DNA of 64,000 nt from Rosistilla ulvae (GTDB taxonomy: Bacteria; Planctomycetota; Planctomycetia; Pirellulales; Pirellulaceae), in contig NZ_CP036261.1 of the NCBI RefSeq assembly GCF_007741475.1, positions 2,790,001 through 2,854,000 of the forward strand, written 5' to 3'. Shown here piece after piece: positions 1 to 64,000 of the stretch. Each line of letters begins with the position of its first letter. Within the stretch, counting starts at the first letter, position 1. The position numbers and the translations under genes were made by a program. The notes below the pieces were generated by a model, which saw only the letters and a list, made by a program, of their open reading frames with translations, did not search any database and was not told where the DNA came from.

Positions 1-1383
1 TTCATCGCCTACACGATCGAAGCGCTCGACCATCCGCCTTATAAGACGGAGATCGAGAGGGCTCGCTGGTGTCAGGAGACGTTGGGGATCAACTACATCG
101 AGCCGCAACCGTTTCGCTTCGAGAACCTGCAGGCGATGGAAGACGCCGTGCCGACTCTCGATTTCGAAGTCGACGGCGTCGTGATCGGAGTCAACACTCT
201 CGAGGACCAGGAACAACTGGGCCGCCACGGAGATCCGAGGACCGGAAATCCGAAGGGGAAGATCGCCTGGAAATTCCGCGAGGAGGAAGCGACGCCGGTG
301 ATCCGCGACATTCAGTGGCAGACCGGCCGGACCGGCAAGATCGTCGCAGTGGCGATCTTCGATCCCGTTCGTTTGGCCGGCACCAACGTGACCCGGGCGA
401 CGCTGCACAACGCCGGATTTATGCTCCGCAATCAGATCACGATCGGGTCGACGATCGCGGTTCGCAAGGCGGGGAAGATCATCCCCAAAGTGACCGGCGT
501 GATTGCGGGGCAAGGCGAGCCGCAGTTTCCCGATCATTGTCCGGCTTGCAAAGCGAAGACCCAGCTACAGCAAGGGGGAACCGAAGAGATGCTGGAACTT
601 GTCTGTCCCAACCCCGATTGCTCGGCGCAAAACGTCCACGGCCTGTGCCACTATCTGAGCACCTTTGGCGTCGTCGGGCTGGGGGAGAGCCGGGTGCGGA
701 CAATGGTCGAAGGAGGCAAGGTCGCGACGCACGCCGATTTTTATCGCTTGGACTTGGACGACGCGATGGAATGTGGGCTGACCGAACGACAGTCGCTGTT
801 GGCACTGGCAGCGATCCACATGATTCCCGCTCCCGACAAGAAGGAAAACAACGAGTTGGGGATCGCGATCGCGACGGCTCGGCAAACGAAGAAGCAGGTT
901 CCGCTGTGGCAATTGTTTGCCGCTTTCGGCATCGAAGCGGCGGGCAAGTCGGCAGGCAAAGCGCTCGAAGATCACTTCAGCAGTTTCGATGCGATCCGCG
1001 CCGCCACGGTCCAGCAACTTATCGAAGTCGGCGACGTCGGTGAGAAGACAGCCGAGACCGTCTCCAGCTATCTGGCGACCAACGCCGCAGCGATCGACGA
1101 TCTGCTGAATTACGTCGAACCGCAGTCGCCGAAAACGGGGCTGCTGACCGGCAAGAACTTCTGCTTCAGCGGCGGCTTTCCCGAGGGGAAGCGTCACTGG
1201 GAACAGCGCGTCGAAGAACTCGGCGGCAAGTGTTCGGGGAGCGTCTCTAAGAAGACTCACTACCTGGTCGCCGGAACCGCCAGCGGATCGAAGAGCGAAA
1301 AAGCGGAGAAGCTTGGGATTCCAATCATCGATACCGACGATCTTCAAAAGATGATCCAAGCCATGTCAGATCCCACGGGCTGA
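1..1383 (+). CDS. ligA: NAD-dependent DNA ligase, C-terminal part (5' end outside window)
   Basis: This enzyme seals single-strand nicks during replication and repair, using NAD+ to form the ligase-AMP intermediate. The frame is open from base 1, so the NAD-binding domain and the nucleotidylated lysine lie upstream of the window. Visible in order are the end of the adenylation domain (DGVVIGVN), the OB fold, a four-cysteine zinc finger (CPAC at 538-549 and CPNPDC at 604-621), the helix-hairpin-helix region, and a C-terminal BRCT domain (about 1130-1370). The TTG at 82 is only an internal codon, not the start. The order matches bacterial LigA; the identification is firm, but the start and the catalytic lysine cannot be checked here. 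Confidence 0.95.
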   Translation, partial: FIAYTIEALDHPPYKTEIERARWCQETLGINYIEPQPFRFENLQAMEDAVPTLDFEVDGVVIGVNTLEDQEQLGRHGDPRTGNPKGKIAWKFREEEATPVIRDIQWQTGRTGKIVAVAIFDPVRLAGTNVTRATLHNAGFMLRNQITIGSTIAVRKAGKIIPKVTGVIAGQGEPQFPDHCPACKAKTQLQQGGTEEMLELVCPNPDCSAQNVHGLCHYLSTFGVVGLGESRVRTMVEGGKVATHADFYRLDLDDAMECGLTERQSLLALAAIHMIPAPDKKENNELGIAIATARQTKKQVPLWQLFAAFGIEAAGKSAGKALEDHFSSFDAIRAATVQQLIEVGDVGEKTAETVSSYLATNAAAIDDLLNYVEPQSPKTGLLTGKNFCFSGGFPEGKRHWEQRVEELGGKCSGSVSKKTHYLVAGTASGSKSEKAEKLGIPIIDTDDLQKMIQAMSDPTG

Positions 1384-1748
1384 CACTCGATTCGGCTGGC
1401 CCTGCGGCCGCACTCTTAGCGGTCGCTGATTTGCGATCGATCCACATCGGAGTCTCTTCATGTGTTCGTCGCGCTGAACTCTTGGGGGCTGTCCCTGGCA
1501 GCGAGTCTTTCGGCCATGTGAAGATCGACGCGATAGCGCGTGCCGGAGCGTACCTCGAATTGAATTTCAGATTTGCTTTGCTGTGGAGCCGTTGGATGTT
1601 TGTCCTCGACGACGGCGTGGTTTACGATAGGCGGGCGACTAGCCTTTGTGGGTGTTCGTGCGGGTGCATCTGGTCCGTTGTTGTGTTTTCACTCACCCCG
1701 CACGCTCGTTCCTATCTTCACTTTATCCTCTGCAGAACGTTACGTCCT
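1384..1748. other. Intergenic region, ligA to sulfatase
   Basis: No credible gene is seen. The sulfatase frame stays open upstream to a TTG at 1431, but that extension has no family-like sequence and would place the signal peptide over 100 residues into the protein. An imperfect GC-rich inverted repeat (GCGGCCGC / GCGGTCGC, about 1405-1427) follows ligA without a T run. No confident promoter is visible. Confidence 0.5.
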
Positions 1749-3239
1749 ATGATTCGAGCACTCTTAACGATCGTCGCCGCGTTGACGCTTGCCCAAGGCT
1801 TGTTCGCCGCGGTGCCTTTGGCCGATTCGAAACCGAACATCATCTTGGTCATGACCGATGACCAGGGGTACGGTCCCGTCGGCCGCCACGGCCATCCTTG
1901 GATCCAGACTCCCAACCTCGACGCTCTCTATGATCAAAGCACCCGGTTTACGCGGATGTTAGTCGCACCGACGTGTGCGCCAACGCGATCGGCGTTGATG
2001 ACCGGCCGACACCCGATGCGAAACGGCGTCACGCATACGATTCTCGAACGGGAGCGGATGACGTTGGATGCGACCACGTTGCCCCAAGTGCTTGGCAAAG
2101 CGGGCTATCGGTCGGGAATCTTCGGTAAGTGGCACCTGGGGGACGAGGATGAGTATCAGCCCCAAAACCGTGGCTTTGACGAAGCGTTCATCCATGGCGC
2201 CGGTGGGATCGGCCAAGCGTACGACTGCAGTTGCGCCGACGCCCCCGGCAACAAGTACTTCGATCCCGTGCTGCGGCACAACGGGAAGTTCGTTCAAACC
2301 GAAGGCTACTGCACCGATCTGTTCTTCGACGCCGCGTTGGGCTGGATTAAAAAGCAACACGATCAGAAGCAGCCGTTCTTCGCCTACATCGTGACCAACG
2401 CGCCACACAGTCCATTTATCGCCCCCGCCAAAAACGCGAAACGCTTTACCGACCTCGGTTTCACCGACGACCAAGCGGGGTTCTACGGGATGATCGAAAA
2501 CATCGACGAAAACGTCGGCAAGCTGCTGGCGAAGATGGAGCAATGGAACCTCGAGGAAGATACGCTGTTGATCTTCATGAGCGATAACGGGATGACCGGC
2601 GGCGGATCGGGGCGCGGCAACCAACCGATGGGAACGCTAGCCGATGGAACACTGATGCGTCCCTACAACGCCGGTATGAAGGGACTGAAAGGGAGTGTCG
2701 AGGAAGGCGGCTGCCGGGTGCCGTTTTTCGTCCGCTGGGATGGACATGTCGCGGCGGGGCAAGACGTCGACCGGATCGCAGCTCACCTGGACCTCTTTCC
2801 GACGCTTGTCGCATTGGCTGGCGGGACGCTGCCACAGGGACAGGTCGAAGGTCGCAGCCTGCTGCCGCTGATCGAAAACCCGCAGGCGGATTGGGAGGAT
2901 CGCTATCTGTTCACCCACAAGGGGCGTTGGAAGACGGGCGAGGAGCCAAACGAATCTCAATGGAAGAACTTTTCGGTTCGCAATCAGCGGTTCCGTTGGG
3001 TCGAGGGGAAGGCTTTATATGACATGCAAGCCGATCCGGGGCAGAAGACAAACGTGATCGACCAGCATCCGGAAGTCGTCCAAGCGATGCGCGACGCCTA
3101 CGACGCTTGGTGGCAAAAGACCCGTCCGATGATGGTCAACGAGACGGCTCCGATGTCCAAGACCCGCCCATTCCACGAGGCATTCGAGCGGCAGAAACAA
3201 GGTACGGGGATTCCCAAATGGGAGTCTCCTCGCTTTTAG
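1749..3239 (+). CDS. Secreted sulfatase (arylsulfatase A-type, formylglycine-dependent)
   Basis: This 496-residue enzyme should hydrolyse sulfate esters, probably on polysaccharides, outside the cytoplasm. The ATG at 1749 gives a typical signal peptide (MIRALLTIVAALTLAQGLFA). It is followed by the metal-binding start of the sulfatase fold (NIILVMTDDQG), the formylglycine motif CAPTRSALMTGR with Cys76 as the residue to be modified, the KWHLGD segment, and the second metal site (FMSDNG). Length and motif order fit family S1 sulfatases. It needs a formylglycine-generating enzyme encoded elsewhere. The substrate cannot be read from the sequence. Planctomycetes carry many such genes, and no polysaccharide lyase or glycoside hydrolase sits beside this one. 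Confidence 0.93.
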   Translation: MIRALLTIVAALTLAQGLFAAVPLADSKPNIILVMTDDQGYGPVGRHGHPWIQTPNLDALYDQSTRFTRMLVAPTCAPTRSALMTGRHPMRNGVTHTILERERMTLDATTLPQVLGKAGYRSGIFGKWHLGDEDEYQPQNRGFDEAFIHGAGGIGQAYDCSCADAPGNKYFDPVLRHNGKFVQTEGYCTDLFFDAALGWIKKQHDQKQPFFAYIVTNAPHSPFIAPAKNAKRFTDLGFTDDQAGFYGMIENIDENVGKLLAKMEQWNLEEDTLLIFMSDNGMTGGGSGRGNQPMGTLADGTLMRPYNAGMKGLKGSVEEGGCRVPFFVRWDGHVAAGQDVDRIAAHLDLFPTLVALAGGTLPQGQVEGRSLLPLIENPQADWEDRYLFTHKGRWKTGEEPNESQWKNFSVRNQRFRWVEGKALYDMQADPGQKTNVIDQHPEVVQAMRDAYDAWWQKTRPMMVNETAPMSKTRPFHEAFERQKQGTGIPKWESPRF

Positions 3240-3503
3240 GCGGTCGATCGCCGAGGGAGCATCTTTGCTTTGACGCACCGGGAAGGGGGTCCGATTGGAT
3301 GTTTTTTTCCGGTTAAACCGGTGCTTTAATCCCCACCTTTGATTAGATTGTGCCTCGGGAAGGCGTGCGTTTGGGAAAACTGCCAGGCGTGTCGTTTGGA
3401 CTCATTTTGAGTGTTCCCCCCCCAGTTCATCGAACCCCATTCGCCCGCGAGGCAGGCTGCCGACAGCGGCCCCAACCCCCAATTTAGACAGGCAAAAGAC
3501 GTT

Positions 3504-6500
3504 ATGTCGATGAAGAACATTGGACGCTTTATTGGTTCGCGCAACGATCGCAAAACTGCACGCCGGTTGGAACAGGGGGGAAAGCATCGTCAGCTGCGTA
3601 TGTTGTTGGCTGAATCGCTCGAATCGCGACAATTGCTGGCGGCTGATCTGGCGCCTGTATCGCTGATGGCAAACCACAATTATCTGGTCGCCGAAGACGT
3701 CAACGCCGACTTTCAAGTCACCCCCAGCGATGCCTTGATGGTGCTCAATGATCTGGCTCGCCACGGGGCGGGGGAACTCGGTTCCAACAACAGCGCGGCG
3801 AATCGCTTCACCGATGTGAATGCCGATGGTGCGCTGACACCCGTCGACGCGTTGATCGTGCTGAATCGCGTCAATCGTGGCGAAGGTGAAGTCGATCCGT
3901 TGTTGAACATCAAGCTCGACGTGACGCAAGATGGCGAGTCGATCCTCGCCGAGAACACGCGAAATTTTGAAGTCAACGTCGGGGAGAAGTTTGACGTCGA
4001 AGTCCGCTATGCCGATCTCCGTACACCGGTCGACCACCGCTTGGGCGTCTTTTCGTTGTACGTCGATATCTTGGCTAGCGGTATCGATTCGTTCCGACCG
4101 GTGCTCAGCGAAACGCAGATCATCGAACTGTCGGAAAATCTCGAAGACGCTTCGGGAGTGCTGACCATCGCCTTTGGCAACGATCCCGATCGGACGGCGG
4201 AGATCCCTGTTCGCAGCGGCGACCCCAGCGTTTCGAGCCTTGAGGATGATCCCGAAAATGCGATCCGAATCGCCATCGAAGAAGGGCTTGGATTGGGAGC
4301 CGGCACCGTTTCGGTTAACCAAGCAGTTCGCAGCGGACGGGATACCGACAACGGTGGTGGGGGAATTGTTGGAACCGGCGATCCTTTCCAGTACATCATT
4401 CGTTTTGTCGGTGAAAACGCAGAGTTCGCTGACATACCGAACCTGATCGTGAACACCGATACCATCACCGATGCAGCGGTCACGGGCAGCTTGGTCGAAG
4501 TCCCCGTTTACTCGACCACGGATCAGTCGCAGATCAATCCCAACTCATTGCTGTACAACATCGACTTCCGCAGTTCGACGATGGGGAACCGCGTGGTTTA
4601 TGGCGATGTTCGCTCGGGCGTTTACAACCCCGGCAACCAGGAAACGTTCGATGAAATTGGTGGTGTCGGTCCGGCCTTGGAGAACGGTCTGCCGGTGACG
4701 GAGAATCGAGATGTGTTGCAGAACTTTGAAGCCTTCAGCATCGAGATGCAAGCGGTCCGCGCCCAGGATAACGTCACCTTCACGCTCGACCTGCCCGACA
4801 ATCCGATCGGTTCGGAGATCGCGCTGTATGGGACCAGTGCCAGTTCGGATGTCGCGTTGACCGACGAACTGATTTCGATCTTGTTGGCCGACGATCCGGA
4901 GACGATCGAAGACGAACGAACGGGACTTGTGATCGGCCGGTTTGTGATTCCGACCGAGTTGCCGATCACTGCAGTGACCGATAATGTTAATATTCCCGAA
5001 GATGCCGCGGAACGTCAGATCGACGTTCTGAGCAACGATCTGCCGTCGCCGGCCGATCTGAACGTGGTTTCGGTTGGCCCTGCGAGCCACGGCACGACAA
5101 GGATCGAGCAAGGCGAGGTCTTCTACAAACCTGCCGCTGATTATTTTGGTCCCGACACGTTCACCTACGAGATCAATGACGGAACGAACATCGCCACGGG
5201 AACCGTGACGGTCGACGTGGGTTCGGTCAACGATCCACCGATCGGACAACGGATTTTGGTGAAGACGGTGCGTGGGGCTACCGTTGCGATTCCGTACAAT
5301 TCGTTCCTGCTGCCTCAGCCGGCCAACGAAAACGATACGGTCGGTGTCACCCAGGTGTCGGCGGTCCACGGCGATGTCGCGACTTCGGCGGGCAGGAATC
5401 TGGTCTATCACGCGCCGACCAGCAGCGTTCACGACGATCAGATCAGCGTCACTTTCTCCGATGGAACTGCGACCGATACGGTGTTGATCGATATCGAGAT
5501 CATCGATCCATCGGCTCCCATGGCGGTCGCTGATCGGATCGCTGTCAACCAAAATCGGGCGACGACGTTCAGCACCGACTTTGTGCTGTTGAACAACGAT
5601 TCGGTCTCGACGGGGTTCAAACGCGTGGTTCGCTTTGAAACCGATGCCACCGATGGTATGGCCGCGACGAAGGGGACCGTTACCGGAAACGCCAACGGCA
5701 CCTTCACTTACACTCCGCCTGCGAATTTGTTTGGTACCGCTGCCGACTCGTTCCGCTATGTGATGTCCGATGGCACCAACCAGAGCGATCCGGTGGTTGT
5801 GACGGTCGACATCTTGAGAATCAACGCGACACCGATTGCCGGCGACGTCTCCGCAACGATCAACACCGCGACGAACAGTCAGATCGCCATCGACCTGACC
5901 AACGCGATCAGTCCTGGGATCGGCGAAGAAGGCGTGCCGGGCGAAACGGTGCAAGTCAGCGAGGTCAGCCAAGGCGATCTCGGCGGTCAGGTGAGCATCG
6001 CCCCCGGCGCACAGGGAGTGGATTACACACCTGTGACCGGGACGACGGGAACCGAGACGTTCACCTATACCGTTGCCGATCAATTGGGGCTCGAAGCGGT
6101 GGGAACGATCACGGTTACGATTGTCGACATCGGCGGTGGTGGCACCGGGGGAACGGCTTCGATCAGCGGCGTCAAGTTCCACGATTTGAACGACAATGGG
6201 GCCCGCGATGCCGGCGAACCGACGCTGCCCGATTGGACGATCTATTTGGATTTGAATAACAACGCCAACTTCGATGTGGGCGAACCGACATCGATCACCG
6301 ACGATCAAGGCGTTTATCGGTTCGACGATTTGCTGGCCAGTGATTACACCGTTCGCGAATTGGGCCAAGCGGGCTGGCGTCAGAGTTTCCCCACGATGGT
6401 CACGTCGGGGAACGTTTCGGTCAAAACCGGTGATTATGCCGGCTTCACGACTGTCGCCGATATCGATCGCGATGGCGATCTGGACATTATCGTTGCCAAC

Positions 6501-9407
6501 GAATACTCCGATTCCAAGAAGCATGAATCGAACATCGTTCTGTTGACCAACAATGGCAACGGTAACTTCGCACAGTCAACGCTTCCGCTGCCCGATGATT
6601 CACGCCCCCAAGCGGTGATCGCCGACCAAGATCTGACGGGGGATGGGATCGCCGATATGGTTGTCGCATCGGCAGGGGTGGTGGGATCCGCAATCGGTAG
6701 TTCCAGAGCGAGCGGTTTGCAGTTGTTCGTCGGAACCGAATTGGGGTTTGATCCGGTTTGGCGATCGATCGCCGCAGGCGAGGGGCCGTCCGATCTGGTG
6801 GCTCGCGATCTGAACGGTGATGGCATCGTCGATCTGTTGGTCACCAACCATCGTTCGGACGACGTTTCGATCTTGTTAGGAACCGGTGGCGGGAACTTTG
6901 CCGCACCGATCGGACTGGCAACCGGTGAAGAGCCGGTCGCCCTTGCGTTGACTCAACTGGCAAAAGACGGCCGCGATCTTCTGGCCGTGGCCAATTACCA
7001 GTCGGGCAGCGTTTCGATCTTCACCGGTCGCGATGGTTCCTTTGAACTGCGCGAAACGATCAGCGATCTTACCAATCCGACCGATCTACTGTTGGTCGAT
7101 ATCAACAACGACGGGAAGGACGATCTGGTCGTCGCCGATTCGGGTACCGACACGATTCGCACCTATCTGGGCAATGGCAAAGGGAAGTTTACCGAATTCG
7201 ATGTCCGAGCGGTGAAAAGCGGTGTCAGTGGCGATATGCGGCAACGTCCCGAGGCGATTGATGTAACCGATTTCAACGCCGATGGGGTTGTCGATCTGTT
7301 GATCGCCAATCGCCAAGGGGGCGAATCGCTGTGGATCAATAATGGCAACGGAACGTTCCGCTACGCTTCGAACCTGTTGATGCCGTCGATGCCGAACTTC
7401 AACCCGCTGCTAGCGAAATCGATCGCCGTCGCGGATCTCGATGGCGATGCCGAACTCGATTACGTCGTCGCCTTCGCAGCCGGTGGTGTCAGTATCCATA
7501 CCAGCAGCGTCTCGGAAGCCCCAGGCTTCTATTTGGTGAGTTTGTCCGATGGCGAAGCGTCGGATGGCAACGACTTTGGCAACTTCCAGTTCGACACCAA
7601 TCCGACCGAGACGGTCTCGTTGTCGGTTACCTCAGCGGCGATTACCGAAAACGATTCGTCCGGTTCATCGACCGTGTGGGCGACTTTGTCGACAGCGCTC
7701 GATCATCCCGTCGTCGTGACGCTGGGAGTTGGCGGATCGGCAACACTGGGAGCGGATTACACACTATCGCCGCGTCAGTTGACGATCGCACCGGGGGAAT
7801 TGTTCGCGACCGCAACGATCACGAGCATCAACGATGCCATCGACGAAGGGGCTGGCGAGTCGATCGAATTGACGATCGACAGCGTGATTGGGGCGTTGGA
7901 TGGTAACGCACCGCCGACGACTGTCACGATTGTCGATGACGATACGGCATCGTTGCCGCTGGTGACGGAGATCTCCGCGGCATCGGCCTCGGTCGACGAA
8001 GGCGAGTCGGTCGCGGTGACGGTGACGCTTTCCGAACCGGCCAGCGAACAGGTTGTGGTGTCGCTGGACTATGCGACCGGAACCGCAACCCTCGACGAAG
8101 ACTTTACCGCACCGTTATCCGTTGTCGTTCCGGTGGGGCAGACCACCGGAACGCTGACGCTGGAAACGCTCGACGATCTGGCGAACGAAATCGATGAATC
8201 GATCATCGTCGAGGTCGTTGGTGTCAGTGGAGCGACCGAAGCGGGGGTCTTGAGCACCACCGTCACAATTATCGATGGCGACACCGACAACGGAATACCT
8301 CCCGTGGCAACCCTGACCGCATCGGCAAATTCGATGGATGAGATGGGAGGCTTTGTAACCTTCACTGCGACATTGGACAAAACGACCGATCACGATGTGG
8401 TTCTCGATCTCACTCCCAGTGGCACCGCTGCGTTGGACGAGGATTACAGGCTTCCGCGCCAGTTGGTGATCTCCGCGGGTAGCTTGGCTGGATCGGTTGC
8501 CGCGCATGCGATCGACGATCTGCTTGACGATCAGGACGAGTCATTTACCGTCGTGTTTAGCGCGGCCCAGGGAGGAACGCTAAGCGGTGAGACTTCGTTC
8601 GATGTTGCGATCGTCGACAACGACGCGCCTACGGTTTCGCTGGCCGCCGATCTCAATTTGATCGGCGAGGATGGTGGCATCGCCCGAATCACGGCGCAAC
8701 TTAGCTCTGCAAAATCGATTCCGACGATCGTCGACCTGTCGTTTGCGGGGACGGCTGTTTGGGGGCAGCACTACACCGTACAGAGTTCCCGGATCATCAT
8801 CCCTGCCGAAGCGACGTCCGGGTCGATCTTGGTGCAAGCCATCAACAACCAAGAGATCGAAAACGTCGACCGCGTTATTGAAATCACGGCGATTGGATTG
8901 AATACGTCGACGTCGGTCACGATCCGCAACGAGGATGGTGTCTCGTTCCCGTTGCGTGCTGAAGGGACTCCACTCTCCGGCGATGGTGCGGTGGTCACTT
9001 CGGATGAACTCTCTGCGCTGTACGCCGCGAGTATCGATATTTGGCAACGGGCTGGCCTGAGCGACCAGGGACTCGATCGGTTGCGTGACCTCGGCGTCGA
9101 AATCGAAGACCTCGACGGCGATCTGTTAGGGCTCGCTGAACAAGATCGGATCGCGATCGATTTGAATGCCGCCGGATTCGGCTGGTTTGTCGACGCGACT
9201 CCCGACGACGACAGCGAGTTCCAGCAAAACGGCGATCCCGCAGCCGCCGCGTCGATCGATCTGTTGTCGGTGATCCTGCACGAGCAAGGCCATCTGTTGG
9301 GATTGGATCATGGCGACAGCGAACTGATGCTCGAAAGTCTGGCTGCGGGAACTCGCCGCACGCCATCGGATGCCGATGTCGATCAAGCACTGCAGGACAT
9401 GTTTTAG
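3504..9407 (+). CDS. Giant modular surface protein with dockerin-like, cadherin-like, SdrD-B-like, FG-GAP, Calx-beta modules and a terminal metzincin motif
   Basis: This 1967-residue protein is very probably exported or surface-attached. Near the N-terminus LLAESLESRQLLAADL (about residues 34-49) resembles the planctomycete LEPRxLL sorting motif. Next come a dockerin-like pair of calcium loops (about 55-115), tandem cadherin-like/tandem-95 repeats (about 490-870, with VNDPP and DTFTYEINDGT), an SdrD-B-like domain (about 885-960), FG-GAP/VCBS repeats (about 975-1330, DIDRDGDLDI and similar) and four Calx-beta repeats (about 1370-1810). The tail has HEQGHLLGLDH, with His1926, Glu1927, His1930 and His1936. 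ATG 3504 (or 3510) is preferred over the upstream 3411 codon because it starts a short basic leader before the sorting motif. Adhesion, calcium binding or proteolysis are possible roles. The architecture is clear but the job is inferred. Confidence 0.88.
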   Translation: MSMKNIGRFIGSRNDRKTARRLEQGGKHRQLRMLLAESLESRQLLAADLAPVSLMANHNYLVAEDVNADFQVTPSDALMVLNDLARHGAGELGSNNSAANRFTDVNADGALTPVDALIVLNRVNRGEGEVDPLLNIKLDVTQDGESILAENTRNFEVNVGEKFDVEVRYADLRTPVDHRLGVFSLYVDILASGIDSFRPVLSETQIIELSENLEDASGVLTIAFGNDPDRTAEIPVRSGDPSVSSLEDDPENAIRIAIEEGLGLGAGTVSVNQAVRSGRDTDNGGGGIVGTGDPFQYIIRFVGENAEFADIPNLIVNTDTITDAAVTGSLVEVPVYSTTDQSQINPNSLLYNIDFRSSTMGNRVVYGDVRSGVYNPGNQETFDEIGGVGPALENGLPVTENRDVLQNFEAFSIEMQAVRAQDNVTFTLDLPDNPIGSEIALYGTSASSDVALTDELISILLADDPETIEDERTGLVIGRFVIPTELPITAVTDNVNIPEDAAERQIDVLSNDLPSPADLNVVSVGPASHGTTRIEQGEVFYKPAADYFGPDTFTYEINDGTNIATGTVTVDVGSVNDPPIGQRILVKTVRGATVAIPYNSFLLPQPANENDTVGVTQVSAVHGDVATSAGRNLVYHAPTSSVHDDQISVTFSDGTATDTVLIDIEIIDPSAPMAVADRIAVNQNRATTFSTDFVLLNNDSVSTGFKRVVRFETDATDGMAATKGTVTGNANGTFTYTPPANLFGTAADSFRYVMSDGTNQSDPVVVTVDILRINATPIAGDVSATINTATNSQIAIDLTNAISPGIGEEGVPGETVQVSEVSQGDLGGQVSIAPGAQGVDYTPVTGTTGTETFTYTVADQLGLEAVGTITVTIVDIGGGGTGGTASISGVKFHDLNDNGARDAGEPTLPDWTIYLDLNNNANFDVGEPTSITDDQGVYRFDDLLASDYTVRELGQAGWRQSFPTMVTSGNVSVKTGDYAGFTTVADIDRDGDLDIIVANEYSDSKKHESNIVLLTNNGNGNFAQSTLPLPDDSRPQAVIADQDLTGDGIADMVVASAGVVGSAIGSSRASGLQLFVGTELGFDPVWRSIAAGEGPSDLVARDLNGDGIVDLLVTNHRSDDVSILLGTGGGNFAAPIGLATGEEPVALALTQLAKDGRDLLAVANYQSGSVSIFTGRDGSFELRETISDLTNPTDLLLVDINNDGKDDLVVADSGTDTIRTYLGNGKGKFTEFDVRAVKSGVSGDMRQRPEAIDVTDFNADGVVDLLIANRQGGESLWINNGNGTFRYASNLLMPSMPNFNPLLAKSIAVADLDGDAELDYVVAFAAGGVSIHTSSVSEAPGFYLVSLSDGEASDGNDFGNFQFDTNPTETVSLSVTSAAITENDSSGSSTVWATLSTALDHPVVVTLGVGGSATLGADYTLSPRQLTIAPGELFATATITSINDAIDEGAGESIELTIDSVIGALDGNAPPTTVTIVDDDTASLPLVTEISAASASVDEGESVAVTVTLSEPASEQVVVSLDYATGTATLDEDFTAPLSVVVPVGQTTGTLTLETLDDLANEIDESIIVEVVGVSGATEAGVLSTTVTIIDGDTDNGIPPVATLTASANSMDEMGGFVTFTATLDKTTDHDVVLDLTPSGTAALDEDYRLPRQLVISAGSLAGSVAAHAIDDLLDDQDESFTVVFSAAQGGTLSGETSFDVAIVDNDAPTVSLAADLNLIGEDGGIARITAQLSSAKSIPTIVDLSFAGTAVWGQHYTVQSSRIIIPAEATSGSILVQAINNQEIENVDRVIEITAIGLNTSTSVTIRNEDGVSFPLRAEGTPLSGDGAVVTSDELSALYAASIDIWQRAGLSDQGLDRLRDLGVEIEDLDGDLLGLAEQDRIAIDLNAAGFGWFVDATPDDDSEFQQNGDPAAAASIDLLSVILHEQGHLLGLDHGDSELMLESLAAGTRRTPSDADVDQALQDMF

Positions 9408-9459
9408 GAAATGCGTCTCGGGTTCCCTCGCGGGGTGAACGATGGGGTGAGGTGAAGCG

Positions 9460-9903
9460 ATGCAGATGAAAAGCATCCGCCGCGCAACGCCAGCGGACCA
9501 GATCGTTGCGGGACGCATCTATCGCGATGTCGTGAGCAGCGCCCATTGGCTGCCCGCCGCATCGCGATCCCAGACCGATTTCGCCGCCGCATCGGTCGGC
9601 GAAGAGGTCTTCGTCTGCTGCGACGCAGAAAACGTGAGCCAAGGGTTTGTTGCGGTCTGGCGCCCCGATGCGTTTAGCCATCACCTTTATGTCGATTCCC
9701 GCTTTCGAAACCAGGGCGTCGGCACGTTGTTGTTGGATTCGCTCGAAGGCTGGCTCCCCCGTCCCTGGACTCTCAAGTGCGCCAACGCAAATCGTGCGGC
9801 GATAGCGTTTTACCTCGCTCGAGGTTGGCGCTGGATCGACACCGGCGAAAATGAACATGGCCAATATTCGGTGTTGGAATCGGTCGCACCCCGATCGGCA
9901 TAA
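9460..9903 (+). CDS. GNAT-family N-acetyltransferase
   Basis: This 147-residue protein is a small acetyl-CoA-dependent acyltransferase. The core acetyl-CoA loop is seen as SRFRNQGVGTLLLDSL (R-x-x-G-x-G type), preceded by the beta strand HHLYVDS and followed by CANANRAAIAFYLARGWRW, the usual C-terminal GNAT segment. ATG 9460 has a GGTGAGGTGAAG Shine-Dalgarno-like stretch just upstream. It ends 15 bp from the convergent ATP-grasp gene. The acceptor cannot be deduced: GNAT sequences of this size modify amines of antibiotics, proteins or small metabolites. Confidence 0.87.
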   Translation: MQMKSIRRATPADQIVAGRIYRDVVSSAHWLPAASRSQTDFAAASVGEEVFVCCDAENVSQGFVAVWRPDAFSHHLYVDSRFRNQGVGTLLLDSLEGWLPRPWTLKCANANRAAIAFYLARGWRWIDTGENEHGQYSVLESVAPRSA

Positions 9904-9918
9904 GTGCCCGATCCGAAT

Positions 9919-11028
9919 TCACCTTCGGTCGACGGACACCCGCTTGTTTCGGCAGGCGGCGGCCAGCTGCCGAGCGATCTCGCGCGGGCACGCTCCCAGA
10001 ACGATCAATGAACAGATCGGTTGCCCTTGGGGAATTTCACTGTTTTCCGTTGGCACATCGGCGATTTGAATCGCGGCCGGGATCGCGTCGCGCAGGCGCT
10101 GGTATACGAAATGGATCGGGCGATCGGCGTACAGTACGCGCTTCCCCATCAACGTTTTTGATGTTTCAATCGCCGCAACTTCCTCTTCCTGACATGCGGC
10201 GACGTGGAGCTGCAGCAGCGAAGTGGAGCCGTGATCGAACAATTCCATCGATGCGGTCCAGCGTGGATTCACCTCCAACAACCAGATCCGCTGCGCCGGA
10301 TCGACGATCACATCGATCCCAAACAGGCCGCGGAGTTGGGTTTCTTGGACAATGTACTCCGCCAGCCTCTGCAGACGTTGCTGCAGCGAATCGGGAAGCA
10401 TCGGCAGACCGATCGATCCCTCGTATTGAAACGGTTTCGGCCGCTGGCGGCTCCGCAAACTCGCCGCGACACCGATCCAATCGACACGGTCGCGGGATGC
10501 GAGAAAGTTGACGCCGAAGCTGCGACCGGGGATCTGGCATTCGAACCAATCATCTGGATCGGAATCCGCTGGCATTGAATCGGCAATGAAAACGCCGAGC
10601 CCTCCGGTAGAGAGCGCTCGTTTGAAAAGCCATCCGCTCGCCGGCGACGGCTTGTGCGTGCAACGTGGCGGACGCGCGAGTCCCGCGACTTGGGCAGCTC
10701 GATCGAGCCAAGCAGGATCGTTCAACTGGCGGATCTGTTGCGCGGTAGCGCCGAAAACACGATGCGTCTCCCGCAGCGCATCGAGTTCTTGAAGACGACT
10801 TTCCAGTCCGCCCAGCGGAACCACCGCGTCGACGGACTCGCCAGCTAACTGTTCGGTAAGCGATCGGTCGCTGCGCAGCGGAGACCAACGATCGCAGACG
10901 TCGCGTAGATCGCGGTCGCCAAAGAGATCGATCGCAGCGACGCGCAGCCCGCTGCGGCGTGCGGACTGAGCCGCGGCGCGGGCGGTTGCTCCCACGAAAA
11001 CGATATTCCCGGCGGCGGAAGATGACAC
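9919..11028 (-). CDS. ATP-grasp superfamily ligase, probably for a C1-pathway cofactor
   Basis: This 369-residue protein has an N-terminal Rossmann-like region (GNIVFVGATARAAAQSARR) and a C-terminal ATP-grasp fold. The fold shows a glycine-rich ATP loop (FKRALSTGGLGVF), the GIDVIVD strand, and the metal-binding LLEVNPRWTAS segment (E-x-N). ATP-grasp enzymes join a carboxylate to an amine or thiol through an acyl phosphate. No ATG lies near the start of the conserved region. The GTG at 11028 is chosen because homologous-looking sequence begins there, and the open frame further upstream is the shadow of fae. It is divergent from fae and mtdC, so a ligase step in tetrahydromethanopterin or methanofuran synthesis is a reasonable inference. 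Carbamoyl-phosphate-synthase-like or other ligases are alternatives. Confidence 0.78.
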   Translation of the reverse strand: MSSSAAGNIVFVGATARAAAQSARRSGLRVAAIDLFGDRDLRDVCDRWSPLRSDRSLTEQLAGESVDAVVPLGGLESRLQELDALRETHRVFGATAQQIRQLNDPAWLDRAAQVAGLARPPRCTHKPSPASGWLFKRALSTGGLGVFIADSMPADSDPDDWFECQIPGRSFGVNFLASRDRVDWIGVAASLRSRQRPKPFQYEGSIGLPMLPDSLQQRLQRLAEYIVQETQLRGLFGIDVIVDPAQRIWLLEVNPRWTASMELFDHGSTSLLQLHVAACQEEEVAAIETSKTLMGKRVLYADRPIHFVYQRLRDAIPAAIQIADVPTENSEIPQGQPICSLIVLGACPREIARQLAAACRNKRVSVDRR

Positions 11029-11358
11029 GACTGGTACTTCAATAACGAGGGCTGTTGATTCTTTTGCACCGCAAGAGGTGGAAATCGCTAGCTTCGGGGA
11101 TTTGCATTGGCCAGCGACTCTGGTAACTTTTGTGGTTCTTAGTAGCTGAGTGGAGTCACCGTGGAAGGCAACAATTTGTTGTGTTTCACCAGCCCGAAGC
11201 GCGAGCGAGGCATTCCGATCAGAACTCTGCTGGGAATCTCGCCGACGATCTTTGGACTGACCAACCTTCTGTTGGGGATCGCCGCTGGCTCGTAGTCCAC
11301 CATGTTTCGCCGACTCCCAGGCGAGCAATTCAACAACCGTTGGCTGGAGAAAACTCGA
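11029..11358. other. Divergent promoter region between the ATP-grasp gene and fae
   Basis: About 330 bases separate the two starts. On the plus strand TTGCAT (11102-11107) and TAACTT (11124-11129) lie 16 bases apart and could be a weak promoter for fae. No strong operator-like palindrome is seen. The reading frames that cross this stretch look like shadows. Confidence 0.4.
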
Positions 11359-11853
11359 ATGCAATTTTACATCGGCGAAGCACTTGATGGCGATGGCAAC
11401 GAAATCGCGCACATCGACCTGATGATCGGTAGCAAAGACGGACCTGTTGGCGTCGCGTTCGCCAACGCCTTGGCAAACCAAAGCGAAGGTCACACCAACC
11501 TGCTGGCCGTTTTGGCTCCTAACGTTGCCGTTAAACCAGCTACCGTGATGGTCACCAAAGTAACCATCAAGGGAATGAAGCAAGCGGTTCAAATGTTTGG
11601 CCCCGCACAAGCCGCGGTTGCCAAAGCAGTTGCCGATTCGGTTGGCGACGGCGTGATCCCAGCCGACCAAGCTGAAAACCTCGTGATCGTCTGCGGTGTC
11701 TTCATTCACCCCGAAGCCGAAGACAACAAGAAGATCTACGACTACAACTACAGCGCCACCAAGATGGCGATCGTCAATGCGATGGGCAACAAGCCATCGG
11801 CCGACGAAATGCTGGCTCAAAAGGATGTCGATCATCCATTCAAGGGCTTCTAA
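11359..11853 (+). CDS. fae: Formaldehyde-activating enzyme
   Basis: Fae catalyses condensation of formaldehyde with tetrahydromethanopterin to methylene-H4MPT, the entry step of H4MPT-linked formaldehyde oxidation or detoxification in the cytoplasm. The 164-residue product starts MQFYIGEALDGDGNEIAHID and contains the family block GPVGVAFANALANQSEGHTNLL, where the histidine of the EGHTNLLAV segment is the conserved active-site candidate, and GVFIHPEAEDN. The length matches the roughly 170-residue family. ATG 11359 is preceded by GGAGAAAA at suitable spacing; the 11302 codon upstream lacks this. An intrinsic terminator follows at 12023. In bacteria this gene is limited mainly to methylotrophs and planctomycetes. 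Confidence 0.95.
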   Translation: MQFYIGEALDGDGNEIAHIDLMIGSKDGPVGVAFANALANQSEGHTNLLAVLAPNVAVKPATVMVTKVTIKGMKQAVQMFGPAQAAVAKAVADSVGDGVIPADQAENLVIVCGVFIHPEAEDNKKIYDYNYSATKMAIVNAMGNKPSADEMLAQKDVDHPFKGF

Positions 11854-12022
11854 GCAAAGTCTTACCGACGATGGCGGTGGGCCGATTTGCCAGCCGCCTC
11901 TGCTTTGCCGACCCTCTGCATCCCCGTCGACGCGCGCCAGACGTGCGTCGAAGCGGCGAAGAACGCGGCCGGCGGGAACCGTTCGTCCGCCGCAGCGTGC
12001 TCGCGAGATGCACTTGTAAATG

Positions 12023-12052
12023 CCCTCGGTGATGATTCATCGAGGGTTTTTT
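12023..12052 (+). terminator. Intrinsic terminator downstream of fae
   Basis: A 6-bp stem CCCTCG / CGAGGG (12023-12028 with 12041-12046) is followed directly by six T residues. Its position between fae and mtdC suggests that they can be transcribed separately, or that readthrough is partial. Confidence 0.7.
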
Positions 12053-12099
12053 GTTGCCCGGTGCCCAATTTCCACCCCGCCAACCCGATCGAGCTCCCG

Positions 12100-12945
12100 A
12101 TGACAAAGCCAAAGATCCTGTTGCAGTTCGACACCGATTCGCATGCCAGTTCGTTTGATGCAGTGGTTGCGACCGATGCAGGGGTCGATACGCTTCTGCA
12201 ATACGCCAAGGTGAACACTGAAAACGTCGAGGGGCTGGTTCACGGAGCGATGTTTACTCGCGGCCCCGAGGATCTGCATCGCACAGCAATTTTTGTCGGT
12301 GGCAGCGACGTAGCGGCGGGGGAAGCTGTCTACGAACGAATTGAGAAGTGCTTTTTTGGTCCGATGCGGGTCTCGGTGATGCTCGATTCCAACGGCGCCA
12401 ACACAACGGCTGCCGCGGCGGTGCTGCGCGCCGCAAAACATCTCGATTTGAGCCAAACAACTGCCTTGGTTCTGGGAGGTACCGGACCAGTGGGGCAACG
12501 CGTCGCTCGGCTACTGCTGCAAGCGGGGGCCACAGTCCGATTGTCTTCGCGGCAAATCGATCGCGCGAGGGCGGTTTGCGATGCGATTGCCGCGAGAATC
12601 GATTGCGGCCAGCGATTGAGTGCGGTTGTCGGCAGCGAAGCGATCGGCGGCTGCGACGCGGTGTTTGCCTGTGGCGCGGCGGGTGTTCAGCTGTTGAGCA
12701 GCGACGAATTGGCCGGCTCCGACGTTCGTTTGGCGATCGATCTGAACGCGGTGCCCCCGGTTGGCATCGAGGGGATCGACGTGATGGATCGCGGCAAATC
12801 GCGGCAAGACCGGATTGATTATGGAGCGATTGGGGTCGGCGGGACGAAGATGAAAATTCATCGCGCCGCGATCCAGCGACTCTTCGAATCCAACGATCAG
12901 CAGCTCGATGCCGAAGCAATCTATGCAATCGGGCAAACCGTTTAA
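12100..12945 (+). CDS. mtdC: Methylene-tetrahydromethanopterin dehydrogenase (MtdC-like)
   Basis: This 281-residue enzyme should oxidise methylene-H4MPT, the product of Fae, to methenyl-H4MPT with NAD(P)+. It begins MTKPKILLQFDTDSHASSFD, followed by DAGVDTLLQY and the substrate-domain block VHGAMFTRGPEDLHRTAIFVGG. The nucleotide-binding Rossmann motif is ALVLGGTGPVGQRVARLL, with LSSRQIDRA after the second strand. The C-terminal IDYGAIGVGGTKMKIHRAAI is typical of the Mtd family. ATG 12100 is chosen because the upstream frame is low-complexity and carries the fae terminator. The MtdC class was described from planctomycetes; assignment to MtdC rather than MtdA/MtdB rests on that context. It lies just downstream of fae on the same strand. 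Confidence 0.88.
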   Translation: MTKPKILLQFDTDSHASSFDAVVATDAGVDTLLQYAKVNTENVEGLVHGAMFTRGPEDLHRTAIFVGGSDVAAGEAVYERIEKCFFGPMRVSVMLDSNGANTTAAAAVLRAAKHLDLSQTTALVLGGTGPVGQRVARLLLQAGATVRLSSRQIDRARAVCDAIAARIDCGQRLSAVVGSEAIGGCDAVFACGAAGVQLLSSDELAGSDVRLAIDLNAVPPVGIEGIDVMDRGKSRQDRIDYGAIGVGGTKMKIHRAAIQRLFESNDQQLDAEAIYAIGQTV

Positions 12946-13303
12946 GCCGATTAAGCAGTTTAGGAGCGAGAGGGCAAAATCGCGGGATATTGACGTCTTT
13001 GGCGTTACAAATTACATTTTCCCAACTAATGGACCTCCGAAGGGGGCGATCGGCTCCTTCGAGAGCCTTACGGATCGCGTCGAGTGCTCTCCGGATTTCC
13101 GTTTGGATGATTACCCAACAAGTCGAACCCACGACACCAGGTATTCGCTTCCGATTGCGAACTTAACAAAATTCTATCGCGCTCATCGATGTTCCGCTCG
13201 GAACGTCCGGCCCTATCTAGCCACAGCAACGTTGCGCTGAGCGTACAGATTTCACTCGTTTGATCGATACAACTACCCCATACTCACGCAGAGGCTATTG
13301 AAG
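12946..13303. other. Long leader/promoter region upstream of ppdK
   Basis: No gene is seen. After the putative promoter at 12990-13018 about 285 bases remain before the ppdK start. They include small hairpins, for example CGAAGG / CCTTCG (13038-13061) and GTTCCG-CT-CGGAAC (13191-13204). No known riboswitch core was recognised. Confidence 0.45.
12990..13018 (+). promoter_or_regulatory. Putative sigma-70-type promoter for ppdK
   Basis: TTGACG (12990-12995) and TACATT (13013-13018) are separated by 17 bases. This is a good -35 and a fair -10 in an A/T-rich dip directly downstream of mtdC. It would give a leader of roughly 280 nucleotides before ppdK. Confidence 0.5.
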
Positions 13304-15964
13304 ATGGCAAAGAAGAAAGCGGCTGGTGCTTCCAGCAAAATGGTTTATTACTTCGGTAAGACCAAGACCGAAGGCCAAGGCGAAGGCAAGCAATTGTTGG
13401 GCGGCAAAGGCGTCAACCTGGCAGAGATGACTCGCATCGGCCTGCCCGTTCCTCCCGGTTTCACGATCACCACCGCCTGCTGCGATTCGTACTACAAGAA
13501 CGGCAAGCAATTGCCTAAGGGCTTGATGGACGAAGTCAACGAAGCGGTTGCCATCCTGGAAAAGGAATTGGACAAGAAGTTCGGCGACGACGAAAACCCA
13601 TTGTTGGTTTCGGTTCGTTCGGGTGCTGCGGTTTCGATGCCCGGTATGATGAACACGATCTTGAACCTGGGCCTCAACGACGCCGCCACCGAAGGTTTGG
13701 CCAAAGCGACCGACAACCCACGCTTCGCTTACGACGCTTACCGCCGCTTGATCAACATGTACGGCGACGTCGTGATGGGAATCGATCACGAAGAATTCGA
13801 GCACGCGTTCGACAAGATCAAGACCAAATACAAAGTCGATCTGGACACCGACGTGCCAGCTGAAGGCTTGAAGGAACTGTGCGAAGCTTACAAAGCTGTC
13901 TTCAAGAAGCACGGCGGCGAAGATTTCCCTCAGGATCCAATCCACCAGTTGCAACTGGCGATCGAAGCTGTCTTCGGCAGCTGGAACACTGAACGCGCCG
14001 TTCGCTATCGCGAGATCGAAAACATCCGCGGCCTGTTGGGCACCGCGGTTAACGTTCAATCGATGGTCTATGGCAACATGGGCGACGACAGCGGAACCGG
14101 CGTTGCGTTCACTCGCGATCCTTCCAGCGGTCAAAACAAGTTCTTCGGCGAGTTCTTGATCAATGCTCAAGGCGAAGACGTGGTCGCGGGTATCCGTACA
14201 CCACAGCCTGTGATCGAGATGAAGAAGTGGAACAAAGCTGTCCACGCCGAATTGATCGCGATCAAAGACAAGCTGGAATCGCACTACAAAGACGTCCAAG
14301 ACATCGAGTTCACGATCGAGAAGGGCAAGCTGTACATGCTGCAGACCCGCGACGGAAAGCGAACCGGTATCGCTGCCGTCAAGATCGCCGTCGACATGGT
14401 CAAAGAAGGCCTGATCGACGAGAAGACCGCTGTTCTGCGTATCCCCGCTGGCGACTTGACCCAGTGCCTGCTGCCAAGCTTCATCCCTGCGGCGAAAAAG
14501 AAAGCCAACGTCTTGGCAACGGGGCTGCCCGCTTCGCCAGGTGCTGCGGTTGGCCAATTGGCGTTCACCGCTGCGGAAGCCAAGGCGCGTGCGGAAGCTG
14601 GCGAATCGGTCCTCTTGATCCGTAAAGAAACCAGCCCCGAAGACGTCGACGGCATGCACGCCGCTGCGGGTATCTTGACCAGCACCGGCGGTATGACCAG
14701 CCACGCGGCAGTTGTTGCTCGCGGTTGGGGCAAGTGCTGCGTCGCGGGTGCCGGCGATGTCGACATCAACGAGAAGACCAAGAAGATCACCGTCAACGGC
14801 AAGACCTACGGTGTTGGCGACACGTTGAGCCTGGACGGCACCAGCGGCGAAGTCATGGAAGGTGCTGTCGATCGCCAAGAGCCTAAGTTGGGCGGCGACT
14901 TCGGTACCGTGATGGAATGGGCCGACAAGTATCGCACCCTGGGGGTTCGCACCAACGCCGATACGCCTGAAGACAGCAAGCGTGCTCGCGCGTTTGGCGC
15001 CGAAGGCATCGGACTGTGCCGCACCGAGCACATGTTCTTCGAAGGCGACCGTATCGGTCACATGCGTGCGATGATCCTGGCGACGACCGAAGAGGATCGC
15101 CGCAAGGCATTGGCTAAGTTGTTGCCGTTCCAACGCAAGGACTTCGTCGGCATCTTCACCGCGATGAAGGGACTGCCGGTAACCGTCCGTCTGTTGGATC
15201 CACCATTGCACGAATTCCTGCCACACGAAAAAGCCGCTCAAAAAGAGATGGCCGAAGCGTTGGGAATCTCGACTGCCGAAGTCAAGAAGCGTGCTGAACA
15301 GCTGCACGAAATGAACCCAATGTTGGGTCACCGCGGTTGCCGTTTGAGCGTCACGTATCCCGAAATCCTCGAGATGCAGGTCACCGCGATCACCGAAGCT
15401 GCGATCGCTTGTGTCAACAAGAAGGTCGATGCCAAGGCGGAGATCATGATCCCGTTGGTTGGTACTCGCGCCGAATTGTCGATGCTTCGCGAAAAGGTCG
15501 AAGCGACCATCGAAGCGACCAAGGCCGCCAAGAAGTTCGACGGCGAATTGGACATCCTGATCGGTACCATGATCGAGATTCCTCGCGCCGCGTTGACCGC
15601 CGACGAAGTCGCTCAAGACGCCGACTTCTTCAGCTTCGGTACCAACGACCTGACACAGATGACGTTCGGTTACAGCCGCGACGATATCAACACCTTCCTG
15701 CCCGATTACCTGAAGCAGGACATCCTGCACGGCGACCCCTTCCAATCGCTGGACACCACCGGTGTCGGCCAATTGGTCGAGATGGGCGTCAAGAAGGGTC
15801 GCAGCAGCAAGAAGGGTCTGAAGTGCGGCATCTGTGGCGAACACGGTGGCGACCCAGCTTCGATCCAATTTTGCCACGAAGTTGGTCTGGATTACGTCAG
15901 CTGCAGCCCATTCCGCGTGCCAATCGCACGTCTGGCCGCTGCTCAAGCTGCACTGAAGAAGTAA
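13304..15964 (+). CDS. ppdK: Pyruvate, phosphate dikinase
   Basis: PPDK interconverts pyruvate + ATP + phosphate and phosphoenolpyruvate + AMP + pyrophosphate. The 886-residue protein shows the ATP-grasp N-terminus (GGKGVNLAEM), the DSGTGVAFTRDPSSG segment, the phosphohistidine domain GGMTSHAAVVARGW (His467), and the C-terminal PEP-binding barrel ending in GICGEHGGDPASI with catalytic Cys844. The length equals that of typical bacterial PPDKs (about 875-890). ATG 13304 follows GAGG at suitable spacing; the TTG at 13298 is less likely. With pyruvate carboxylase at 34.6 kb it forms part of the pyruvate/PEP/oxaloacetate node. Codon use is strongly biased towards G/C-ending favoured codons, which fits high expression. 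A clear terminator follows. Confidence 0.97.
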   Translation: MAKKKAAGASSKMVYYFGKTKTEGQGEGKQLLGGKGVNLAEMTRIGLPVPPGFTITTACCDSYYKNGKQLPKGLMDEVNEAVAILEKELDKKFGDDENPLLVSVRSGAAVSMPGMMNTILNLGLNDAATEGLAKATDNPRFAYDAYRRLINMYGDVVMGIDHEEFEHAFDKIKTKYKVDLDTDVPAEGLKELCEAYKAVFKKHGGEDFPQDPIHQLQLAIEAVFGSWNTERAVRYREIENIRGLLGTAVNVQSMVYGNMGDDSGTGVAFTRDPSSGQNKFFGEFLINAQGEDVVAGIRTPQPVIEMKKWNKAVHAELIAIKDKLESHYKDVQDIEFTIEKGKLYMLQTRDGKRTGIAAVKIAVDMVKEGLIDEKTAVLRIPAGDLTQCLLPSFIPAAKKKANVLATGLPASPGAAVGQLAFTAAEAKARAEAGESVLLIRKETSPEDVDGMHAAAGILTSTGGMTSHAAVVARGWGKCCVAGAGDVDINEKTKKITVNGKTYGVGDTLSLDGTSGEVMEGAVDRQEPKLGGDFGTVMEWADKYRTLGVRTNADTPEDSKRARAFGAEGIGLCRTEHMFFEGDRIGHMRAMILATTEEDRRKALAKLLPFQRKDFVGIFTAMKGLPVTVRLLDPPLHEFLPHEKAAQKEMAEALGISTAEVKKRAEQLHEMNPMLGHRGCRLSVTYPEILEMQVTAITEAAIACVNKKVDAKAEIMIPLVGTRAELSMLREKVEATIEATKAAKKFDGELDILIGTMIEIPRAALTADEVAQDADFFSFGTNDLTQMTFGYSRDDINTFLPDYLKQDILHGDPFQSLDTTGVGQLVEMGVKKGRSSKKGLKCGICGEHGGDPASIQFCHEVGLDYVSCSPFRVPIARLAAAQAALKK

Positions 15965-15995
15965 TCTCTGAGAGCTTCTAACTTTTGATTTAGCG

Positions 15996-16028
15996 ACGGT
16001 CGGCCCGGTAACGGGGCGGCCGTTTTTT
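15996..16028 (+). terminator. Intrinsic terminator of ppdK
   Basis: A roughly 12-bp stem (ACGGTCGGCCCG pairing with CGGGGCGGCCGT, one mismatch and one G-U pair) with a GTAA loop is followed by six T residues. Confidence 0.88.
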
Positions 16029-16239
16029 ATGCCGTCGCATGCCGACCCGATCGGGATGCGACAGGCTGTCGCCCCGGTCGCGTGCGACGTGTTTCGGCGA
16101 ACGAAGATTCATTCGCAAAGTGGTCAAAAAGTAGGGTGCCTGTGCGTTGCGAAATTGCAATTCGTGGTATCTTGAGCCGAGGCGGGGACACGAATCATGC
16201 CCGTCCCCAATAATGACATCAATCTAAGAAAGCAAACCG

Positions 16240-16725
16240 ATGCAAATTACAGCGGACAAAGTTGTCGCGTTCGATTACAAACTGACCGATGACGCTGGCG
16301 AGCTGATCGATTCGTCCGAGGGACACGAACCCTTGCTGTACCTGCACGGTCAGGGCGGAATTGTCGAAGGCCTGGAGCGCGCGCTCGAAGGTCTGACGGT
16401 CGGCGATCATTTGAACATCACGCTTCAGCCAGAAGAGGGCTACGGTTTGCGCAGCGACGATCTGGTCCAGGAAGTCCCACGCGATGAATTCGAAGGTGTC
16501 GACGATTTCGAAGTCGGCATGCAGTTCGAAGCCGATACCCCCGACGGCCCGATGATTTTTTCGATCATCGAGGTCGGCGACGAATTGATCAAAGTCGACG
16601 GGAACCATCCGCTGGCCGGAGAGACGTTGACGTTCGATGTCACGGTTCGCGAAATCCGCGACGCAACCGATGAAGAACTCGAGCACGGACATGCTCACGA
16701 AGAAGGTGGTCACGACCACGATTAA
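16240..16725 (+). CDS. slyD: FKBP-type peptidyl-prolyl cis-trans isomerase, SlyD-like
   Basis: This 161-residue cytoplasmic protein has the SlyD layout. An FKBP half (VVAFDYKLTDDAGELIDSS, then GIVEGLERALEGLTVGD) is interrupted by the insert-in-flap chaperone domain, and a His-rich tail follows (EHGHAHEEGGHDHD) that can bind nickel or other metals. It should catalyse proline isomerisation and act as a folding chaperone. It may also help metallate enzymes such as hydrogenase or urease where these exist. ATG 16240 is preceded by an AAGAAAG stretch. The tail is shorter than in E. coli SlyD. It is a single gene with no obvious operon partner. Confidence 0.92.
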   Translation: MQITADKVVAFDYKLTDDAGELIDSSEGHEPLLYLHGQGGIVEGLERALEGLTVGDHLNITLQPEEGYGLRSDDLVQEVPRDEFEGVDDFEVGMQFEADTPDGPMIFSIIEVGDELIKVDGNHPLAGETLTFDVTVREIRDATDEELEHGHAHEEGGHDHD

Positions 16726-16793
16726 CGTGGCGTTCTACTGGAGCCGCGGTCGCGGCAGCGATACTTAACACGAAGGGCTTGAGGTTGTTGACG

Positions 16794-18104
16794 ATGCTAT
16801 TTGGATTTGGCAAGGCGAAGCCGCCGCTTACGGCGTCGCGCCGCGGGCAGATCGAACTGCGAATGCGGTATTTGGTCGAACGGTTCACATTGCCTGTGAT
16901 CCAACAGACGGCGATCGTGACAGACCCTGCGTCCTTCGTCTCGTCGACAACCGTGGCTGAGGACGAACTGCCGTCGGTTGCCTCGCGAATCGCCAAACAA
17001 CTGCAAGTCGATATCGCCGGCTTGCCGGTCGAAGTTGTCGATGACAGCCCGACAGCAGCGGTTCATCAGATCGGCGAATCGCCCAAGATTCGCATCCCTC
17101 GGGCAGCCCTGTCGGACAGCCAAGGGTTGGTCACGACCTTGGCACACGAGATTTCGCACTATCGCCTGAAACAGTTCGATCCGGGCGAGATGCCTGACCA
17201 GGGACAATGGCTCACCGAACTGGCAACGCTTTGCGGCGGATTTGTCGTCGCCGTTTGCAACAGCAGCGTCAAAGAGTCTTGCTGCAGCACACCCGCTGCC
17301 ACGGTGAAGACACTCCGCGGTTTGGGCTACCTGACCTCGGCTGACCTCGGTTACGCCGCGGCCCTGTTGGCGCGATTGCGAAATGAATCCGATCCTGCGT
17401 GGGGCCGGTTGTTGCGCGCCGATGCTCAGGTGACGTTCAAACAAGCTCACAAATCGATGCCGGCGGCCTGCACGATGGTCCTCGACGCATCGACGGTCCC
17501 CGGACCGCAAAGTTCGATACAACAGTTGGCCGAACAACTGGTTTCGACCAATGAATCGTTTCAGTTCCTGGCAGCGGAGCAGGTGTCCGGGCGACAGGGT
17601 GAATCGTGCGAAGCCTTTGTTCCGGCGCTGACGCAAATGCTGCGCTCACGCGACGAACAGGTAGTCCTTGTCGCGGCCGAAGCCCTGCATTCGATAGGAC
17701 CTCGCGCGCAGGCCGCAGCGCCCGCTCTGGAGCATCTGCTGAATCACCGCGTCGATATGATCGCCGCTTCGGCCGGGATCGCGCTGATGGCGATCGATCC
17801 CAACGAAATCGTCTTCGAGCATGTCGGCGATCTGTTGGAAAACCGCTGGTCCGCCGCGATTCCGCTCTCGACCGCACTGGCCCAATACGGACATCAAGCT
17901 GCCCCCGCGGGGCCCAGTGTCTGTCGCCGGTTAGTCACCGCGCTCCGTCGCACCGAAGATGAGATCATCGACTCGCTAGCCGCCTGTCTGCACGCGGTCG
18001 CCGCCGCCCCGATGGAAGTCATCGACGCAACGATCTCCAACGAAGAGATCCTGGAGTGGATGAAGGGCTATCTGGCGAGCATGGATGAAGTTCCGGCCGA
18101 ATGA
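16794..18104 (+). CDS. HEXXH-motif protein with HEAT-like repeats
   Basis: This 436-residue protein was not recognised as a named family. An N-terminal region (residues 1-100) precedes TLAHEISHYRLKQ, in which His118-Glu119-x-x-His122 is a zincin-type motif. The middle has a paired cysteine (ESCCST). From about residue 250 onward, alanine-rich helices of HEAT type follow (VLVAAEALHSIGPRAQAAAPALEHLL). ATG 16794 has GAGG at 9 bases; the earlier TTG at 16779 does not. No signal peptide or membrane segment is seen, so it is likely cytoplasmic. A zinc-dependent peptidase fused to a protein-binding scaffold is possible, but the third zinc ligand is not obvious. It runs convergent with hemW, 21 bp apart. 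Confidence 0.75.
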   Translation: MLFGFGKAKPPLTASRRGQIELRMRYLVERFTLPVIQQTAIVTDPASFVSSTTVAEDELPSVASRIAKQLQVDIAGLPVEVVDDSPTAAVHQIGESPKIRIPRAALSDSQGLVTTLAHEISHYRLKQFDPGEMPDQGQWLTELATLCGGFVVAVCNSSVKESCCSTPAATVKTLRGLGYLTSADLGYAAALLARLRNESDPAWGRLLRADAQVTFKQAHKSMPAACTMVLDASTVPGPQSSIQQLAEQLVSTNESFQFLAAEQVSGRQGESCEAFVPALTQMLRSRDEQVVLVAAEALHSIGPRAQAAAPALEHLLNHRVDMIAASAGIALMAIDPNEIVFEHVGDLLENRWSAAIPLSTALAQYGHQAAPAGPSVCRRLVTALRRTEDEIIDSLAACLHAVAAAPMEVIDATISNEEILEWMKGYLASMDEVPAE

Positions 18105-18125
18105 CGTTTGGCCTCCTGGTCGCGG

Positions 18126-19295
18126 CTACAGAATCTCCGACAGGACCGAATCGCTGACGAACAGCCCGTCGGCGGTCAATCCGATCCGGTCGCCGGTCCG
18201 CGCCAACATCCCAATCTCGATCAGCATCTGGAACTTCTTGCCCAGCAGGGCGTCGACGACCGCCAGCGGTCCGACTTCGCACAGATCGATTCCGGCCAAC
18301 ATTCGCAGCCCAAACGCCACCCGCTCGCGAATCAATTGCTCCTGCGTCAAGGTTTCCGATTCGGCGATCGGCGATTCACCACGCAACAAGCGTTTGATGT
18401 AAGTCGTCGTGCTGCGGTGGTTGACTTCACGCCGCCCGTCGACAAACGACGCAGCGCCGGGGCCGGCTGCATACCAACCGACGCCTCGCCAGTACGCCAT
18501 GTTGTGCTGGCAACGTCGCCCCGGCATCGCGTGGTTGGAAACTTCGTAGTGCTCAAAACCGGCGGCCTTGGGAATCGCGATCGCATCGCGGAACATCTGC
18601 AACTGGTCCTCTTCGATCACCGTGGCGATCGTCGCTTTCTGCAGCCGATTCCAGAACTGTGTCCCCTTTTCGAACGTCAAACCATACGTCGACAGATGAC
18701 TCAGTGGCATCGCGACCGCATCGCACAGGTCGGCTCTCCACACGTCGGGCGTTTCGCCGGGGGTGGCAAAGATCAGGTCGATCGAAACGTTGCCGATCGT
18801 CTCTGCCGACAACTGGATCGCCCGCCGCGCTTCGTCGGGAGAATGCGATCGTTCAAGCGTGCTCAATTTGTTTGCGTTAAAGGATTGCACGCCAAGGCTG
18901 ATCCGATCGACTCCAAATTGCTTCAGAAGATCCAGCTTTGACTGAGTGATATCGTTTGGATTCGCTTCGACACTGAACTCGGTGGCGCCACCGGAAAGGG
19001 GGAACCAATGGCCAACAAGTCGCAGGAAACGGGTAAGGGCAGGACTGTCGAAGTGGGTTGGAGTGCCGCCGCCGATGAACAGCGTGTCGACGGTGCGCGG
19101 CTCGACCAATCGATTCAGTTCCGCCTCGAGGGCGTCGAGGTAGGCGTCGACGAGATCGTCGCGGCCGGCCAGGACGCTGAAATTGCAGTATCCACAGCGG
19201 TGTTGGCAGAACGGCACATGGACGTACGCGGATCGCGGCGGATCCAATCGCGCCGGGGCGGCGAGGTCCCATGGGGGATCCTTTTTTATAACCAC
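18126..19295 (-). CDS. hemW: Radical SAM heme chaperone HemW (coproporphyrinogen III oxidase-like)
   Basis: This 389-residue radical SAM protein carries the 4Fe-4S motif in [17 protein letters not shown] (C-x3-C-x2-C), the GGGTPT motif, and the HemN/HemW blocks [17 protein letters not shown] and HYEVSNHA. HemW-type proteins insert heme into respiratory enzymes and lack the extra N-terminal features of true HemN. The length near 380-390 supports HemW. The start is a GTG at 19295 that overlaps the last 10 bases of the RNase Z-like gene. The open frame further upstream is a shadow of that gene. The overlap suggests translational coupling in the scpA operon. Confidence 0.9.
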
Positions 19296-20125
19296 AGGTT
19301 CAACCGGCCGCCGAGCAAGCCGGGCAGCTTCTTTTCGACCATTCGGCGGATCTGTTGGTCGCTGTACCGCGTGCTGAAATGCGACGCGATGATCAGTTCG
19401 TTGTTGAAGCGATCCTTCCGCGCGACCCAATCGTCCAAATGCATGTGGCCGTGTTTATGGATCTTTTCCTTGCGGTGGTCGGCGGCGATGAAGGTCATCT
19501 CCGCGATCAAGATCTTGCAATCGAAGACCTCCGGATTTTCGTCGAGCCCGCGCGGCTGGGTGTCGCCGGTGTAGGCGAGGATCGGCATCCGCGTCTCGTG
19601 CGAGACCTCGACACCTTTCATGCGGAGATCGCGAATCTCGGTCCCCTGCAGCCCTTGGAATTCTTCTTTCAACTTCTTCCGCCGCTCGCTGACCATGAAT
19701 CCGACCGATTCGATCGTGTGCCGAGTGGGGAAGACGTTGACGACCAGTTCGCGGGAGAGTTCGATTTCATCTCCTGGGTTGGCCGGCAACAGCTCGCACG
19801 GCATCGCCCCTTTGTCCAGCCGCGTGAAGCAGCGGAGCATCGCCAGGCATTGATCGATCGAACCCGCTGGCAGATAGATCACCGGCGGATCCATCTTCAT
19901 CATCCGGCGGCGAGAAACGTAAACGGCCAGCGCAGCGATGTGATCCAGGTGAGTATGGCTGACAAACCAAGTCGGCGTGCCCATGAAATCCCAGGGCTGA
20001 ACGCCGAGATCAAATCCACACTTCAATTCGGGAATTCGCCAACAGGTTTGCACTGCCGCGCGCGAATAACCTTCGATTGTCAGGCCGGCGTGCTGGCACT
20101 TCCGCAACGGAATATTTTCGAACAT
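19286..20125 (-). CDS. Ribonuclease Z-like metallo-beta-lactamase fold protein
   Basis: This 279-residue protein has the metal-binding SHTHLDH motif, TGDTQP, and a tRNase Z-like C-terminus with [16 protein letters not shown] and ASHFSTRYS. RNase Z cleaves the 3' trailer of tRNA precursors, and the final SHFSxRY block is characteristic. The usual flexible arm is not obvious, so a tRNase Z paralogue with another phosphodiester substrate is possible. ATG 20125 has GAGAG upstream; a TTG at 20137 overlapping the scpA stop is the alternative. It sits between scpA and hemW with overlaps on both sides or nearly so, indicating co-translation. Confidence 0.82.
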
Positions 20126-20133
20126 CAACTCTC

Positions 20134-20943
20134 TCAAGACGACTTTTTAATGGGCAAGTTCGTTTCATCGACGGCGCTGGCGTCGTAGTTGTCGACCTCG
20201 CTTACATTCAGCTCCGTCTCGAACCGTTCGCCGCGAGTGACCACGATATCTATGCCGCCGGCTTCCTGCCGGGTCGACACACCGTAGTGCCTTGCCAACT
20301 CTAGGATCGCAAGAAAGATACCAATCATTGCGGACTTATGAGCCCCCAGATCGAACAAGTCTGAGAAACGGACTTCATCGACCTTCAGCAATTGTTCGTG
20401 AATGCGTTGCATGTAGACATGGATCGGCGTGTCGTCGTAGACCACTTGGGTCGGCGGCGGGCCGGAGGCTTCGCGCATGATCCGGCCAAAGGCGCTGACC
20501 AGATCCCACAGCTCCAGGTCGGCGATCGGTTGATCGCCAGGATCGATCTGGCGCGGTGGAAGATCGTCGGCGATCCGTGGATACCGCTGCTGCCACTGCT
20601 CTCCCATCTCGTCCAAGATGCTCGACGCGTCGCGGAATCGCTTGTACTCCAACAGCCGTTCGACAAGCTCGTCCTGAGGGTCTTCCAGGACCTCTTCTTC
20701 CTGCTCGTCGTCGGCCTGCGGCAGGACCGCTTTGCTCTTAAATTCGACCAGGGTTGAAGCGAGATCGATAAAATCGCCCACGCCGTTGACGTCCAGATCC
20801 TGCAAAACTTCCAAATATTCCAGGTATTGGTCGATCACATTGGTCAACGACATCGTGGTGATGTCCAGTTCGCTGCGGCGGACCAGATACAACAGCAGAT
20901 CCATCGGGCCGCGGTAGGCTGGCAATTCGATTCGGAAGGTCAT
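20134..20943 (-). CDS. scpA: Segregation and condensation protein A
   Basis: ScpA is the kleisin subunit of the bacterial SMC-ScpA-ScpB condensin that folds and segregates the chromosome. The 269-residue product begins with the family block [25 protein letters not shown], interrupted here for brevity after its first residues. It has the helical region [19 protein letters not shown] and an acidic stretch ([16 protein letters not shown]). The winged-helix C-terminus ([20 protein letters not shown]) contacts SMC heads. ATG 20943 is the first in frame with the conserved start. It is the first gene of a three-gene reverse-strand unit with the RNase Z-like gene and hemW. No scpB is visible in the window. 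Confidence 0.93.
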
Positions 20944-21376
20944 TGGGAATAGCTTTCAAGGCATTAGCCAAACAGCGCGTCGGGGCGCTGCGGTGGTTCC
21001 GCCGATCCGCTCGACAAAAATCGGCCGATTCCAGTTGTCGGAGAAATCGAGCCAAACCACTAATGTGGCGAATTTTTGCATTGCACGCTAGATCGGGCGA
21101 CTGAATGAGCGCCTGTGTCGGTCACGATCGCATGAACCTTCGCTCCCCGCAAGGGTCTCATCTGGGCATCCCAATCGCCCGCTTGGCGGCCCGATCGCCC
21201 ACCCCGATGGTCGCCGAAAAGCACGATTTGTGGAGGCGCAGAGCAACTGCAAACCACTTCGTCAACTTTTGGCGGATTACCAACCCTTGTACCCTGGAAA
21301 ACCCCTTACTATGATGCGGTCTTTTCTCGCTCGACCAGGCTACCGCCTGGATTCAACCACGGTCCAGAAACACAAC
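20944..21376. other. Divergent intergenic region scpA / ilvN
   Basis: No gene is supported. The plus-strand frame that opens at 21230 is only an upstream extension of ilvN. A good promoter for ilvN lies at 21287-21315. No leader peptide with runs of branched-chain codons was found, so attenuation of the enterobacterial ilv type is not evident. Confidence 0.5.
21287..21315 (+). promoter_or_regulatory. Putative sigma-70-type promoter of ilvN
   Basis: TTGTAC (21287-21292) and TATGAT (21310-21315) are 17 bases apart, close to consensus in both boxes. The -10 covers the in-frame ATG codons at 21311-21316, which argues against using them as starts and supports the ATG at 21377, leaving a leader of about 55 nucleotides. 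Confidence 0.62.
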
Positions 21377-21880
21377 ATGCGACACGTTCTTTCGGCCCTC
21401 GTTCAAAACGTTCCCGGTGTGCTCGCTCACATCTCGGGGATGTTGGCCTCGCGCGGATACAACATCGACTCCTTGGCTGTCGGTGAAACCGACGACCCCC
21501 AGTTGTCTCACATGACGTTTGTCGTCATGGGCGACGAAAACACGCTTGCGCAAGTCCGCAAGCAGTTGGAAAAGATCGTGACGGTTGTCCGCGTGATGGA
21601 CATCAGCGCGACCGATTTCGTCGAACGCGATTTGATGTTGTGCAAGGTGCAAGCGGCCCCTGGCCCTTCGCGATCGGAAGTTCGCGAACTTGTCGATATC
21701 TTCCGCGGCCGGATCGTCGACGTCGGTCCCGACGAAATCACGATCGAGATGAGCGGACGCGAAAGCAAGGTCGAAGCGTTCATAGAACGGATGCGAACCT
21801 ACGGAATCATCGAACTGGTTCGAACCGGGCGAATCGCCATGGTCCGCAGCGGTGCAGCCGTCGACACGTCCGCCGAATAG
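21377..21880 (+). CDS. ilvN: Acetolactate synthase small (regulatory) subunit
   Basis: This 167-residue subunit binds branched-chain amino acids, usually valine, and activates and feedback-controls the catalytic acetolactate synthase subunit. The ACT domain is clear: HVLSALVQNVPGVLAHISGML, then RGYNIDSLAVGETDDP. The C-terminal domain follows with VERDLMLCKV, RGRIVDVGPDEITIEMSG and IELVRTGRIAM. The length matches IlvH/IlvN proteins of about 160-170 residues. Start 21377 begins directly at the conserved MRHVLS block. ilvC follows 143 bp downstream, so the two probably form a unit. The large subunit is not in the window. Confidence 0.93.
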   Translation: MRHVLSALVQNVPGVLAHISGMLASRGYNIDSLAVGETDDPQLSHMTFVVMGDENTLAQVRKQLEKIVTVVRVMDISATDFVERDLMLCKVQAAPGPSRSEVRELVDIFRGRIVDVGPDEITIEMSGRESKVEAFIERMRTYGIIELVRTGRIAMVRSGAAVDTSAE

Positions 21881-22023
21881 AGGTGTGCAAGTCGCGCCCC
21901 GCTTGATTGGCTCGCCCACTGCGGGACGGAATTGCCAATCGAAACAAAACCGAAAACCAAAACTGAACACCGTCCAATTTTCTAAACCGAATTTCGCCAC
22001 GATAGCACAAGGAACCACCTGAC

Positions 22024-23028
22024 ATGGCGGCTACGATTTATTACGACAACGACGCCGATCTGTCCCACCTCAAGGGCAAGACGATCGCGATTATTGGTTA
22101 TGGTTCGCAAGGCCACGCCCAGGCGCAGAACCTTCGCGACAGCGGTTGCGATGTGATCATCGGTCAACGCGCTGGCGGACCAAACTACGATTTGGCCAAG
22201 AGCCACGGTTTCGAACCGATGTCGGCTGACGAAGCGACCGCCAAGGCCGATGTCGTCAACCTGTTGCTCCCCGACGAAGTTCAGGGCGACATCTACAAGG
22301 CGCAGATCCGCGACAACTTGCAACCTGGCAACGTGTTGATGTGCTCGCACGGTTTCAACATCCACTTCGGCCAGATCGAACCGCCCGTGGGCGTCGACAC
22401 CCTGTTGGTCGCGCCTAAAGGCCCAGGGCACCTGGTCCGCAGCGAATACGAAAAGGGGGGCGGCGTCCCCAGTCTGATCGCTTTGGGCGAAGGCGCCAGC
22501 GAAGAGACCAAGCAGATCGGTTTGGCTTATGCCAAGGGAATCGGCGGCACCCGCGGTGGTGTGATCGAGACGACCTTCCAAGAAGAGACCGAGACCGACC
22601 TGTTCGGCGAACAAGTCGTGCTTTGCGGCGGTTTGAGCGAACTGATCAAAGCGGGCTTCGAAACGCTTGTCGAAGCTGGCTACCAGCCCGAGATGGCTTA
22701 CTTCGAGTGCATGCACGAAGTCAAGCTGATCGTCGACCTGTTCTACCAGGGCGGACTCAGCTACATGCGTTACAGCATCTCGAACACCGCTGAATACGGC
22801 GACTACGTCACCGGCCCGCGAATCATCACGCCTGAAACCAAGGCAGAGATGAAGCGCGTTCTGACCGAAATCCAAAACGGCACCTTCGCTCGCAACTGGA
22901 TCTTGGAGAACCGCGGCGGTGCGGCGATGTTCAAGACGACCCGTCGTCTGGAGCAAGGTCACGAGATCGAAAACGTTGGCAAGCGATTGCGCTCGCTGAT
23001 GAGCTGGATCGATGACAAGCAAGTCTAG
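22024..23028 (+). CDS. ilvC: Ketol-acid reductoisomerase (NADP+)
   Basis: IlvC converts acetolactate or acetohydroxybutyrate to the dihydroxy acid in valine, leucine and isoleucine synthesis, with Mg2+ and NADPH. The 334-residue product is the short class I form. Features are the nucleotide loop [19 protein letters not shown], the [17 protein letters not shown] block, and the metal-binding [14 protein letters not shown] with the later [11 protein letters not shown] helix. ATG 22024 follows AAGGA. It lies behind ilvN, and an intrinsic terminator ends the unit. Confidence 0.97.
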
Positions 23029-23056
23029 GTAACACGCCGGACTACAAAAAACGAAC

Positions 23057-23089
23057 ACCCAGGTTTCTCATCGGACCTGGGTTTTTTTT
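23057..23089 (+). terminator. Intrinsic terminator of ilvC
   Basis: A perfect 8-bp stem ACCCAGGT / ACCTGGGT (23057-23064 with 23075-23082) is followed by a run of eight T residues. Confidence 0.9.
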
Positions 23090-23559
23090 GTGGAATTTTT
23101 GAAACTTTTCTCCCCTTGGGGAATGCCCCCATAACGCGTGCAGCAACGCTCATACGTCCCCCCTTGTCTTGATCTGTCGGGTAACGCGGGCTAGCTTGTG
23201 TGACGGTTGAACCGCTCCCGGTGCGGTATAACAATCGTGGTCGCTATAGTATTGTAGACCTCCCAGCTTTCGTATCCTGCCGGTCCCGCTGTGGGCCAGA
23301 GTTGTCTCTCGAAACTTGCACGCGTTTTTCAAGAAAATTGTTGCGTAAAATAGTAGCTAAAGCCTTTTGGTATCGGGAAGCGTCCTAGACTTCGTTGATT
23401 CTAGTGGGTTTTGAGTTGCATGGATGCGATCGCTGGACATGGTGTCCGTGCTAAGGCTGTCCGGAATCGGTTCGGAAACCGTATCAATCGGGCAGTGAAA
23501 GGCTGACTCAGAGCCGAGGGCTTTGATCGACAAAAAATTTGGATGGGGATTTGAGAGAG
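23090..23559. other. Intergenic region, ilvC terminator to DUF1573 gene
   Basis: About 470 bases contain no credible gene. TTGAAC and TATAAC near 23207-23232 are only 14 bases apart, too close for a normal promoter. The A/T-rich part near 23330-23360 may hold the promoter but has no clear box pair. Confidence 0.45.
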
Positions 23560-24555
23560 ATGAAAACAATAAGAACAGAAGGCCTGCTGGGGTTGGTGCT
23601 GTTGGCATTGATCTGTCCGCAGGCGAAGGCAGTCGAATGGGCTGACAACATGTTTCCGGTCAAGAAGCATGAGTTCGGAACGGTTGCGGTTGCGGCGAAG
23701 ACCGAGTTTCGATTCCCGTTCAAGAATTTGTACAAAGAGGATGTCCACATCGCGACAGTGCGAGCCAGTTGTGGATGTACGACGCCGATCATTGAAAACC
23801 ACACGCTCAAGACGGGCGAAACCGGCCACATCTTGGCGCGATTCAACACCGGTTCGTTCCACGGCAAAAAGGGGGCAACCCTGACGGTCGTGATCGATAA
23901 GCCGTACTACGCCGAAGTTCAGTTGCGTGTCGACGGCTACATCCGTCGCGATATTGTTTTCAACCCTGGGCAGATCGAGTTCGGATCGGTCGTGCAAGGC
24001 GAATCGGTTCACAAGGAGGTCGGTGTCACGTATGCCGGCCGCAGCGATTGGCAGATCGTAGAAGTCCAATCGTCGTCCCCTAACGTCGCTGCAGGATTCG
24101 AAGAGTTGTCGCGCAGCGGCGGCCGGGTTTCCTACAAATTGAACGTCGCTTTTGACGGTGCGGCCGAACCGGGACAAGCTCACACAAACATCGTCGTGGT
24201 CACCAACGATCGCGCCATGCCACGCGTTCCATTAGAAGTCACCTATGACGTTCGCCCTGCAGTGATCGTTAGCCCGCAAGTGATGGCGATCGGCAATCTG
24301 AAGCCGGGCGAATCGTCCGAGCAACGCTTGGTCGTTCGCAGCGACAAACCGTTCCGTTTGACCGACATCAAGGCCGAAGGCTTTAGCATCGAATACAAGT
24401 CGAACGAAGAGTCGAAAAAAATGCACGTCTTGCCGCTGAAGATCACCGCCGGTGACAAAGCGGGCCCCAAGAGCCAGCGTTTGATCGTCCATACGGACCT
24501 GCCGGGCGATCTGACAGGTAGCGCTTTAGTTGCTGGACAGATCATCACCAAGTAA
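23560..24555 (+). CDS. Secreted DUF1573 protein
   Basis: This 331-residue exported protein has a signal peptide ending ...LICPQAKA before VEWADN. A DUF1573 immunoglobulin-like domain follows: HEFGTVAVAAKTEFRFPFKN, then the diagnostic VRASCGCTTPII. The second half has further beta-rich repeats (RDIVFNPGQIEFGSV, LNVAFDGAAEPGQ, VIVSPQVMAIGNL) typical of planctomycete members. ATG 23560 is preceded by GAGAGAG; the TTG at 23539 is less likely. The function is unknown. The fold (ASH/MSP-like) suggests protein-protein contacts in the periplasm or at the envelope. It is followed by its own terminator. Confidence 0.87.
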   Translation: MKTIRTEGLLGLVLLALICPQAKAVEWADNMFPVKKHEFGTVAVAAKTEFRFPFKNLYKEDVHIATVRASCGCTTPIIENHTLKTGETGHILARFNTGSFHGKKGATLTVVIDKPYYAEVQLRVDGYIRRDIVFNPGQIEFGSVVQGESVHKEVGVTYAGRSDWQIVEVQSSSPNVAAGFEELSRSGGRVSYKLNVAFDGAAEPGQAHTNIVVVTNDRAMPRVPLEVTYDVRPAVIVSPQVMAIGNLKPGESSEQRLVVRSDKPFRLTDIKAEGFSIEYKSNEESKKMHVLPLKITAGDKAGPKSQRLIVHTDLPGDLTGSALVAGQIITK

Positions 24556-24628
24556 CTGGCCGAATTGCAACGATCGCGGCGGTCGCAATCCCCAGTCGCT
24601 CGCGATCGATGTGAACCCATTCAATTTG

Positions 24629-24667
24629 CCGATCGAATCGTTCATCGATTCGACCGGCATTTTTTTT
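24629..24667 (+). terminator. Intrinsic terminator downstream of DUF1573 gene
   Basis: A 12-bp stem with one mismatch (CCGATCGAATCG / CGATTCGACCGG) and a TTCAT loop is followed by CA and eight T residues. Confidence 0.8.
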
Positions 24668-24977
24668 GTCGGGTCCCCCTTACCAGCGATCGTCGCGCGG
24701 CAGTGGATTGGCGCCGCCGAAGGGGTTGCTTTCTCCCTTGCCGAACCATCGTCCTTGGCCGTCAAAGGCTAACGATAGCTAGTACTTCAGTTCGTTTTCG
24801 GAATTGGTGCCAGGAGCGTCGTTGGCCGCCGTGCGACAGAGGGTGCGTCCAGCGCCATCCCCCGAAATAGAGATCGGGTGTCGCCGGTGAGCTTCCATTG
24901 GCGAAACTGCGTGGCCTGCGATCCGTCGCAGAGGTGTCTGGTTCGACGCGCGGCGACAGCGGATGCGGTGCGAGTCT
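24668..24977. other. Intergenic region between DUF1573 terminator and the convergent unknown gene
   Basis: About 310 bases follow the terminator up to the stop codon of the reverse-strand gene. No gene, repeat or clear regulatory site is visible. Confidence 0.45.
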
Positions 24978-25646
24978 TTAGGCAGCGCGATAGAGGATCG
25001 CGTTGCCTCGCTTGCCGCAGGTGTCGACGGCACCGGTCTGCCGCAAGCAGTAAGCGATTTGTTGCGCGGTTCCACGTGGGCAGGCGATATGACCGGCGAG
25101 CTCGGCGGTGTCGAAGGGATGGGGCAGGTGGTCGCTGCCGATCAGGTTCAGCAAGTCCTTGGTCGTGCGGAACTCATGTGTCGATTCGATGCTCTCCAGC
25201 ACGTAGTCCTTCGTTTTGTAGTCTTTGCCGCAACGTCGTCGCTTGCGGCGATCCGGCGGCAGACGCCAGTGCTGGACGTTGACCATCGGGACCTCGATGG
25301 TAAGCCGTGGGTGGGGGAAGACCCGGGTGAAATAAATAAGTTCGTCGAAGATCTCTAACAGCGCCCCGCGTTTGGGACTCAGTCGACGTCCCAAAACCGG
25401 CCCCTCTGCAGTCGCCTGCCGGACGATCCGCCGGCGGTTGATGATCGGTTTGACGATGCGAACGTCGTGGCGCTGCAGCAGCGATTGGATCTTCGGACGG
25501 ATCGCGCTGAGCGAGGCGAACTGGATTTCGATCAGTTCATCGCCGCGGATCGCGTCGATGCGGTAGTCTCCCAACCGCACCTCGGTATCCGCTTCCGACG
25601 CGGCATACATTCCCTTGAGCGATCGGTGCAGCGATGTCTCCATCAT
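24978..25646 (-). CDS. Conserved unknown, possible PD-(D/E)XK nuclease-like protein
   Basis: This 222-residue protein was not assigned to a named family. Its N-terminus shows EVRLGDYRIDAIRGDELIEIQ (split here: D31 in YRIDAI, and E40-x-Q42 in LIEIQ), followed by the helix SLSAIRPKIQSLLQRH and the strand VRIVKPI. This spacing resembles the D...ExK/Q core of restriction-endonuclease-like folds. A basic stretch (RRKRRRCGKDYK) follows. The C-terminus looks like a winged helix (FDTAELAGHIACPRGTAQQIAYCLRQTGAV). ATG 25646 follows AAGGA. I have the impression of a family conserved across planctomycetes, but cannot prove it here. A DNA-binding or cleaving role is inference. The repeat array begins 33 bases upstream of its start. 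Confidence 0.72.
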   Translation of the reverse strand: MMETSLHRSLKGMYAASEADTEVRLGDYRIDAIRGDELIEIQFASLSAIRPKIQSLLQRHDVRIVKPIINRRRIVRQATAEGPVLGRRLSPKRGALLEIFDELIYFTRVFPHPRLTIEVPMVNVQHWRLPPDRRKRRRCGKDYKTKDYVLESIESTHEFRTTKDLLNLIGSDHLPHPFDTAELAGHIACPRGTAQQIAYCLRQTGAVDTCGKRGNAILYRAA

Positions 25647-25679
25647 TCCATCCTTGGATTGAGTCTTGCGACCATTGCC

Positions 25680-26632
25680 AGCACGAAGCGCAAGCGAGTG
25701 GAACCTAGGTGGTTCAGACGCTCACTCGCTTGCGCTTCGTGCTAGTAATGAATGATCGGTCTTGTTGCGATCGGGGGTGATGCCCGATTGCACTTTTGTG
25801 GGGCGGTCGCCTTTCGCGTAGCGAGTGCGACCATATACCAGCACGAAGCGCAAGCGAGTGGAACCTTGGTTGTTCAGTTGATCACTCGCTTGCGCTTCGT
25901 GCTAGTAATGAATGATCGGTCTTGTTGCGATCGGGGGTGATGCCCGATTGCACTTTTGTGGGGAGGTCGCCTTTCGCGTAGCGAGTGCGACCATTACCAG
26001 CACGAAGCGCAAGCGAGTGGAACCTTGGTGGTTCAGTTGATCACTCGCTTGCGCTTCGTGCTAGTAATGAATGATCGGTCTTGTTGCGAGCAGGCGTGAT
26101 GCCCGATTGCACTTTTGTGGGGAGGTCGCCTTTCGCGTAGCGAGTGCGACCATATACCAGCACGAAGCGCAAGCGAGTGGAACTTTGGTTGTTCAGTTGA
26201 TCACTCGCTTGCGCTTCGTGCTAGTAAAGAATGATCGGTCTTGTTGCGATCGGGGGGGGGATGCCCGATTGCACTTTTGTGGGGAGGTCGCCTTTCGCGT
26301 AGCGAGTGCGACCATATACCAGCACGAAGCGCAAGCGAGTGGAACCTAGGTGGTTCAGTTGATCACTCGCTTGCGCTTCGTGCTAGTAATGAATGATCGG
26401 TCTTGTCGCGATCGGGGGGGGGTGCCCGATTGCACTTTTGCGGGGAGGTCGCCTTTCGCTTGCGCTTCGTGCTGGTAATGAATGATCGGTCTTGTTGCGA
26501 TAGGGCGTGATACCCGATTGCACTTTTGTGGAGAGGTCGCCTTTCGCTTAGCGAGTGCGACCATATACCAGCACGAAGCGCAAGCGAGTGGAATCTTGGT
26601 GGTTCAGACGCCACTCGCTTGCGCTTCGTGCT
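25680..26632. repeat. Tandem array of long inverted repeats (REP/BIME-like), about 160-bp unit
   Basis: Six complete stem-loops lie at 25680-25743, 25840-25903, 25999-26062, 26159-26222, 26321-26384 and 26570-26632. Each has a 21-nt arm starting AGCACGAAGCGCAAG and its exact complement ending GCTTCGTGCT, separated by 21-22 nt. The arms are identical in all six copies. The linkers (about 96 nt) are also repeated and hold two smaller hairpins: ATCGGG / CCCGAT, and GGTCGC / GCGACC around CGC-GTA-GCG. The unit spacing is 159-162 bp. A seventh unit near 26456 keeps only the right arm. Short open frames across it repeat the same peptide and are not genes. No transposase lies in the window. It resembles intergenic repeats of Pirellulaceae, here in tandem. 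Confidence 0.93.
26456..26473. repeat. Truncated stem-loop unit in the array (right arm only)
   Basis: At this junction the conserved GGTCGCCTTTCGC of the linker runs directly into the right arm TTGCGCTTCGTGCT. The end of the linker, the left arm and the loop are missing. The join falls on the shared bases TTCGC/TCGC, as expected for a deletion between short homologies. Confidence 0.75.
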
Positions 26633-26670
26633 AGTACCCAAGGGTGCTAGGAATCTTCTGAGCTAGCAAC

Positions 26671-26688
26671 AGCCGAGCCCTCTCGGCT
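26671..26688 (-). terminator. Hairpin downstream of pyrE, possible terminator
   Basis: AGCCGAG and CTCGGCT form a perfect 7-bp stem with a 4-base loop, 34 bases beyond the pyrE stop on the reverse strand. There is no proper T run, so termination is uncertain. It also separates pyrE from the repeat array. Confidence 0.35.
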
Positions 26689-26721
26689 TCGCGGCGAAAG
26701 GGCCTCTCGTCTGGCGAGCGC

Positions 26722-27285
26722 TTATTCTGGTTCGATACCGAAGTCGCGAATCGTCAGCAGAGTTTCCAATTTCAATCCACGCTCGGCAAACTTGGCTTCG
26801 CCACCCGCCAATCGATCGATGATCCCCAGCACGCCAAGGACTTTCAAACCGAAGGCTTCGGCGGCGTCGACGGCCTGCAGCGCGCTGCCTCCGCTGGTGA
26901 TCACATCCTCGACGATATAGACGCTTTGTCCGGCGGCAACCGGCCCTTCCACCTGACGCCCGGCGCCATGCCCTTTCGGTTCCTTGCGGACCATAAAACC
27001 ACGCAGCGGCAGACCTTGTTGTCCGGCCAGCGTGACGATCGACGCGGTGATCGGATCGGCACCGATTGCCATTCCGCCAACCGCCGAGATCTGGTTCACG
27101 CGATCGCCGAGCATCGCCAGCATGCCTGCAGCGATCTGATTGGCACCCTGAGGATGCAGCGTGATTTGCCGGCAATCGAGGTAATAAGAGGCGGTTTTTC
27201 CGCTGGCCAGCGTGAAAGTTCCGGTTTGCAGAGCAAATTCGCTGACGAGTGCTTTGAGGGCTTCGCGGTCGTAATCGGCTGACAT
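26722..27285 (-). CDS. pyrE: Orotate phosphoribosyltransferase
   Basis: PyrE transfers the phosphoribosyl group of PRPP to orotate, giving OMP in pyrimidine synthesis. The 187-residue product shows FTLASGKTASYYLDCRQ at the N-terminus, the GMAIGADPITASI segment, and the PRPP-binding motif VYIVEDVITSGGSALQAV. The length fits the short bacterial form. The start is the ATG at 27285 (MSADYDREALKAL); the frame is open further upstream but without family-like sequence. No good Shine-Dalgarno is seen, which is common in planctomycetes. No other pyr gene is adjacent. Confidence 0.94.
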   Translation of the reverse strand: MSADYDREALKALVSEFALQTGTFTLASGKTASYYLDCRQITLHPQGANQIAAGMLAMLGDRVNQISAVGGMAIGADPITASIVTLAGQQGLPLRGFMVRKEPKGHGAGRQVEGPVAAGQSVYIVEDVITSGGSALQAVDAAEAFGLKVLGVLGIIDRLAGGEAKFAERGLKLETLLTIRDFGIEPE

Positions 27286-27458
27286 GGGCACCGTTCTGAA
27301 AGATGAAAGGGGAATCGAATGTGGAGGCAACGACTTGGCAGCTTAATGCCAATCGCGAGCCGGTACCACGCCAAATCGCTGCCCGAACTGATTTGACCAA
27401 CGATTCCCGCCAAAAATGTGCAGGCGACGCCGTCGCCTGCAGTGGGGGAAGGGGGAAG

Positions 27459-28247
27459 TTAGCGGACTGGAATCAAGCGGATTTGGCGGATATCGCAAAC
27501 GGCCCCTTTGACTTTTTCGATCGCCCGCAGGTCCAGCGAATAATCGCCTGCGGATTCGACACGAAGTTTACCGATCTGCCGCGGCTTGAAGTTCTGAAAA
27601 TGACCGGTCTCCTCGACAATGAACTGAACGGTTTGGTCGCCCAGCTGGATCGCAACGGTGCTTCCTCCGTGCCCTTTGCCGCAGCCCTGAAGGACTTCCA
27701 CCTGGAACTCCATCGGTTGTGAAATGTGGAGATGCCACTGAGCCCAATCCTTGGCATTGGCCCAATAGCCGACCGTGTTCTTGTGCGGTTGGGGTTCGTA
27801 TCGCAACAGCGTTCCGTGCGTGACGGCATGGTGAGCCGGAAGCGTGAACGAACCGTCCTCCGATTGCGAAATTCGGTGTGGTTTTTCGGCCAACAGCACC
27901 GGTTCGAGCGTCTCGAAAACAACCACCTTCCCCTGCGGTTGAGCTTCTTTGGGGAACGTGATGTCCCACGTCTTCGGTTCGGGGCGGAACTTCAGCTTCG
28001 TCTGCTCGGGGTCTTCCCCTTGGAAGTGAAGACTTTTCATGCGGTTGTTTAGTCGCGGAAACGAAATCTTGCGATCGTCCGGCAGCGATTCGACATGCAG
28101 TTCCAGCGACTTCGGTTTCCAGACGATCTCGCCCCACGTCTCTTGAGTTGTGGTTGGGGAGGTCGCCGGATCGTCAGCTTGCGCGAGCGCACATGCAATG
28201 ATCAAAATGCCCGCCGTCGTTATGCTGCTGCGCAGAAGTGCCATCAT
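27459..28247 (-). CDS. Secreted protein of unknown function with a C-terminal carbohydrate-binding-like domain
   Basis: This 262-residue protein starts with a signal peptide (MMALLRSSITTAGILIIACALAQA). The N-terminal half (GEIVWKPKSLELHVESLPDD, RPEPKTWDITFPKEAQPQG) is not recognised. The C-terminal half, from about residue 155 (GYWANAKDWAQWHLHISQPM, GQ-like glycine-rich GCGKGHGGSTVAIQLGD, then LRVESAGDYSLDLRA), resembles the beta-sandwich domains attached to planctomycete glycoside hydrolases and fucosidases. A sugar-binding role is therefore possible but unproven. It runs in the same direction as pyrE, 173 bp upstream of it. Confidence 0.68.
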   Translation of the reverse strand: MMALLRSSITTAGILIIACALAQADDPATSPTTTQETWGEIVWKPKSLELHVESLPDDRKISFPRLNNRMKSLHFQGEDPEQTKLKFRPEPKTWDITFPKEAQPQGKVVVFETLEPVLLAEKPHRISQSEDGSFTLPAHHAVTHGTLLRYEPQPHKNTVGYWANAKDWAQWHLHISQPMEFQVEVLQGCGKGHGGSTVAIQLGDQTVQFIVEETGHFQNFKPRQIGKLRVESAGDYSLDLRAIEKVKGAVCDIRQIRLIPVR

Positions 28248-28466
28248 CGGTTCGCTCGTTTGCCTGGTGGGAGAATCGTCTGGTCCAGCAAAATGCTACT
28301 CACCCGGATCGGGCGACGCAAACCGCCGCCGCAGAAAACGGCCCGCTGGGGTTCGGTTCGTTGCCCGTTTGCTGGTTTGCTACTATGCTCATTCCCCTAG
28401 GAACCGCAGCGTTTTATCCATCCGCCGCCCACCGCATGAAGCCACTTAACGAAAGGGTCGTTTGGG

Positions 28467-29579
28467 ATGCGAATCGATCTGGTCATCACCGAATTGTTTA
28501 TTGGTGGGGCCGAACGTCAGCTGACAGAACTGGCGATCGGACTATCTCAGAGAGGGGCTACGGTGCGAGTGATCTCGTTGGACGAATTGGCTCAAACCGC
28601 CCCTCAGGACCAATTGTTGCGACGGCTGCAGGAGGCCGGGATCGAAGTCTGTTCGTTGGGCTGCCGGTCGCAGTGGGCCGTTCCTCAAGCGATCGCGCGG
28701 TTGAAGCGATTGTTTGTTGCCGATCGCCCCGATCTGGTGCAGACGTTTCTGTTTCACGCCAATGTCATCGGGACCTGGGCCGCATCGCGGGTGGGGATTC
28801 CGATCAGGGTCGGAGGGGTAAGGGTCGCACAACCCAATCGAGCCCGACTGTGGCTGGAACGACGCGCGGCGCGACAAATGGAAGCGATCGTATGTGTCAG
28901 CCGATCGGTCGAGCAATTTGCTCGTCAGCACCTCGGATCCCCCCAGGCGACCATGCTCACGATTCCTAATGGAGTCGATGGCCAACGTTTCCTGACGGCG
29001 ACGCCGTTCGTATGGGAGGAATTGGGGCTCGACTCGGATGCCGATGTGATCCTGTATGTGGGGCGGCTGCACCCCCAGAAAGGAACCGACTGGTTGATGG
29101 ATGCGGCTCCGCGATTGTTGTTGGAAAATCCCCGAGCCGCTCTGGTGATCGTTGGATCGGGGCCGTGGAGGGGGATGGTGGCGGAGCGTCTCGCTAAACT
29201 GCCCAAGGGCCGCTCGGCGATGATGCCGTTGCAGGCGGATATAGCACCGTTGATGCGAGCTGCACGCTTGCTTTTGCTTCCTAGTCGTTATGAGGGAATG
29301 CCAAACGTCGTGATGGAAGCAATGGCAGCGAAGCTTCCAGTAATCTCGACCGATGCCGAGGGAGTTCGCGAGTTGCTGGGCGAAATGGCAGATCCGCAAG
29401 TCGTCAGCTTTGGCGATACCGATTCGCTTTGCGGGAAGCTGTCGGCACTTCTGAACGATCCGGCGCTTCGGTCACAAGTTGTTGACAGTAATGATGTTAG
29501 GGCGACGGATGTGTTTTCGGTTGGGGCGATGGTCGATCGTTATTGGGATCTATACCAACGCTTGGCGTCCGCTTCCTGA
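28467..29579 (+). CDS. Glycosyltransferase family 4 (GT-B fold)
   Basis: This 370-residue enzyme should transfer a sugar from a nucleotide-sugar to a lipid-linked or polysaccharide acceptor at the cytoplasmic face of the membrane. The N-terminal domain starts MRIDLVITELFIGGAERQL with the GGAE loop. The C-terminal domain shows ILYVGRLHPQKGTDWLMDA and ALVIVGSGP. The GT4 donor-site block follows: LLLPSRYEGMPNVVMEAMAAKLPVI, in which the glutamates of the E-x7-E pattern are present (E in YEGMP and in VVMEAM). The sugar specificity is unknown. It is divergent from the secreted unknown. With FkbM and the Wza-like gene it adds to an exopolysaccharide theme, although they are not adjacent. Confidence 0.9.
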   Translation: MRIDLVITELFIGGAERQLTELAIGLSQRGATVRVISLDELAQTAPQDQLLRRLQEAGIEVCSLGCRSQWAVPQAIARLKRLFVADRPDLVQTFLFHANVIGTWAASRVGIPIRVGGVRVAQPNRARLWLERRAARQMEAIVCVSRSVEQFARQHLGSPQATMLTIPNGVDGQRFLTATPFVWEELGLDSDADVILYVGRLHPQKGTDWLMDAAPRLLLENPRAALVIVGSGPWRGMVAERLAKLPKGRSAMMPLQADIAPLMRAARLLLLPSRYEGMPNVVMEAMAAKLPVISTDAEGVRELLGEMADPQVVSFGDTDSLCGKLSALLNDPALRSQVVDSNDVRATDVFSVGAMVDRYWDLYQRLASAS

Positions 29580-30323
29580 AGCGTCTACGAGCCCGGTTGG
29601 AAAAAAATCCACGTTCCGAAGTGCTTGTCAGGCAATGACCTAAGTTTGCTAGCAGGTCGCCAGGGCCGCTGTTTTCTGCGAGGATTTGGTTGACCACCGG
29701 CCGGGGATCGGTATTCTGTGGTGGTCACGCATCGCGACGTAAGATCTTCACGGATCCTATCTTACGCTCGCATTTAAGGGACGAAATCGATTGCAGGACG
29801 CGAACATGACCCTGTCAGGCAAGCCATTAGAGATTATGCTGGAAGGCGACGAGCACCCCAAGGATTGGCGGTGGACGGTTGCTTTGCTGTGGAGTTCTAA
29901 TGGAGCCGGGCAGAACACTGATCAGCTTGCGGATGACGCCTTGGTAGGCACGAATCGATCGACTTGACGTGTCGAGCCGAGTTCGGGTCCATGGAGGTGC
30001 CAATTCGCACCACGATCCTCCTTCCGCGAGGAATGCCTTGCATGGATTTGGACAGCGGTCAGCCAACGGCCACTGGCTGACGGCACGATGGGTCAGGCAA
30101 ACGGTGATTCGCAGAATCGCATGTGTCTGAAATATTGAAGAAAGAGTCCATGGACTGTAGACATGATGTGTACAGTCGCGATCGCACGGTGAACAACTTC
30201 GGTTGTCCGCCGTGCAAGTCTTGACCTACCGGGCACATGGATGTGCCCCGGTCAGGCTTGCTTTCTCGCTCGCCCCGACATCGCTCTTTCCATCCCTCGC
30301 CATCGCATCCCTATAAAACACAC
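29580..30323. other. Long intergenic region upstream of rsmH with hairpins
   Basis: About 744 bases show no convincing gene. Three inverted repeats stand out: CGTAAGAT / ATCTTACG (29738-29766), GTCAGCCA / TGGCTGAC (30058-30081), and TGACC...GGGCACAT / ATGTGCCC...GGTCA (30222-30254). None is followed by a T run. No tmRNA, SRP RNA, RNase P or 6S RNA signature was recognised. A 79-codon reverse frame at 29827-30066 has no recognisable features. Confidence 0.5.
30222..30254. repeat. Strong hairpin upstream of rsmH
   Basis: GGGCACAT and ATGTGCCC (8 bp) sit inside an outer TGACC / GGTCA pair with a small bulge, 70 bases before the rsmH start. It covers the upstream alternative start at 30237, which argues against that start. 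It could be a regulatory RNA structure or a protein-binding site. Confidence 0.5.
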
Positions 30324-31247
30324 ATGTCAGATACCGCTTCCTCAACCAGCATGCACGTGCCGGTTCTGCCTTCGGAAGTGCTCGATGCGTTGGATCTTGC
30401 CCCCGGCAAAACAATCGTCGACGGAACCTTTGGCGGTGGCGGACACTCGCGGTTGATCCTGCAGAAAATCGCCCCCGGCGGAACATTGATCGGCCTGGAT
30501 CGCGATCCTCGAGCGATTCAAGAGTATGGGCCCCAGTGGCATGCTTCGATGCCGGCGACCGACGGCGAAGCCTTTTCGCGAATCGAACTGATCAACGACA
30601 GCTACCATCGACTGCCACAACTGATGCAGGAGTTGGAGATCGATGCGGTCGACGGCATCCTGTTGGATCTCGGGCTGTCCAGCGATCAATTGAACGACCC
30701 GTCGCGTGGATTCAGTTACCAAACCAGCGGCGATTTGGATCTCCGATTCGATCCAACCTGCGGCGAATCGGCCAGCGAGCTGTTGTTGCGATTGCCCGAA
30801 AAAGACATCGCCGACCTGATCTATCAGTTTGGCGAAGAGCGTTGCAGTCGCCGGATCGCGCGACGGATCGTCGAGCGGCGCAAAGAGCGCCGGGCCGTCC
30901 GCACCGCCGATGAACTGGCTTCGCTTGTCCGCGGATGTGTCCCACGCAGCAAGAACCATCGCATCGATCCGGCCACGCGAACCTTTCAAGCCTTGCGAAT
31001 CGCGGTCAATCAAGAGTTGCGGATCGTCAAGCAAGCGTTGGAAGATCTTCCCGGCTGCCTGCGGCCCGGCGGGCGATTTGCTGTGATCAGTTTCCATTCG
31101 CTCGAAGACCGGTTGGTCAAACACGCGTTTCGCGAAGCGGACGATCTGGAGATTCTAACCCGCAAACCGATTCTCGCATCGGACCGCGAAAACGCCGAGA
31201 ACGCAAGAGCTCGTAGCGCCAAGCTGCGAGTAGCGGTGAAAAAGTAG
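30324..31247 (+). CDS. rsmH: 16S rRNA (cytosine(1402)-N4)-methyltransferase
   Basis: RsmH methylates N4 of C1402 in the ribosomal P site. The 307-residue product begins with the family start HVPVLPSEVLDAL. The SAM loop follows (VDGTFGGGGHSRLIL), then GLDRDPRAI, the GILLDLGLSSDQLND block, FRALRIAVNQEL-like FQALRIAVNQELRIVKQAL, and the C-terminal VISFHSLEDRLVKHAF. ATG 30324 gives MSDTASSTSMHVPVL; the upstream frame to 30237 crosses a strong hairpin and is unlikely. In most bacteria rsmH (mraW) heads the division/cell-wall cluster with ftsL and murE. Here it stands alone, as expected in planctomycetes, whose dcw genes are reduced and scattered. Confidence 0.95.
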   Translation: MSDTASSTSMHVPVLPSEVLDALDLAPGKTIVDGTFGGGGHSRLILQKIAPGGTLIGLDRDPRAIQEYGPQWHASMPATDGEAFSRIELINDSYHRLPQLMQELEIDAVDGILLDLGLSSDQLNDPSRGFSYQTSGDLDLRFDPTCGESASELLLRLPEKDIADLIYQFGEERCSRRIARRIVERRKERRAVRTADELASLVRGCVPRSKNHRIDPATRTFQALRIAVNQELRIVKQALEDLPGCLRPGGRFAVISFHSLEDRLVKHAFREADDLEILTRKPILASDRENAENARARSAKLRVAVKK

Positions 31248-31319
31248 GGGGGCCGGGGAGTGGCGGCGTAGCGAGTCGACACCGGACACGATTTCGCCGA
31301 GCGCTGCCACAACGACGGC

Positions 31320-33641
31320 CTATGTGGCCGCTTGGGGCTTCGGCTGGGGCTTCGGCTGGGAATTGGCTCGCCACCAGGCGTTGGCTTCGTCGGCCGTCCA
31401 GGGTTGTTTGGCGGCAAGTTCTTCCAGTCGCGTCCGCAGCTGAGCGGCGTTGTCGGGGCGATCGTCGGGCGATTTGGCAAGGCACCGCATCACGATCGCA
31501 TCGAGAGCCGGAATCGACGACGTCGCTCCCGCTTGGCTCGGCGGCAGCGGCATCACCCCCAGCACCTGTTCGAAGATCATTTCGGGATTGGCGGTCGTGA
31601 ATGGGGGGCGACCGGTCAGCATGAAATAGCCGACTGCGCCGATCGCGTAGACATCCATTCGCGGGTCGACTGCCGCGGGAGTGCGAACGCGTTCGGGAGA
31701 CATGAACATCGGCGTCCCCGCCCAGATCGTCTCTCGCGTGCGAAACTCTTTGCTGTTGGGAGCGACCGATTTGGCCAACCCAAAATCGAACAAGATCAAC
31801 CAATCCGCTTCGTTCCCGCGGCGGGTGATGATAATGTTTTCCGGTTTGATGTCGCGATGGATCAACCCCGCCGTGTGCGCCTCTTCGATCGACTTGCACA
31901 ACTGAATCAAAAAGTGCAGCGTCCGGCTGGCCGACAGCGATCCGCTGCGCATGATCACCGTGCTCAACGTCAGTCCGTCCAGGTACTCCATCGCAAAATA
32001 GATCAAACCATCATCGGTCCGGCCGTAATCGAGGATGCGAATCGTGTGCGGACTGGTCAGCTGGGCCGCCAGTTTGACTTCCCGGTCGAACCGCCCGACA
32101 TCGACCATCGTCAATCGATCCGGCCGCAGGATTTTAACGGCGCTCGCTCTCTTCAGAAGCGAATGACGGGCACGGTAGACATATCCCATTCCCCCTTCGC
32201 CGATCTTTTCCAGCAGTTCGTAGGCGCCAACCTGCTGTCCACCCGCGTTGGTCGGCAAGTGTTTCGGGCGCAGGAAGCTGTCGCCAAACCAAGCTAGCCC
32301 CGTCAGCCCCAACGGCAACAACAGCACCGCCGCCAGCCCGTACCGCATCCTTCGGGGGAATGCGTAAGCGCTGTCAAAGCTCACTTCGCTGACGATCCCC
32401 AGTTCCAATTCTGGAAGCCAACGCCATGCTCCCACTACCCGCTCGCCGCGAATATCGCGATACCCAACTATGTTTGTTCCGTCTTCGCCAACGGTCACCC
32501 GAGCCGCGGCTTCGGTCAGGGGCAGCATCCGCCGCGACCGGTCGGGGCGATAGCCATCCGCCAGCGGACCTCCCGGATCGACCACGCGGACAAAACCGTC
32601 TTCGGAATCGGGCCGATCGGTGGCGTCAACGATCCCCAGGTCGGGCCACAGCGCCGCATGGCGGGTGCGCATCAAGACATGGGCATCGCGATCGATGCAG
32701 AACGTATCGGCCAGCGTGCCCACGTTTTGCTTTTCGAAAAAAGCTTGGAAGTGCTGCAGCCATGCCGTGTCTCGCACCCGCATCACCGCCACGGGAGCGG
32801 AACCAGTGGAGTGGATCGGAAACGATACCCACATCTGTTTCGGCGCTTCGGGCGAAACGCTATCGGAACTCTGTTTCGGATGAGTTGGGAATTGTAACTG
32901 CACCGCGCCATTGGCAGCCCTCGCCAATTCGACCATCGCCTCGGGGGGCAAATGCGTCCCGACATCGGATTGGTCGGATGGTCCGCTAGCCAGGGTCAGG
33001 CCTTGAGGGGTCCATAACATATAAGGAACACCGGCACCAAATAGCTCGTCGGCCCGTTCTCGCGTCTGCTGCGCCAGGTCGGAATCGAGGAGTTGATCCT
33101 TGTCGGGAGTTGGCCTCATGGCGAGATATTGTTGTGCCAAGGCCAAAAGTTTTGGGTCGCGTCCCCACTGTTTCGCCTGGGTCTCCAACTGCGTCGCCCA
33201 CAGTTTCACCTCGGACGCTGCCGATTTAACGTTCGACCGCAGCGCTGCCCGTTCGGAATCGATCGAATATTCTCGAACGCGTCGGTCGACGAGCCAAGCG
33301 AGCAGCAGGGACGTGATGCAGACCAACGCAAACACGATCCCCCGTGTGTCGGCTTGCAGACGCGACTTCAACCAACTCGAGACCGTTGGTTTGTCGGGAC
33401 GCAAGCGAGCGAGGACCGATGAATCGTTGATGATGGTTTGTGATGCTTGCTGCTGGAACGGTGTCTGTCCTTCCTGCGTTGCCGCTTCGGAATCGTGATG
33501 CTTCAACAGCTTCAGGACGTCATGTCGCAGCGCCGCATCGTCACCGCAGAGTGATTCGAGTTGATCCTGCTGGCGTTCGGTCGGCACGCTTTCGACAGCA
33601 AGAAAAATTTCCTTGACGCGTGCATAATGCTCCGGCGTCAT
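31320..33641 (-). CDS. Membrane Ser/Thr protein kinase with extracytoplasmic sensor domain
   Basis: This 773-residue protein has a cytoplasmic N-terminus of the type often found before planctomycete kinases (YARVKEIFLAVESVP...LCGDDAALRHDVLKLL). A membrane helix follows at about 101-119, then a roughly 310-residue outside domain that looks like a dCache sensor, and a second helix at about 434-455. The C-terminal kinase (about 470-740) is complete: GEGGMGYVYRA loop, SAVKIL lysine, HRDIKPENII, DFGLAK and SPERV are all present. It should phosphorylate proteins in response to an external signal. Its ATG at 33641 overlaps the stop of the ECF sigma gene (ATGA), so the two are co-translated. A proline/lysine/glutamine tail ends the protein. 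Confidence 0.9.
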   Translation of the reverse strand: MTPEHYARVKEIFLAVESVPTERQQDQLESLCGDDAALRHDVLKLLKHHDSEAATQEGQTPFQQQASQTIINDSSVLARLRPDKPTVSSWLKSRLQADTRGIVFALVCITSLLLAWLVDRRVREYSIDSERAALRSNVKSAASEVKLWATQLETQAKQWGRDPKLLALAQQYLAMRPTPDKDQLLDSDLAQQTRERADELFGAGVPYMLWTPQGLTLASGPSDQSDVGTHLPPEAMVELARAANGAVQLQFPTHPKQSSDSVSPEAPKQMWVSFPIHSTGSAPVAVMRVRDTAWLQHFQAFFEKQNVGTLADTFCIDRDAHVLMRTRHAALWPDLGIVDATDRPDSEDGFVRVVDPGGPLADGYRPDRSRRMLPLTEAAARVTVGEDGTNIVGYRDIRGERVVGAWRWLPELELGIVSEVSFDSAYAFPRRMRYGLAAVLLLPLGLTGLAWFGDSFLRPKHLPTNAGGQQVGAYELLEKIGEGGMGYVYRARHSLLKRASAVKILRPDRLTMVDVGRFDREVKLAAQLTSPHTIRILDYGRTDDGLIYFAMEYLDGLTLSTVIMRSGSLSASRTLHFLIQLCKSIEEAHTAGLIHRDIKPENIIITRRGNEADWLILFDFGLAKSVAPNSKEFRTRETIWAGTPMFMSPERVRTPAAVDPRMDVYAIGAVGYFMLTGRPPFTTANPEMIFEQVLGVMPLPPSQAGATSSIPALDAIVMRCLAKSPDDRPDNAAQLRTRLEELAAKQPWTADEANAWWRANSQPKPQPKPQAAT

Positions 33642-34204
33642 TCTTGAGCATCCTCGTCGAGCGTGTTGCGCAGCCAGGCTCGGGCCATCGCCCACTCCTT
33701 CTCAACTGTCCGAAGCCCCATCTGAAGCGCTCCGGCAATCTCCTTCATCGTCATCCCGCCAAAGAACCGCATCTCGACGATCCGCGCTTGGGTGGGGTCG
33801 AGGCCTGCCAGGGTTTCCAGCAGGTCGTCCAGCGCCAACACGTCGGCATCGCGTTCCATCGAAAAGGTGGAAACATCATCCAGTTCGATCCGCGACCATT
33901 CGCCCCCCCGCTTCTGTGCATGGACGCGGCGGGCGTGATCGACAAGGATTCGCCGCATGACCCGCGCTCCGATCGCAAAAAAGTGGGTCTTGCCGGCCCA
34001 ATCGACGCGGTTCTGATCGATCATCCGAAAATAGGCTTCATGCACCAACGAGGTGGCGCTAAGCTTGTCCCGATCGGGTTCATCGCGCAGATAGCTGCCC
34101 GCCAGACGAATCAAGTCTTCGTATACCAGCGTAAACAGGCCTTCCGCTTTGGGGTTACCCTTGGCACGCTGCGACTTCAGAAGTTCGTCGGTTGCATTTT
34201 CCAT
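33638..34204 (-). CDS. ECF-type RNA polymerase sigma factor
   Basis: This 188-residue sigma factor lacks region 3 and has region 2 (EGLFTLVYEDLIRLAGSYLRDE, then TSLVHEAYFRMID). Region 4 follows with the helix-turn-helix MRFFGGMTMKEIAGALQMGLRTVEKEWAMARAWL in sequence, quoted here only in part. The ARIVEMRFFGGMT segment is typical of the planctomycete/acidobacterial ECF group paired with kinases. ATG 34204 gives MENATDELLK; the upstream frame to 34288 is less plausible. The stop overlaps the kinase start, so the kinase probably controls or signals through this sigma factor, or they share a regulon. No anti-sigma factor is adjacent. Confidence 0.9.
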   Translation of the reverse strand: MENATDELLKSQRAKGNPKAEGLFTLVYEDLIRLAGSYLRDEPDRDKLSATSLVHEAYFRMIDQNRVDWAGKTHFFAIGARVMRRILVDHARRVHAQKRGGEWSRIELDDVSTFSMERDADVLALDDLLETLAGLDPTQARIVEMRFFGGMTMKEIAGALQMGLRTVEKEWAMARAWLRNTLDEDAQE

Positions 34205-34589
34205 CAGTTCTTGGGGACGATTGCCTGTTGCGGGCCCATAATTTCGAATCGCGAACTCAATTTCCCAAGCCGCTACTGCGAACACCATGTCCGCCGATCG
34301 ATACCTTTGAAAACTCCACCTATTCTACCCGAATTGTCGAAAATTCACTATCTCGATCCAACGAAGCGATCAAAACTTGCCGAATTGAATCGACAGATTC
34401 AGCTGCTGCGACAAATCAGCTCCACGACACCAACGTTGGACGTGGAAAAAAACAGCATTTGCGAAGACCGACCCCGCTCGCCAGCGGGACGCGAAGCCAT
34501 CCCGCTGGACTGGGTGTTATCGTCACAATCCCAACAACCCGCACCGCCAAGATGGTGCCAATCGACGTCCCCGTCAATATCCAGTTGTT
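34205..34589. other. Intergenic region between the sigma gene and pyc
   Basis: About 385 bases lie upstream of the sigma gene and downstream of pyc. No gene is supported, and no terminator with a T run was found for pyc. The A/T-rich part at 34310-34460 is a likely site for the sigma promoter, but no clear boxes are visible. Confidence 0.45.
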
Positions 34590-37500
34590 TTAACTGTCCA
34601 AAATAACCACAAGATCTCCCGTGTCCACCTGGCTACCGGGCTTCACAACTAACTTCCCAACCGTACCTTTGTGGGGGGCAGCGATGGTCGTTTCCATCTT
34701 CATCGCTTCCAATACCAGCAGCTTTTGCCCGGCCTGAACCTTATCACCCTCGCAGACCGCAACGCTGACGACCATGCCGGGCATGTTCGCTGCGATGTGG
34801 GCGGGATCGCTCGGGTCGGCCTTAACCGCTTTGGCGTTCTCTGGCTCCAACGCCTTGTCGATCACTTCGATTTCGCGGGGCTGGCCGTTGAGTTCAAAGA
34901 AGACGGTCCGGTGTCCATCGGGATGGGGTTGCCCGGTCGCCAAATATTTGACGATCAAGCGTTTTCCTGGCTCGATATCGACAGCGATCTCTTCGCCCGG
35001 TTGTTGGCCGTAGAAGAAGTTTGGGGTTGGGATGTGGCTGACGTCACCGAATTCGCGGCGATAATCGGCGTAATCGCGGAACACCTTGGGATACAACAGG
35101 ATCGATGCGGCGTAGCGATCGGCGTCGCTGCCGACCAATTCCTTCGCTTCCGCTTTAGCCGCTGCGATATCCGCGGGGGGCATCGATTCACCCGGACGGC
35201 CAGTCACCGGCGTCTCGCCTTGCAGCACGACTTCGAGCATCCGTTCGGGGAAACCACCCGGTGGTTGTCCCATCCGGCCACCGACCAAATCGACGACCGA
35301 TGCGGGGAACGCGATCGGTTTTTCCGCTTGCAGCACATCGTCAGCGGTCAATTCATTGGCGACCATGAAGAGTGCCAGGTCGCCGACCGCCTTGGATGTT
35401 GGCGTGACTTTGACGATATCCCCTAACAACGTGTTGCACGACGCGTAGGTTTTACAGACTTCGGCCCAGCGGTCGCTGAGCCCCAGGGCGCGGGCCTGTT
35501 GGAACAGGTTGGTGTATTGGCCCCCCGGCATCTCGTGTTCGTACAGATCGCCGGTGGCGGGTAGGACCAAACTTTCAAACGGTGTGTAGAACTCGCGAGC
35601 CGCTTGCCAGTAGGTGGCCAACGAGGTCAACGCTTCGGTCGACAGCTTGCTGGCTCGCGGTGTGTTTCGCAACGCTTCGACCAGCGTGTTCAGGTTGACC
35701 TGCGAAGTTCCCCCCGACAGTGGCGCAAGGGCCGCGTCGGCGATCTGCAGGCCTTCGTCGGCAGCCGCCAGAATCGAAGCCCCTTGAATCCCGCCGGTGT
35801 CATGGGTGTGGAAATGGATCGGAATACCGACGTTCTCTTTCAACGCTTTGACGAGCGTGCGGGCCGCTTGGGGTTTCAGCAGCCCCGCCATGTCTTTGAT
35901 CGCCAGCAGGTGAGCCCCCAGTTTTTCCAGTTCCTTGGCCAGATCGACGTAATAGTTCAGCGAGTATTTCGTCCGCGCAGGGTCCTGGATGTCGCCGGTG
36001 TAACAGATCGACGCTTCGCAGATCCCCCCCGCCTCGATCACCGCATCCATGGCGACACGCATGTTCGGGACCCAGTTCAAGGCGTCGAAGACGCGGAAGA
36101 CATCCATCCCGGCGGAGGCCGCTTCCTTGACAAACAGTTGCACGACGTTGTCGGGATAGTTGGTGTAGCCGACCGCGTTGGAGGCTCTCAGCAGCATCTG
36201 GAACAGAATGTTGGGGACCGCCGCTCGCAGATCGACCAACCGATTCCAGGGGCATTCGTTCAGGAAACGCATCGAGGTATCAAACGTCGCCCCCCCCCAC
36301 ATTTCCAGCGAGAACAATTCGGACGCATATTGCGAATAGGCGGGTGCGATCTGCAGCATATCGAAGCTGCGCACACGCGTCGCCAGCAGCGATTGGTGCG
36401 CGTCGCGCATCGTGGTATCGGTCAACAGCAAGCTCGATTGGTTGTTGATCCAATCGACCAGGCCGGTGACACCACTCTTCAGAAACACATCGCGGGAGCC
36501 TTCGGGGCGTTTGGCGGCGACAGGGATCTCGGGGACTGGCGCGGGCAACCGCCGCGTGGCAACCGGGCGATCCAAAACCAACGGATTCCCGTTGACGATC
36601 GTTTCGCCGAGGTATTTCAGCAGTTTGGTCGCACGATCGCGACGGTTCGGCAGATTAAACAGATCGGGAGTCGTGTCGATCAGACGCGTTGTCGCATTTC
36701 CGGAAAGGAATTGATCGTTTTTGATCAAACGGACCAGGAACGGGATGTTGGTCTTCACGCCACGGATGCGGAATTCCTGTAAACAGCGTTCCATCCGCGA
36801 TGCCGATTCGGCCAGCGTGCGTCCGCGTGCGGAGACCTTCACGAGCATCGAATCATAGAATGGATTGACAACGGCACCGCTGAAGGCGCTACCAGCATCC
36901 AAGCGAATCCCAAGGCCGCCAGCGGAGCGATAGTGGGTGATCCGGCCATAGTCGGGGAGGAATTGGTTTGCGGGATCTTCGGTCGTCACCCGGCACTGCA
37001 TCGCAAATCCGACTGTCTTAATCTCGTCTTGAGGTGGCAGCGACAATTCGGCATCGGTCAACGACAAACCGCTGGCGACCAAGATTTGCGATTTGACCAG
37101 ATCGATCCCGGTCACCTCTTCGGTAACCGTGTGCTCGACTTGAATCCGTGGATTGACCTCGATAAAGAAGAAGTCTCCCGAATCGACATCCAGCAGGAAT
37201 TCAACGGTTCCGGCGTTTTCGTAGCCGACTTTGTTTCCGATCGCCAACGCCGCATCGCACAACGCCTGACGCGTCTCGGCAGGGAGGTTCGGAGCGGGGG
37301 CCAGTTCGACCACCTTTTGATGCCGCCGCTGGACGCTGCAGTCGCGCTCGAACAGGTGCAACAGGTTGCCATGCTGATCGCCTAACAATTGCACTTCGAT
37401 GTGCCGAGCTCGCTCGACAAAGCGTTCGACGAAAACTTCGTCGCTGCCAAACGCCGTCAGCGACTCTCGCTGAGCCTGTTCAAAATTGGCGGCCAGTTCC

Positions 37501-38033
37501 TGTTCGGTGCGGACAACCCGCATGCCTCGACCGCCGCCCCCTTTGGACGCTTTCAACATCACCGGATATCCGACCGCTGCGGCCTGTTGGATCGCGTCAT
37601 CGAGGTCGCGGAGGGCTTGATTGGTCCCGCCGAGGACGGGTACGTTGACCTGTTGTGCGATTTTGCGAGCGGCTACTTTGTCGCCGAGCTGTTGCAACGA
37701 ATTGACGCTTGGTCCGACAAATGTAATCCCGGCGTCTTCCAACGCTTGGGCGAAATCGGCTCGTTCGGAAAGGAATCCGTATCCGGGGTGGACCGCGTCG
37801 ATGTCGTGCGTAAGGCAAGTTTGCACGATCGTCGGAATGTCCAAATACGAACGAATCGGTTCGCCCGGCTTGCCGATCTGGTACGCTTCATCGGCTTTGA
37901 AGCGATGCAGGGCGTAACGATCTTCGTAGGAATAGATCGCGACGGTGCGGATTCCCAATTCATGGGCACTGCGAAAAACGCGGGTTGCGATTTCACTGCG
38001 GTTGGCGGCAAGCAATTTTCGGATGGGACGCAT
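34590..38033 (-). CDS. pyc: Pyruvate carboxylase
   Basis: This biotin enzyme makes oxaloacetate from pyruvate, bicarbonate and ATP, refilling the TCA cycle. At 1147 residues it is the single-chain form. The biotin carboxylase domain begins KLLAANRSEIATRVFR and shows GGGGRGMRVV and EVNPRIQVEHTVTEEVTG. The carboxyltransferase barrel follows (LLLTDTTMRDAHQSLLATR), then the metal-binding HFHTHDT region (written IHFHTHDTGGI). The C-terminal biotinyl domain carries LEAMKMET with Lys1112 as the biotin site. ATG 38033 (MRPIRKLLAANRSE) gives the usual length; the frame is open to 38117 but without family sequence. It complements ppdK at 13.3 kb. Confidence 0.97.
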   Translation of the reverse strand: MRPIRKLLAANRSEIATRVFRSAHELGIRTVAIYSYEDRYALHRFKADEAYQIGKPGEPIRSYLDIPTIVQTCLTHDIDAVHPGYGFLSERADFAQALEDAGITFVGPSVNSLQQLGDKVAARKIAQQVNVPVLGGTNQALRDLDDAIQQAAAVGYPVMLKASKGGGGRGMRVVRTEQELAANFEQAQRESLTAFGSDEVFVERFVERARHIEVQLLGDQHGNLLHLFERDCSVQRRHQKVVELAPAPNLPAETRQALCDAALAIGNKVGYENAGTVEFLLDVDSGDFFFIEVNPRIQVEHTVTEEVTGIDLVKSQILVASGLSLTDAELSLPPQDEIKTVGFAMQCRVTTEDPANQFLPDYGRITHYRSAGGLGIRLDAGSAFSGAVVNPFYDSMLVKVSARGRTLAESASRMERCLQEFRIRGVKTNIPFLVRLIKNDQFLSGNATTRLIDTTPDLFNLPNRRDRATKLLKYLGETIVNGNPLVLDRPVATRRLPAPVPEIPVAAKRPEGSRDVFLKSGVTGLVDWINNQSSLLLTDTTMRDAHQSLLATRVRSFDMLQIAPAYSQYASELFSLEMWGGATFDTSMRFLNECPWNRLVDLRAAVPNILFQMLLRASNAVGYTNYPDNVVQLFVKEAASAGMDVFRVFDALNWVPNMRVAMDAVIEAGGICEASICYTGDIQDPARTKYSLNYYVDLAKELEKLGAHLLAIKDMAGLLKPQAARTLVKALKENVGIPIHFHTHDTGGIQGASILAAADEGLQIADAALAPLSGGTSQVNLNTLVEALRNTPRASKLSTEALTSLATYWQAAREFYTPFESLVLPATGDLYEHEMPGGQYTNLFQQARALGLSDRWAEVCKTYASCNTLLGDIVKVTPTSKAVGDLALFMVANELTADDVLQAEKPIAFPASVVDLVGGRMGQPPGGFPERMLEVVLQGETPVTGRPGESMPPADIAAAKAEAKELVGSDADRYAASILLYPKVFRDYADYRREFGDVSHIPTPNFFYGQQPGEEIAVDIEPGKRLIVKYLATGQPHPDGHRTVFFELNGQPREIEVIDKALEPENAKAVKADPSDPAHIAANMPGMVVSVAVCEGDKVQAGQKLLVLEAMKMETTIAAPHKGTVGKLVVKPGSQVDTGDLVVILDS

Positions 38034-38295
38034 TGGGAATTCAGTGGTTCGTGGGGGCGAAACATGAAGCGATCGGTGGCGGATCGCACGTTGGGAGCCT
38101 TTTTTATAGTGAGCCATCGCCCCGCCGGGGAGGTCGGAGGGTTATAAATATTGGTTGTGTGTCGCCCGTCGAGCGGCGGCGCGCTGAAATCGTGGAGGCG
38201 AGAAGAGCAAAGCCGCTTAGAATGAGTTGTATGCATCCAGCCCGGCTGCCGCGGTCTAGGGATTAGGGCCCGCCCACCTGAAAAATGAGTCGACT

Positions 38296-40236
38296 ATGAT
38301 CAATTGCTTTCGATATATGCGTCGCGTGCTCCTGTGGTTCGCCGTCTTGTTCGCTGTCGCGGCGAATTCTTCCCGGGGGCAAGATCTGCTGGCGTTCGAA
38401 TCGCAGGAAGTCAGCGATTTGGAAACGGATCTCCCGACGATCGAAAAAGCGTTCCCGACCCAGATCGACGACTTTCGCGAACTCGAATCGATACTTCAAC
38501 CACTCGCCGCCAAGGCGATCGCTGCCACGGTAGGTGTTCGTTTGGGCGATGCTTATGCAAGTGGCGTGATCGTCAGCGCTAGCGGGTATGTCTTGACCGC
38601 CGCGCACGTCAGCGGTTCGCCGGGGCGAACTGTCCAGTTGACTCTTTCCGATGGTCGAAAGGTGCGGGGCAAAACGCTCGGGCAGAACACCGATGTCGAC
38701 GGGGCGTTGATCAAGATCGATAGTCCAGGGCCGTGGCCTTTTCTGCCGGTGGCCGGCCCGAAGACGACGACAAAACCGGGGGATTGGTGTTTGGCTACTG
38801 GACATCCCGGCGGTTACGATCAAAAACGCTCCGCCCCGCTGCGATTGGGCCGCGTCATTTCGGTCAATGGATACCGCTTGCGGAGCGATTGTCCGATCGA
38901 ACCGGGAGATTCGGGGGGGCCGTTGGTCGACCTACGCGGATATGTGATCGGTGTCCACAGTCGGATTTATAATGATGCGACCGGCAACCTTCACGTTCCG
39001 ATCGTGACCTATCGACGGACATGGGAGCGGTTGAAGGACAGTCAGGTTTCGGTGTTGGGACCTGCAAGTAGCTTTTTGGCTCAGTTTGATTTCGATCAGG
39101 ACGGACGTTTAACGCTGACCGAACTGCCCGATGGGCCACGCCGCGACGCCTACCTGCGATTGGCCAAAACGTATGATTTTGACGCCGAACAACCGCAGGA
39201 GATAAGCGATCTGCGATCGCGGATCGGTTTGGATCTATCCAAGCGTCGAAACGTGCAACTCGAGCGCCCCGGCCAGATGCTGTTCGACAGCCCCGGTGAA
39301 CTCGATGCCCTCAGCAAGCATCACTATACACGCGGGCTGGCTGCACTGAACGTGCTGCGGAACGCGACGGAAGAGGCGAGCCGTTGGACGGTCGATGTGC
39401 TGGTCGATGGAGAGCAGGTCGCGACCGGAACGATTCTCGACAGCGATGGATGGGTCGTGACGAAGGCGAGCGAGTTGGAAGCGGTCGTCGATCGCCAATG
39501 GATCACATGCCACTTGTTCGACAGCGAACGCTATCGGGCGAAGCTTGTCCAAGTCGATCGGCAGTACGATCTGGCCTGGCTGAAAATCGATGCGACCGAC
39601 CTGTCGGCGGTTCAATGGAAGACCGACGGCGCGGCGGCGGTTGGGCAATGGGTGATCAGCACCAGCCGCGGCCGCACACCATTGTCCGCCGGCGTGATCA
39701 GCGTCCCTGCCCGCGAGATCCGATCGACACCTGGTTTCATGGGCGTCGGTGGATCGCCGACGCGCCCCGATGCTTATGTCGAATCGATTGTCAAAGGTAG
39801 TGGCGCCGACCGTTCGGTTCTCCGAGTGGGAGACGTGATCCTAGCCGTCAACGGTGTCAACATCTCCAGCTTCGCGGCCCTCACCACCGAAGTGCGACGT
39901 TTTGTGGGGGGGGATGTGATCAAATTGCGGGTCCGTCGCGATGCCCGCGAGATGACCGTCGCGGTGCGATTGGGGCATCGGTCCGATCCCAAGTCGCAGG
40001 ACGACGCGGCGATGGCGGGGCGGTTGAGCGAGCGACGCGATGGGTTCCCGTTTGCTGTGACGCACGATAGCGTCCTGTTGCCCGAGGAGTGCGGTGGACC
40101 GTTAATCGATCTCGATGGCAAGGCCGTTGGGATCAATATCGCGCGGTCGCAGCGGACCGGGACGCTAGCGTTGACGTCCGAGACGGTGGAGCGATTGTTC
40201 CGTACGATCAAGCAGCGGTTCGCAACGGCGGAATAG
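38296..40236 (+). CDS. Secreted trypsin-like/HtrA-type serine protease with EF-hand and a degenerate second protease lobe containing PDZ
   Basis: This 646-residue exported protein has a signal peptide ending ...AANSSRG. The first protease domain has a full triad: His104 in LTAAHV, Asp135 in DVDGALIK and Ser206 in PGDSGGPL. A canonical EF-hand loop follows (DFDQDGRLTLTE, residues 265-276). A second protease-like lobe starts near residue 355 (GTILDSDGWVVTKASE, without the His). It continues through a PDZ domain (about 490-560), then resumes with EECGGPLIDLDGKAVG, where Cys599 replaces the serine. Thus the second lobe is probably inactive and regulatory. It likely acts in envelope quality control or extracellular proteolysis. 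ATG 38296 gives a normal signal peptide. Confidence 0.88.
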   Translation: MINCFRYMRRVLLWFAVLFAVAANSSRGQDLLAFESQEVSDLETDLPTIEKAFPTQIDDFRELESILQPLAAKAIAATVGVRLGDAYASGVIVSASGYVLTAAHVSGSPGRTVQLTLSDGRKVRGKTLGQNTDVDGALIKIDSPGPWPFLPVAGPKTTTKPGDWCLATGHPGGYDQKRSAPLRLGRVISVNGYRLRSDCPIEPGDSGGPLVDLRGYVIGVHSRIYNDATGNLHVPIVTYRRTWERLKDSQVSVLGPASSFLAQFDFDQDGRLTLTELPDGPRRDAYLRLAKTYDFDAEQPQEISDLRSRIGLDLSKRRNVQLERPGQMLFDSPGELDALSKHHYTRGLAALNVLRNATEEASRWTVDVLVDGEQVATGTILDSDGWVVTKASELEAVVDRQWITCHLFDSERYRAKLVQVDRQYDLAWLKIDATDLSAVQWKTDGAAAVGQWVISTSRGRTPLSAGVISVPAREIRSTPGFMGVGGSPTRPDAYVESIVKGSGADRSVLRVGDVILAVNGVNISSFAALTTEVRRFVGGDVIKLRVRRDAREMTVAVRLGHRSDPKSQDDAAMAGRLSERRDGFPFAVTHDSVLLPEECGGPLIDLDGKAVGINIARSQRTGTLALTSETVERLFRTIKQRFATAE

Positions 40237-40488
40237 CCGATGTGTCCCAAGCGGAATGCGAGCTTTCAAAATTGAGCCGTTTGCCATTGAGATGGGCGAA
40301 AGCGTTGGTTTTGCAGGATTTGCAGGCAATTCTTGGTTGACATTTGCCCGCTCTTGGCGTCAATGGCCTATACACTGGCACTCGGGGGATTAACAATTGC
40401 TTGAGGCAGCAATCGCGCTGGCAAAGCTCGTGCCGTCGAGTCCTCTCGATCCTGCCACTTTTCGCATCACCACCATGAGGAGACATGA

Positions 40489-41232
40489 ATGAGTGGGTAC
40501 GACGCCTTCAGCGACGACTACTATATGAACATGCATCTATCCACCGAGCTGGATATGCCGCGTGATCGGGAGTCGGTGATGCACTTCTTCGAGCAGATCC
40601 AGCGTCGCTATCCGTCGATGCAAAACTTCTACGCTCGCGAGAAGAACGAATTTGTCCTGGAAGAGGACAAGGAGTCGGGGCAATACAATTGGGCTTCAGT
40701 CGAAGCGCGACGCGTTAGTTGCGGCGGAGTGAACCCCAAGAATATCGACGATTTGGTCGCCCAGCATCGCTCGGTGCTCGAAACCGCACCTTACGCGCTC
40801 TCGATCAGCCCGCTGGAATGCGAATCGTTGAGCGTGATGTTTGGATTCGACTTCACCTTTCGCGGCAACCAAAACGAATTGCTAGCCGAAGCGTTGGGCG
40901 TATTGCCGGCGTTTGAGAAGGCGCTCGAAGTCCCTGGGATCTCATTGCTGTCGCACGAACCGTCGATCCAGTTTGCGTTGGACGATCAGTGTCGCACGCA
41001 GTGCCGGATCGGATTCGAGACCCGCACGACGGCTTATCAGATCCGGACCACCGATTTTTCCGAAGATCAATTGAGCGTCTATCTGACGGTTCGCCGTTTT
41101 GACAGTCTCAGCGTCGGGCAGAGCTTTGCCGAAGAGTACGGTCGCTTGGCCGCGTTGGGACGCGATCTGGTCGACGAATACTTGATCGAAAACGTGCTCC
41201 GCCCACTGCAACAGACGATCGCCTTGCACTGA
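40489..41232 (+). CDS. Conserved unknown cytoplasmic protein
   Basis: This 247-residue protein belongs to no family that I recognise. There is no signal peptide or membrane helix. It begins MSGYDAFSDDYYMNMHLSTEL and has RDRESVMHFFEQIQRRYPSMQNFYAREKNEF in sequence (a helical region at about residues 25-55). The beta-rich middle is unremarkable (SVMFGFDFTFRGNQNELL, RIGFETRTTAYQIR), and a long C-terminal helix follows (FAEEYGRLAALGRDLVDEYL). ATG 40489 has a strong GAGGAG Shine-Dalgarno sequence. The sober composition and good ribosome site support a real gene. A planctomycete-specific family is likely; the function is unknown. Confidence 0.78.
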   Translation: MSGYDAFSDDYYMNMHLSTELDMPRDRESVMHFFEQIQRRYPSMQNFYAREKNEFVLEEDKESGQYNWASVEARRVSCGGVNPKNIDDLVAQHRSVLETAPYALSISPLECESLSVMFGFDFTFRGNQNELLAEALGVLPAFEKALEVPGISLLSHEPSIQFALDDQCRTQCRIGFETRTTAYQIRTTDFSEDQLSVYLTVRRFDSLSVGQSFAEEYGRLAALGRDLVDEYLIENVLRPLQQTIALH

Positions 41233-41255
41233 CGAATCGTCCGTTCGGTTGCCGG

Positions 41256-41270
41256 CTCGCCAGTGGCGAG
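41256..41270. terminator. Short hairpin between convergent genes
   Basis: CTCGCC-AGT-GGCGAG forms a perfect 6-bp stem just after the unknown gene at 40489-41232, facing the lipoprotein gene. There is no T run, so termination is only possible. Confidence 0.3.
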
Positions 41271-41317
41271 CGTGTCGTTGGCCCGTCAGGCTTGCATGCT
41301 TTCATCCCGCTGACGTG

Positions 41318-41956
41318 CTAGCGGATGACGGGAGCTTCGGTATCCAAAGGGACGCCCGATTCGGACCCCGGAGCGGTCGCCTGCAGCGTTGGCTGTTGGC
41401 CGGCAGGGTTCGCTTGGGGTTGGAACATCGCGGCGAGATCGCTGCCGTTTTCAAAGTCGACGACAATCGGAGCGTCGCCGGTCGCCTGGCCGATCACCAG
41501 ACCGGAGATCTTCCAGTTGCCCGCTTCCTGTTGAACCGCCCATACGACTTCGAACGTTTGCGATTCGCCCGATTCGGAAGGTTCGGTCCAGTGCGAATGG
41601 ACCAATGCGGCATCGGTTTGCCCCGGGACGGGTTCGCTACGGGTGACTTCAAATTTCGCGTCGGGCGAACCGATCGGCTGCATCACCAATCCGGTGCGAC
41701 GGAATTCATCGCGAGCTTTGGTCGTTACCAAGCTGAGCGATTCGGTGTCCGAGCCGCCGCGACGCATGGCGTCGAGAAACTGGCTGACCACATTGGCGGC
41801 CGGGGTCATGTCGACGGCTGGCTTGGGAGCGGGGGAGGCTGCAGGATTTTGGCTAGCATTGTTTTCGGCGACCGGCGCACTGCTAGAGCCGCAACCGACA
41901 ACCATCGACAAAGCCAACAGGGTCAATCCTAGACCGGTTTGTTTGCTCAAAGTCAT
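41318..41956 (-). CDS. Lipoprotein of unknown function
   Basis: This 212-residue protein has a lipoprotein signal peptide with lipobox SMVVGC (MTLSKQTGLGLTLLALSMVV, Cys22). It should be lipidated and held at the membrane. A Ser/Ala/Pro/Asn-rich linker (about 23-48) leads to a compact domain: VVSQFLDAMRRGGSDTESLS, AALVHSHWTEPSES, QTFEVVWAVQQEAGNWKISG. The domain resembles small NTF2-like/DUF4878-type folds found in lipoproteins. A disordered tail rich in Gln, Ala and Pro follows. The identification of the lipid anchor is solid. The role is unknown. Confidence 0.82.
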   Translation of the reverse strand: MTLSKQTGLGLTLLALSMVVGCGSSSAPVAENNASQNPAASPAPKPAVDMTPAANVVSQFLDAMRRGGSDTESLSLVTTKARDEFRRTGLVMQPIGSPDAKFEVTRSEPVPGQTDAALVHSHWTEPSESGESQTFEVVWAVQQEAGNWKISGLVIGQATGDAPIVVDFENGSDLAAMFQPQANPAGQQPTLQATAPGSESGVPLDTEAPVIR

Positions 41957-42239
41957 AGTTTAACTGTTTGTCTGAATTCCAGGGGGGCGAGCGCTCGCAC
42001 GGACAGGGGGAATCGTTTTTTGCTTGGAGGCAGATCAGCCGCGGCGCGATAGATCACGGTTCGTTGGAGAACCGGACGCTAGCGCGTGCCAGCTGATACC
42101 GTCAACTGAAACACCGATTTGCCCTGCTCGCTTAGGTAGCGCTGAAGATTCCGGCAATCGAATTGCCGCCAGAGATGTGTGGTATGCAATTCAAACGGCC
42201 GCGGTCAACCTCGATTTCCCCGCCGCAACCGTTGAAAAT

Positions 42240-43001
42240 TCATCGCCAGCAGAGCAGCTGGGTCTGGGTTGGTCGGGCTGTCGCTTGCCACTGGGCCAGA
42301 TGGGGTGGCAGGGCGAATTCGTAATCCCGCTGTTGCGCGTCGACGGTAAAACCGGCGGCGGTCAATTGTTGCGTGATCGCATCGACGGAATTCTCCGCCA
42401 ATGTGGCTGGCGTCTCGTGCACCTCGACATAGATCGCATGGATCTGCGGCAATTGGTGGGCGATCTCTTGCAAAACCGCTTGCTCGCTCCCCTCGATATC
42501 CAGTTTCAGAAAGTCGATCTGTTGGTCGGCGATCAGGGGGGAAAGCCTGCGGCAGGCAACCGTTCGGCTGGTCGAACCCGGTCGTTCGGCCCAGCCCGCG
42601 TTCAACGAGTTGCCACGTCCATCGGCGGTTGGCGCCAGGTCGCCGTAGAATGTCGCCTGGCCATCGCAATCGCTGACGGCCGCTTCGATACAGCGAACAC
42701 CGGGAAGGTCGTTAACGTCGACATTCCGCTGCAATGACGCGAAGGCAAACGGGTCGGGCTCGAAGCAAATGATCTTGGCGTGTGGCCAGCGAACCTTGCA
42801 TTCGAGCATCGTCACGCCGATGTTCGCACCGCAATCGATAAACAGTGCGTCGTCGGCGCGAGGGGTGAAGAAGGCGGGGAATTCGTCCGCCTCGCGACAC
42901 ATCGACTCCATCGCCTCGGCGTCGTTGTAGTGCAGCCGGTAGCCGCGAAATCGTGTGACTCGAGAAATGGGAAAGGCTCCTGCCGCTGCGAGGCTGATCA
43001 A
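42240..43001 (-). CDS. FkbM-family methyltransferase
   Basis: This 253-residue SAM-dependent methyltransferase has the SAM loop FIDCGANIGVTMLECK, the acidic end of strand 2 (IICFEPDPFAF), and the FkbM signature DFLKLDIEGSEQAVLQE. FkbM enzymes methylate hydroxyl groups of sugars and natural products; polysaccharide methylation fits the EPS genes nearby. The start is a TTG at 43001 overlapping the panB stop (TTGA), which suggests translational coupling. No ATG lies before the conserved region. Coupling to panB, a coenzyme-A pathway gene, has no obvious metabolic sense. Confidence 0.85.
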   Translation of the reverse strand: MISLAAAGAFPISRVTRFRGYRLHYNDAEAMESMCREADEFPAFFTPRADDALFIDCGANIGVTMLECKVRWPHAKIICFEPDPFAFASLQRNVDVNDLPGVRCIEAAVSDCDGQATFYGDLAPTADGRGNSLNAGWAERPGSTSRTVACRRLSPLIADQQIDFLKLDIEGSEQAVLQEIAHQLPQIHAIYVEVHETPATLAENSVDAITQQLTAAGFTVDAQQRDYEFALPPHLAQWQATARPTQTQLLCWR

Positions 43002-43795
43002 AATTGATGTTCGGGGCCGGGATAGGCTCCGCTTTTCACTTCTTTAGAATAAGCTTGCACCGCCGACACGATCTGGCCGCGGACGTCGCTGTATTGCTTG
43101 ACAAATCGCGGCATATATCCGCTGGTGAATCCGATCAGATCGTTCGTGACCAAAACCTGGCCGTCGACATCTCCGCCGGCGCCGATTCCGATCGTGGGAA
43201 CTTGGACTGCCGCGGTGATCTGAGCGGCGATGTCGCTCGGCACGCATTCGATCAGAACCGAAAACGCCCCCGCATCGGCAGCCGCTTGGGCATCGGCGAT
43301 CAACCGATCGGCATCGCGTTGGACGCGGTATCCGCCATCGATATGGATGTTCTGCGGCCGCAAGCCGACGTGGGCCATCACGGGGATGCCAGCGGTCACC
43401 AAGGCTTCGATCCGATGGGCCTGCTCGCTTCCCCCTTCCAGCTTGACCGCCCGACAGCGTGTTTCCTTCAAAATCCGGGCTCCCGCAGCAAGCGTGCGGT
43501 CGAGATCCAGCTGGCCTTCGGGAAAGGGCAGATCGACGACCACCAGAGCCCGCCGCGCCGCGCGGCCGACCATTTCGGCGTGATAGATCATCTGATCCAG
43601 CGTCACCGGCAGGGTGGTATCGTGCCCCTGCACGACCATCGCCAAACTATCGCCGACCAGCAGGACATCGATCCCCGCGTCGTCCAAAGCGCGCGCTGTC
43701 GGAAAATCGTAAGCGGTCAGCATGGCGATCCGCTCTCCCTTGGCTGCCATCTTTGCAAGCGTTTGGGTTGTGACGGGGCTTGTTGTTTCGGACAT
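42998..43795 (-). CDS. panB: 3-methyl-2-oxobutanoate hydroxymethyltransferase
   Basis: PanB transfers a hydroxymethyl group from methylene-tetrahydrofolate to 2-oxoisovalerate, giving ketopantoate for pantothenate and CoA. The 265-residue product has AMLTAYDFPTARALDDAGID, DVLLVGDSLAMVVQGHDTT, the ketoacid/metal-binding DLPFPEG, and VKLEGGSEQ. The later block GIPVMAHVGLRPQ follows, then IGIGAGGDVDGQVLVTNDL. Length and motifs match the family. ATG 43795. The substrate 2-oxoisovalerate comes from the ilv pathway seen at 21-23 kb. FkbM follows with an overlapping start. Confidence 0.96.
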   Translation of the reverse strand: MSETTSPVTTQTLAKMAAKGERIAMLTAYDFPTARALDDAGIDVLLVGDSLAMVVQGHDTTLPVTLDQMIYHAEMVGRAARRALVVVDLPFPEGQLDLDRTLAAGARILKETRCRAVKLEGGSEQAHRIEALVTAGIPVMAHVGLRPQNIHIDGGYRVQRDADRLIADAQAAADAGAFSVLIECVPSDIAAQITAAVQVPTIGIGAGGDVDGQVLVTNDLIGFTSGYMPRFVKQYSDVRGQIVSAVQAYSKEVKSGAYPGPEHQF

Positions 43796-44071
43796 ATCTC
43801 TCCCAGTTTGCCACGAGAGGCCACGATCTGGATGCCCAGTTTATCAGGGCTTCCTGGGTCCGCCCGAGCGGGGTGTTTTGGTAAGTTTTGAGGCCTAGGC
43901 TGCCTATTCTCAATGTTCCGGTTGTTCCACCGGTTTCAAATGCAACGGTAATTCGTTCGCCTGATTCGATGGTTATACCGGTTGTAACACACCGATCTGA
44001 ATTAGGCACGATGCCGTTTCGTATTGTGCCGCCTAACCCCGTTTTTCGGTTCGGATCACGAGTGTCAACGG

Positions 44072-45736
44072 ATGAACTCCAAGATATCTGCCGCCAAGGC
44101 TCGAAACATCACATTGCTGGCAGCTCTGCTGAGCTCGCCAGCAGTGATCGCCGCCGACCGGTTGGACGATTGGTCGAGCCCGCGCCCCATTAAATATGCT
44201 GCCAGCAGTTCGTACAGCGCTCAAACCCAATCCCCATTGCCAGGCGCCGCCGCGCCGCGAGAGGGATCGTCCGAGCATTCTCAGGCTGCTGCGCTGTTGT
44301 CCGAGTCGACGATCGTACCGCGACCCCCCGAACCGCCGTTGAGCACGGAATCGGTGGTGGATGCGGCGGCAACGCCCGTTGCGCAGCGGGGGCTCTTCCC
44401 CGCAGCCGAGCCGATGCGGCCGGAGCATGTCGGCATACTGACCTCCCCCGTGGCAGTGTCGACTCCGACGAACGATCCAGCTCGCGACGGCAACGCCTAC
44501 CCATACCGCAACCCCGCCACCACCACGCCCGCGGTACGACGCGATCGGATCGCTGCGTCATCGATGCATCTTGCAGCGGCGCAGCGTCCCGAACCGACAT
44601 ACGCTGCGGAGCCTGCGAACGCGGCCCCCGTGGAGCGAGCGTCGCAATCGGTGCTGGACGTCGCATCGCTGCAAGGACAGACGCCAACCGGATACCAACC
44701 GATGGATGCAATGCCACCGTCGCTGCAGTTGCAACCGGCAATGCCTCCGGCTCGATCAACCTCTACTTCGCAAACCGTGGCCGTCGAACAGCCGTTGTTG
44801 CCCGTCCCCAACGTCGGAACGAAAACGGTATCAAATTGGCAATTGGGACGCTTGGCTTCGCAAAAGATTGCACAGGCCGAAGAACTGCTGTCGCGTCAAT
44901 CGCCGATGGCGGCTCGTCAACAAGCGATCGAAGCGTTGCACCTGATCGCCCAATCGACCGATGAGACGACGCGAAGCAGCGAAGGGACCGAAGCGCTGAC
45001 GCAAGCCTTGACCGCGATCCGCGAAGCGTCCGACTTTTTGGGCCGGTTTGGTGTTGTCGATGCGACCGCGATGCAGCGGCTTGTCGATTCGCATTCCACG
45101 CTCGTCCTCAAACGCTGCGACTTGGAACAGGTAACTCCCCTGCGAGCCGCCGACGTCTATTACGAATTCGCACGCGGTCGCTTTGTCGACGCCGTCGCTG
45201 GTTGGGCTCCCGCGTCGCGGGCGCTGATCATCGTGGCGAAAACCGAACCCTTGACCGCTGATGTTGGCGACAGCAACCTGTCGGCAGCTCAGGTCTGCTG
45301 CCTGCGATCGGCGATCGCTTGCGATCCCGACAACGCGGTCGCCGCCAACGAACTGGGGCATGAATTGCTCGCCCTGGGAATGTTCGATGAAGCCCGTTGG
45401 GCCCTGGAACACAGCTACGCCAAACAGCCCTCGACCGCCGCGCTGCAAAACCTCGCCGAACTGCATCGTGTGACGGGCAACATGGAACTGGCTCAAGCCT
45501 GTGCGACCAATCTTGCTCTGCTGCAAAGCCAGCAGCCACGCGTCGCCCAAGTGGTGCAATTAACACCATCGCAGTTCGCTCAAATGTCGCCTCAAGTGAT
45601 GTCGCCTGGAACGCCACAGGTCGCCGCCGCAGGAGAACCACCGGTATCTCCGCACGTTCAACAAACCAACCCCGAACCGCAGCAGCAAGGCCGCGTGGCC
45701 AGCACTTTTGACCGTGTCAAAGGGATCTTTCGCTAG
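44072..45736 (+). CDS. Secreted TPR-like protein preceding the polysaccharide export gene
   Basis: This 554-residue protein has a signal peptide (MNSKISAAKARNITLLAALL, cleavage after AVIAA). A long low-complexity Pro/Ala/Ser/Thr-rich region (about 40-255) is probably disordered. The C-terminal part is helical with TPR-like repeats: SCAIACDPDNAVAANELGHE-type pairs (ANELGHELLALGMFDEARWA, then TAALQNLAELHRVTGNMELA). A Pro/Gln-rich tail ends in FDRVKGIFR. ATG 44072 is chosen because the upstream frame does not look coding. It lies only 9 bp before the Wza-like gene, so the two are surely co-transcribed, and an envelope scaffold for exopolysaccharide export is a reasonable inference. Confidence 0.8.
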   Translation: MNSKISAAKARNITLLAALLSSPAVIAADRLDDWSSPRPIKYAASSSYSAQTQSPLPGAAAPREGSSEHSQAAALLSESTIVPRPPEPPLSTESVVDAAATPVAQRGLFPAAEPMRPEHVGILTSPVAVSTPTNDPARDGNAYPYRNPATTTPAVRRDRIAASSMHLAAAQRPEPTYAAEPANAAPVERASQSVLDVASLQGQTPTGYQPMDAMPPSLQLQPAMPPARSTSTSQTVAVEQPLLPVPNVGTKTVSNWQLGRLASQKIAQAEELLSRQSPMAARQQAIEALHLIAQSTDETTRSSEGTEALTQALTAIREASDFLGRFGVVDATAMQRLVDSHSTLVLKRCDLEQVTPLRAADVYYEFARGRFVDAVAGWAPASRALIIVAKTEPLTADVGDSNLSAAQVCCLRSAIACDPDNAVAANELGHELLALGMFDEARWALEHSYAKQPSTAALQNLAELHRVTGNMELAQACATNLALLQSQQPRVAQVVQLTPSQFAQMSPQVMSPGTPQVAAAGEPPVSPHVQQTNPEPQQQGRVASTFDRVKGIFR

Positions 45737-45745
45737 GAATCATTG

Positions 45746-47074
45746 ATGTCTTGCTTGATGAGTGGGAACGCACGAATGTCCTTTAAAAATGTTGCCCAAA
45801 TCGTATTGTGGGGCCTGATCTGCTTCGGCGGTCTATCGACCCAGCCCGCCGTCGCGCAGGCCCAAGTGCAATACGCGCAACCGGGATACGAGGTTGCGTC
45901 ATCAAACGGTACGGTTTTGGGAGCGCCGCGAGCGCTCACCGGCCCGTCGGCGGCAGCTTGCAATTGCGGCAACCTCACGCCACCGGCGGCCTGCCTGGGC
46001 AGCTGCCAGCCCTGCATGAAAGGTTTCGATTGCGCCAACGGACAATGCAATCCAAAGCTGAAATGGAAGAACATGTACCCGATCGATTTCGGGCCCTATG
46101 GGCAGGGGGAATACGCCGGTCCGTCGCGTTTGTCTCACATGCGAGAATACCGGGTCCGCGTCGGTGACACGCTGCAGTTTACGTATGTTCTCTCTCGCGA
46201 CATGATGCGCAGTTCGTACCGGATTGGCATCGGCGACCAATTGCTGATCGAATCGTTGGCCGACGAAGAGGTGCTAACCCGCGGTACGTTCGAACGCGGT
46301 TTGGAGGTGCAGCCCGACGGAACGATCTCGGTTCGCATCTTGGGGTCGATTCATGCCGCAGGTTTGACGATCGATCAGCTGCGTGATCAGCTCGAAGAAA
46401 AGTACAAAAAGTACTACAACGAACCAGGCATCGATGTGACGCCGATCAAGACGAACATCTTGTTGGAAGACATTCGCAATGCGATTGGCGGTGCCAGCGG
46501 TTTGAACGAACAAGCGATCGCTCGCATCGTGACTCCCGATGGACGCGTGGCGTTGCCGAAAATTGGCCCCGTCTGCGTGCAGGGACTAACTCTGGCGGAA
46601 ATCAAAAAAGAGGTCAATCTGCGTTATCGATCGATGGTCGTAGGGCTCGAGGTCGAAGCAGGCTTGCAACAACAAGCGACTCATTTTGTGTCGGTACTCG
46701 GCGAAGTAAATCAACCGGGACGGTTCGAGATGCAAGGTCCCACGACCGCCCTGACCGCGATCGCATTGGCCCAAGGGCACCTGGTCGGTGCCAACTTGCG
46801 ACAGGTGGTCGTCTTCCGTCGCGCCGAAGATTGGCGTTTGATCTCGACCGTCTTGGATCTGCGAGGTGCAATCCTCGGAAAATCCCCGCTCCCCGCGGAT
46901 GAAATTTGGCTCCGCGATGGCGATGTCGTCGTCGTGCCGTCGAGTCCGATCCGATTGTTCGACAACTTCGTCCGTCAGGTCTTCACCGAAGGAATCTACG
47001 GCATCGTTCCGTTCAGCGGCTTTAGCGTCGTCGACGCCGTCAACGGATTTGCACTCGAGAACGTCGTGAACTAA
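45746..47074 (+). CDS. Polysaccharide biosynthesis/export protein (Wza-like, Poly_export + SLBB)
   Basis: This 442-residue exported protein should form or line the outer-membrane channel for exopolysaccharide. After the signal sequence (IVLWGLICFGGLSTQPAVA) comes a cysteine-rich insert with seven Cys in about 30 residues (CNCGN, AACLGSCQPC, FDCANGQC). The Poly_export domain follows (YRIGIGDQLLIESLADEEVL, LEVQPDGTISVRILGSIHAAG), then SLBB-type segments (HFVSVLGEVNQPGRFEMQG, LRDGDVVVVPSSP). ATG 45746 has AGGA at a 7-base gap; 45776 is an alternative. The wzc-type kinase partner and glycosyltransferases are not adjacent. Its stop overlaps that of the convergent phosphatase by 3-4 bases. Confidence 0.9.
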   Translation: MSCLMSGNARMSFKNVAQIVLWGLICFGGLSTQPAVAQAQVQYAQPGYEVASSNGTVLGAPRALTGPSAAACNCGNLTPPAACLGSCQPCMKGFDCANGQCNPKLKWKNMYPIDFGPYGQGEYAGPSRLSHMREYRVRVGDTLQFTYVLSRDMMRSSYRIGIGDQLLIESLADEEVLTRGTFERGLEVQPDGTISVRILGSIHAAGLTIDQLRDQLEEKYKKYYNEPGIDVTPIKTNILLEDIRNAIGGASGLNEQAIARIVTPDGRVALPKIGPVCVQGLTLAEIKKEVNLRYRSMVVGLEVEAGLQQQATHFVSVLGEVNQPGRFEMQGPTTALTAIALAQGHLVGANLRQVVVFRRAEDWRLISTVLDLRGAILGKSPLPADEIWLRDGDVVVVPSSPIRLFDNFVRQVFTEGIYGIVPFSGFSVVDAVNGFALENVVN

Positions 47075-47730
47075 CGGTCCCTCAGCTGCCCCGAGATATC
47101 TGCCTGCCAGGTCTGCCGGGTTCGAACATCCATCGCCGTCAGCCAACCGCCGCCGTAGCAGTAGGTGTCCAAGCAGACGAGGTGCCCAAAATCCATGATC
47201 TCACCCTCCTTGTGAGCCGTGTGGCCGACAAAACAAATTTTGCCATTTTCGTGAGCTGGAGGGAGACCCTCCTTTAGTGAGTGCCAACGCAGAAGATCGG
47301 CCGGTTGATAATCGAGTGGTAGGTCGTGTTTGTAAGCCGCGTGCGTGAAGAAGTAGTCATCGGTTTCGTAGTAATCTCGCATCGCATCGAAGAAGGCGTG
47401 ATGCGATTCGGGGATTGCCGAAAAGTCTCCCGTAAAACCATAACTATCCAGCGTATCGATCCCACCAAATTGCAACCAACGCTGCGGCGGTTCCCCGTCG
47501 AGCACCCGCAACATCATCTCCTCGTGGTTCCCCAGGATCGTGATCAGCTGGGTCTGTTGGGAGACTTCGAGCAACAATTCCACCGCCTGACGCGTCCCCT
47601 CGCCGCGGTCGACCACGTCCCCCAGGACGACCAGCGTGTCTTGAGGGGTCGGGGCGATCGAATCGAGCAGTGCCTGAAGCGCGTCGGAACATCCGTGTAT
47701 GTCCCCAATGGCTATCAATCTCTCTTGCAT
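47071..47730 (-). CDS. Calcineurin-like metallophosphoesterase (Ser/Thr phosphatase / ApaH-like)
   Basis: This 219-residue protein has the complete bimetal phosphoesterase motif set: IGDIHGC, VVLGDVVDRGEG, ILGNHEEMML, a histidine in YFFTHAAYK, and CFVGHTAHKEG. Such enzymes act as protein Ser/Thr phosphatases, or as Ap4A hydrolases. The size and HGCxDAL segment are close to the bacteriophage-lambda-type PP2A-like group. ATG 47730 (MQERLIAIGDIHGC) is chosen as the family start. It is convergent with the Wza-like gene. A role in reversing kinase signalling is possible, since the window also encodes Ser/Thr kinases. Confidence 0.9.
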   Translation of the reverse strand: MQERLIAIGDIHGCSDALQALLDSIAPTPQDTLVVLGDVVDRGEGTRQAVELLLEVSQQTQLITILGNHEEMMLRVLDGEPPQRWLQFGGIDTLDSYGFTGDFSAIPESHHAFFDAMRDYYETDDYFFTHAAYKHDLPLDYQPADLLRWHSLKEGLPPAHENGKICFVGHTAHKEGEIMDFGHLVCLDTYCYGGGWLTAMDVRTRQTWQADISGQLRDR

Positions 47731-48067
47731 ATTTAATCGATGGTTGCCAGTTGTGGAGAAGTTGTCGAGCCCGCGGTCGATGCAAGGTGAGTACAAAAGC
47801 CGTCGGTGCCCGTTCTAGCGACAGAGCCGGGTGCGGAAAAAGTCCGTCGGGTGTCAGGCCAGAAACGACATTCGATTGATTTATATCGGTTAATCGACGA
47901 AAATACAGGTGGTCGTCGCCTGCCGCAACGTTAGACGTGGAAATAGCAGCGTCGATCCGGTATGCTATTACCGGGCCCCCCGCACAGCAAGTTGACGCCA
48001 AGTCGGCCGATTCACGCCAAACCGACGGGTTTGGTGCGTAAATCAATTCACCGAGGAACACGATCTT
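47731..48067. other. Divergent intergenic region, phosphatase / VWA protein
   Basis: About 337 bases carry promoters for both sides, presumably. No gene or clear boxes are visible. GAGGAACACG directly before 48068 is the ribosome site of the VWA gene. Confidence 0.45.
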
Positions 48068-50197
48068 ATGTCGATCGACATCAGCACCTCTTCCGTACCT
48101 GCCGAAGCCATTGCTGGTCCACAATCTTCCGCAAACCGTTCCGAGGCAATCGAGCGCGAGCGACTCGACGCGATCGCCGATCAGGCGGAATTTGAGGAGG
48201 AGGACTACGATGACGAGGATGACGACGAGAGTTGGTTCGACGATGAATCGATAGCTTTTGTCGCCAGTTTGATGGCCCACATGGGGATCGTGTTATTCCT
48301 TGCCTTGGCAACGTTTGCCCCCCACATCGATCCCGAAGCGATCGTGATCGTTTCGCCGATGCGTGACGTTGCCGAAGATAAGATCCATTCGATCGAAGAG
48401 ATCGTTGCCAGCGAAGTACCGCAGGATCAGATCGGTTCGAACAGCGATTCGCTGGAGAGTGCGATCGCCATGGCGACGGCGGAAACGTTTGCTGAAACGG
48501 CCCAGATTCCCAGCCCGATGGATATGGCGCCGCAGGAGTTGGCGACGATCGATCTAAACAACTTCTTCACCGAACCGGTCGCTCCCACCCAGGCGATGGT
48601 GAACAAGAAAGGGAGTGTCGGTCAGGGACTCAACGGAGCCAAAGGGGCCGTCGATCGGTTGACCTTCGAGATTCTGCAATCGATGGAAGAACGCCCCACG
48701 TTGGTCGTCTGGGTGTTCGATCAAAGCGGGTCGCTGCATCGTCAACGTCAAGAGATTCGCGACCGCTTCGACAAGATCTATGAAGAACTAGGGATCATCG
48801 ACAGCCAAAAAGAGAAGTCGGGCAAGCGAAAGAACGCCAGCGAAATTCCCTTGCTGACGTCGATCGTCGGTTTTGGCAAAGACGTAAGTCTGTTGACCGA
48901 GGAGCCGACCGACAACTTGCAGGTCATCAAAGATACCGTCAACAACATTGAAGTTGATTCCAGTGGCGTCGAACGCGCCTTTTCCGCCGTTTACATGGCG
49001 GCCAACGAATTCAAGAAGTACCGCGTCAAACGGGGGCCAGAAGGGCCGCTGCGAAACGTGATGCTGGTCGTCGTGACCGACGAACGGGGCGACGATCAAG
49101 AGGGGCTCGAAACGACGATCGATCTGTGTCGACGCTATGGTATGCCCGTCTATGTGATCGGATCCCCCGCTCCCTTTGGCCGCGAACACTCGCTGGTCAA
49201 ATATGTCGACCCCGACCCGAAGTACGACCAATCCCCACAGTGGGCTCAGGTCGATGCGGGCCCCGAGAGCGTGATGCCCGAACGGGTTAAGATCGGGTAC
49301 TCCGGAAACTATCAAGAAGAACCGGTGATCGATTCGGGCTTCGGGCCGTTTGCTCTGACTCGGTTGAGCTATGAAACCGGGGGGATCTATTTTTCGGTCC
49401 ACCCCAACCGAAACGTCAACAAGCGAGTTCGTAAGAAGGATACCGAGGCGTTTTCGGCACAGATCGATTACTTCTTCGACTCCAACACCATGGCCCGCTA
49501 TCGTCCTGATTACGTATCCCCCGAGGAATACGTCCGTCAGGTGCGGGCCAGCGCGTTGCGGACGGCTCTGACGACCGCAGCGAAAGATTCTCAGCTGGAG
49601 ACGCTACAAGCGCCGCAGATGCGGTTTGTCCGTCGCAGCGAAGCCCAATTGGCGACTGAATTGGGAGACGCTCAGAAAGCGGCGGCGATCATCGAGCCCC
49701 AGTTGGTTCGGATGGCCGAGATTTTGCAGCAGGGATTGAAGGATCGCGACGAGGAGATGAGCCCGCGGTGGCGAGCTGGTTTTGATCTCGCTTATGGCCG
49801 CGTCTTGGCCCATAAGGTCCGTACCGAAACCTACAATGCGATGCTCGCCAAGGCGAAGCGCGGCATGCCCTTTCAAGAAGAAAAGAACAACACGTGGGTG
49901 ATCGAAGCGGCCGATGAGGTCAGCGTCGGCAGCAAGTGGGAACGGGAGGCGGAGAAAGCTCGCGAGCTGCTTCAAGGTGTTGTCACGGAACACGCTGGAA
50001 CCCCTTGGGCGCTATTGGCCAAGAACGAACTGGAGACTCCGATCGGTTGGAAATGGGTCGAAAAGTTTACCGACCTCGCTCCAGCAGCTCGTGCTGGCGG
50101 GAACAATAACAACAATAACAACATGACCGCGGCTGAGGATGAGAAGAAGCGGATGTTGAAGAAGCCTGCCCCCAAACGTCCTCTGCCAAAGCTGTAA
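48068..50197 (+). CDS. Membrane-anchored von Willebrand factor A domain protein
   Basis: This 709-residue protein begins with a very acidic cytoplasmic segment (about 40-60, EEEDYDDEDDDESWFDDE). A single membrane helix follows (about 62-84, IAFVASLMAHMGIVLFLALA), and the rest lies outside. The VWA domain shows VVWVFDQSGSLHRQRQ, in which Asp218-x-Ser220-x-Ser222 is the metal-ion site. RNVMLVVVTDERGDD has the later metal-binding Thr/Asp. Downstream are helical segments (TALTTAAKDSQLETLQ, PQLVRMAEILQQGL), an asparagine run and a Lys/Pro-rich end. VWA proteins of planctomycetes often bind partner proteins. Its job is unknown. GAGGAA precedes ATG 48068. Confidence 0.86.
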   Translation: MSIDISTSSVPAEAIAGPQSSANRSEAIERERLDAIADQAEFEEEDYDDEDDDESWFDDESIAFVASLMAHMGIVLFLALATFAPHIDPEAIVIVSPMRDVAEDKIHSIEEIVASEVPQDQIGSNSDSLESAIAMATAETFAETAQIPSPMDMAPQELATIDLNNFFTEPVAPTQAMVNKKGSVGQGLNGAKGAVDRLTFEILQSMEERPTLVVWVFDQSGSLHRQRQEIRDRFDKIYEELGIIDSQKEKSGKRKNASEIPLLTSIVGFGKDVSLLTEEPTDNLQVIKDTVNNIEVDSSGVERAFSAVYMAANEFKKYRVKRGPEGPLRNVMLVVVTDERGDDQEGLETTIDLCRRYGMPVYVIGSPAPFGREHSLVKYVDPDPKYDQSPQWAQVDAGPESVMPERVKIGYSGNYQEEPVIDSGFGPFALTRLSYETGGIYFSVHPNRNVNKRVRKKDTEAFSAQIDYFFDSNTMARYRPDYVSPEEYVRQVRASALRTALTTAAKDSQLETLQAPQMRFVRRSEAQLATELGDAQKAAAIIEPQLVRMAEILQQGLKDRDEEMSPRWRAGFDLAYGRVLAHKVRTETYNAMLAKAKRGMPFQEEKNNTWVIEAADEVSVGSKWEREAEKARELLQGVVTEHAGTPWALLAKNELETPIGWKWVEKFTDLAPAARAGGNNNNNNNMTAAEDEKKRMLKKPAPKRPLPKL

Positions 50198-50242
50198 GCC
50201 CTGTAGGGTGAAAGCACTCCACAACGCTTCGTCGAACGTTTG

Positions 50243-50312
50243 CCCGGCGAGAAGCGTCTCACCGGGGGATCGCGATGCGGTCCCCCCCTCTGTGAAACCG
50301 AAGAGCGGTTTC
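50243..50312 (+). terminator. Two hairpins downstream of the VWA gene
   Basis: CCCGGCGAGA / TCTCACCGGG (50243-50266, one mismatch) and GAAACCG / CGGTTTC (50294-50312) stand between the VWA and MazG-like genes. Neither has a T run. They may slow or end transcription, or protect the 3' end. Confidence 0.4.
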
Positions 50313-50358
50313 GGCCTGTTGGTATCGGATCTGCCGAGGAAGTTGTCGACTCATAAAT

Positions 50359-50721
50359 ATGAATGATTCCCAGACCTCCGTCGCCCAGCTCCGTGCTGTC
50401 GTCGACGAATTCGTCGACGAGCGTCAGTGGCAGAAATTTCATACGCCCAAAAATCTGTCGATGTCCCTGGCGGTGGAAGTGGCCGAGTTGATGGAACACT
50501 TCCAATGGCGGACGCCGGAGGAATCCGCAGCGATTGCGCAGGATCCCCAATTGCGCACCGAAGTGGCGCATGAGATGGCCGACGTCGCTTGCTATCTACT
50601 GGCACTCTCATCCACTCTAGGGATCGATCTTAGCGCTGCGATCGAGCAAAAGATGGTGCTCAATCGCAAGAAATACCCAGCCGAAAAGTGCAACGGCCAA
50701 TGGGCTCCCCCCGAGTCGTGA
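50359..50721 (+). CDS. MazG-like nucleotide pyrophosphohydrolase (dCTP pyrophosphatase type)
   Basis: This 120-residue all-alpha protein belongs to the MazG-like/RS21-C6 group that hydrolyses non-canonical or excess dNTPs to dNMP and pyrophosphate. It has the Mg-binding helix LAVEVAELMEHFQW (E-x-x-E type) and the second acid set EVAHEMADVACYLLAL. The DERQWQKFHTPKNLS start is also typical. The length matches single-domain members. ATG 50359 follows no strong Shine-Dalgarno sequence. It is a single gene in house-cleaning of nucleotides. Confidence 0.9.
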   Translation: MNDSQTSVAQLRAVVDEFVDERQWQKFHTPKNLSMSLAVEVAELMEHFQWRTPEESAAIAQDPQLRTEVAHEMADVACYLLALSSTLGIDLSAAIEQKMVLNRKKYPAEKCNGQWAPPES

Positions 50722-50900
50722 GGCCCGGAACACCAGCGTTTTCATTGCTACCTGCAGGGCTGATTATGCGGCCGGTACCGATCTGATTGGATTTCAGCAT
50801 TGCATCTGTCCGATCGATGATCAGGAAAGGATCGTTGCGTTTCGGGCCATTCCGGATCGTGCGAATTCAAGGACGAAGGCTTTAGCAAGGAGTGCGGGGC

Positions 50901-53672
50901 ATGGGCCCATTACGAAAATTCCGGATCATTTTCTGGCCTGCGGCAGCGTCGGCAGCGGTGATCGGATTATTGTGCGTATTCGAGCGCGAACAGGTTCATC
51001 AAGGGGGGACCCCCGAGGTGCGATCGGCTTCGACCCGCCCTCTGCCACGTCCCTGGACGATCTCTGACGACGAACGAACACCGGGGCCGCGCGTTGCGTG
51101 GACGGGACCTTCGTTGAGTCGCGAGCCGTTTGAACGGAACGAGCTGTCGTATCCTTTCCCGCCAGCGGGGCCGCCGATTCCGACGCTGCAAACCTTGGAA
51201 GCTGTCGAAATCCCGATCGTCAGCAAACCAACCTACGACCTTCCCGTCGTGATCGAAACGCTGGAAGCTCCGGCCGGCCCAGATCCGTTGCCTGCCCAAG
51301 AATTTGCCTTTCAAGCTCCGCAAACGCCTTCGGTTTTGATGACCGACCTGAACGCCCCGTCGCTTGCCAAGACGACCCTGGAACCGGTGAGCCCGTCGGA
51401 CTTGCACGACGACCAACCGTTGGTCACGTTGTCGGCCCCCAAGGTGAATGTCAAAGAAGAATTGGCCGGCTTGCCCGATCCACAGGCCTTTGACGATCCA
51501 TTTGCCGGGATGCAATTAAGCAGCAATCGGATCGATCCGCAGCCGCTGGCTCGCAAGTCGCCCTCCCCCGAGCCCCCATCGTCCAGCATCAGCAGTCCCG
51601 TTGCGCGCACACCGGTGACGCAAGTGCCCACCGAATGGCCAAAGACTCCGGCGTTGGATGAACAATTGTTGGACGTCGAACAGACCGGTCCCGACGGGAT
51701 CGCGTGGAGTGCGAAGGTTCGCGAAGTGCTCAAGGAACTGCGCGAAGAACCCAAACTGGCCACCGAGCAATCGGGCGTCTTGATCGATCGTTTGCGTTCG
51801 TTGGCCGACGGCGGTTATGGAATGGTCGACGAGAACGATCCGCTCGAACGTCAGCGCAGCTGGGTTGGAGCCGCCTATGCCGTCGAACGACGCGCCGACG
51901 TCTGGCATGCGGTTTGGAACAACTTGCATGCCGCCGCGGTCGGTGCTCGACAAGAGCGTCCGCAAGCAAAGTCGAACGTCTTAGAATTGGTTGCCGAATT
52001 GCGAGAACAGGTTAGCCAAACTCGCGACACCGCCGATTGGCAGACCTTTTTGATGCTCGACGAGATCGAAGCGGCCAGCCTGGGCAACACGACCGACGCT
52101 CAACGCCGGCTGATCGCTCAACGGTATCTATCGCGCGTCGAGTACACCGAACTGAGCGAAGCTCAAAGCGAATGGCTGCACAAATCGGCTTGTAAAGAGC
52201 TGGGGGAAACGATTCGATCGTGGGCGCATGGCCCCGTCGATTACGTCGCCTTGTTGGACCAAATTGAAATTCAAGAGACCGATACGCTCGACCGCGATGG
52301 TGGGCGTGTGGCCGCTACGATGCAGACGCTCCGTTTTGCGAGCAACCAAAGCGCCTATGCGATTGCCGAATCGATCAACCGCCACTACCGAAACGCGAAC
52401 CTCCGCGTCTCGGTCTCCGCAGCGATGCTGAATCGGATGTTGCCGGAAATCCCCAGCAAAACCGAACCGATCCGAGACCGCGTTCTGGGCGCCTCGGTCC
52501 TTGGAACCAGTCGCGCGACGGCCGAATTGAACATCCGTCTGGAGCCTTCGCCAAACGCGTGGCAGATCCGTTTGGCGAGCCAAGGGAAGATCGATACGCA
52601 AACTTGGTCGAAACAAGGGCCTGCCGAATTGAAACACGTCGGCAACGCGAACTTTGATGCCGGGACCTTGATCCGCGTCGATCGCGGGGGCGTCGATGTC
52701 AGCCAGCCCGATGTGAAGGTCGATGCGGACAACCAATTGCGCCGACTGCGGACACAATACGATGGCTTTCCCGTGCTGGGGCCGTTGGTCCGTGAATATG
52801 TCAAGCAACGTCACGACGAGACCCGTTCGTATGCCCAGCGTTACAGCGAGCGTCGGATGCGATCGAAGATTGGAAGCCAGTTGAGCGAGACGTTGCAGAA
52901 ACAGATCGACGAGGCGGAGCAGAAGTTTTCGTCCCGTTTGATCGGCCCCTTGGCGATGTTGGACCTTTCGCCGACCGTTGTCGACATGTCGACGACCGAA
53001 GAGCGTTTGACGGTTCGATATCGATTGTCGGGAGACTGGCAATTGGCCAGCTTTACGCCTCGACCACGGGCTCCAACACATTGCATGATGAGTGTCCAGA
53101 TGCATCAATCGACGCTCAATAACGCAATGGCTCGTCTGGCGCCTCAAGGCCAGGCGGTATTGGTCGATTCGGCCATTCGCGAAACGATGCAGGTCTTTGG
53201 TTTCGAAGGCCGCAAAGCGACCGAGGAACTGCCCGACGACGTGCGGATTCAATTCACCAGCAGCCGCCCGGTGACCGTCGAAATTCATGACGGCCGTTTG
53301 GATCTGACGATGCGAATTATCCGGCTGGATCAAACCGACGGGATCACGCTGCGAAACTTCATCGTCAAAGCGTCCTATATCCCGAAGATCGATGGTTTGC
53401 GACCGACATTGGTTCGCGATGGCCATTTGAACATCAGCGGACCGCGGATGAGTCTTGGTGATCGCGTGGCGGTTCGCACGATCTTCAACAAGGTCCTTTC
53501 GCCCAATCGATCGCTGGAATTGACCAGCGAACAATTGCGGAACCATCCCGCGATGGAAGGGCTGGCGATCACTCAGTTCGAACTTCGCGATGGGTGGATC
53601 GGATTTGCGGTCGGCGATGAAGTGAATTATATGGCCGAAGCGGCGCTTTACTCGCAACCCGCCAAACGCTAA
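50901..53672 (+). CDS. Large periplasmic/envelope protein of unknown function
   Basis: This 923-residue protein starts with a short basic segment and one hydrophobic helix (RIIFWPAAASAAVIGLLCVF, signal or anchor). A Pro-rich disordered region (about 35-260) follows. Then come helical stretches (VREVLKELREEPKLATEQSG, LVAELREQVSQTRDTADWQT) and a long C-terminal beta/alpha part without known motifs (NIRLEPSPNAWQIRLASQGK, YVKQRHDETRSYAQRYSERR, LTMRIIRLDQTDGITLRNF). ATG 50901 is preceded by AGGAG; the GTG at 50892 is less suitable. I did not recognise a family. The layout suggests an envelope-spanning or periplasmic structural protein, perhaps specific to planctomycetes. Confidence 0.75.
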   Translation: MGPLRKFRIIFWPAAASAAVIGLLCVFEREQVHQGGTPEVRSASTRPLPRPWTISDDERTPGPRVAWTGPSLSREPFERNELSYPFPPAGPPIPTLQTLEAVEIPIVSKPTYDLPVVIETLEAPAGPDPLPAQEFAFQAPQTPSVLMTDLNAPSLAKTTLEPVSPSDLHDDQPLVTLSAPKVNVKEELAGLPDPQAFDDPFAGMQLSSNRIDPQPLARKSPSPEPPSSSISSPVARTPVTQVPTEWPKTPALDEQLLDVEQTGPDGIAWSAKVREVLKELREEPKLATEQSGVLIDRLRSLADGGYGMVDENDPLERQRSWVGAAYAVERRADVWHAVWNNLHAAAVGARQERPQAKSNVLELVAELREQVSQTRDTADWQTFLMLDEIEAASLGNTTDAQRRLIAQRYLSRVEYTELSEAQSEWLHKSACKELGETIRSWAHGPVDYVALLDQIEIQETDTLDRDGGRVAATMQTLRFASNQSAYAIAESINRHYRNANLRVSVSAAMLNRMLPEIPSKTEPIRDRVLGASVLGTSRATAELNIRLEPSPNAWQIRLASQGKIDTQTWSKQGPAELKHVGNANFDAGTLIRVDRGGVDVSQPDVKVDADNQLRRLRTQYDGFPVLGPLVREYVKQRHDETRSYAQRYSERRMRSKIGSQLSETLQKQIDEAEQKFSSRLIGPLAMLDLSPTVVDMSTTEERLTVRYRLSGDWQLASFTPRPRAPTHCMMSVQMHQSTLNNAMARLAPQGQAVLVDSAIRETMQVFGFEGRKATEELPDDVRIQFTSSRPVTVEIHDGRLDLTMRIIRLDQTDGITLRNFIVKASYIPKIDGLRPTLVRDGHLNISGPRMSLGDRVAVRTIFNKVLSPNRSLELTSEQLRNHPAMEGLAITQFELRDGWIGFAVGDEVNYMAEAALYSQPAKR

Positions 53673-53702
53673 CGCAGCGATCTGCTATGATCGCGGATCC
53701 TC

Positions 53703-53725
53703 GGCGGCCAACCGCGTTGGCCGCC
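53703..53725 (+). terminator. Perfect GC-rich hairpin after the large unknown gene
   Basis: GGCGGCCAA and TTGGCCGCC form a perfect 9-bp stem with a 5-base loop, 31 bases after the stop codon. Only a weak pyrimidine stretch follows, so the terminator function is plausible but not certain. Confidence 0.45.
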
Positions 53726-53845
53726 GCCGTCCTTTCAACGCCGGCTGCCCAAGCTGCGTCGCTCGCACGATCGCTGCGAGCGTGCGGCCCCTTGTGCTCT
53801 CCCGGGCGTTGCTCACTTCCCTTGTCCCGATGGCCTTGCTGCGCG

Positions 53846-54427
53846 ATGACTCTGATCGAACCCAACACCTCCGCCGAACTGACCGCTGGCGATCCGAACA
53901 CCCTGGGACTGGCGCTGCGTCTGGTCTGGCAAGAGGATCGGTTTGGTCATGTGATTGAATTGCTGCGAGGAGGGGAACGGACGCCGTTGTTGCAGACGGT
54001 TGCCGATCCACAGCAACTCCCCTGGCCCGCCAATCCGCCGCTGCAACAGGCTTCGCTGGAAACGATCGATGGCCGCTTGGCGATCCTTGGCGTCGGGCTG
54101 GCCGGCACGAGTCATTGGAGCATCAGCATGGAGACGCTGGCCGGTGACAGCGAAGGCCTGCGGATCGATTGCGCTTGCCGCTGCACCTCGCTTCCCGAAT
54201 CGCTAGGCAGCAGTTACCGCTGGGCCGATGGGGTCGACTGTCAAACCGACGCCTTTGCGGGGATTTTGTTTCGCGTCGACGAAGCCTGTGTTCAAATCGC
54301 CCCCGACGATCAGCAAACCGTTGCCAGCTGCAGCGGCGACGATCGGATCTGTGAAATACGTCCCGAGAGTCTTGGCGAAGGCAACGCCCAGACGGTTCGA
54401 TGGTGTTATCAGATCTTGTTGATGTGA
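53846..54427 (+). CDS. Small unknown protein
   Basis: This 193-residue frame was not recognised. From the ATG at 53846 it reads MTLIEPNTSAELTAGDPNTL, then LALRLVWQEDRFGHVIELLRG. A WSISMETLAGDSEGLRIDCAC region follows, with several Cys (IDCACRC, VASCSGDDRIC), and the end is VRWCYQILLM. There is no signal peptide. The composition is that of a globular mixed alpha/beta or beta protein, and the frame uses codons like its neighbours. The longer frame from 53687 includes the hairpin at 53703 and is not preferred. It is convergent with the DUF1569 gene. It is a real gene more likely than not. Confidence 0.6.
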   Translation: MTLIEPNTSAELTAGDPNTLGLALRLVWQEDRFGHVIELLRGGERTPLLQTVADPQQLPWPANPPLQQASLETIDGRLAILGVGLAGTSHWSISMETLAGDSEGLRIDCACRCTSLPESLGSSYRWADGVDCQTDAFAGILFRVDEACVQIAPDDQQTVASCSGDDRICEIRPESLGEGNAQTVRWCYQILLM

Positions 54428-54447
54428 ACGGGCGTCAGCCGGTTCGT

Positions 54448-54912
54448 TCAGGCGCCGTCGTGGGGAACTAAGAAGCTCAGATGATGGGCGGCATGGATCC
54501 ACATAAAGTCCCGCCAATCGTCCGGTGACAGATCGTCCAACAACGCGTATTCCTTCATCGAGCCGTTGAACTCCGCTGCCCGCCGGATCGTGGCGATGCA
54601 GCGATCGATGACTTCGTTGTCGTCGCGATCGGTCGACGCCGGTGGCTGCAAGATCGGCAACGTCGGGGTGCCACTCATCAACTTGCGTTTCTTCAGCGCG
54701 TAACCAAAGCCCCATTTGACGACGGTCCGCCGCAGGATCCAAGGCAAGCGAAACCCAAAGCCATCCATTCCGCCAGTCATCGTCGCATCCAGGTGCTGGC
54801 AGATCTGCGTCAGATTCCAACGCTTCGTTTTGGTGTAACCAACGGCGCGGAGATGATCGATGTCGTCGATGACCGCCGCTGCGGTCGGCAGGTCGAGCGT
54901 TCTGCGTTTCAA
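54448..54912 (-). CDS. DUF1569 protein (DinB-like fold)
   Basis: This 154-residue protein belongs to the DUF1569 group, related to the DinB/YfiT four-helix metal-binding fold. The signs are KRWNLTQICQHLDATMTGGM with a conserved His, and the C-terminal WIHAAHHLSFL with further His. A helix with SMKEYALLDDLSPDDWRDF lies between them. The start is a TTG at 54912 with a strong AGAAGG Shine-Dalgarno sequence 6 bases away; no early ATG exists. DinB-like enzymes include mycothiol- and bacillithiol-dependent transferases, but no substrate can be named. It is 32 bp downstream of flgK in the same orientation. Confidence 0.82.
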   Translation of the reverse strand: MKRRTLDLPTAAAVIDDIDHLRAVGYTKTKRWNLTQICQHLDATMTGGMDGFGFRLPWILRRTVVKWGFGYALKKRKLMSGTPTLPILQPPASTDRDDNEVIDRCIATIRRAAEFNGSMKEYALLDDLSPDDWRDFMWIHAAHHLSFLVPHDGA

Positions 54913-54944
54913 TTGTAGCCTTCTGGATTTGCGTGAGGCACGTA

Positions 54945-56639
54945 TTAGAGTGAGACCAGCAATTCTAACATCTCGCTGGCCGTCGAGATCACCCGCGAAC
55001 TCGCCTGGAAGGCGCGTTGCAAATAGATCATTTTAACCGCTTCTTCGTCGATGTTCACTCCGGTCACCGACAGATAATCCCCTTCGAGCGTCGAGTGATA
55101 CGTGCGTAGCCCATCGGTCACACTCTGTTGGATCGCGGCCCCCTGAGTGATCGTGGTGACCAAGCGTTGGTATCGATCGCGAACCGAGACGTTTCCCAAT
55201 TCGGGCAACGGCTTTTCAAACAGATCGACCAATTGGGTCAAGTGGTCCGCGTCGGTTCCAATCCCTTCAGCGCTGATCGCCAGATACTCCGGCGACTCCA
55301 GCAGTTTGTCGGAGATCGCCAGCGTCGCGGCATCGTTCCCCGTAAAGAAGGTGTTGATTCCACCGGCAGCCAGAAAACCGCTGGAATCGCTGCCGAATCC
55401 AAACGTCACGCCAGGCGTTGTCGCGGAGATTGTCAGCCGACCATCGGGTGTAATGCTCCCCTGCAGTCCATCGACAGCGCTAATCTGATTGGCGACATCG
55501 TTCAGAGTCGTCCCGTTGCCATCGCTGAACAGATCGATATCGATCCGGTGTGTCGAAAGCAGTTGGTTGGTATCGCCGAACAATTGCACTTCGAACGAAC
55601 CATTTTCAGGCTGAAAATCGAGCCCCGCTTGATCTAACGAAACGTCGCGGGGAACCGCGACCGATGAGGTGAGGTCGGTATAACCGACGGTCCCCTTGCC
55701 CTGCGAATGGATGCGGTTGAACGATTCGGCAATCCCCGCTGCGATCGAATCGAGATCGGTAAGGAATTTGCCGTAGATCCCTTCGCGGGATTCGCTGATT
55801 CCCCCCAGCTTGCCTCCGGTGATCTGTAACGGTGCGTTGGTGTCGACGATTCGAATCTCCGACGCACTGCTGGGATCTTTGCTGACGTTGGTGCTGTAGA
55901 CATCGCGCGAGATCGCATCGGTGACCAAGAAGTCGCCACCGACAAAGACGGCCACCGATCCGGTCGATTGTTCCTGGGTATCGATGTCCAGATATCCCGC
56001 CAGTTCGTTTAACGCCATTTCGCGTTCGTCGCGTAGCCCCGTCGCATCGCTGCCCAGCGTTCGGCCCCCTTCGATATCGACGATCTTGCCGTTGAGCGAC
56101 GCGATCTTCGTCGTCAAAATGTTGACTTGTTCAATGTCTGCGGCGTAGGTGGCATCGGCTGCGTCGGCCAACTGGGTTGCCCCTTGGTGCAATCGTTGCA
56201 CGTGATTGGCTAGCGTTTGTCCCTCCAGTACGACCTGTTGTTTCAACGCATAATCGCCGGGCTGATTGGCGAGGTCGTGCAGGCTTCCGTTGAACGACGA
56301 CAATTGCGTGCTGAGATCAGCGTCCCCGAGTTCGTTGACCAGAGCTTCCAGTTGTTTCTGGGCTGATCCCAAGGTGTCGTTGGCGGCGAGCGCGGATGTG
56401 GCGTCTCGCAATCGTTCCGCCAACGCTTGGTCCAATGACTGCGTGATACCGATCGGCCGCACACCGCTGCCAATCAACAGGTCGCCCTGACGATTGACGT
56501 GCCCTGCTTCCTGGACAAGCTCTTGGCGAATGTAGCCCGGCGTGTTGGCGTTGGCGATGTTGTTGCCAACCACCTGCAGCCCAAGCTGGGCAACGTTCAG
56601 ACCGCTGACCGATTTCTGGATAGCAGAGATTAGCGACAT
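54945..56639 (-). CDS. flgK: Flagellar hook-associated protein 1
   Basis: FlgK joins the hook to the filament. The 564-residue product has the axial-protein N-terminus MSLISAIQKSVSGLNVAQLG, followed by VVGNNIANANTPGYIRQELV. A middle region is rich in D/N and beta segments (VAVFVGGDFLVTDAIS, DVANQISAVDGLQGS). The C-terminal helix pair is VTGVNIDEEAVKMIYLQRAF and ASSRVISTASEMLELL. The N- and C-terminal helices are the hallmark of flagellar axial proteins. ATG 56639 is the family start. The upstream flgN-like gene is its likely export chaperone. No other flagellar gene is in the window. It fits the motile swarmer cells of Pirellulaceae. Confidence 0.95.
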   Translation of the reverse strand: MSLISAIQKSVSGLNVAQLGLQVVGNNIANANTPGYIRQELVQEAGHVNRQGDLLIGSGVRPIGITQSLDQALAERLRDATSALAANDTLGSAQKQLEALVNELGDADLSTQLSSFNGSLHDLANQPGDYALKQQVVLEGQTLANHVQRLHQGATQLADAADATYAADIEQVNILTTKIASLNGKIVDIEGGRTLGSDATGLRDEREMALNELAGYLDIDTQEQSTGSVAVFVGGDFLVTDAISRDVYSTNVSKDPSSASEIRIVDTNAPLQITGGKLGGISESREGIYGKFLTDLDSIAAGIAESFNRIHSQGKGTVGYTDLTSSVAVPRDVSLDQAGLDFQPENGSFEVQLFGDTNQLLSTHRIDIDLFSDGNGTTLNDVANQISAVDGLQGSITPDGRLTISATTPGVTFGFGSDSSGFLAAGGINTFFTGNDAATLAISDKLLESPEYLAISAEGIGTDADHLTQLVDLFEKPLPELGNVSVRDRYQRLVTTITQGAAIQQSVTDGLRTYHSTLEGDYLSVTGVNIDEEAVKMIYLQRAFQASSRVISTASEMLELLVSL

Positions 56640-56835
56640 GGCGACGATTTCGCGTTGATGGAGACGAGGGCACGGATTTGCGGTGCGACACGAGTGCAAG
56701 CTAGCGGGCTGCCGCTTGCTGTCGTTGCCTTGACCAATGACGTTCTGGACGGATTCGCAACCCGCCCCGAGGCGAGATCGGCAGAAATCTCGCTGACCAG
56801 CGAAGCCGCAAGTGGCTTCTCACACGCGGTGAAAA

Positions 56836-57318
56836 TCATGCCGCTCGATCCAAGAAGCTGCCGTTGGTCTCTTCGTCCGCCGAATCGTAGGTGTTCGGTT
56901 TGGCCGACACGCCCGACATCAACCGCAGCAATTCTTCGGTCACGCTGGTCAGATGGTATTGGCCGACAAACAAACCGATAGCTTTCTGGTGAATCCCGCG
57001 CAACTCGCTGCTGATCAGCGTGCAACGCTTGTCCAATTCGCTGGCGCGAGGATGTTCGATCGTCCCCAAGGCGGACTGCAGATTGGCCGGTGCGGTATCG
57101 GCGGCATCGGGAAATTCAACCAACAATGCCTCGCGTTGACTCAACTGCTGTTCGAGCACGCGCAACAGACTGCCTAATTTTGCACACGCGCTGTTGATCT
57201 CTTCGCTGTCCGCTTTCCGCGTCGCTTGCTCCAACCCAACCAGCGTCCCAGCGAGCGCATCGGAGGTCTCGTTGAGCTGCTGCAAATAGGTGTCGACATG
57301 ATCCATCCAGTTCAGCAT
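56836..57318 (-). CDS. flgN: FlgN-like flagellar export chaperone
   Basis: This 160-residue helical protein has the FlgN pattern: WMDHVDTYLQQLNETSDALA, a long coiled-coil-type middle (LGSLLRVLEQQLSQREALL), and a C-terminal helix (YHLTSVTEELLRLMSGVS). FlgN binds FlgK and FlgL before export by the flagellar type III machine. The sequence is poorly conserved in the family, so the call rests on pattern and on its place directly before flgK in the same direction (196 bp gap). ATG 57318 has AAAGG upstream. Confidence 0.8.
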   Translation of the reverse strand: MLNWMDHVDTYLQQLNETSDALAGTLVGLEQATRKADSEEINSACAKLGSLLRVLEQQLSQREALLVEFPDAADTAPANLQSALGTIEHPRASELDKRCTLISSELRGIHQKAIGLFVGQYHLTSVTEELLRLMSGVSAKPNTYDSADEETNGSFLDRAA

Positions 57319-57595
57319 GAAACTAACCTTTCGCTAGGGTTGCGATCCCTCGAAATGCGGGGTCCCGTCGGCGCCGCCCGTTTTAGCTGCGCAACCGGTT
57401 CTGCTTCTCTCATCCTTAGTTTTCGGTTGTCACGCCGACGAGGGTCCAACGATTCATACCCGGGAAAGCTGTAGAAGTCGAAGAATTCCGCGATAGCAAA
57501 CGTATCGCATTCACCGTCGATCTAGGCCACAATAGGTCCACCGACCCTGTGATTCCATTGTCCGCCGCTCCGTTCTTGGGCCCTTCCGATCCATC

Positions 57596-58567
57596 ATGCC
57601 GCAACCTACATCGCCCAATGTGACGGAAGTTACCGAGCTTTCCAAAAAGATCATCAGCAACGTCGAACAAGCAATCGTCGGCAAGCGGAAACAATTGGTA
57701 CTGTCGTTGGTCGCCTGGTTTTCGAGCGGACATATCCTCTTGGAAGATGTGCCGGGCGTGGCCAAGACGATGTTGGCCCGGGCGCTGGCCAGAAGCGTTG
57801 GCTGCAAATTTAAACGCGTTCAATGCACCCCTGACCTGCTCCCTTCGGACATCTCCGGAACGTCGATCTTCAATCAGAAGAGCGGCGAGTTTGAGTTTCG
57901 CAAAGGGCCGCTGTTCACCCAGTTGTTCCTAGCCGATGAGATCAACCGCGCCACGCCGCGAACTCAGGCGGCGCTGTTGGAAGCGATGGCCGAATCGCGA
58001 GTCACCGTCGACGGGACGACCTATCAACTGGAGGCTCCGTTTTTAGTTGTCGCGACGCAAAACCCGGTCGACCACGAGGGAACGTTCCCGCTTCCCGAAG
58101 CTCAACTGGATCGCTTCCTGATGCGTTTCTCGCTCGGCTATCCGTCGTTGGAAGAAGAGTTGCGGATGCTGGAATTGTTGCAGGTCCAACATCCGATCGA
58201 CGGACTCAAGCCAGTCGCGACGGCGCAACAACTGGTCGCCTGCCAAACCGCGGTGCGACATGTGCATGTCGATCGCTTGGTCCGCGAGTACATCTTGCAA
58301 ATCGTGCACGACACCCGCGAGCACGAAGACCTTGCGTTGGGAGCGTCGCCGCGGGCGACGATCGCTTTGTTCCGCTGCGCCCAAGCGATGGCGGCGATCC
58401 GCGGCCGCAGCTTTGTGCAGCCCGATGACGTCAAACGGATCGTCGGCCCGGTGATGAATCACCGCATCATCGTCCGCCCCGAAAGCCGGCTGAGGAAGGT
58501 CACCGCCGAAAAGGTGATGGAATCGATCCTCGGTGAGATCGCCGTCCCAACGGTCGGCGAAGCATGA
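57596..58567 (+). CDS. MoxR-family AAA+ ATPase
   Basis: This 323-residue ATPase shows the MoxR P-loop variant HILLEDVPGVAKTMLARALA, Walker B LFLADEINRATPRTQ, sensor VVATQNPVDHEGTFPLPEAQ, and the arginine finger region LDRFLMRFSLGYPS. MoxR proteins act as chaperones that insert cofactors into, or mature, partner proteins, often with a VWA protein and a DUF58 protein. The DUF58 gene follows with overlapping start and stop (ATGA at 58564-58567). ATG 57596. A VWA protein is also found at 48 kb, but it is not in the same operon. Confidence 0.93.
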   Translation: MPQPTSPNVTEVTELSKKIISNVEQAIVGKRKQLVLSLVAWFSSGHILLEDVPGVAKTMLARALARSVGCKFKRVQCTPDLLPSDISGTSIFNQKSGEFEFRKGPLFTQLFLADEINRATPRTQAALLEAMAESRVTVDGTTYQLEAPFLVVATQNPVDHEGTFPLPEAQLDRFLMRFSLGYPSLEEELRMLELLQVQHPIDGLKPVATAQQLVACQTAVRHVHVDRLVREYILQIVHDTREHEDLALGASPRATIALFRCAQAMAAIRGRSFVQPDDVKRIVGPVMNHRIIVRPESRLRKVTAEKVMESILGEIAVPTVGEA

Positions 58568-59925
58568 ACGCCGCCGCCCCGCCCGCCGATTCACGCCAAG
58601 CGGCGTCCGAGGGTTCCTTTAAATGGATCGCACTCGGCGCGGCGGTGCTGTTGGTCGGGATGCTGTTTGGTTCGTCGCTGCTGCTGTACACCGCTTACAG
58701 CGCGATCGCGGTCGTTGTCGTCAGCCGCTGGTTGACCAACGCATGGTCGGTCGCGCCGAGGGCGCACCGTGTCAGCGGCCCGCTGGAAGCGGAGATTGGC
58801 CAAGTCGTGCCGATCGAGATCGAGATTCAAAACACCGGGAAGGTCTTGATCCCCTGGCTGTTAGCCGAAGACTTATTGCCCCGCGACGCGTTGCTCTATA
58901 AGGTTCCCGCGCTGCAGATCGAAGGCGATCGAATTCGCGTCATCTCGCTATCCGCTGGCGAGACCGACACGATCCGCTACGAAATCAAATGCAATCGCCG
59001 CGGGTACTATCAGATCGGACCGACGGTCTTGGAGACCGGGGACCTGATGGGGCTGAACCGTCGCTACCGCGTCGGCGCTGTACCGCAGTATCTGCTTGTG
59101 ATGCCACGCGTTGTTCCCTTGCACGGTTACGACATTCAATCGCGTCGCCCGATCGGCGAGATCCGCATGTCGCATCCATTGATGGACGACCCAACGCGAA
59201 TCGTCGGTATCCGCCAATGGCAACCTGGCGATCCGATGCGGCGTGTCCACTGGTCGGCGACCGCTCGTACCGGGGAACTGCACAGCAAGATCTACGAAGC
59301 GTCGTCGATCGCCGGAGCGACGCTGGTGATCGATCTCCATCGCGACACCAATCCGCGGCAGCACGAACCGGTCCGCAGCGAGTTGGCGATCACGTTGGCC
59401 GCATCGATCAGCAACGCACTGTACCAGATGAATCAGCCGTTCGGTTTGGTCTCCAACGGACGCGACGCCGCCGATCGAATCCGGACCGAAGGTTTTATGA
59501 CCGATTACCGGACGCGCGATGCCGCCACGCAGCATCTGAAAATGCATGAGGTCGACGCGCACCTGAAACCAGTCTGTCTGTCGGCTCAGCGCGGCCCGGT
59601 CCATTATCGCGACGTCCATCGGATGTTGGCGCGGTTGGAGATCACCGACGGGCTGAATTTGTCGCAGACCTTTTTAGAAGTCGAATCGCGGTTGTCTCGC
59701 GATACGACGCTGATCGTGATCGTGCAAAAGTGCGACTCCGGCACGGCGGAGGTGCTTGCCGGATTCAAACGCCGCGGCTGGGCAGTGACCGCGATCATCA
59801 ACACCTTCGAAGTCGATGACTATAGCAAAGCGGCGGGCCCGCTGGTCGCCAGCGGGATCGCCGTCATGCAGTTGCGCGACGAAGCCTCGCTGGCGATGAT
59901 CTGCCGCGCTCTGGTGGAACGCTAA
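58564..59925 (+). CDS. DUF58 membrane protein, MoxR partner
   Basis: This 453-residue protein has a hydrophobic pair of helices near the N-terminus (about 20-60: WIALGAAVLLVGMLFGSSLL and LLYTAYSAIAVVVVSRWL). A beta-rich middle follows (VVPIEIEIQNTGKVLIPWLL), then the DUF58 signature RQWQPGDPMRRVHWSATART with the conserved GD-x-x-R-x-x-H-W. The C-terminal part resembles a VWA-like fold (TLVIDLHRDTNPR). DUF58 proteins are encoded beside MoxR and are thought to work with it. The ATG overlaps the moxR stop, so the two are translationally coupled. The exact substrate is unknown. Confidence 0.91.
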   Translation: MNAAAPPADSRQAASEGSFKWIALGAAVLLVGMLFGSSLLLYTAYSAIAVVVVSRWLTNAWSVAPRAHRVSGPLEAEIGQVVPIEIEIQNTGKVLIPWLLAEDLLPRDALLYKVPALQIEGDRIRVISLSAGETDTIRYEIKCNRRGYYQIGPTVLETGDLMGLNRRYRVGAVPQYLLVMPRVVPLHGYDIQSRRPIGEIRMSHPLMDDPTRIVGIRQWQPGDPMRRVHWSATARTGELHSKIYEASSIAGATLVIDLHRDTNPRQHEPVRSELAITLAASISNALYQMNQPFGLVSNGRDAADRIRTEGFMTDYRTRDAATQHLKMHEVDAHLKPVCLSAQRGPVHYRDVHRMLARLEITDGLNLSQTFLEVESRLSRDTTLIVIVQKCDSGTAEVLAGFKRRGWAVTAIINTFEVDDYSKAAGPLVASGIAVMQLRDEASLAMICRALVER

Positions 59926-59968
59926 ACGCGGCGATATCGCGTCGCCGGTTGTTGCCGCGCGACGCTGT

Positions 59969-61243
59969 TTACTGCCGCATCAAGATACCGAAACTCAACA
60001 CGTCGGCCGACATCTCATTGGTCACCGACGATCCGGGGATCGCTCCAACACCGGGCATCACGATCGGGCCGGTTCGCGAGTTCTCGAAGAAGTGCGAATA
60101 AGCGATGTTCAGCGCCAGCATCTCGTTCAACTTGTACGATCCACCGACACTCAACGTGTGTTCGTAGATCAGCGGCGTCGCGACGTTATAAAACGACTCG
60201 CTCTCGCGGACCGGATTTTGGTTGTACGAATACCCGCCGCGAATGAAGGCGCGGTCGCCGATAGCTCGCTGAGCACCAAACGCAACGGCCATCACGCTGC
60301 TCCAATCGAGACCGTTTAAACGTCCGGTGGCATCGTAGGTGGCGGGATCGCCGAAGCCGTCCGCGTTGGCATAATCGATGTAGCGGAGATCGACCGCCAG
60401 CAGCCATTTATCGAACCCGGCATAAGCGGTTCCCAACGACAGGATCATCGGAAGATCGATGTGAGCGCTCAATTCTCGTGGCGCTCCGGTTTCATCCTCT
60501 CCGTAGAATTCAAACTCTTCCATCCACGAAGGGCTTTTGAACGAGGCCCCGAAACGCCAGTCTTCGTTGGGAATGAAATAGACGCCCGCTTGCAAGCCGC
60601 CACCCCAGTGATACCGACTGGATCGCCCGGACGAATAAGTGGAATCGGAGTTGGCCGAACCAAACACAAACGGTTCCAATCCCACCTGGCCGCTCGTGAT
60701 CACCGGGCCGCCGCCGATCGAGATCCGATCGGTGACGGCGTAGGAGATGACCGGCGCGATCTGCAGGAACGACGCCTCAGAGCTAACCCGGCCCAGCCCC
60801 GTCGGTTGAGGCGACATGACCGGATTGGTCGGATCCGATTGCACGTTGGTCTTGAATCCGGCGACTGCGTTGACGCTCAAGCCGAGGCTGACGGGCGAGT
60901 TCTCCAGATGATGAACCCAACCGATGTTAGGGATTGGAAACGTCCCGGGTTCGGCTTCCGTCGAACCGCTGAACGGACCAAAGGTCGAATCGACGCGGTG
61001 CTGCGTGAACAACAGGTCCATGCCGACTTCCAGCTCACCGTGTTCCATTCCACTGATGGTTGCCGGATTCCAATAGAGTGCACCAAGCGCACTGATCGGC
61101 GCAGCGGTTGATGCGCCTCCCATCCCCCGATGAACTGGGCCTGCTGATGATACAATTGCCCCTTGACCAAAACAAACACCTGTTGTGCCCAGCAACAGGA
61201 ACATGCCTTGGACAAACTTTACGCAACGATGAAGTGTTGCCAT
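59969..61243 (-). CDS. FadL/OmpP1-type outer-membrane transporter
   Basis: This 424-residue exported protein has a signal peptide (FVQGMFLLLGTTGVCFG) and the FadL N-terminal plug-like block GAIVSSAGPVHRGMGGASTA, then ALGALYWNPATISGMEHGEL. Many amphipathic beta strands follow and it ends in an outer-membrane-like VLSFGILMRQ. FadL-family channels carry long-chain fatty acids or other hydrophobic compounds through the outer membrane. ATG 61243 is preferred to 61282 because it begins the basic n-region. It is convergent with the DUF58 gene. The substrate is not known, and no degradation genes lie beside it. Confidence 0.88.
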   Translation of the reverse strand: MATLHRCVKFVQGMFLLLGTTGVCFGQGAIVSSAGPVHRGMGGASTAAPISALGALYWNPATISGMEHGELEVGMDLLFTQHRVDSTFGPFSGSTEAEPGTFPIPNIGWVHHLENSPVSLGLSVNAVAGFKTNVQSDPTNPVMSPQPTGLGRVSSEASFLQIAPVISYAVTDRISIGGGPVITSGQVGLEPFVFGSANSDSTYSSGRSSRYHWGGGLQAGVYFIPNEDWRFGASFKSPSWMEEFEFYGEDETGAPRELSAHIDLPMILSLGTAYAGFDKWLLAVDLRYIDYANADGFGDPATYDATGRLNGLDWSSVMAVAFGAQRAIGDRAFIRGGYSYNQNPVRESESFYNVATPLIYEHTLSVGGSYKLNEMLALNIAYSHFFENSRTGPIVMPGVGAIPGSSVTNEMSADVLSFGILMRQ

Positions 61244-61469
61244 AACTGCTGCCCCCCAATATCGACGAGTGAACGAATCCAATCTTCGTTCGGTCTTTGA
61301 CAGCCTTATCGACTCTCGGCGACGGCGACCGTTCGCGATATGCCGTAAATGCAGTTACTTTGCGGAAGTCCCCCTGCAGCGTTTCGGGGTCTGGCAACCG
61401 ATGATGGCAACGGCACGGCTGGCAACGCCGATAGGTTGCGAAGCGGTCCGACGACTGAACGCGATCGCG

Positions 61470-62870
61470 TTAACGCGGATTCGTCGGCCGACCGCCAAAC
61501 GCGACTGCAAACTGATACTCCGATAACAGCGAATCGTCCGATTCCAGATACTCGCCCGACGGCGTCGTTTGCGTCTTGGCGAATCCGCAGCTATCCATCA
61601 CTTCGGACGGCTGGTCACAGCCGAAGATGAAGCGTTCGCCAAGCTCATCCATCCCCTCGAGAAACTTAGCGACCTCGGGGTGCTGCGACGTTCCATCGAC
61701 GACGCAGCGGGTGACAAAGTCGCACCAGATGCGACTGTCGCGATGCCCCAACAATTGGCTGGCCGATGTAAGAATGCGGCGGTTCTCCGCGGGGCTGAAG
61801 TACATCGAACAGCCTTCGTAGACGATGACCGTTGGCAGTTCGGGATCGAAATCGGGATGCTCCAACAACAGGCTGGCGATGTCGTCTCGCTTGAAGTCGG
61901 CGGCGACCATCCGGCGTCGGACGTCGGGGCGATCTTTCATCTGAGAGATCACACGCGTTCGCTCTTCGAGCATCTCGGGAAGATCCAGTTCGAAGTAGGT
62001 CGGCTTGGGCCCCTCGGCGAACAACCGGAACGGACGCATGTCCAATCCCGCCCCGAGGATCACTACCTGTTTCAGGTCTTCCACTGCGGTGATTGTTTGA
62101 TCGATGTGGCCGGTTCGCGCCAGAACCATATCTTGCAACTGGGGCAATACGCGGCATAACCGGTTCGCCAGCAGTTCGCCATGTGGGCCCGCGGCGACGC
62201 GTTCGTGCCCCGAATCGAGCCGTAGTCGTTCGCTCTGCGATGATGATCGCAGACCGGCGATCATCCGCGCCGACGACTTCAGTTTGTGCTTGTACAGCGG
62301 AGAGATCTGCGGCTGCGCTTCGGTGGGGCGCAACTGGATCGAAGGCTGGGCGAAGTATTTCATCTCCGCTTCGGCGACGACATCTCCGTTGGCGGTGAAG
62401 ACGACCGGCAGAGTGACCAAGACCCGTTTGCCGGCGAAATAACGCTGCCGAACCTTATTGGCAAGCTTCTCGGGAATCTCACAGAATCCACGCACATGTC
62501 CCGTGCTGGGGATTCGGTATTTAACATCCATCGATGCCAGCCACAGCGACGCCGACTCCTCTTCGTGACATGGATGTACCCCCACAACAGGCACACCTCG
62601 CAACAGCGCCGCCAACGCGATACCACCGGTGTAATCCGCAGACAACGAAATCAAGGCGGCCTGGTGCGTACCGTGCTGATTGGTCGACGCATAGCTGAGC
62701 GGCAACTCCGTTGTGCACATCCCCTCGCGGACCTCGGTTATCCGCCAATCGATCGCTTTCAAAACCGGGACCGCTTCATGTAACAAGCTTGTCACCAAGC
62801 CTGGGTTCATTCGGTTCTCGTAGTCCTGTTCCCAAGAAATGGACATCGGCCCCAGCTGTGAACTCACCAT
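61470..62870 (-). CDS. Fusion of a hotdog thioesterase-like domain and a leucine-carboxyl-methyltransferase-type domain
   Basis: This 466-residue protein has two parts. Residues about 20-170 look like a DUF4442/hotdog thioesterase-like domain (MCTTELPLSYASTNQHGTHQ, LISLSADYTGGIALAALLRG, RVLVTLPVVFTANGDVVAEA). Residues about 195-460 form a class I methyltransferase of the LCM/TIGR00027 group (VVILGAGLDMRPFRLFAEGP, TYFELDLPEMLEERTRVI, VIVYEGCSMYFSPAENRRIL). The DMRPFR and EGCSMYF blocks are typical of that group. ATG 62870 has GGTTGGAAG upstream; 62846 and 62810 are alternatives. An O-methyltransferase that acts on acyl or polyketide carboxyls, joined to a thioesterase-like domain, is one reading. 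Both domains are confidently seen; the combined job is not known. Confidence 0.83.
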   Translation of the reverse strand: MVSSQLGPMSISWEQDYENRMNPGLVTSLLHEAVPVLKAIDWRITEVREGMCTTELPLSYASTNQHGTHQAALISLSADYTGGIALAALLRGVPVVGVHPCHEEESASLWLASMDVKYRIPSTGHVRGFCEIPEKLANKVRQRYFAGKRVLVTLPVVFTANGDVVAEAEMKYFAQPSIQLRPTEAQPQISPLYKHKLKSSARMIAGLRSSSQSERLRLDSGHERVAAGPHGELLANRLCRVLPQLQDMVLARTGHIDQTITAVEDLKQVVILGAGLDMRPFRLFAEGPKPTYFELDLPEMLEERTRVISQMKDRPDVRRRMVAADFKRDDIASLLLEHPDFDPELPTVIVYEGCSMYFSPAENRRILTSASQLLGHRDSRIWCDFVTRCVVDGTSQHPEVAKFLEGMDELGERFIFGCDQPSEVMDSCGFAKTQTTPSGEYLESDDSLLSEYQFAVAFGGRPTNPR

Positions 62871-63395
62871 CTTCCAACCTCAATATCGATCCAATAAGAC
62901 AAGATGCAAATGGTTCGAAGCTGCCAAGCGTCGGCTCTGCTTCGTGCAAATCGATGCTAGTTAGAGGGCGTGCAAAAGCTCCCATCGAGGTGGAGTTTGC
63001 GGGAAATACTATTGCGCAAATAGCGGATTCATCGAAGCCGCTCCAGGAGCTAGCACCTGTGGTGATGTGTCTCTATCCAGAGGTGCGTGGTTTGGTGGTC
63101 GAAGTCACTTCTTTGCAACGATCGTCACTGCAACGGTTATCTGGGTAGACACCATTTTGCATGCGGCACGACGCGCCGGTGTGGCATCACGGAGGGTTTC
63201 ATGTCGATCTCGCAAGCCTGTCGAATCGGCGGTTGGAAAACTTTTTTCGAAGCCTGCCGCGTTTAGAACCTAAGCTTTCTTTGATGGCACGCCTCTGCCT
63301 GACCCCGTTGTATTCACCCACTGACGACTTGCCCTGTCGAAGCAAGGAGCGGCTTCCGTTTCGCATCCGATCTGCAAAGATTTGCGGTCAAGTTC
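62871..63395. other. Intergenic region between the fusion gene and the kinase-like gene
   Basis: About 525 bases contain no credible gene; the small frames inside it have arginine-rich, random-looking products. An A/T-rich part near 63235-63300 may hold the promoter of the kinase-like gene, but no good boxes were found. Confidence 0.45.
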
Positions 63396-64000
63396 ATGAC
63401 ACACACATCGGTTTCCCACGAAACGCTAACGATTGGCGAGAAGCGATACCAGATTCTCGACCGGTTGCCGAACAGTTCGGTCGTCTGCGGCTATCGCGCT
63501 CTGGATCTTCATTCCGGCGAACGCGTCGTGTTGCGGCAAGTGCCGAAGCGGCAGTTCCGCGATAGCGGCCTTGCGCGATTCATGAACGAAGCCCGGCTGA
63601 CGTCGGGACTTTCTTGCGATACCTATTCACGTCCGTTGGAATTCCAGCTCTGCGAAGATCACTTGCGGTTGGTCTACGCCGAGGTGCCGGGGACGTTATT
63701 GTCGGCGCGGATTGGCAACGCCCGATTTACGCCACGCGATACGATGCGGATCGCCCGCGATCTGCTGATAGCTCTCGACGACGTCCATCAGATCGGCTGT
63801 ATCCAACGCGATCTCCGCCCATCGAAGATCGTGATCCGCCCCGATGGACTCGCGGTCTTGTGCGGTTACCTGCCGCTGAGGTCTCCCGACGGGCTCGGCA
63901 GCGATGACGATTTGAGCCGCGAGTACGCGTCGTATATGTCCCCCGAACTCTCGGGAGTCATCGATCACGACATCGGTGAAGTCTCCGATCTCTATTCGCT
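63396..64000 (+). CDS. Protein kinase-like protein, probably a pseudokinase (3' end outside window)
   Basis: The frame from ATG 63396 runs off the window after about 201 residues. It reads MTHTSVSHETLTIGEKRYQI, then LDRLPNSSVVCGYRALDLHS where a glycine-rich loop is expected. The beta-3 lysine position is Arg47 (VVLRQV). The catalytic-loop equivalent is IQRDLRPSKIVI, with Gln137 for His but Asp139 kept. The DFG segment is replaced by AVLCGYL, with no aspartate. Later kinase elements survive (MSPELSG, DLYSL). This pattern fits a pseudokinase of the Hanks Ser/Thr type rather than an active enzyme. No ribosome site stands out, and an earlier start is not excluded. Confidence 0.75.
   Translation, partial: MTHTSVSHETLTIGEKRYQILDRLPNSSVVCGYRALDLHSGERVVLRQVPKRQFRDSGLARFMNEARLTSGLSCDTYSRPLEFQLCEDHLRLVYAEVPGTLLSARIGNARFTPRDTMRIARDLLIALDDVHQIGCIQRDLRPSKIVIRPDGLAVLCGYLPLRSPDGLGSDDDLSREYASYMSPELSGVIDHDIGEVSDLYS

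Follow-up and report, generated by a model that had tools for sequence, protein, structure and literature searches.

The window analysed here, a stretch of 64,000 nucleotides of the Rosistilla ulvae genome, contains a compact block of inverted repeats at positions 25680-26632, which lies behind the 3' end of one gene and ahead of a second gene read in the same direction. The first of these genes, on the minus strand at 26722-27330, encodes orotate phosphoribosyltransferase (pyrE; TIGR00336, 128 bits against a cut-off of 107), as an earlier note on this DNA had proposed. The second, on the same strand at 24978-25646, encodes a protein of 222 aa, and 33 nt separate its start codon from the array. 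The earlier note had called this neighbour nuclease-like, a name that finds no backing in Pfam or NCBIfam, where the protein has no match at E 0.001.

The block comprises six inverted pairs of 21-nt arms (AGCACGAAGCGCAAGCGAGTG and its complement), and the arms are identical in all six, as first described from the sequence. Unit 1 (25680-25743) has arms at 25680-25700 and 25723-25743 around a 22-nt loop. Arm matches place units 2 to 6, which like unit 1 carry no strand assignment, at 25840-25903, 25999-26062, 26159-26222, 26321-26384 and 26570-26632, with paired arm starts at 25680/25723, 25840/25883, 25999/26042, 26159/26202, 26321/26364 and 26570/26612. When up to 3 mismatches are allowed, 13 matches to the arm are found in the window and none in 100 dinucleotide shuffles of it. 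The pitch of 159-162 bp given in the earlier note applies to units 1-5, whose successive start-to-start distances are 160, 159, 160 and 162 bp. It does not extend to unit 6, which follows after 249 bp because a broken half-unit intervenes; the left arm and loop of this half-unit are deleted, and its lone right arm is found at 26453-26473 on the minus strand with 2 mismatches. Tandem Repeats Finder reports a 160-bp period with 4.9 copies and 95% matches across 25667-26459. The loops of the six units are 21-22 nt long and vary, as had been noted, in 7 of 22 columns. With two near-identical inverted short repeats separated by a short variable spacer, each of the six units has the architecture by which a REPIN is recognized. 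Folding of unit 1 predicts a free energy of -50.7 kcal/mol as RNA (z -8.7) and -32.4 as DNA (z -9.0).

Alignment and folding show that the first of the homologous linkers (25744-25839) contains two smaller hairpins. One of them, the predicted hairpin GGTCGC..GCGACC at 25805-25832 on the plus strand, recurs at 25965, 26124, 26286, 26447 (where a deletion has shortened it) and 26535, and bears a loose likeness, with 8 of 27 positions mismatched, to 'REP2', another repeat present in this genome. A third repeat ('REP3') is also present in the genome. Two 92-aa open frames cross the repeats at 26071-26349 and 26363-26641; these seem to be fortuitous products of the arm sequence, at risk of annotation as small proteins. 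Every hairpin has a C-A mismatch at its base; a reading of this mismatch as a mark of strand was dropped, as other loci show C-G or T-A at this place. The window has no Rfam match at gathering scores. Searches of viral contigs with the arms, and of plasmids and phages with the array (blastn), gave no match and so revealed no vehicle for spread.

A dispersed repeat family and its candidate transposase

The genome (G000 in the coordinates below) is one complete contig of 7,475,804 b (7.48 Mb). The arm occurs in it 98 times exactly and 160 times with up to 3 mismatches, against 0 for the control, and all 98 exact arms fall within the stretches that were read. At up to 2 mismatches the copies form 36 clusters, a single one of which lies inside an open reading frame of at least 200 aa, whereas random placement within those stretches hits such a frame in 56% of cases; the comparison used open reading frames and not annotated genes. 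High copy number and extragenic location (35 of 36 clusters outside such frames) are further properties of REPINs. The statement in the earlier note that similar repeats are scattered singly was incomplete, for this genome carries five more tandem arrays of 3-6 units, with pitches of about 117, 122, 128, 164 and 348 bp. In the open-licence literature on Rhodopirellula, Pirellula, Pirellulaceae or Planctomycetes, we found no paper describing the arm repeat.

Pfam Y1_Tnp matches seven places in the genome, six of them above cut-off. One of these, at G000:C1:3022166-3022663 on the minus strand (L035 1465-1971; 29.1 bits, cut-off 23), is a candidate class-3 tnpA encoding 168 aa when counted from the first TTG of a 183-aa open frame, and is the RAYT-type gene for which a search had been suggested. 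Arms flank it closely on both sides (L035 and L088), as expected of a RAYT and its cognate repeat. Downstream, the TAG stop codon of the gene lies inside the CTAG of a REP, and upstream the nearest arm, with 1 mismatch, is 84 nt from the TTG start. The class was assigned by motifs, since NHVH, FWT and YVREAQ (YxxxxQ) fit the motifs tabulated for class 3 in the available text of PMC6006769 (Table 1). The H, W and Y residues are retained in an alignment with 27 relatives, and the profile of this alignment weakly matches IS200/IS605-type (ISDra2-like) transposases of solved structure (best E 0.0035). The gene is present once, with no second copy, between a DUF1553 gene and a DUF1501 gene; this single occurrence does not fit an IS200/IS605 insertion sequence, in which the gene travels as part of a multicopy unit. 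There is thus good support for the proposal that a REP-associated transposase encoded elsewhere targets the repeat, as such a gene exists and has the repeat on both sides. Judged from sequence, it is most probably this class-3 transposase that spread the repeat.

Five more Y1_Tnp genes (L031-L034 and L036) each have short inverted repeats of their own nearby, on both sides in four cases and, within the stretch searched, on one side in L033. A further Y1_Tnp-like gene at L037 (G000:C1:1900809-1904027), which at 22.5 bits falls below the cut-off, has on either side a tandem array of a different repeat, with four units in one, at least five in the other and a pitch of about 132 bp, and forms a second REPtron-like place in this genome.

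The pairing of gene and repeat extends to relatives of the class-3 enzyme. From 54 loci (L088-L117 and L152-L175) a 19-aa fragment, L111, was omitted; of the 53 tested, 8 were cut by contig ends. An inverted repeat across tnpA, within 350-bp flanks, scores at least 16 at 37 of the 45 full loci, compared with a maximum of 13 in 20 plain shuffles per locus; this mark is missing at 8 of the 45. One arm each was parsed from 38 of the 45 (three of them scoring below 16), which yielded 32 distinct REPs; left aside were four loci that offered no usable repeat and three more. Most share a design with an AG or AA foot and two stems, the outer of 3 pairs and the inner of 2-4, which are separated by a 2x1 internal loop and capped by a 4-nt loop, mostly GNNA. 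The four nucleotides ahead of the inner stem are ACGA in this genome and CCGA in many relatives. Feet read CTAG, CCAG and similar. The canonical GTAG REP of class 2 was considered and rejected, as no GTAG or GTGG foot stands next to the hairpin here and a GTAG foot occurs in 1 of the 32 unique REPs.

Over the 32 unique REPs, hairpin pairing reaches 0.856; it falls to 0.621 on swapping of 3' halves with a refitted parse (0 of 1000) and to 0.729 when swaps are confined to the same stem-length class (0 of 1000); some rows in this comparison are poorly parsed (for example L112 and L109), and kinship is uncorrected. REP distance and protein distance are correlated (Mantel r 0.47, 0 of 5000, 23 loci). 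By energy, the single arm of this genome is a weak DNA hairpin (z +0.6 and +0.75), in contrast to the complete REPIN with its high stability; the model of the single arm is therefore based on the family.

The exact arm is found in 10 of 60 relatives (this genome counted), including 32 copies in G047, a member of another family, and one copy in the congener G001. A looser arm pattern detects it in 52 of 241 family genomes, and a relative of the class-3 TnpA (E 1e-10) occurs in 97 of the 241. The arm is present in 13 of the 14 genomes whose best tnpA reaches 170 bits, compared with 39 of the 227 others (p 7e-9), a line that was set after viewing the list; at 166 bits the count becomes 13 of 17 (p 7e-7). 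At least five arms are present in 11 of the 14 and 14 of the 227. The association is strong for this close clade only: any class-3 tnpA and the arm are associated in the 241 genomes at p 0.006, and among the 60 relatives any tnpA hit shows no clear association with the exact arm (5 of the 10 genomes with the arm, 19 of the 50 without it). A close tnpA is lacking in 14 of the 25 genomes with at least five arms, among them the complete congener G002 (103 arms by the looser pattern). The closest tnpA (65%) is found in two genomes, G012 and G102, yet each has 10 near arms, all within about 8 kb of that gene. In G012, a complete genome, all ten fall in the stretch G012:C1:6879630-6887430 around the class-3 tnpA, which may reflect a REP system that is unspread or has shrunk back.

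Variation within the array and the locus in congeners

Identical arms with drifting linkers had been taken in the earlier note to suggest selection on the stem or gene conversion. In the window array, 0 of 42 arm columns and 14 of 97 linker columns are variable when six linkers or linker pieces are aligned (p 0.006), and pooling of all six arrays gives 8 of 252 for arms, 91 of 637 for linkers (p 4e-7) and 50 of 153 for loops; columns of tandem copies are non-independent, and these p-values are therefore a guide. Three arrays taken singly give 0.0008, 0.04 and 0.006, and the remaining three give 0.058, 0.31 and 1. The greater constraint on stems than on linkers thus stands for the window and for the pooled arrays but not for the three single arrays above 0.05, and it is reversed in the L042 array, where the linkers are less variable than the arms.

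Identity of the arms could also be a property of tandem units that are young or homogenised by recombination, as in a small satellite, with neither selection on the arms nor upkeep by a transposase. The L042 array is as this explanation would have it, and in the window the linkers too are much alike (the 95% matches of the 160-bp period). The loops, moreover, end in GACGC in units 1 and 6 and in TTGAT in the four inner units, 2-5, which suits exchange among the inner units, as if these had been homogenised. Neither the excess of variable linker columns, in the window or in the pool, nor the recurrence of the exact arm at dispersed loci with unrelated surroundings, in other genera and in another family of the order, is expected of a satellite, and we consider this explanation unlikely.

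The locus is kept in both congeners, G001 and G002, where pyrE is 96 and 95% identical and the 222-aa neighbour beside it is 90 and 94% identical, respectively. The gap between these two genes contains one inverted arm pair with 1 and 3 mismatches in G001, and one exact arm together with an inverted pair of another repeat in G002. Arm conservation in relatives is therefore mixed. As the locus has one REPIN, decayed, in G001 and one arm in G002, the sixfold array, known from this genome only, looks to have expanded locally, most simply by growth from one unit; loss in the congeners is the alternative.

This comparison also bears on the view that the array serves its neighbours, with selection keeping the stems for a transcription end after pyrE or for 3' protection of the pyrE mRNA. 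REPs elsewhere have been reported in such roles (PMC6006769, in the text available), and an array that stands directly behind pyrE, ahead of a co-directional gene, and whose units have so stable a predicted RNA fold (-50.7 kcal/mol) is well placed for them. The congeners, however, do without six units, and the arm recurs in 36 clusters whose neighbouring genes are unrelated, so that a service to these particular genes seems to us improbable and a pyrE-specific function is probably absent. The view that the repeats are binding sites for a nucleoid protein or DNA gyrase draws on their general resemblance to enteric BIMEs, for which such binding is reported and which likewise comprise two inverted REPs in tandem (PMC6006769, same text); the patchy spread of the arm, in 52 of 241 family genomes, does not suit a general housekeeping site, and such a role is very improbable. 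That an assembly artefact blew one REPIN up to six, as the single REPIN or arm in the congeners might hint, is hardly credible in a one-contig genome whose units differ by substitutions and indels and include one that is partly deleted.

The class-3 tnpA itself has no hit in G001 or G002. Of the near arm copies, 1 of 32 is exact in G001, 85 of 155 in G002, and 98 of 160 in this genome; the copies of G001 fit decay after loss of tnpA, and those of G002 do not, unless the loss was recent. Upkeep of the arms by the enzyme is therefore an inference. At the place of tnpA, G001 retains mismatched arms alone in the stretch read. G002 has instead a 246-aa open reading frame (L184 2556-3296) with similarity to REP_Tyr_transpos (50 bits, below the cut-off of 80) and no Pfam match, bracketed by the repeat GGTCGCCTTTCGCTCCGCGAAAGTGCG at 2558, 3371 and 3489. 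This repeat is also found near many arms in the R. ulvae genome; none of the seven Y1_Tnp genes examined there carries it. In G012, the class-3 tnpA follows the best relative of the DUF1553 gene (64%), and the other neighbour differs.

A probable tandem REPIN cluster and class-3 REP systems

We think it probable that the block is a tandem REPIN cluster of class-3 REPs, moved by the class-3 TnpA and subsequently amplified in tandem. On sequence grounds, the arm is most probably a class-3 REP; two such REPs in inverted orientation would make each hairpin a REPIN, and the block would consist of these REPINs clustered in tandem. The class-3 TnpA-Y1, an HUH enzyme with one tyrosine, would bind the REP hairpin in single-stranded DNA, cut beside the foot and then move or copy the REPIN; single-strand recognition and movement of this kind are suggested by analogy with what is established for IS200/IS605 and the REPs of Escherichia coli. 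One REPIN would have settled downstream of pyrE before the congeners split, and in the R. ulvae lineage this unit and its flanking DNA would have been amplified in tandem through unequal recombination or slippage. The arms would then drift less than the linkers, either as substrate of the enzyme or through homogenisation by recombination.

The array is of the same kind as the tandem REPIN clusters of Pseudomonas, and in this sense an ordinary form of a known element. REPINs are described as duplicated by RAYTs (PMC8049555, in part), and in Pseudomonas fluorescens SBW25 they form tandem clusters and also cluster beside RAYT genes (Bertels and Rainey 2011, PMC3116915). The largest cluster reported in the available text of the latter paper has four REPINs and one REP, whereas here there are six and a half-unit, and the RAYT and REP of SBW25 are of a different class and phylum. 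The BIMEs and REPtrons of E. coli likewise have inverted REPs, tandem copies and one tnpA flanked by its own REPs, but combine a GTAG foot with a class-2 TnpA, where the repeats studied here are without such a foot (available portions of PMC8266576 and PMC6006769). With IS200/IS605 the system has in common a Y1 HUH transposase bracketed by hairpins; it differs in its single class-3 gene, its many dispersed hairpins and the fact that no accessory gene was seen.

The closest published counterpart is the class-3 TnpA-Y1 group of PMC6006769, whose accessible text places these genes mainly in Planctomycetes, Acidobacteria and Proteobacteria, flanked by atypical hairpins that can be abundant (about 600 in Solibacter). 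Occurrence in Planctomycetes, the motifs NHVH, W[TA] and Y----Q, atypical weak flanking hairpins and many genomic copies are all common to that group and the present system. The 5' foot is given there as CnGA, while in the present repeats the outer stem is bordered by AG and the inner stem is preceded by ACGA (CCGA in many relatives). Few class-3 members are listed in that text, compared with relatives in 97 of 241 family genomes at E 1e-10 here.

Co-evolution of TnpA-REP groups with their REPs has been described for other classes (PMC8266576, as available). We put forward, tentatively, that class-3 TnpA and the REP hairpin co-diversify across Pirellulales, that the site beside the DUF1553 gene is a seat for successive REP systems, that REPs decay where the enzyme has been gone longest, and that the identity of the array arms reflects recent enzyme-driven turnover. 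Under this reading the occupants of the seat might, equally tentatively, be the class-3 pair in R. ulvae and, beside the DUF1553 relative, in G012, which belongs to another genus; an unrelated REP_Tyr_transpos-like gene in G002; and decayed REPs in G001.

What is new here is the pairing of a class-3 enzyme with its REP, the REP model, the comparison with congeners and the longer array. In the portion of PMC6006769 available, the class-3 TnpA enzymes formed a small family whose origin and behaviour were left unknown. REP mobilisation and decay become testable in a planctomycete through a candidate enzyme-substrate pair, a REP model that includes covariation, close relatives that have or lack the gene, and an expanded array.
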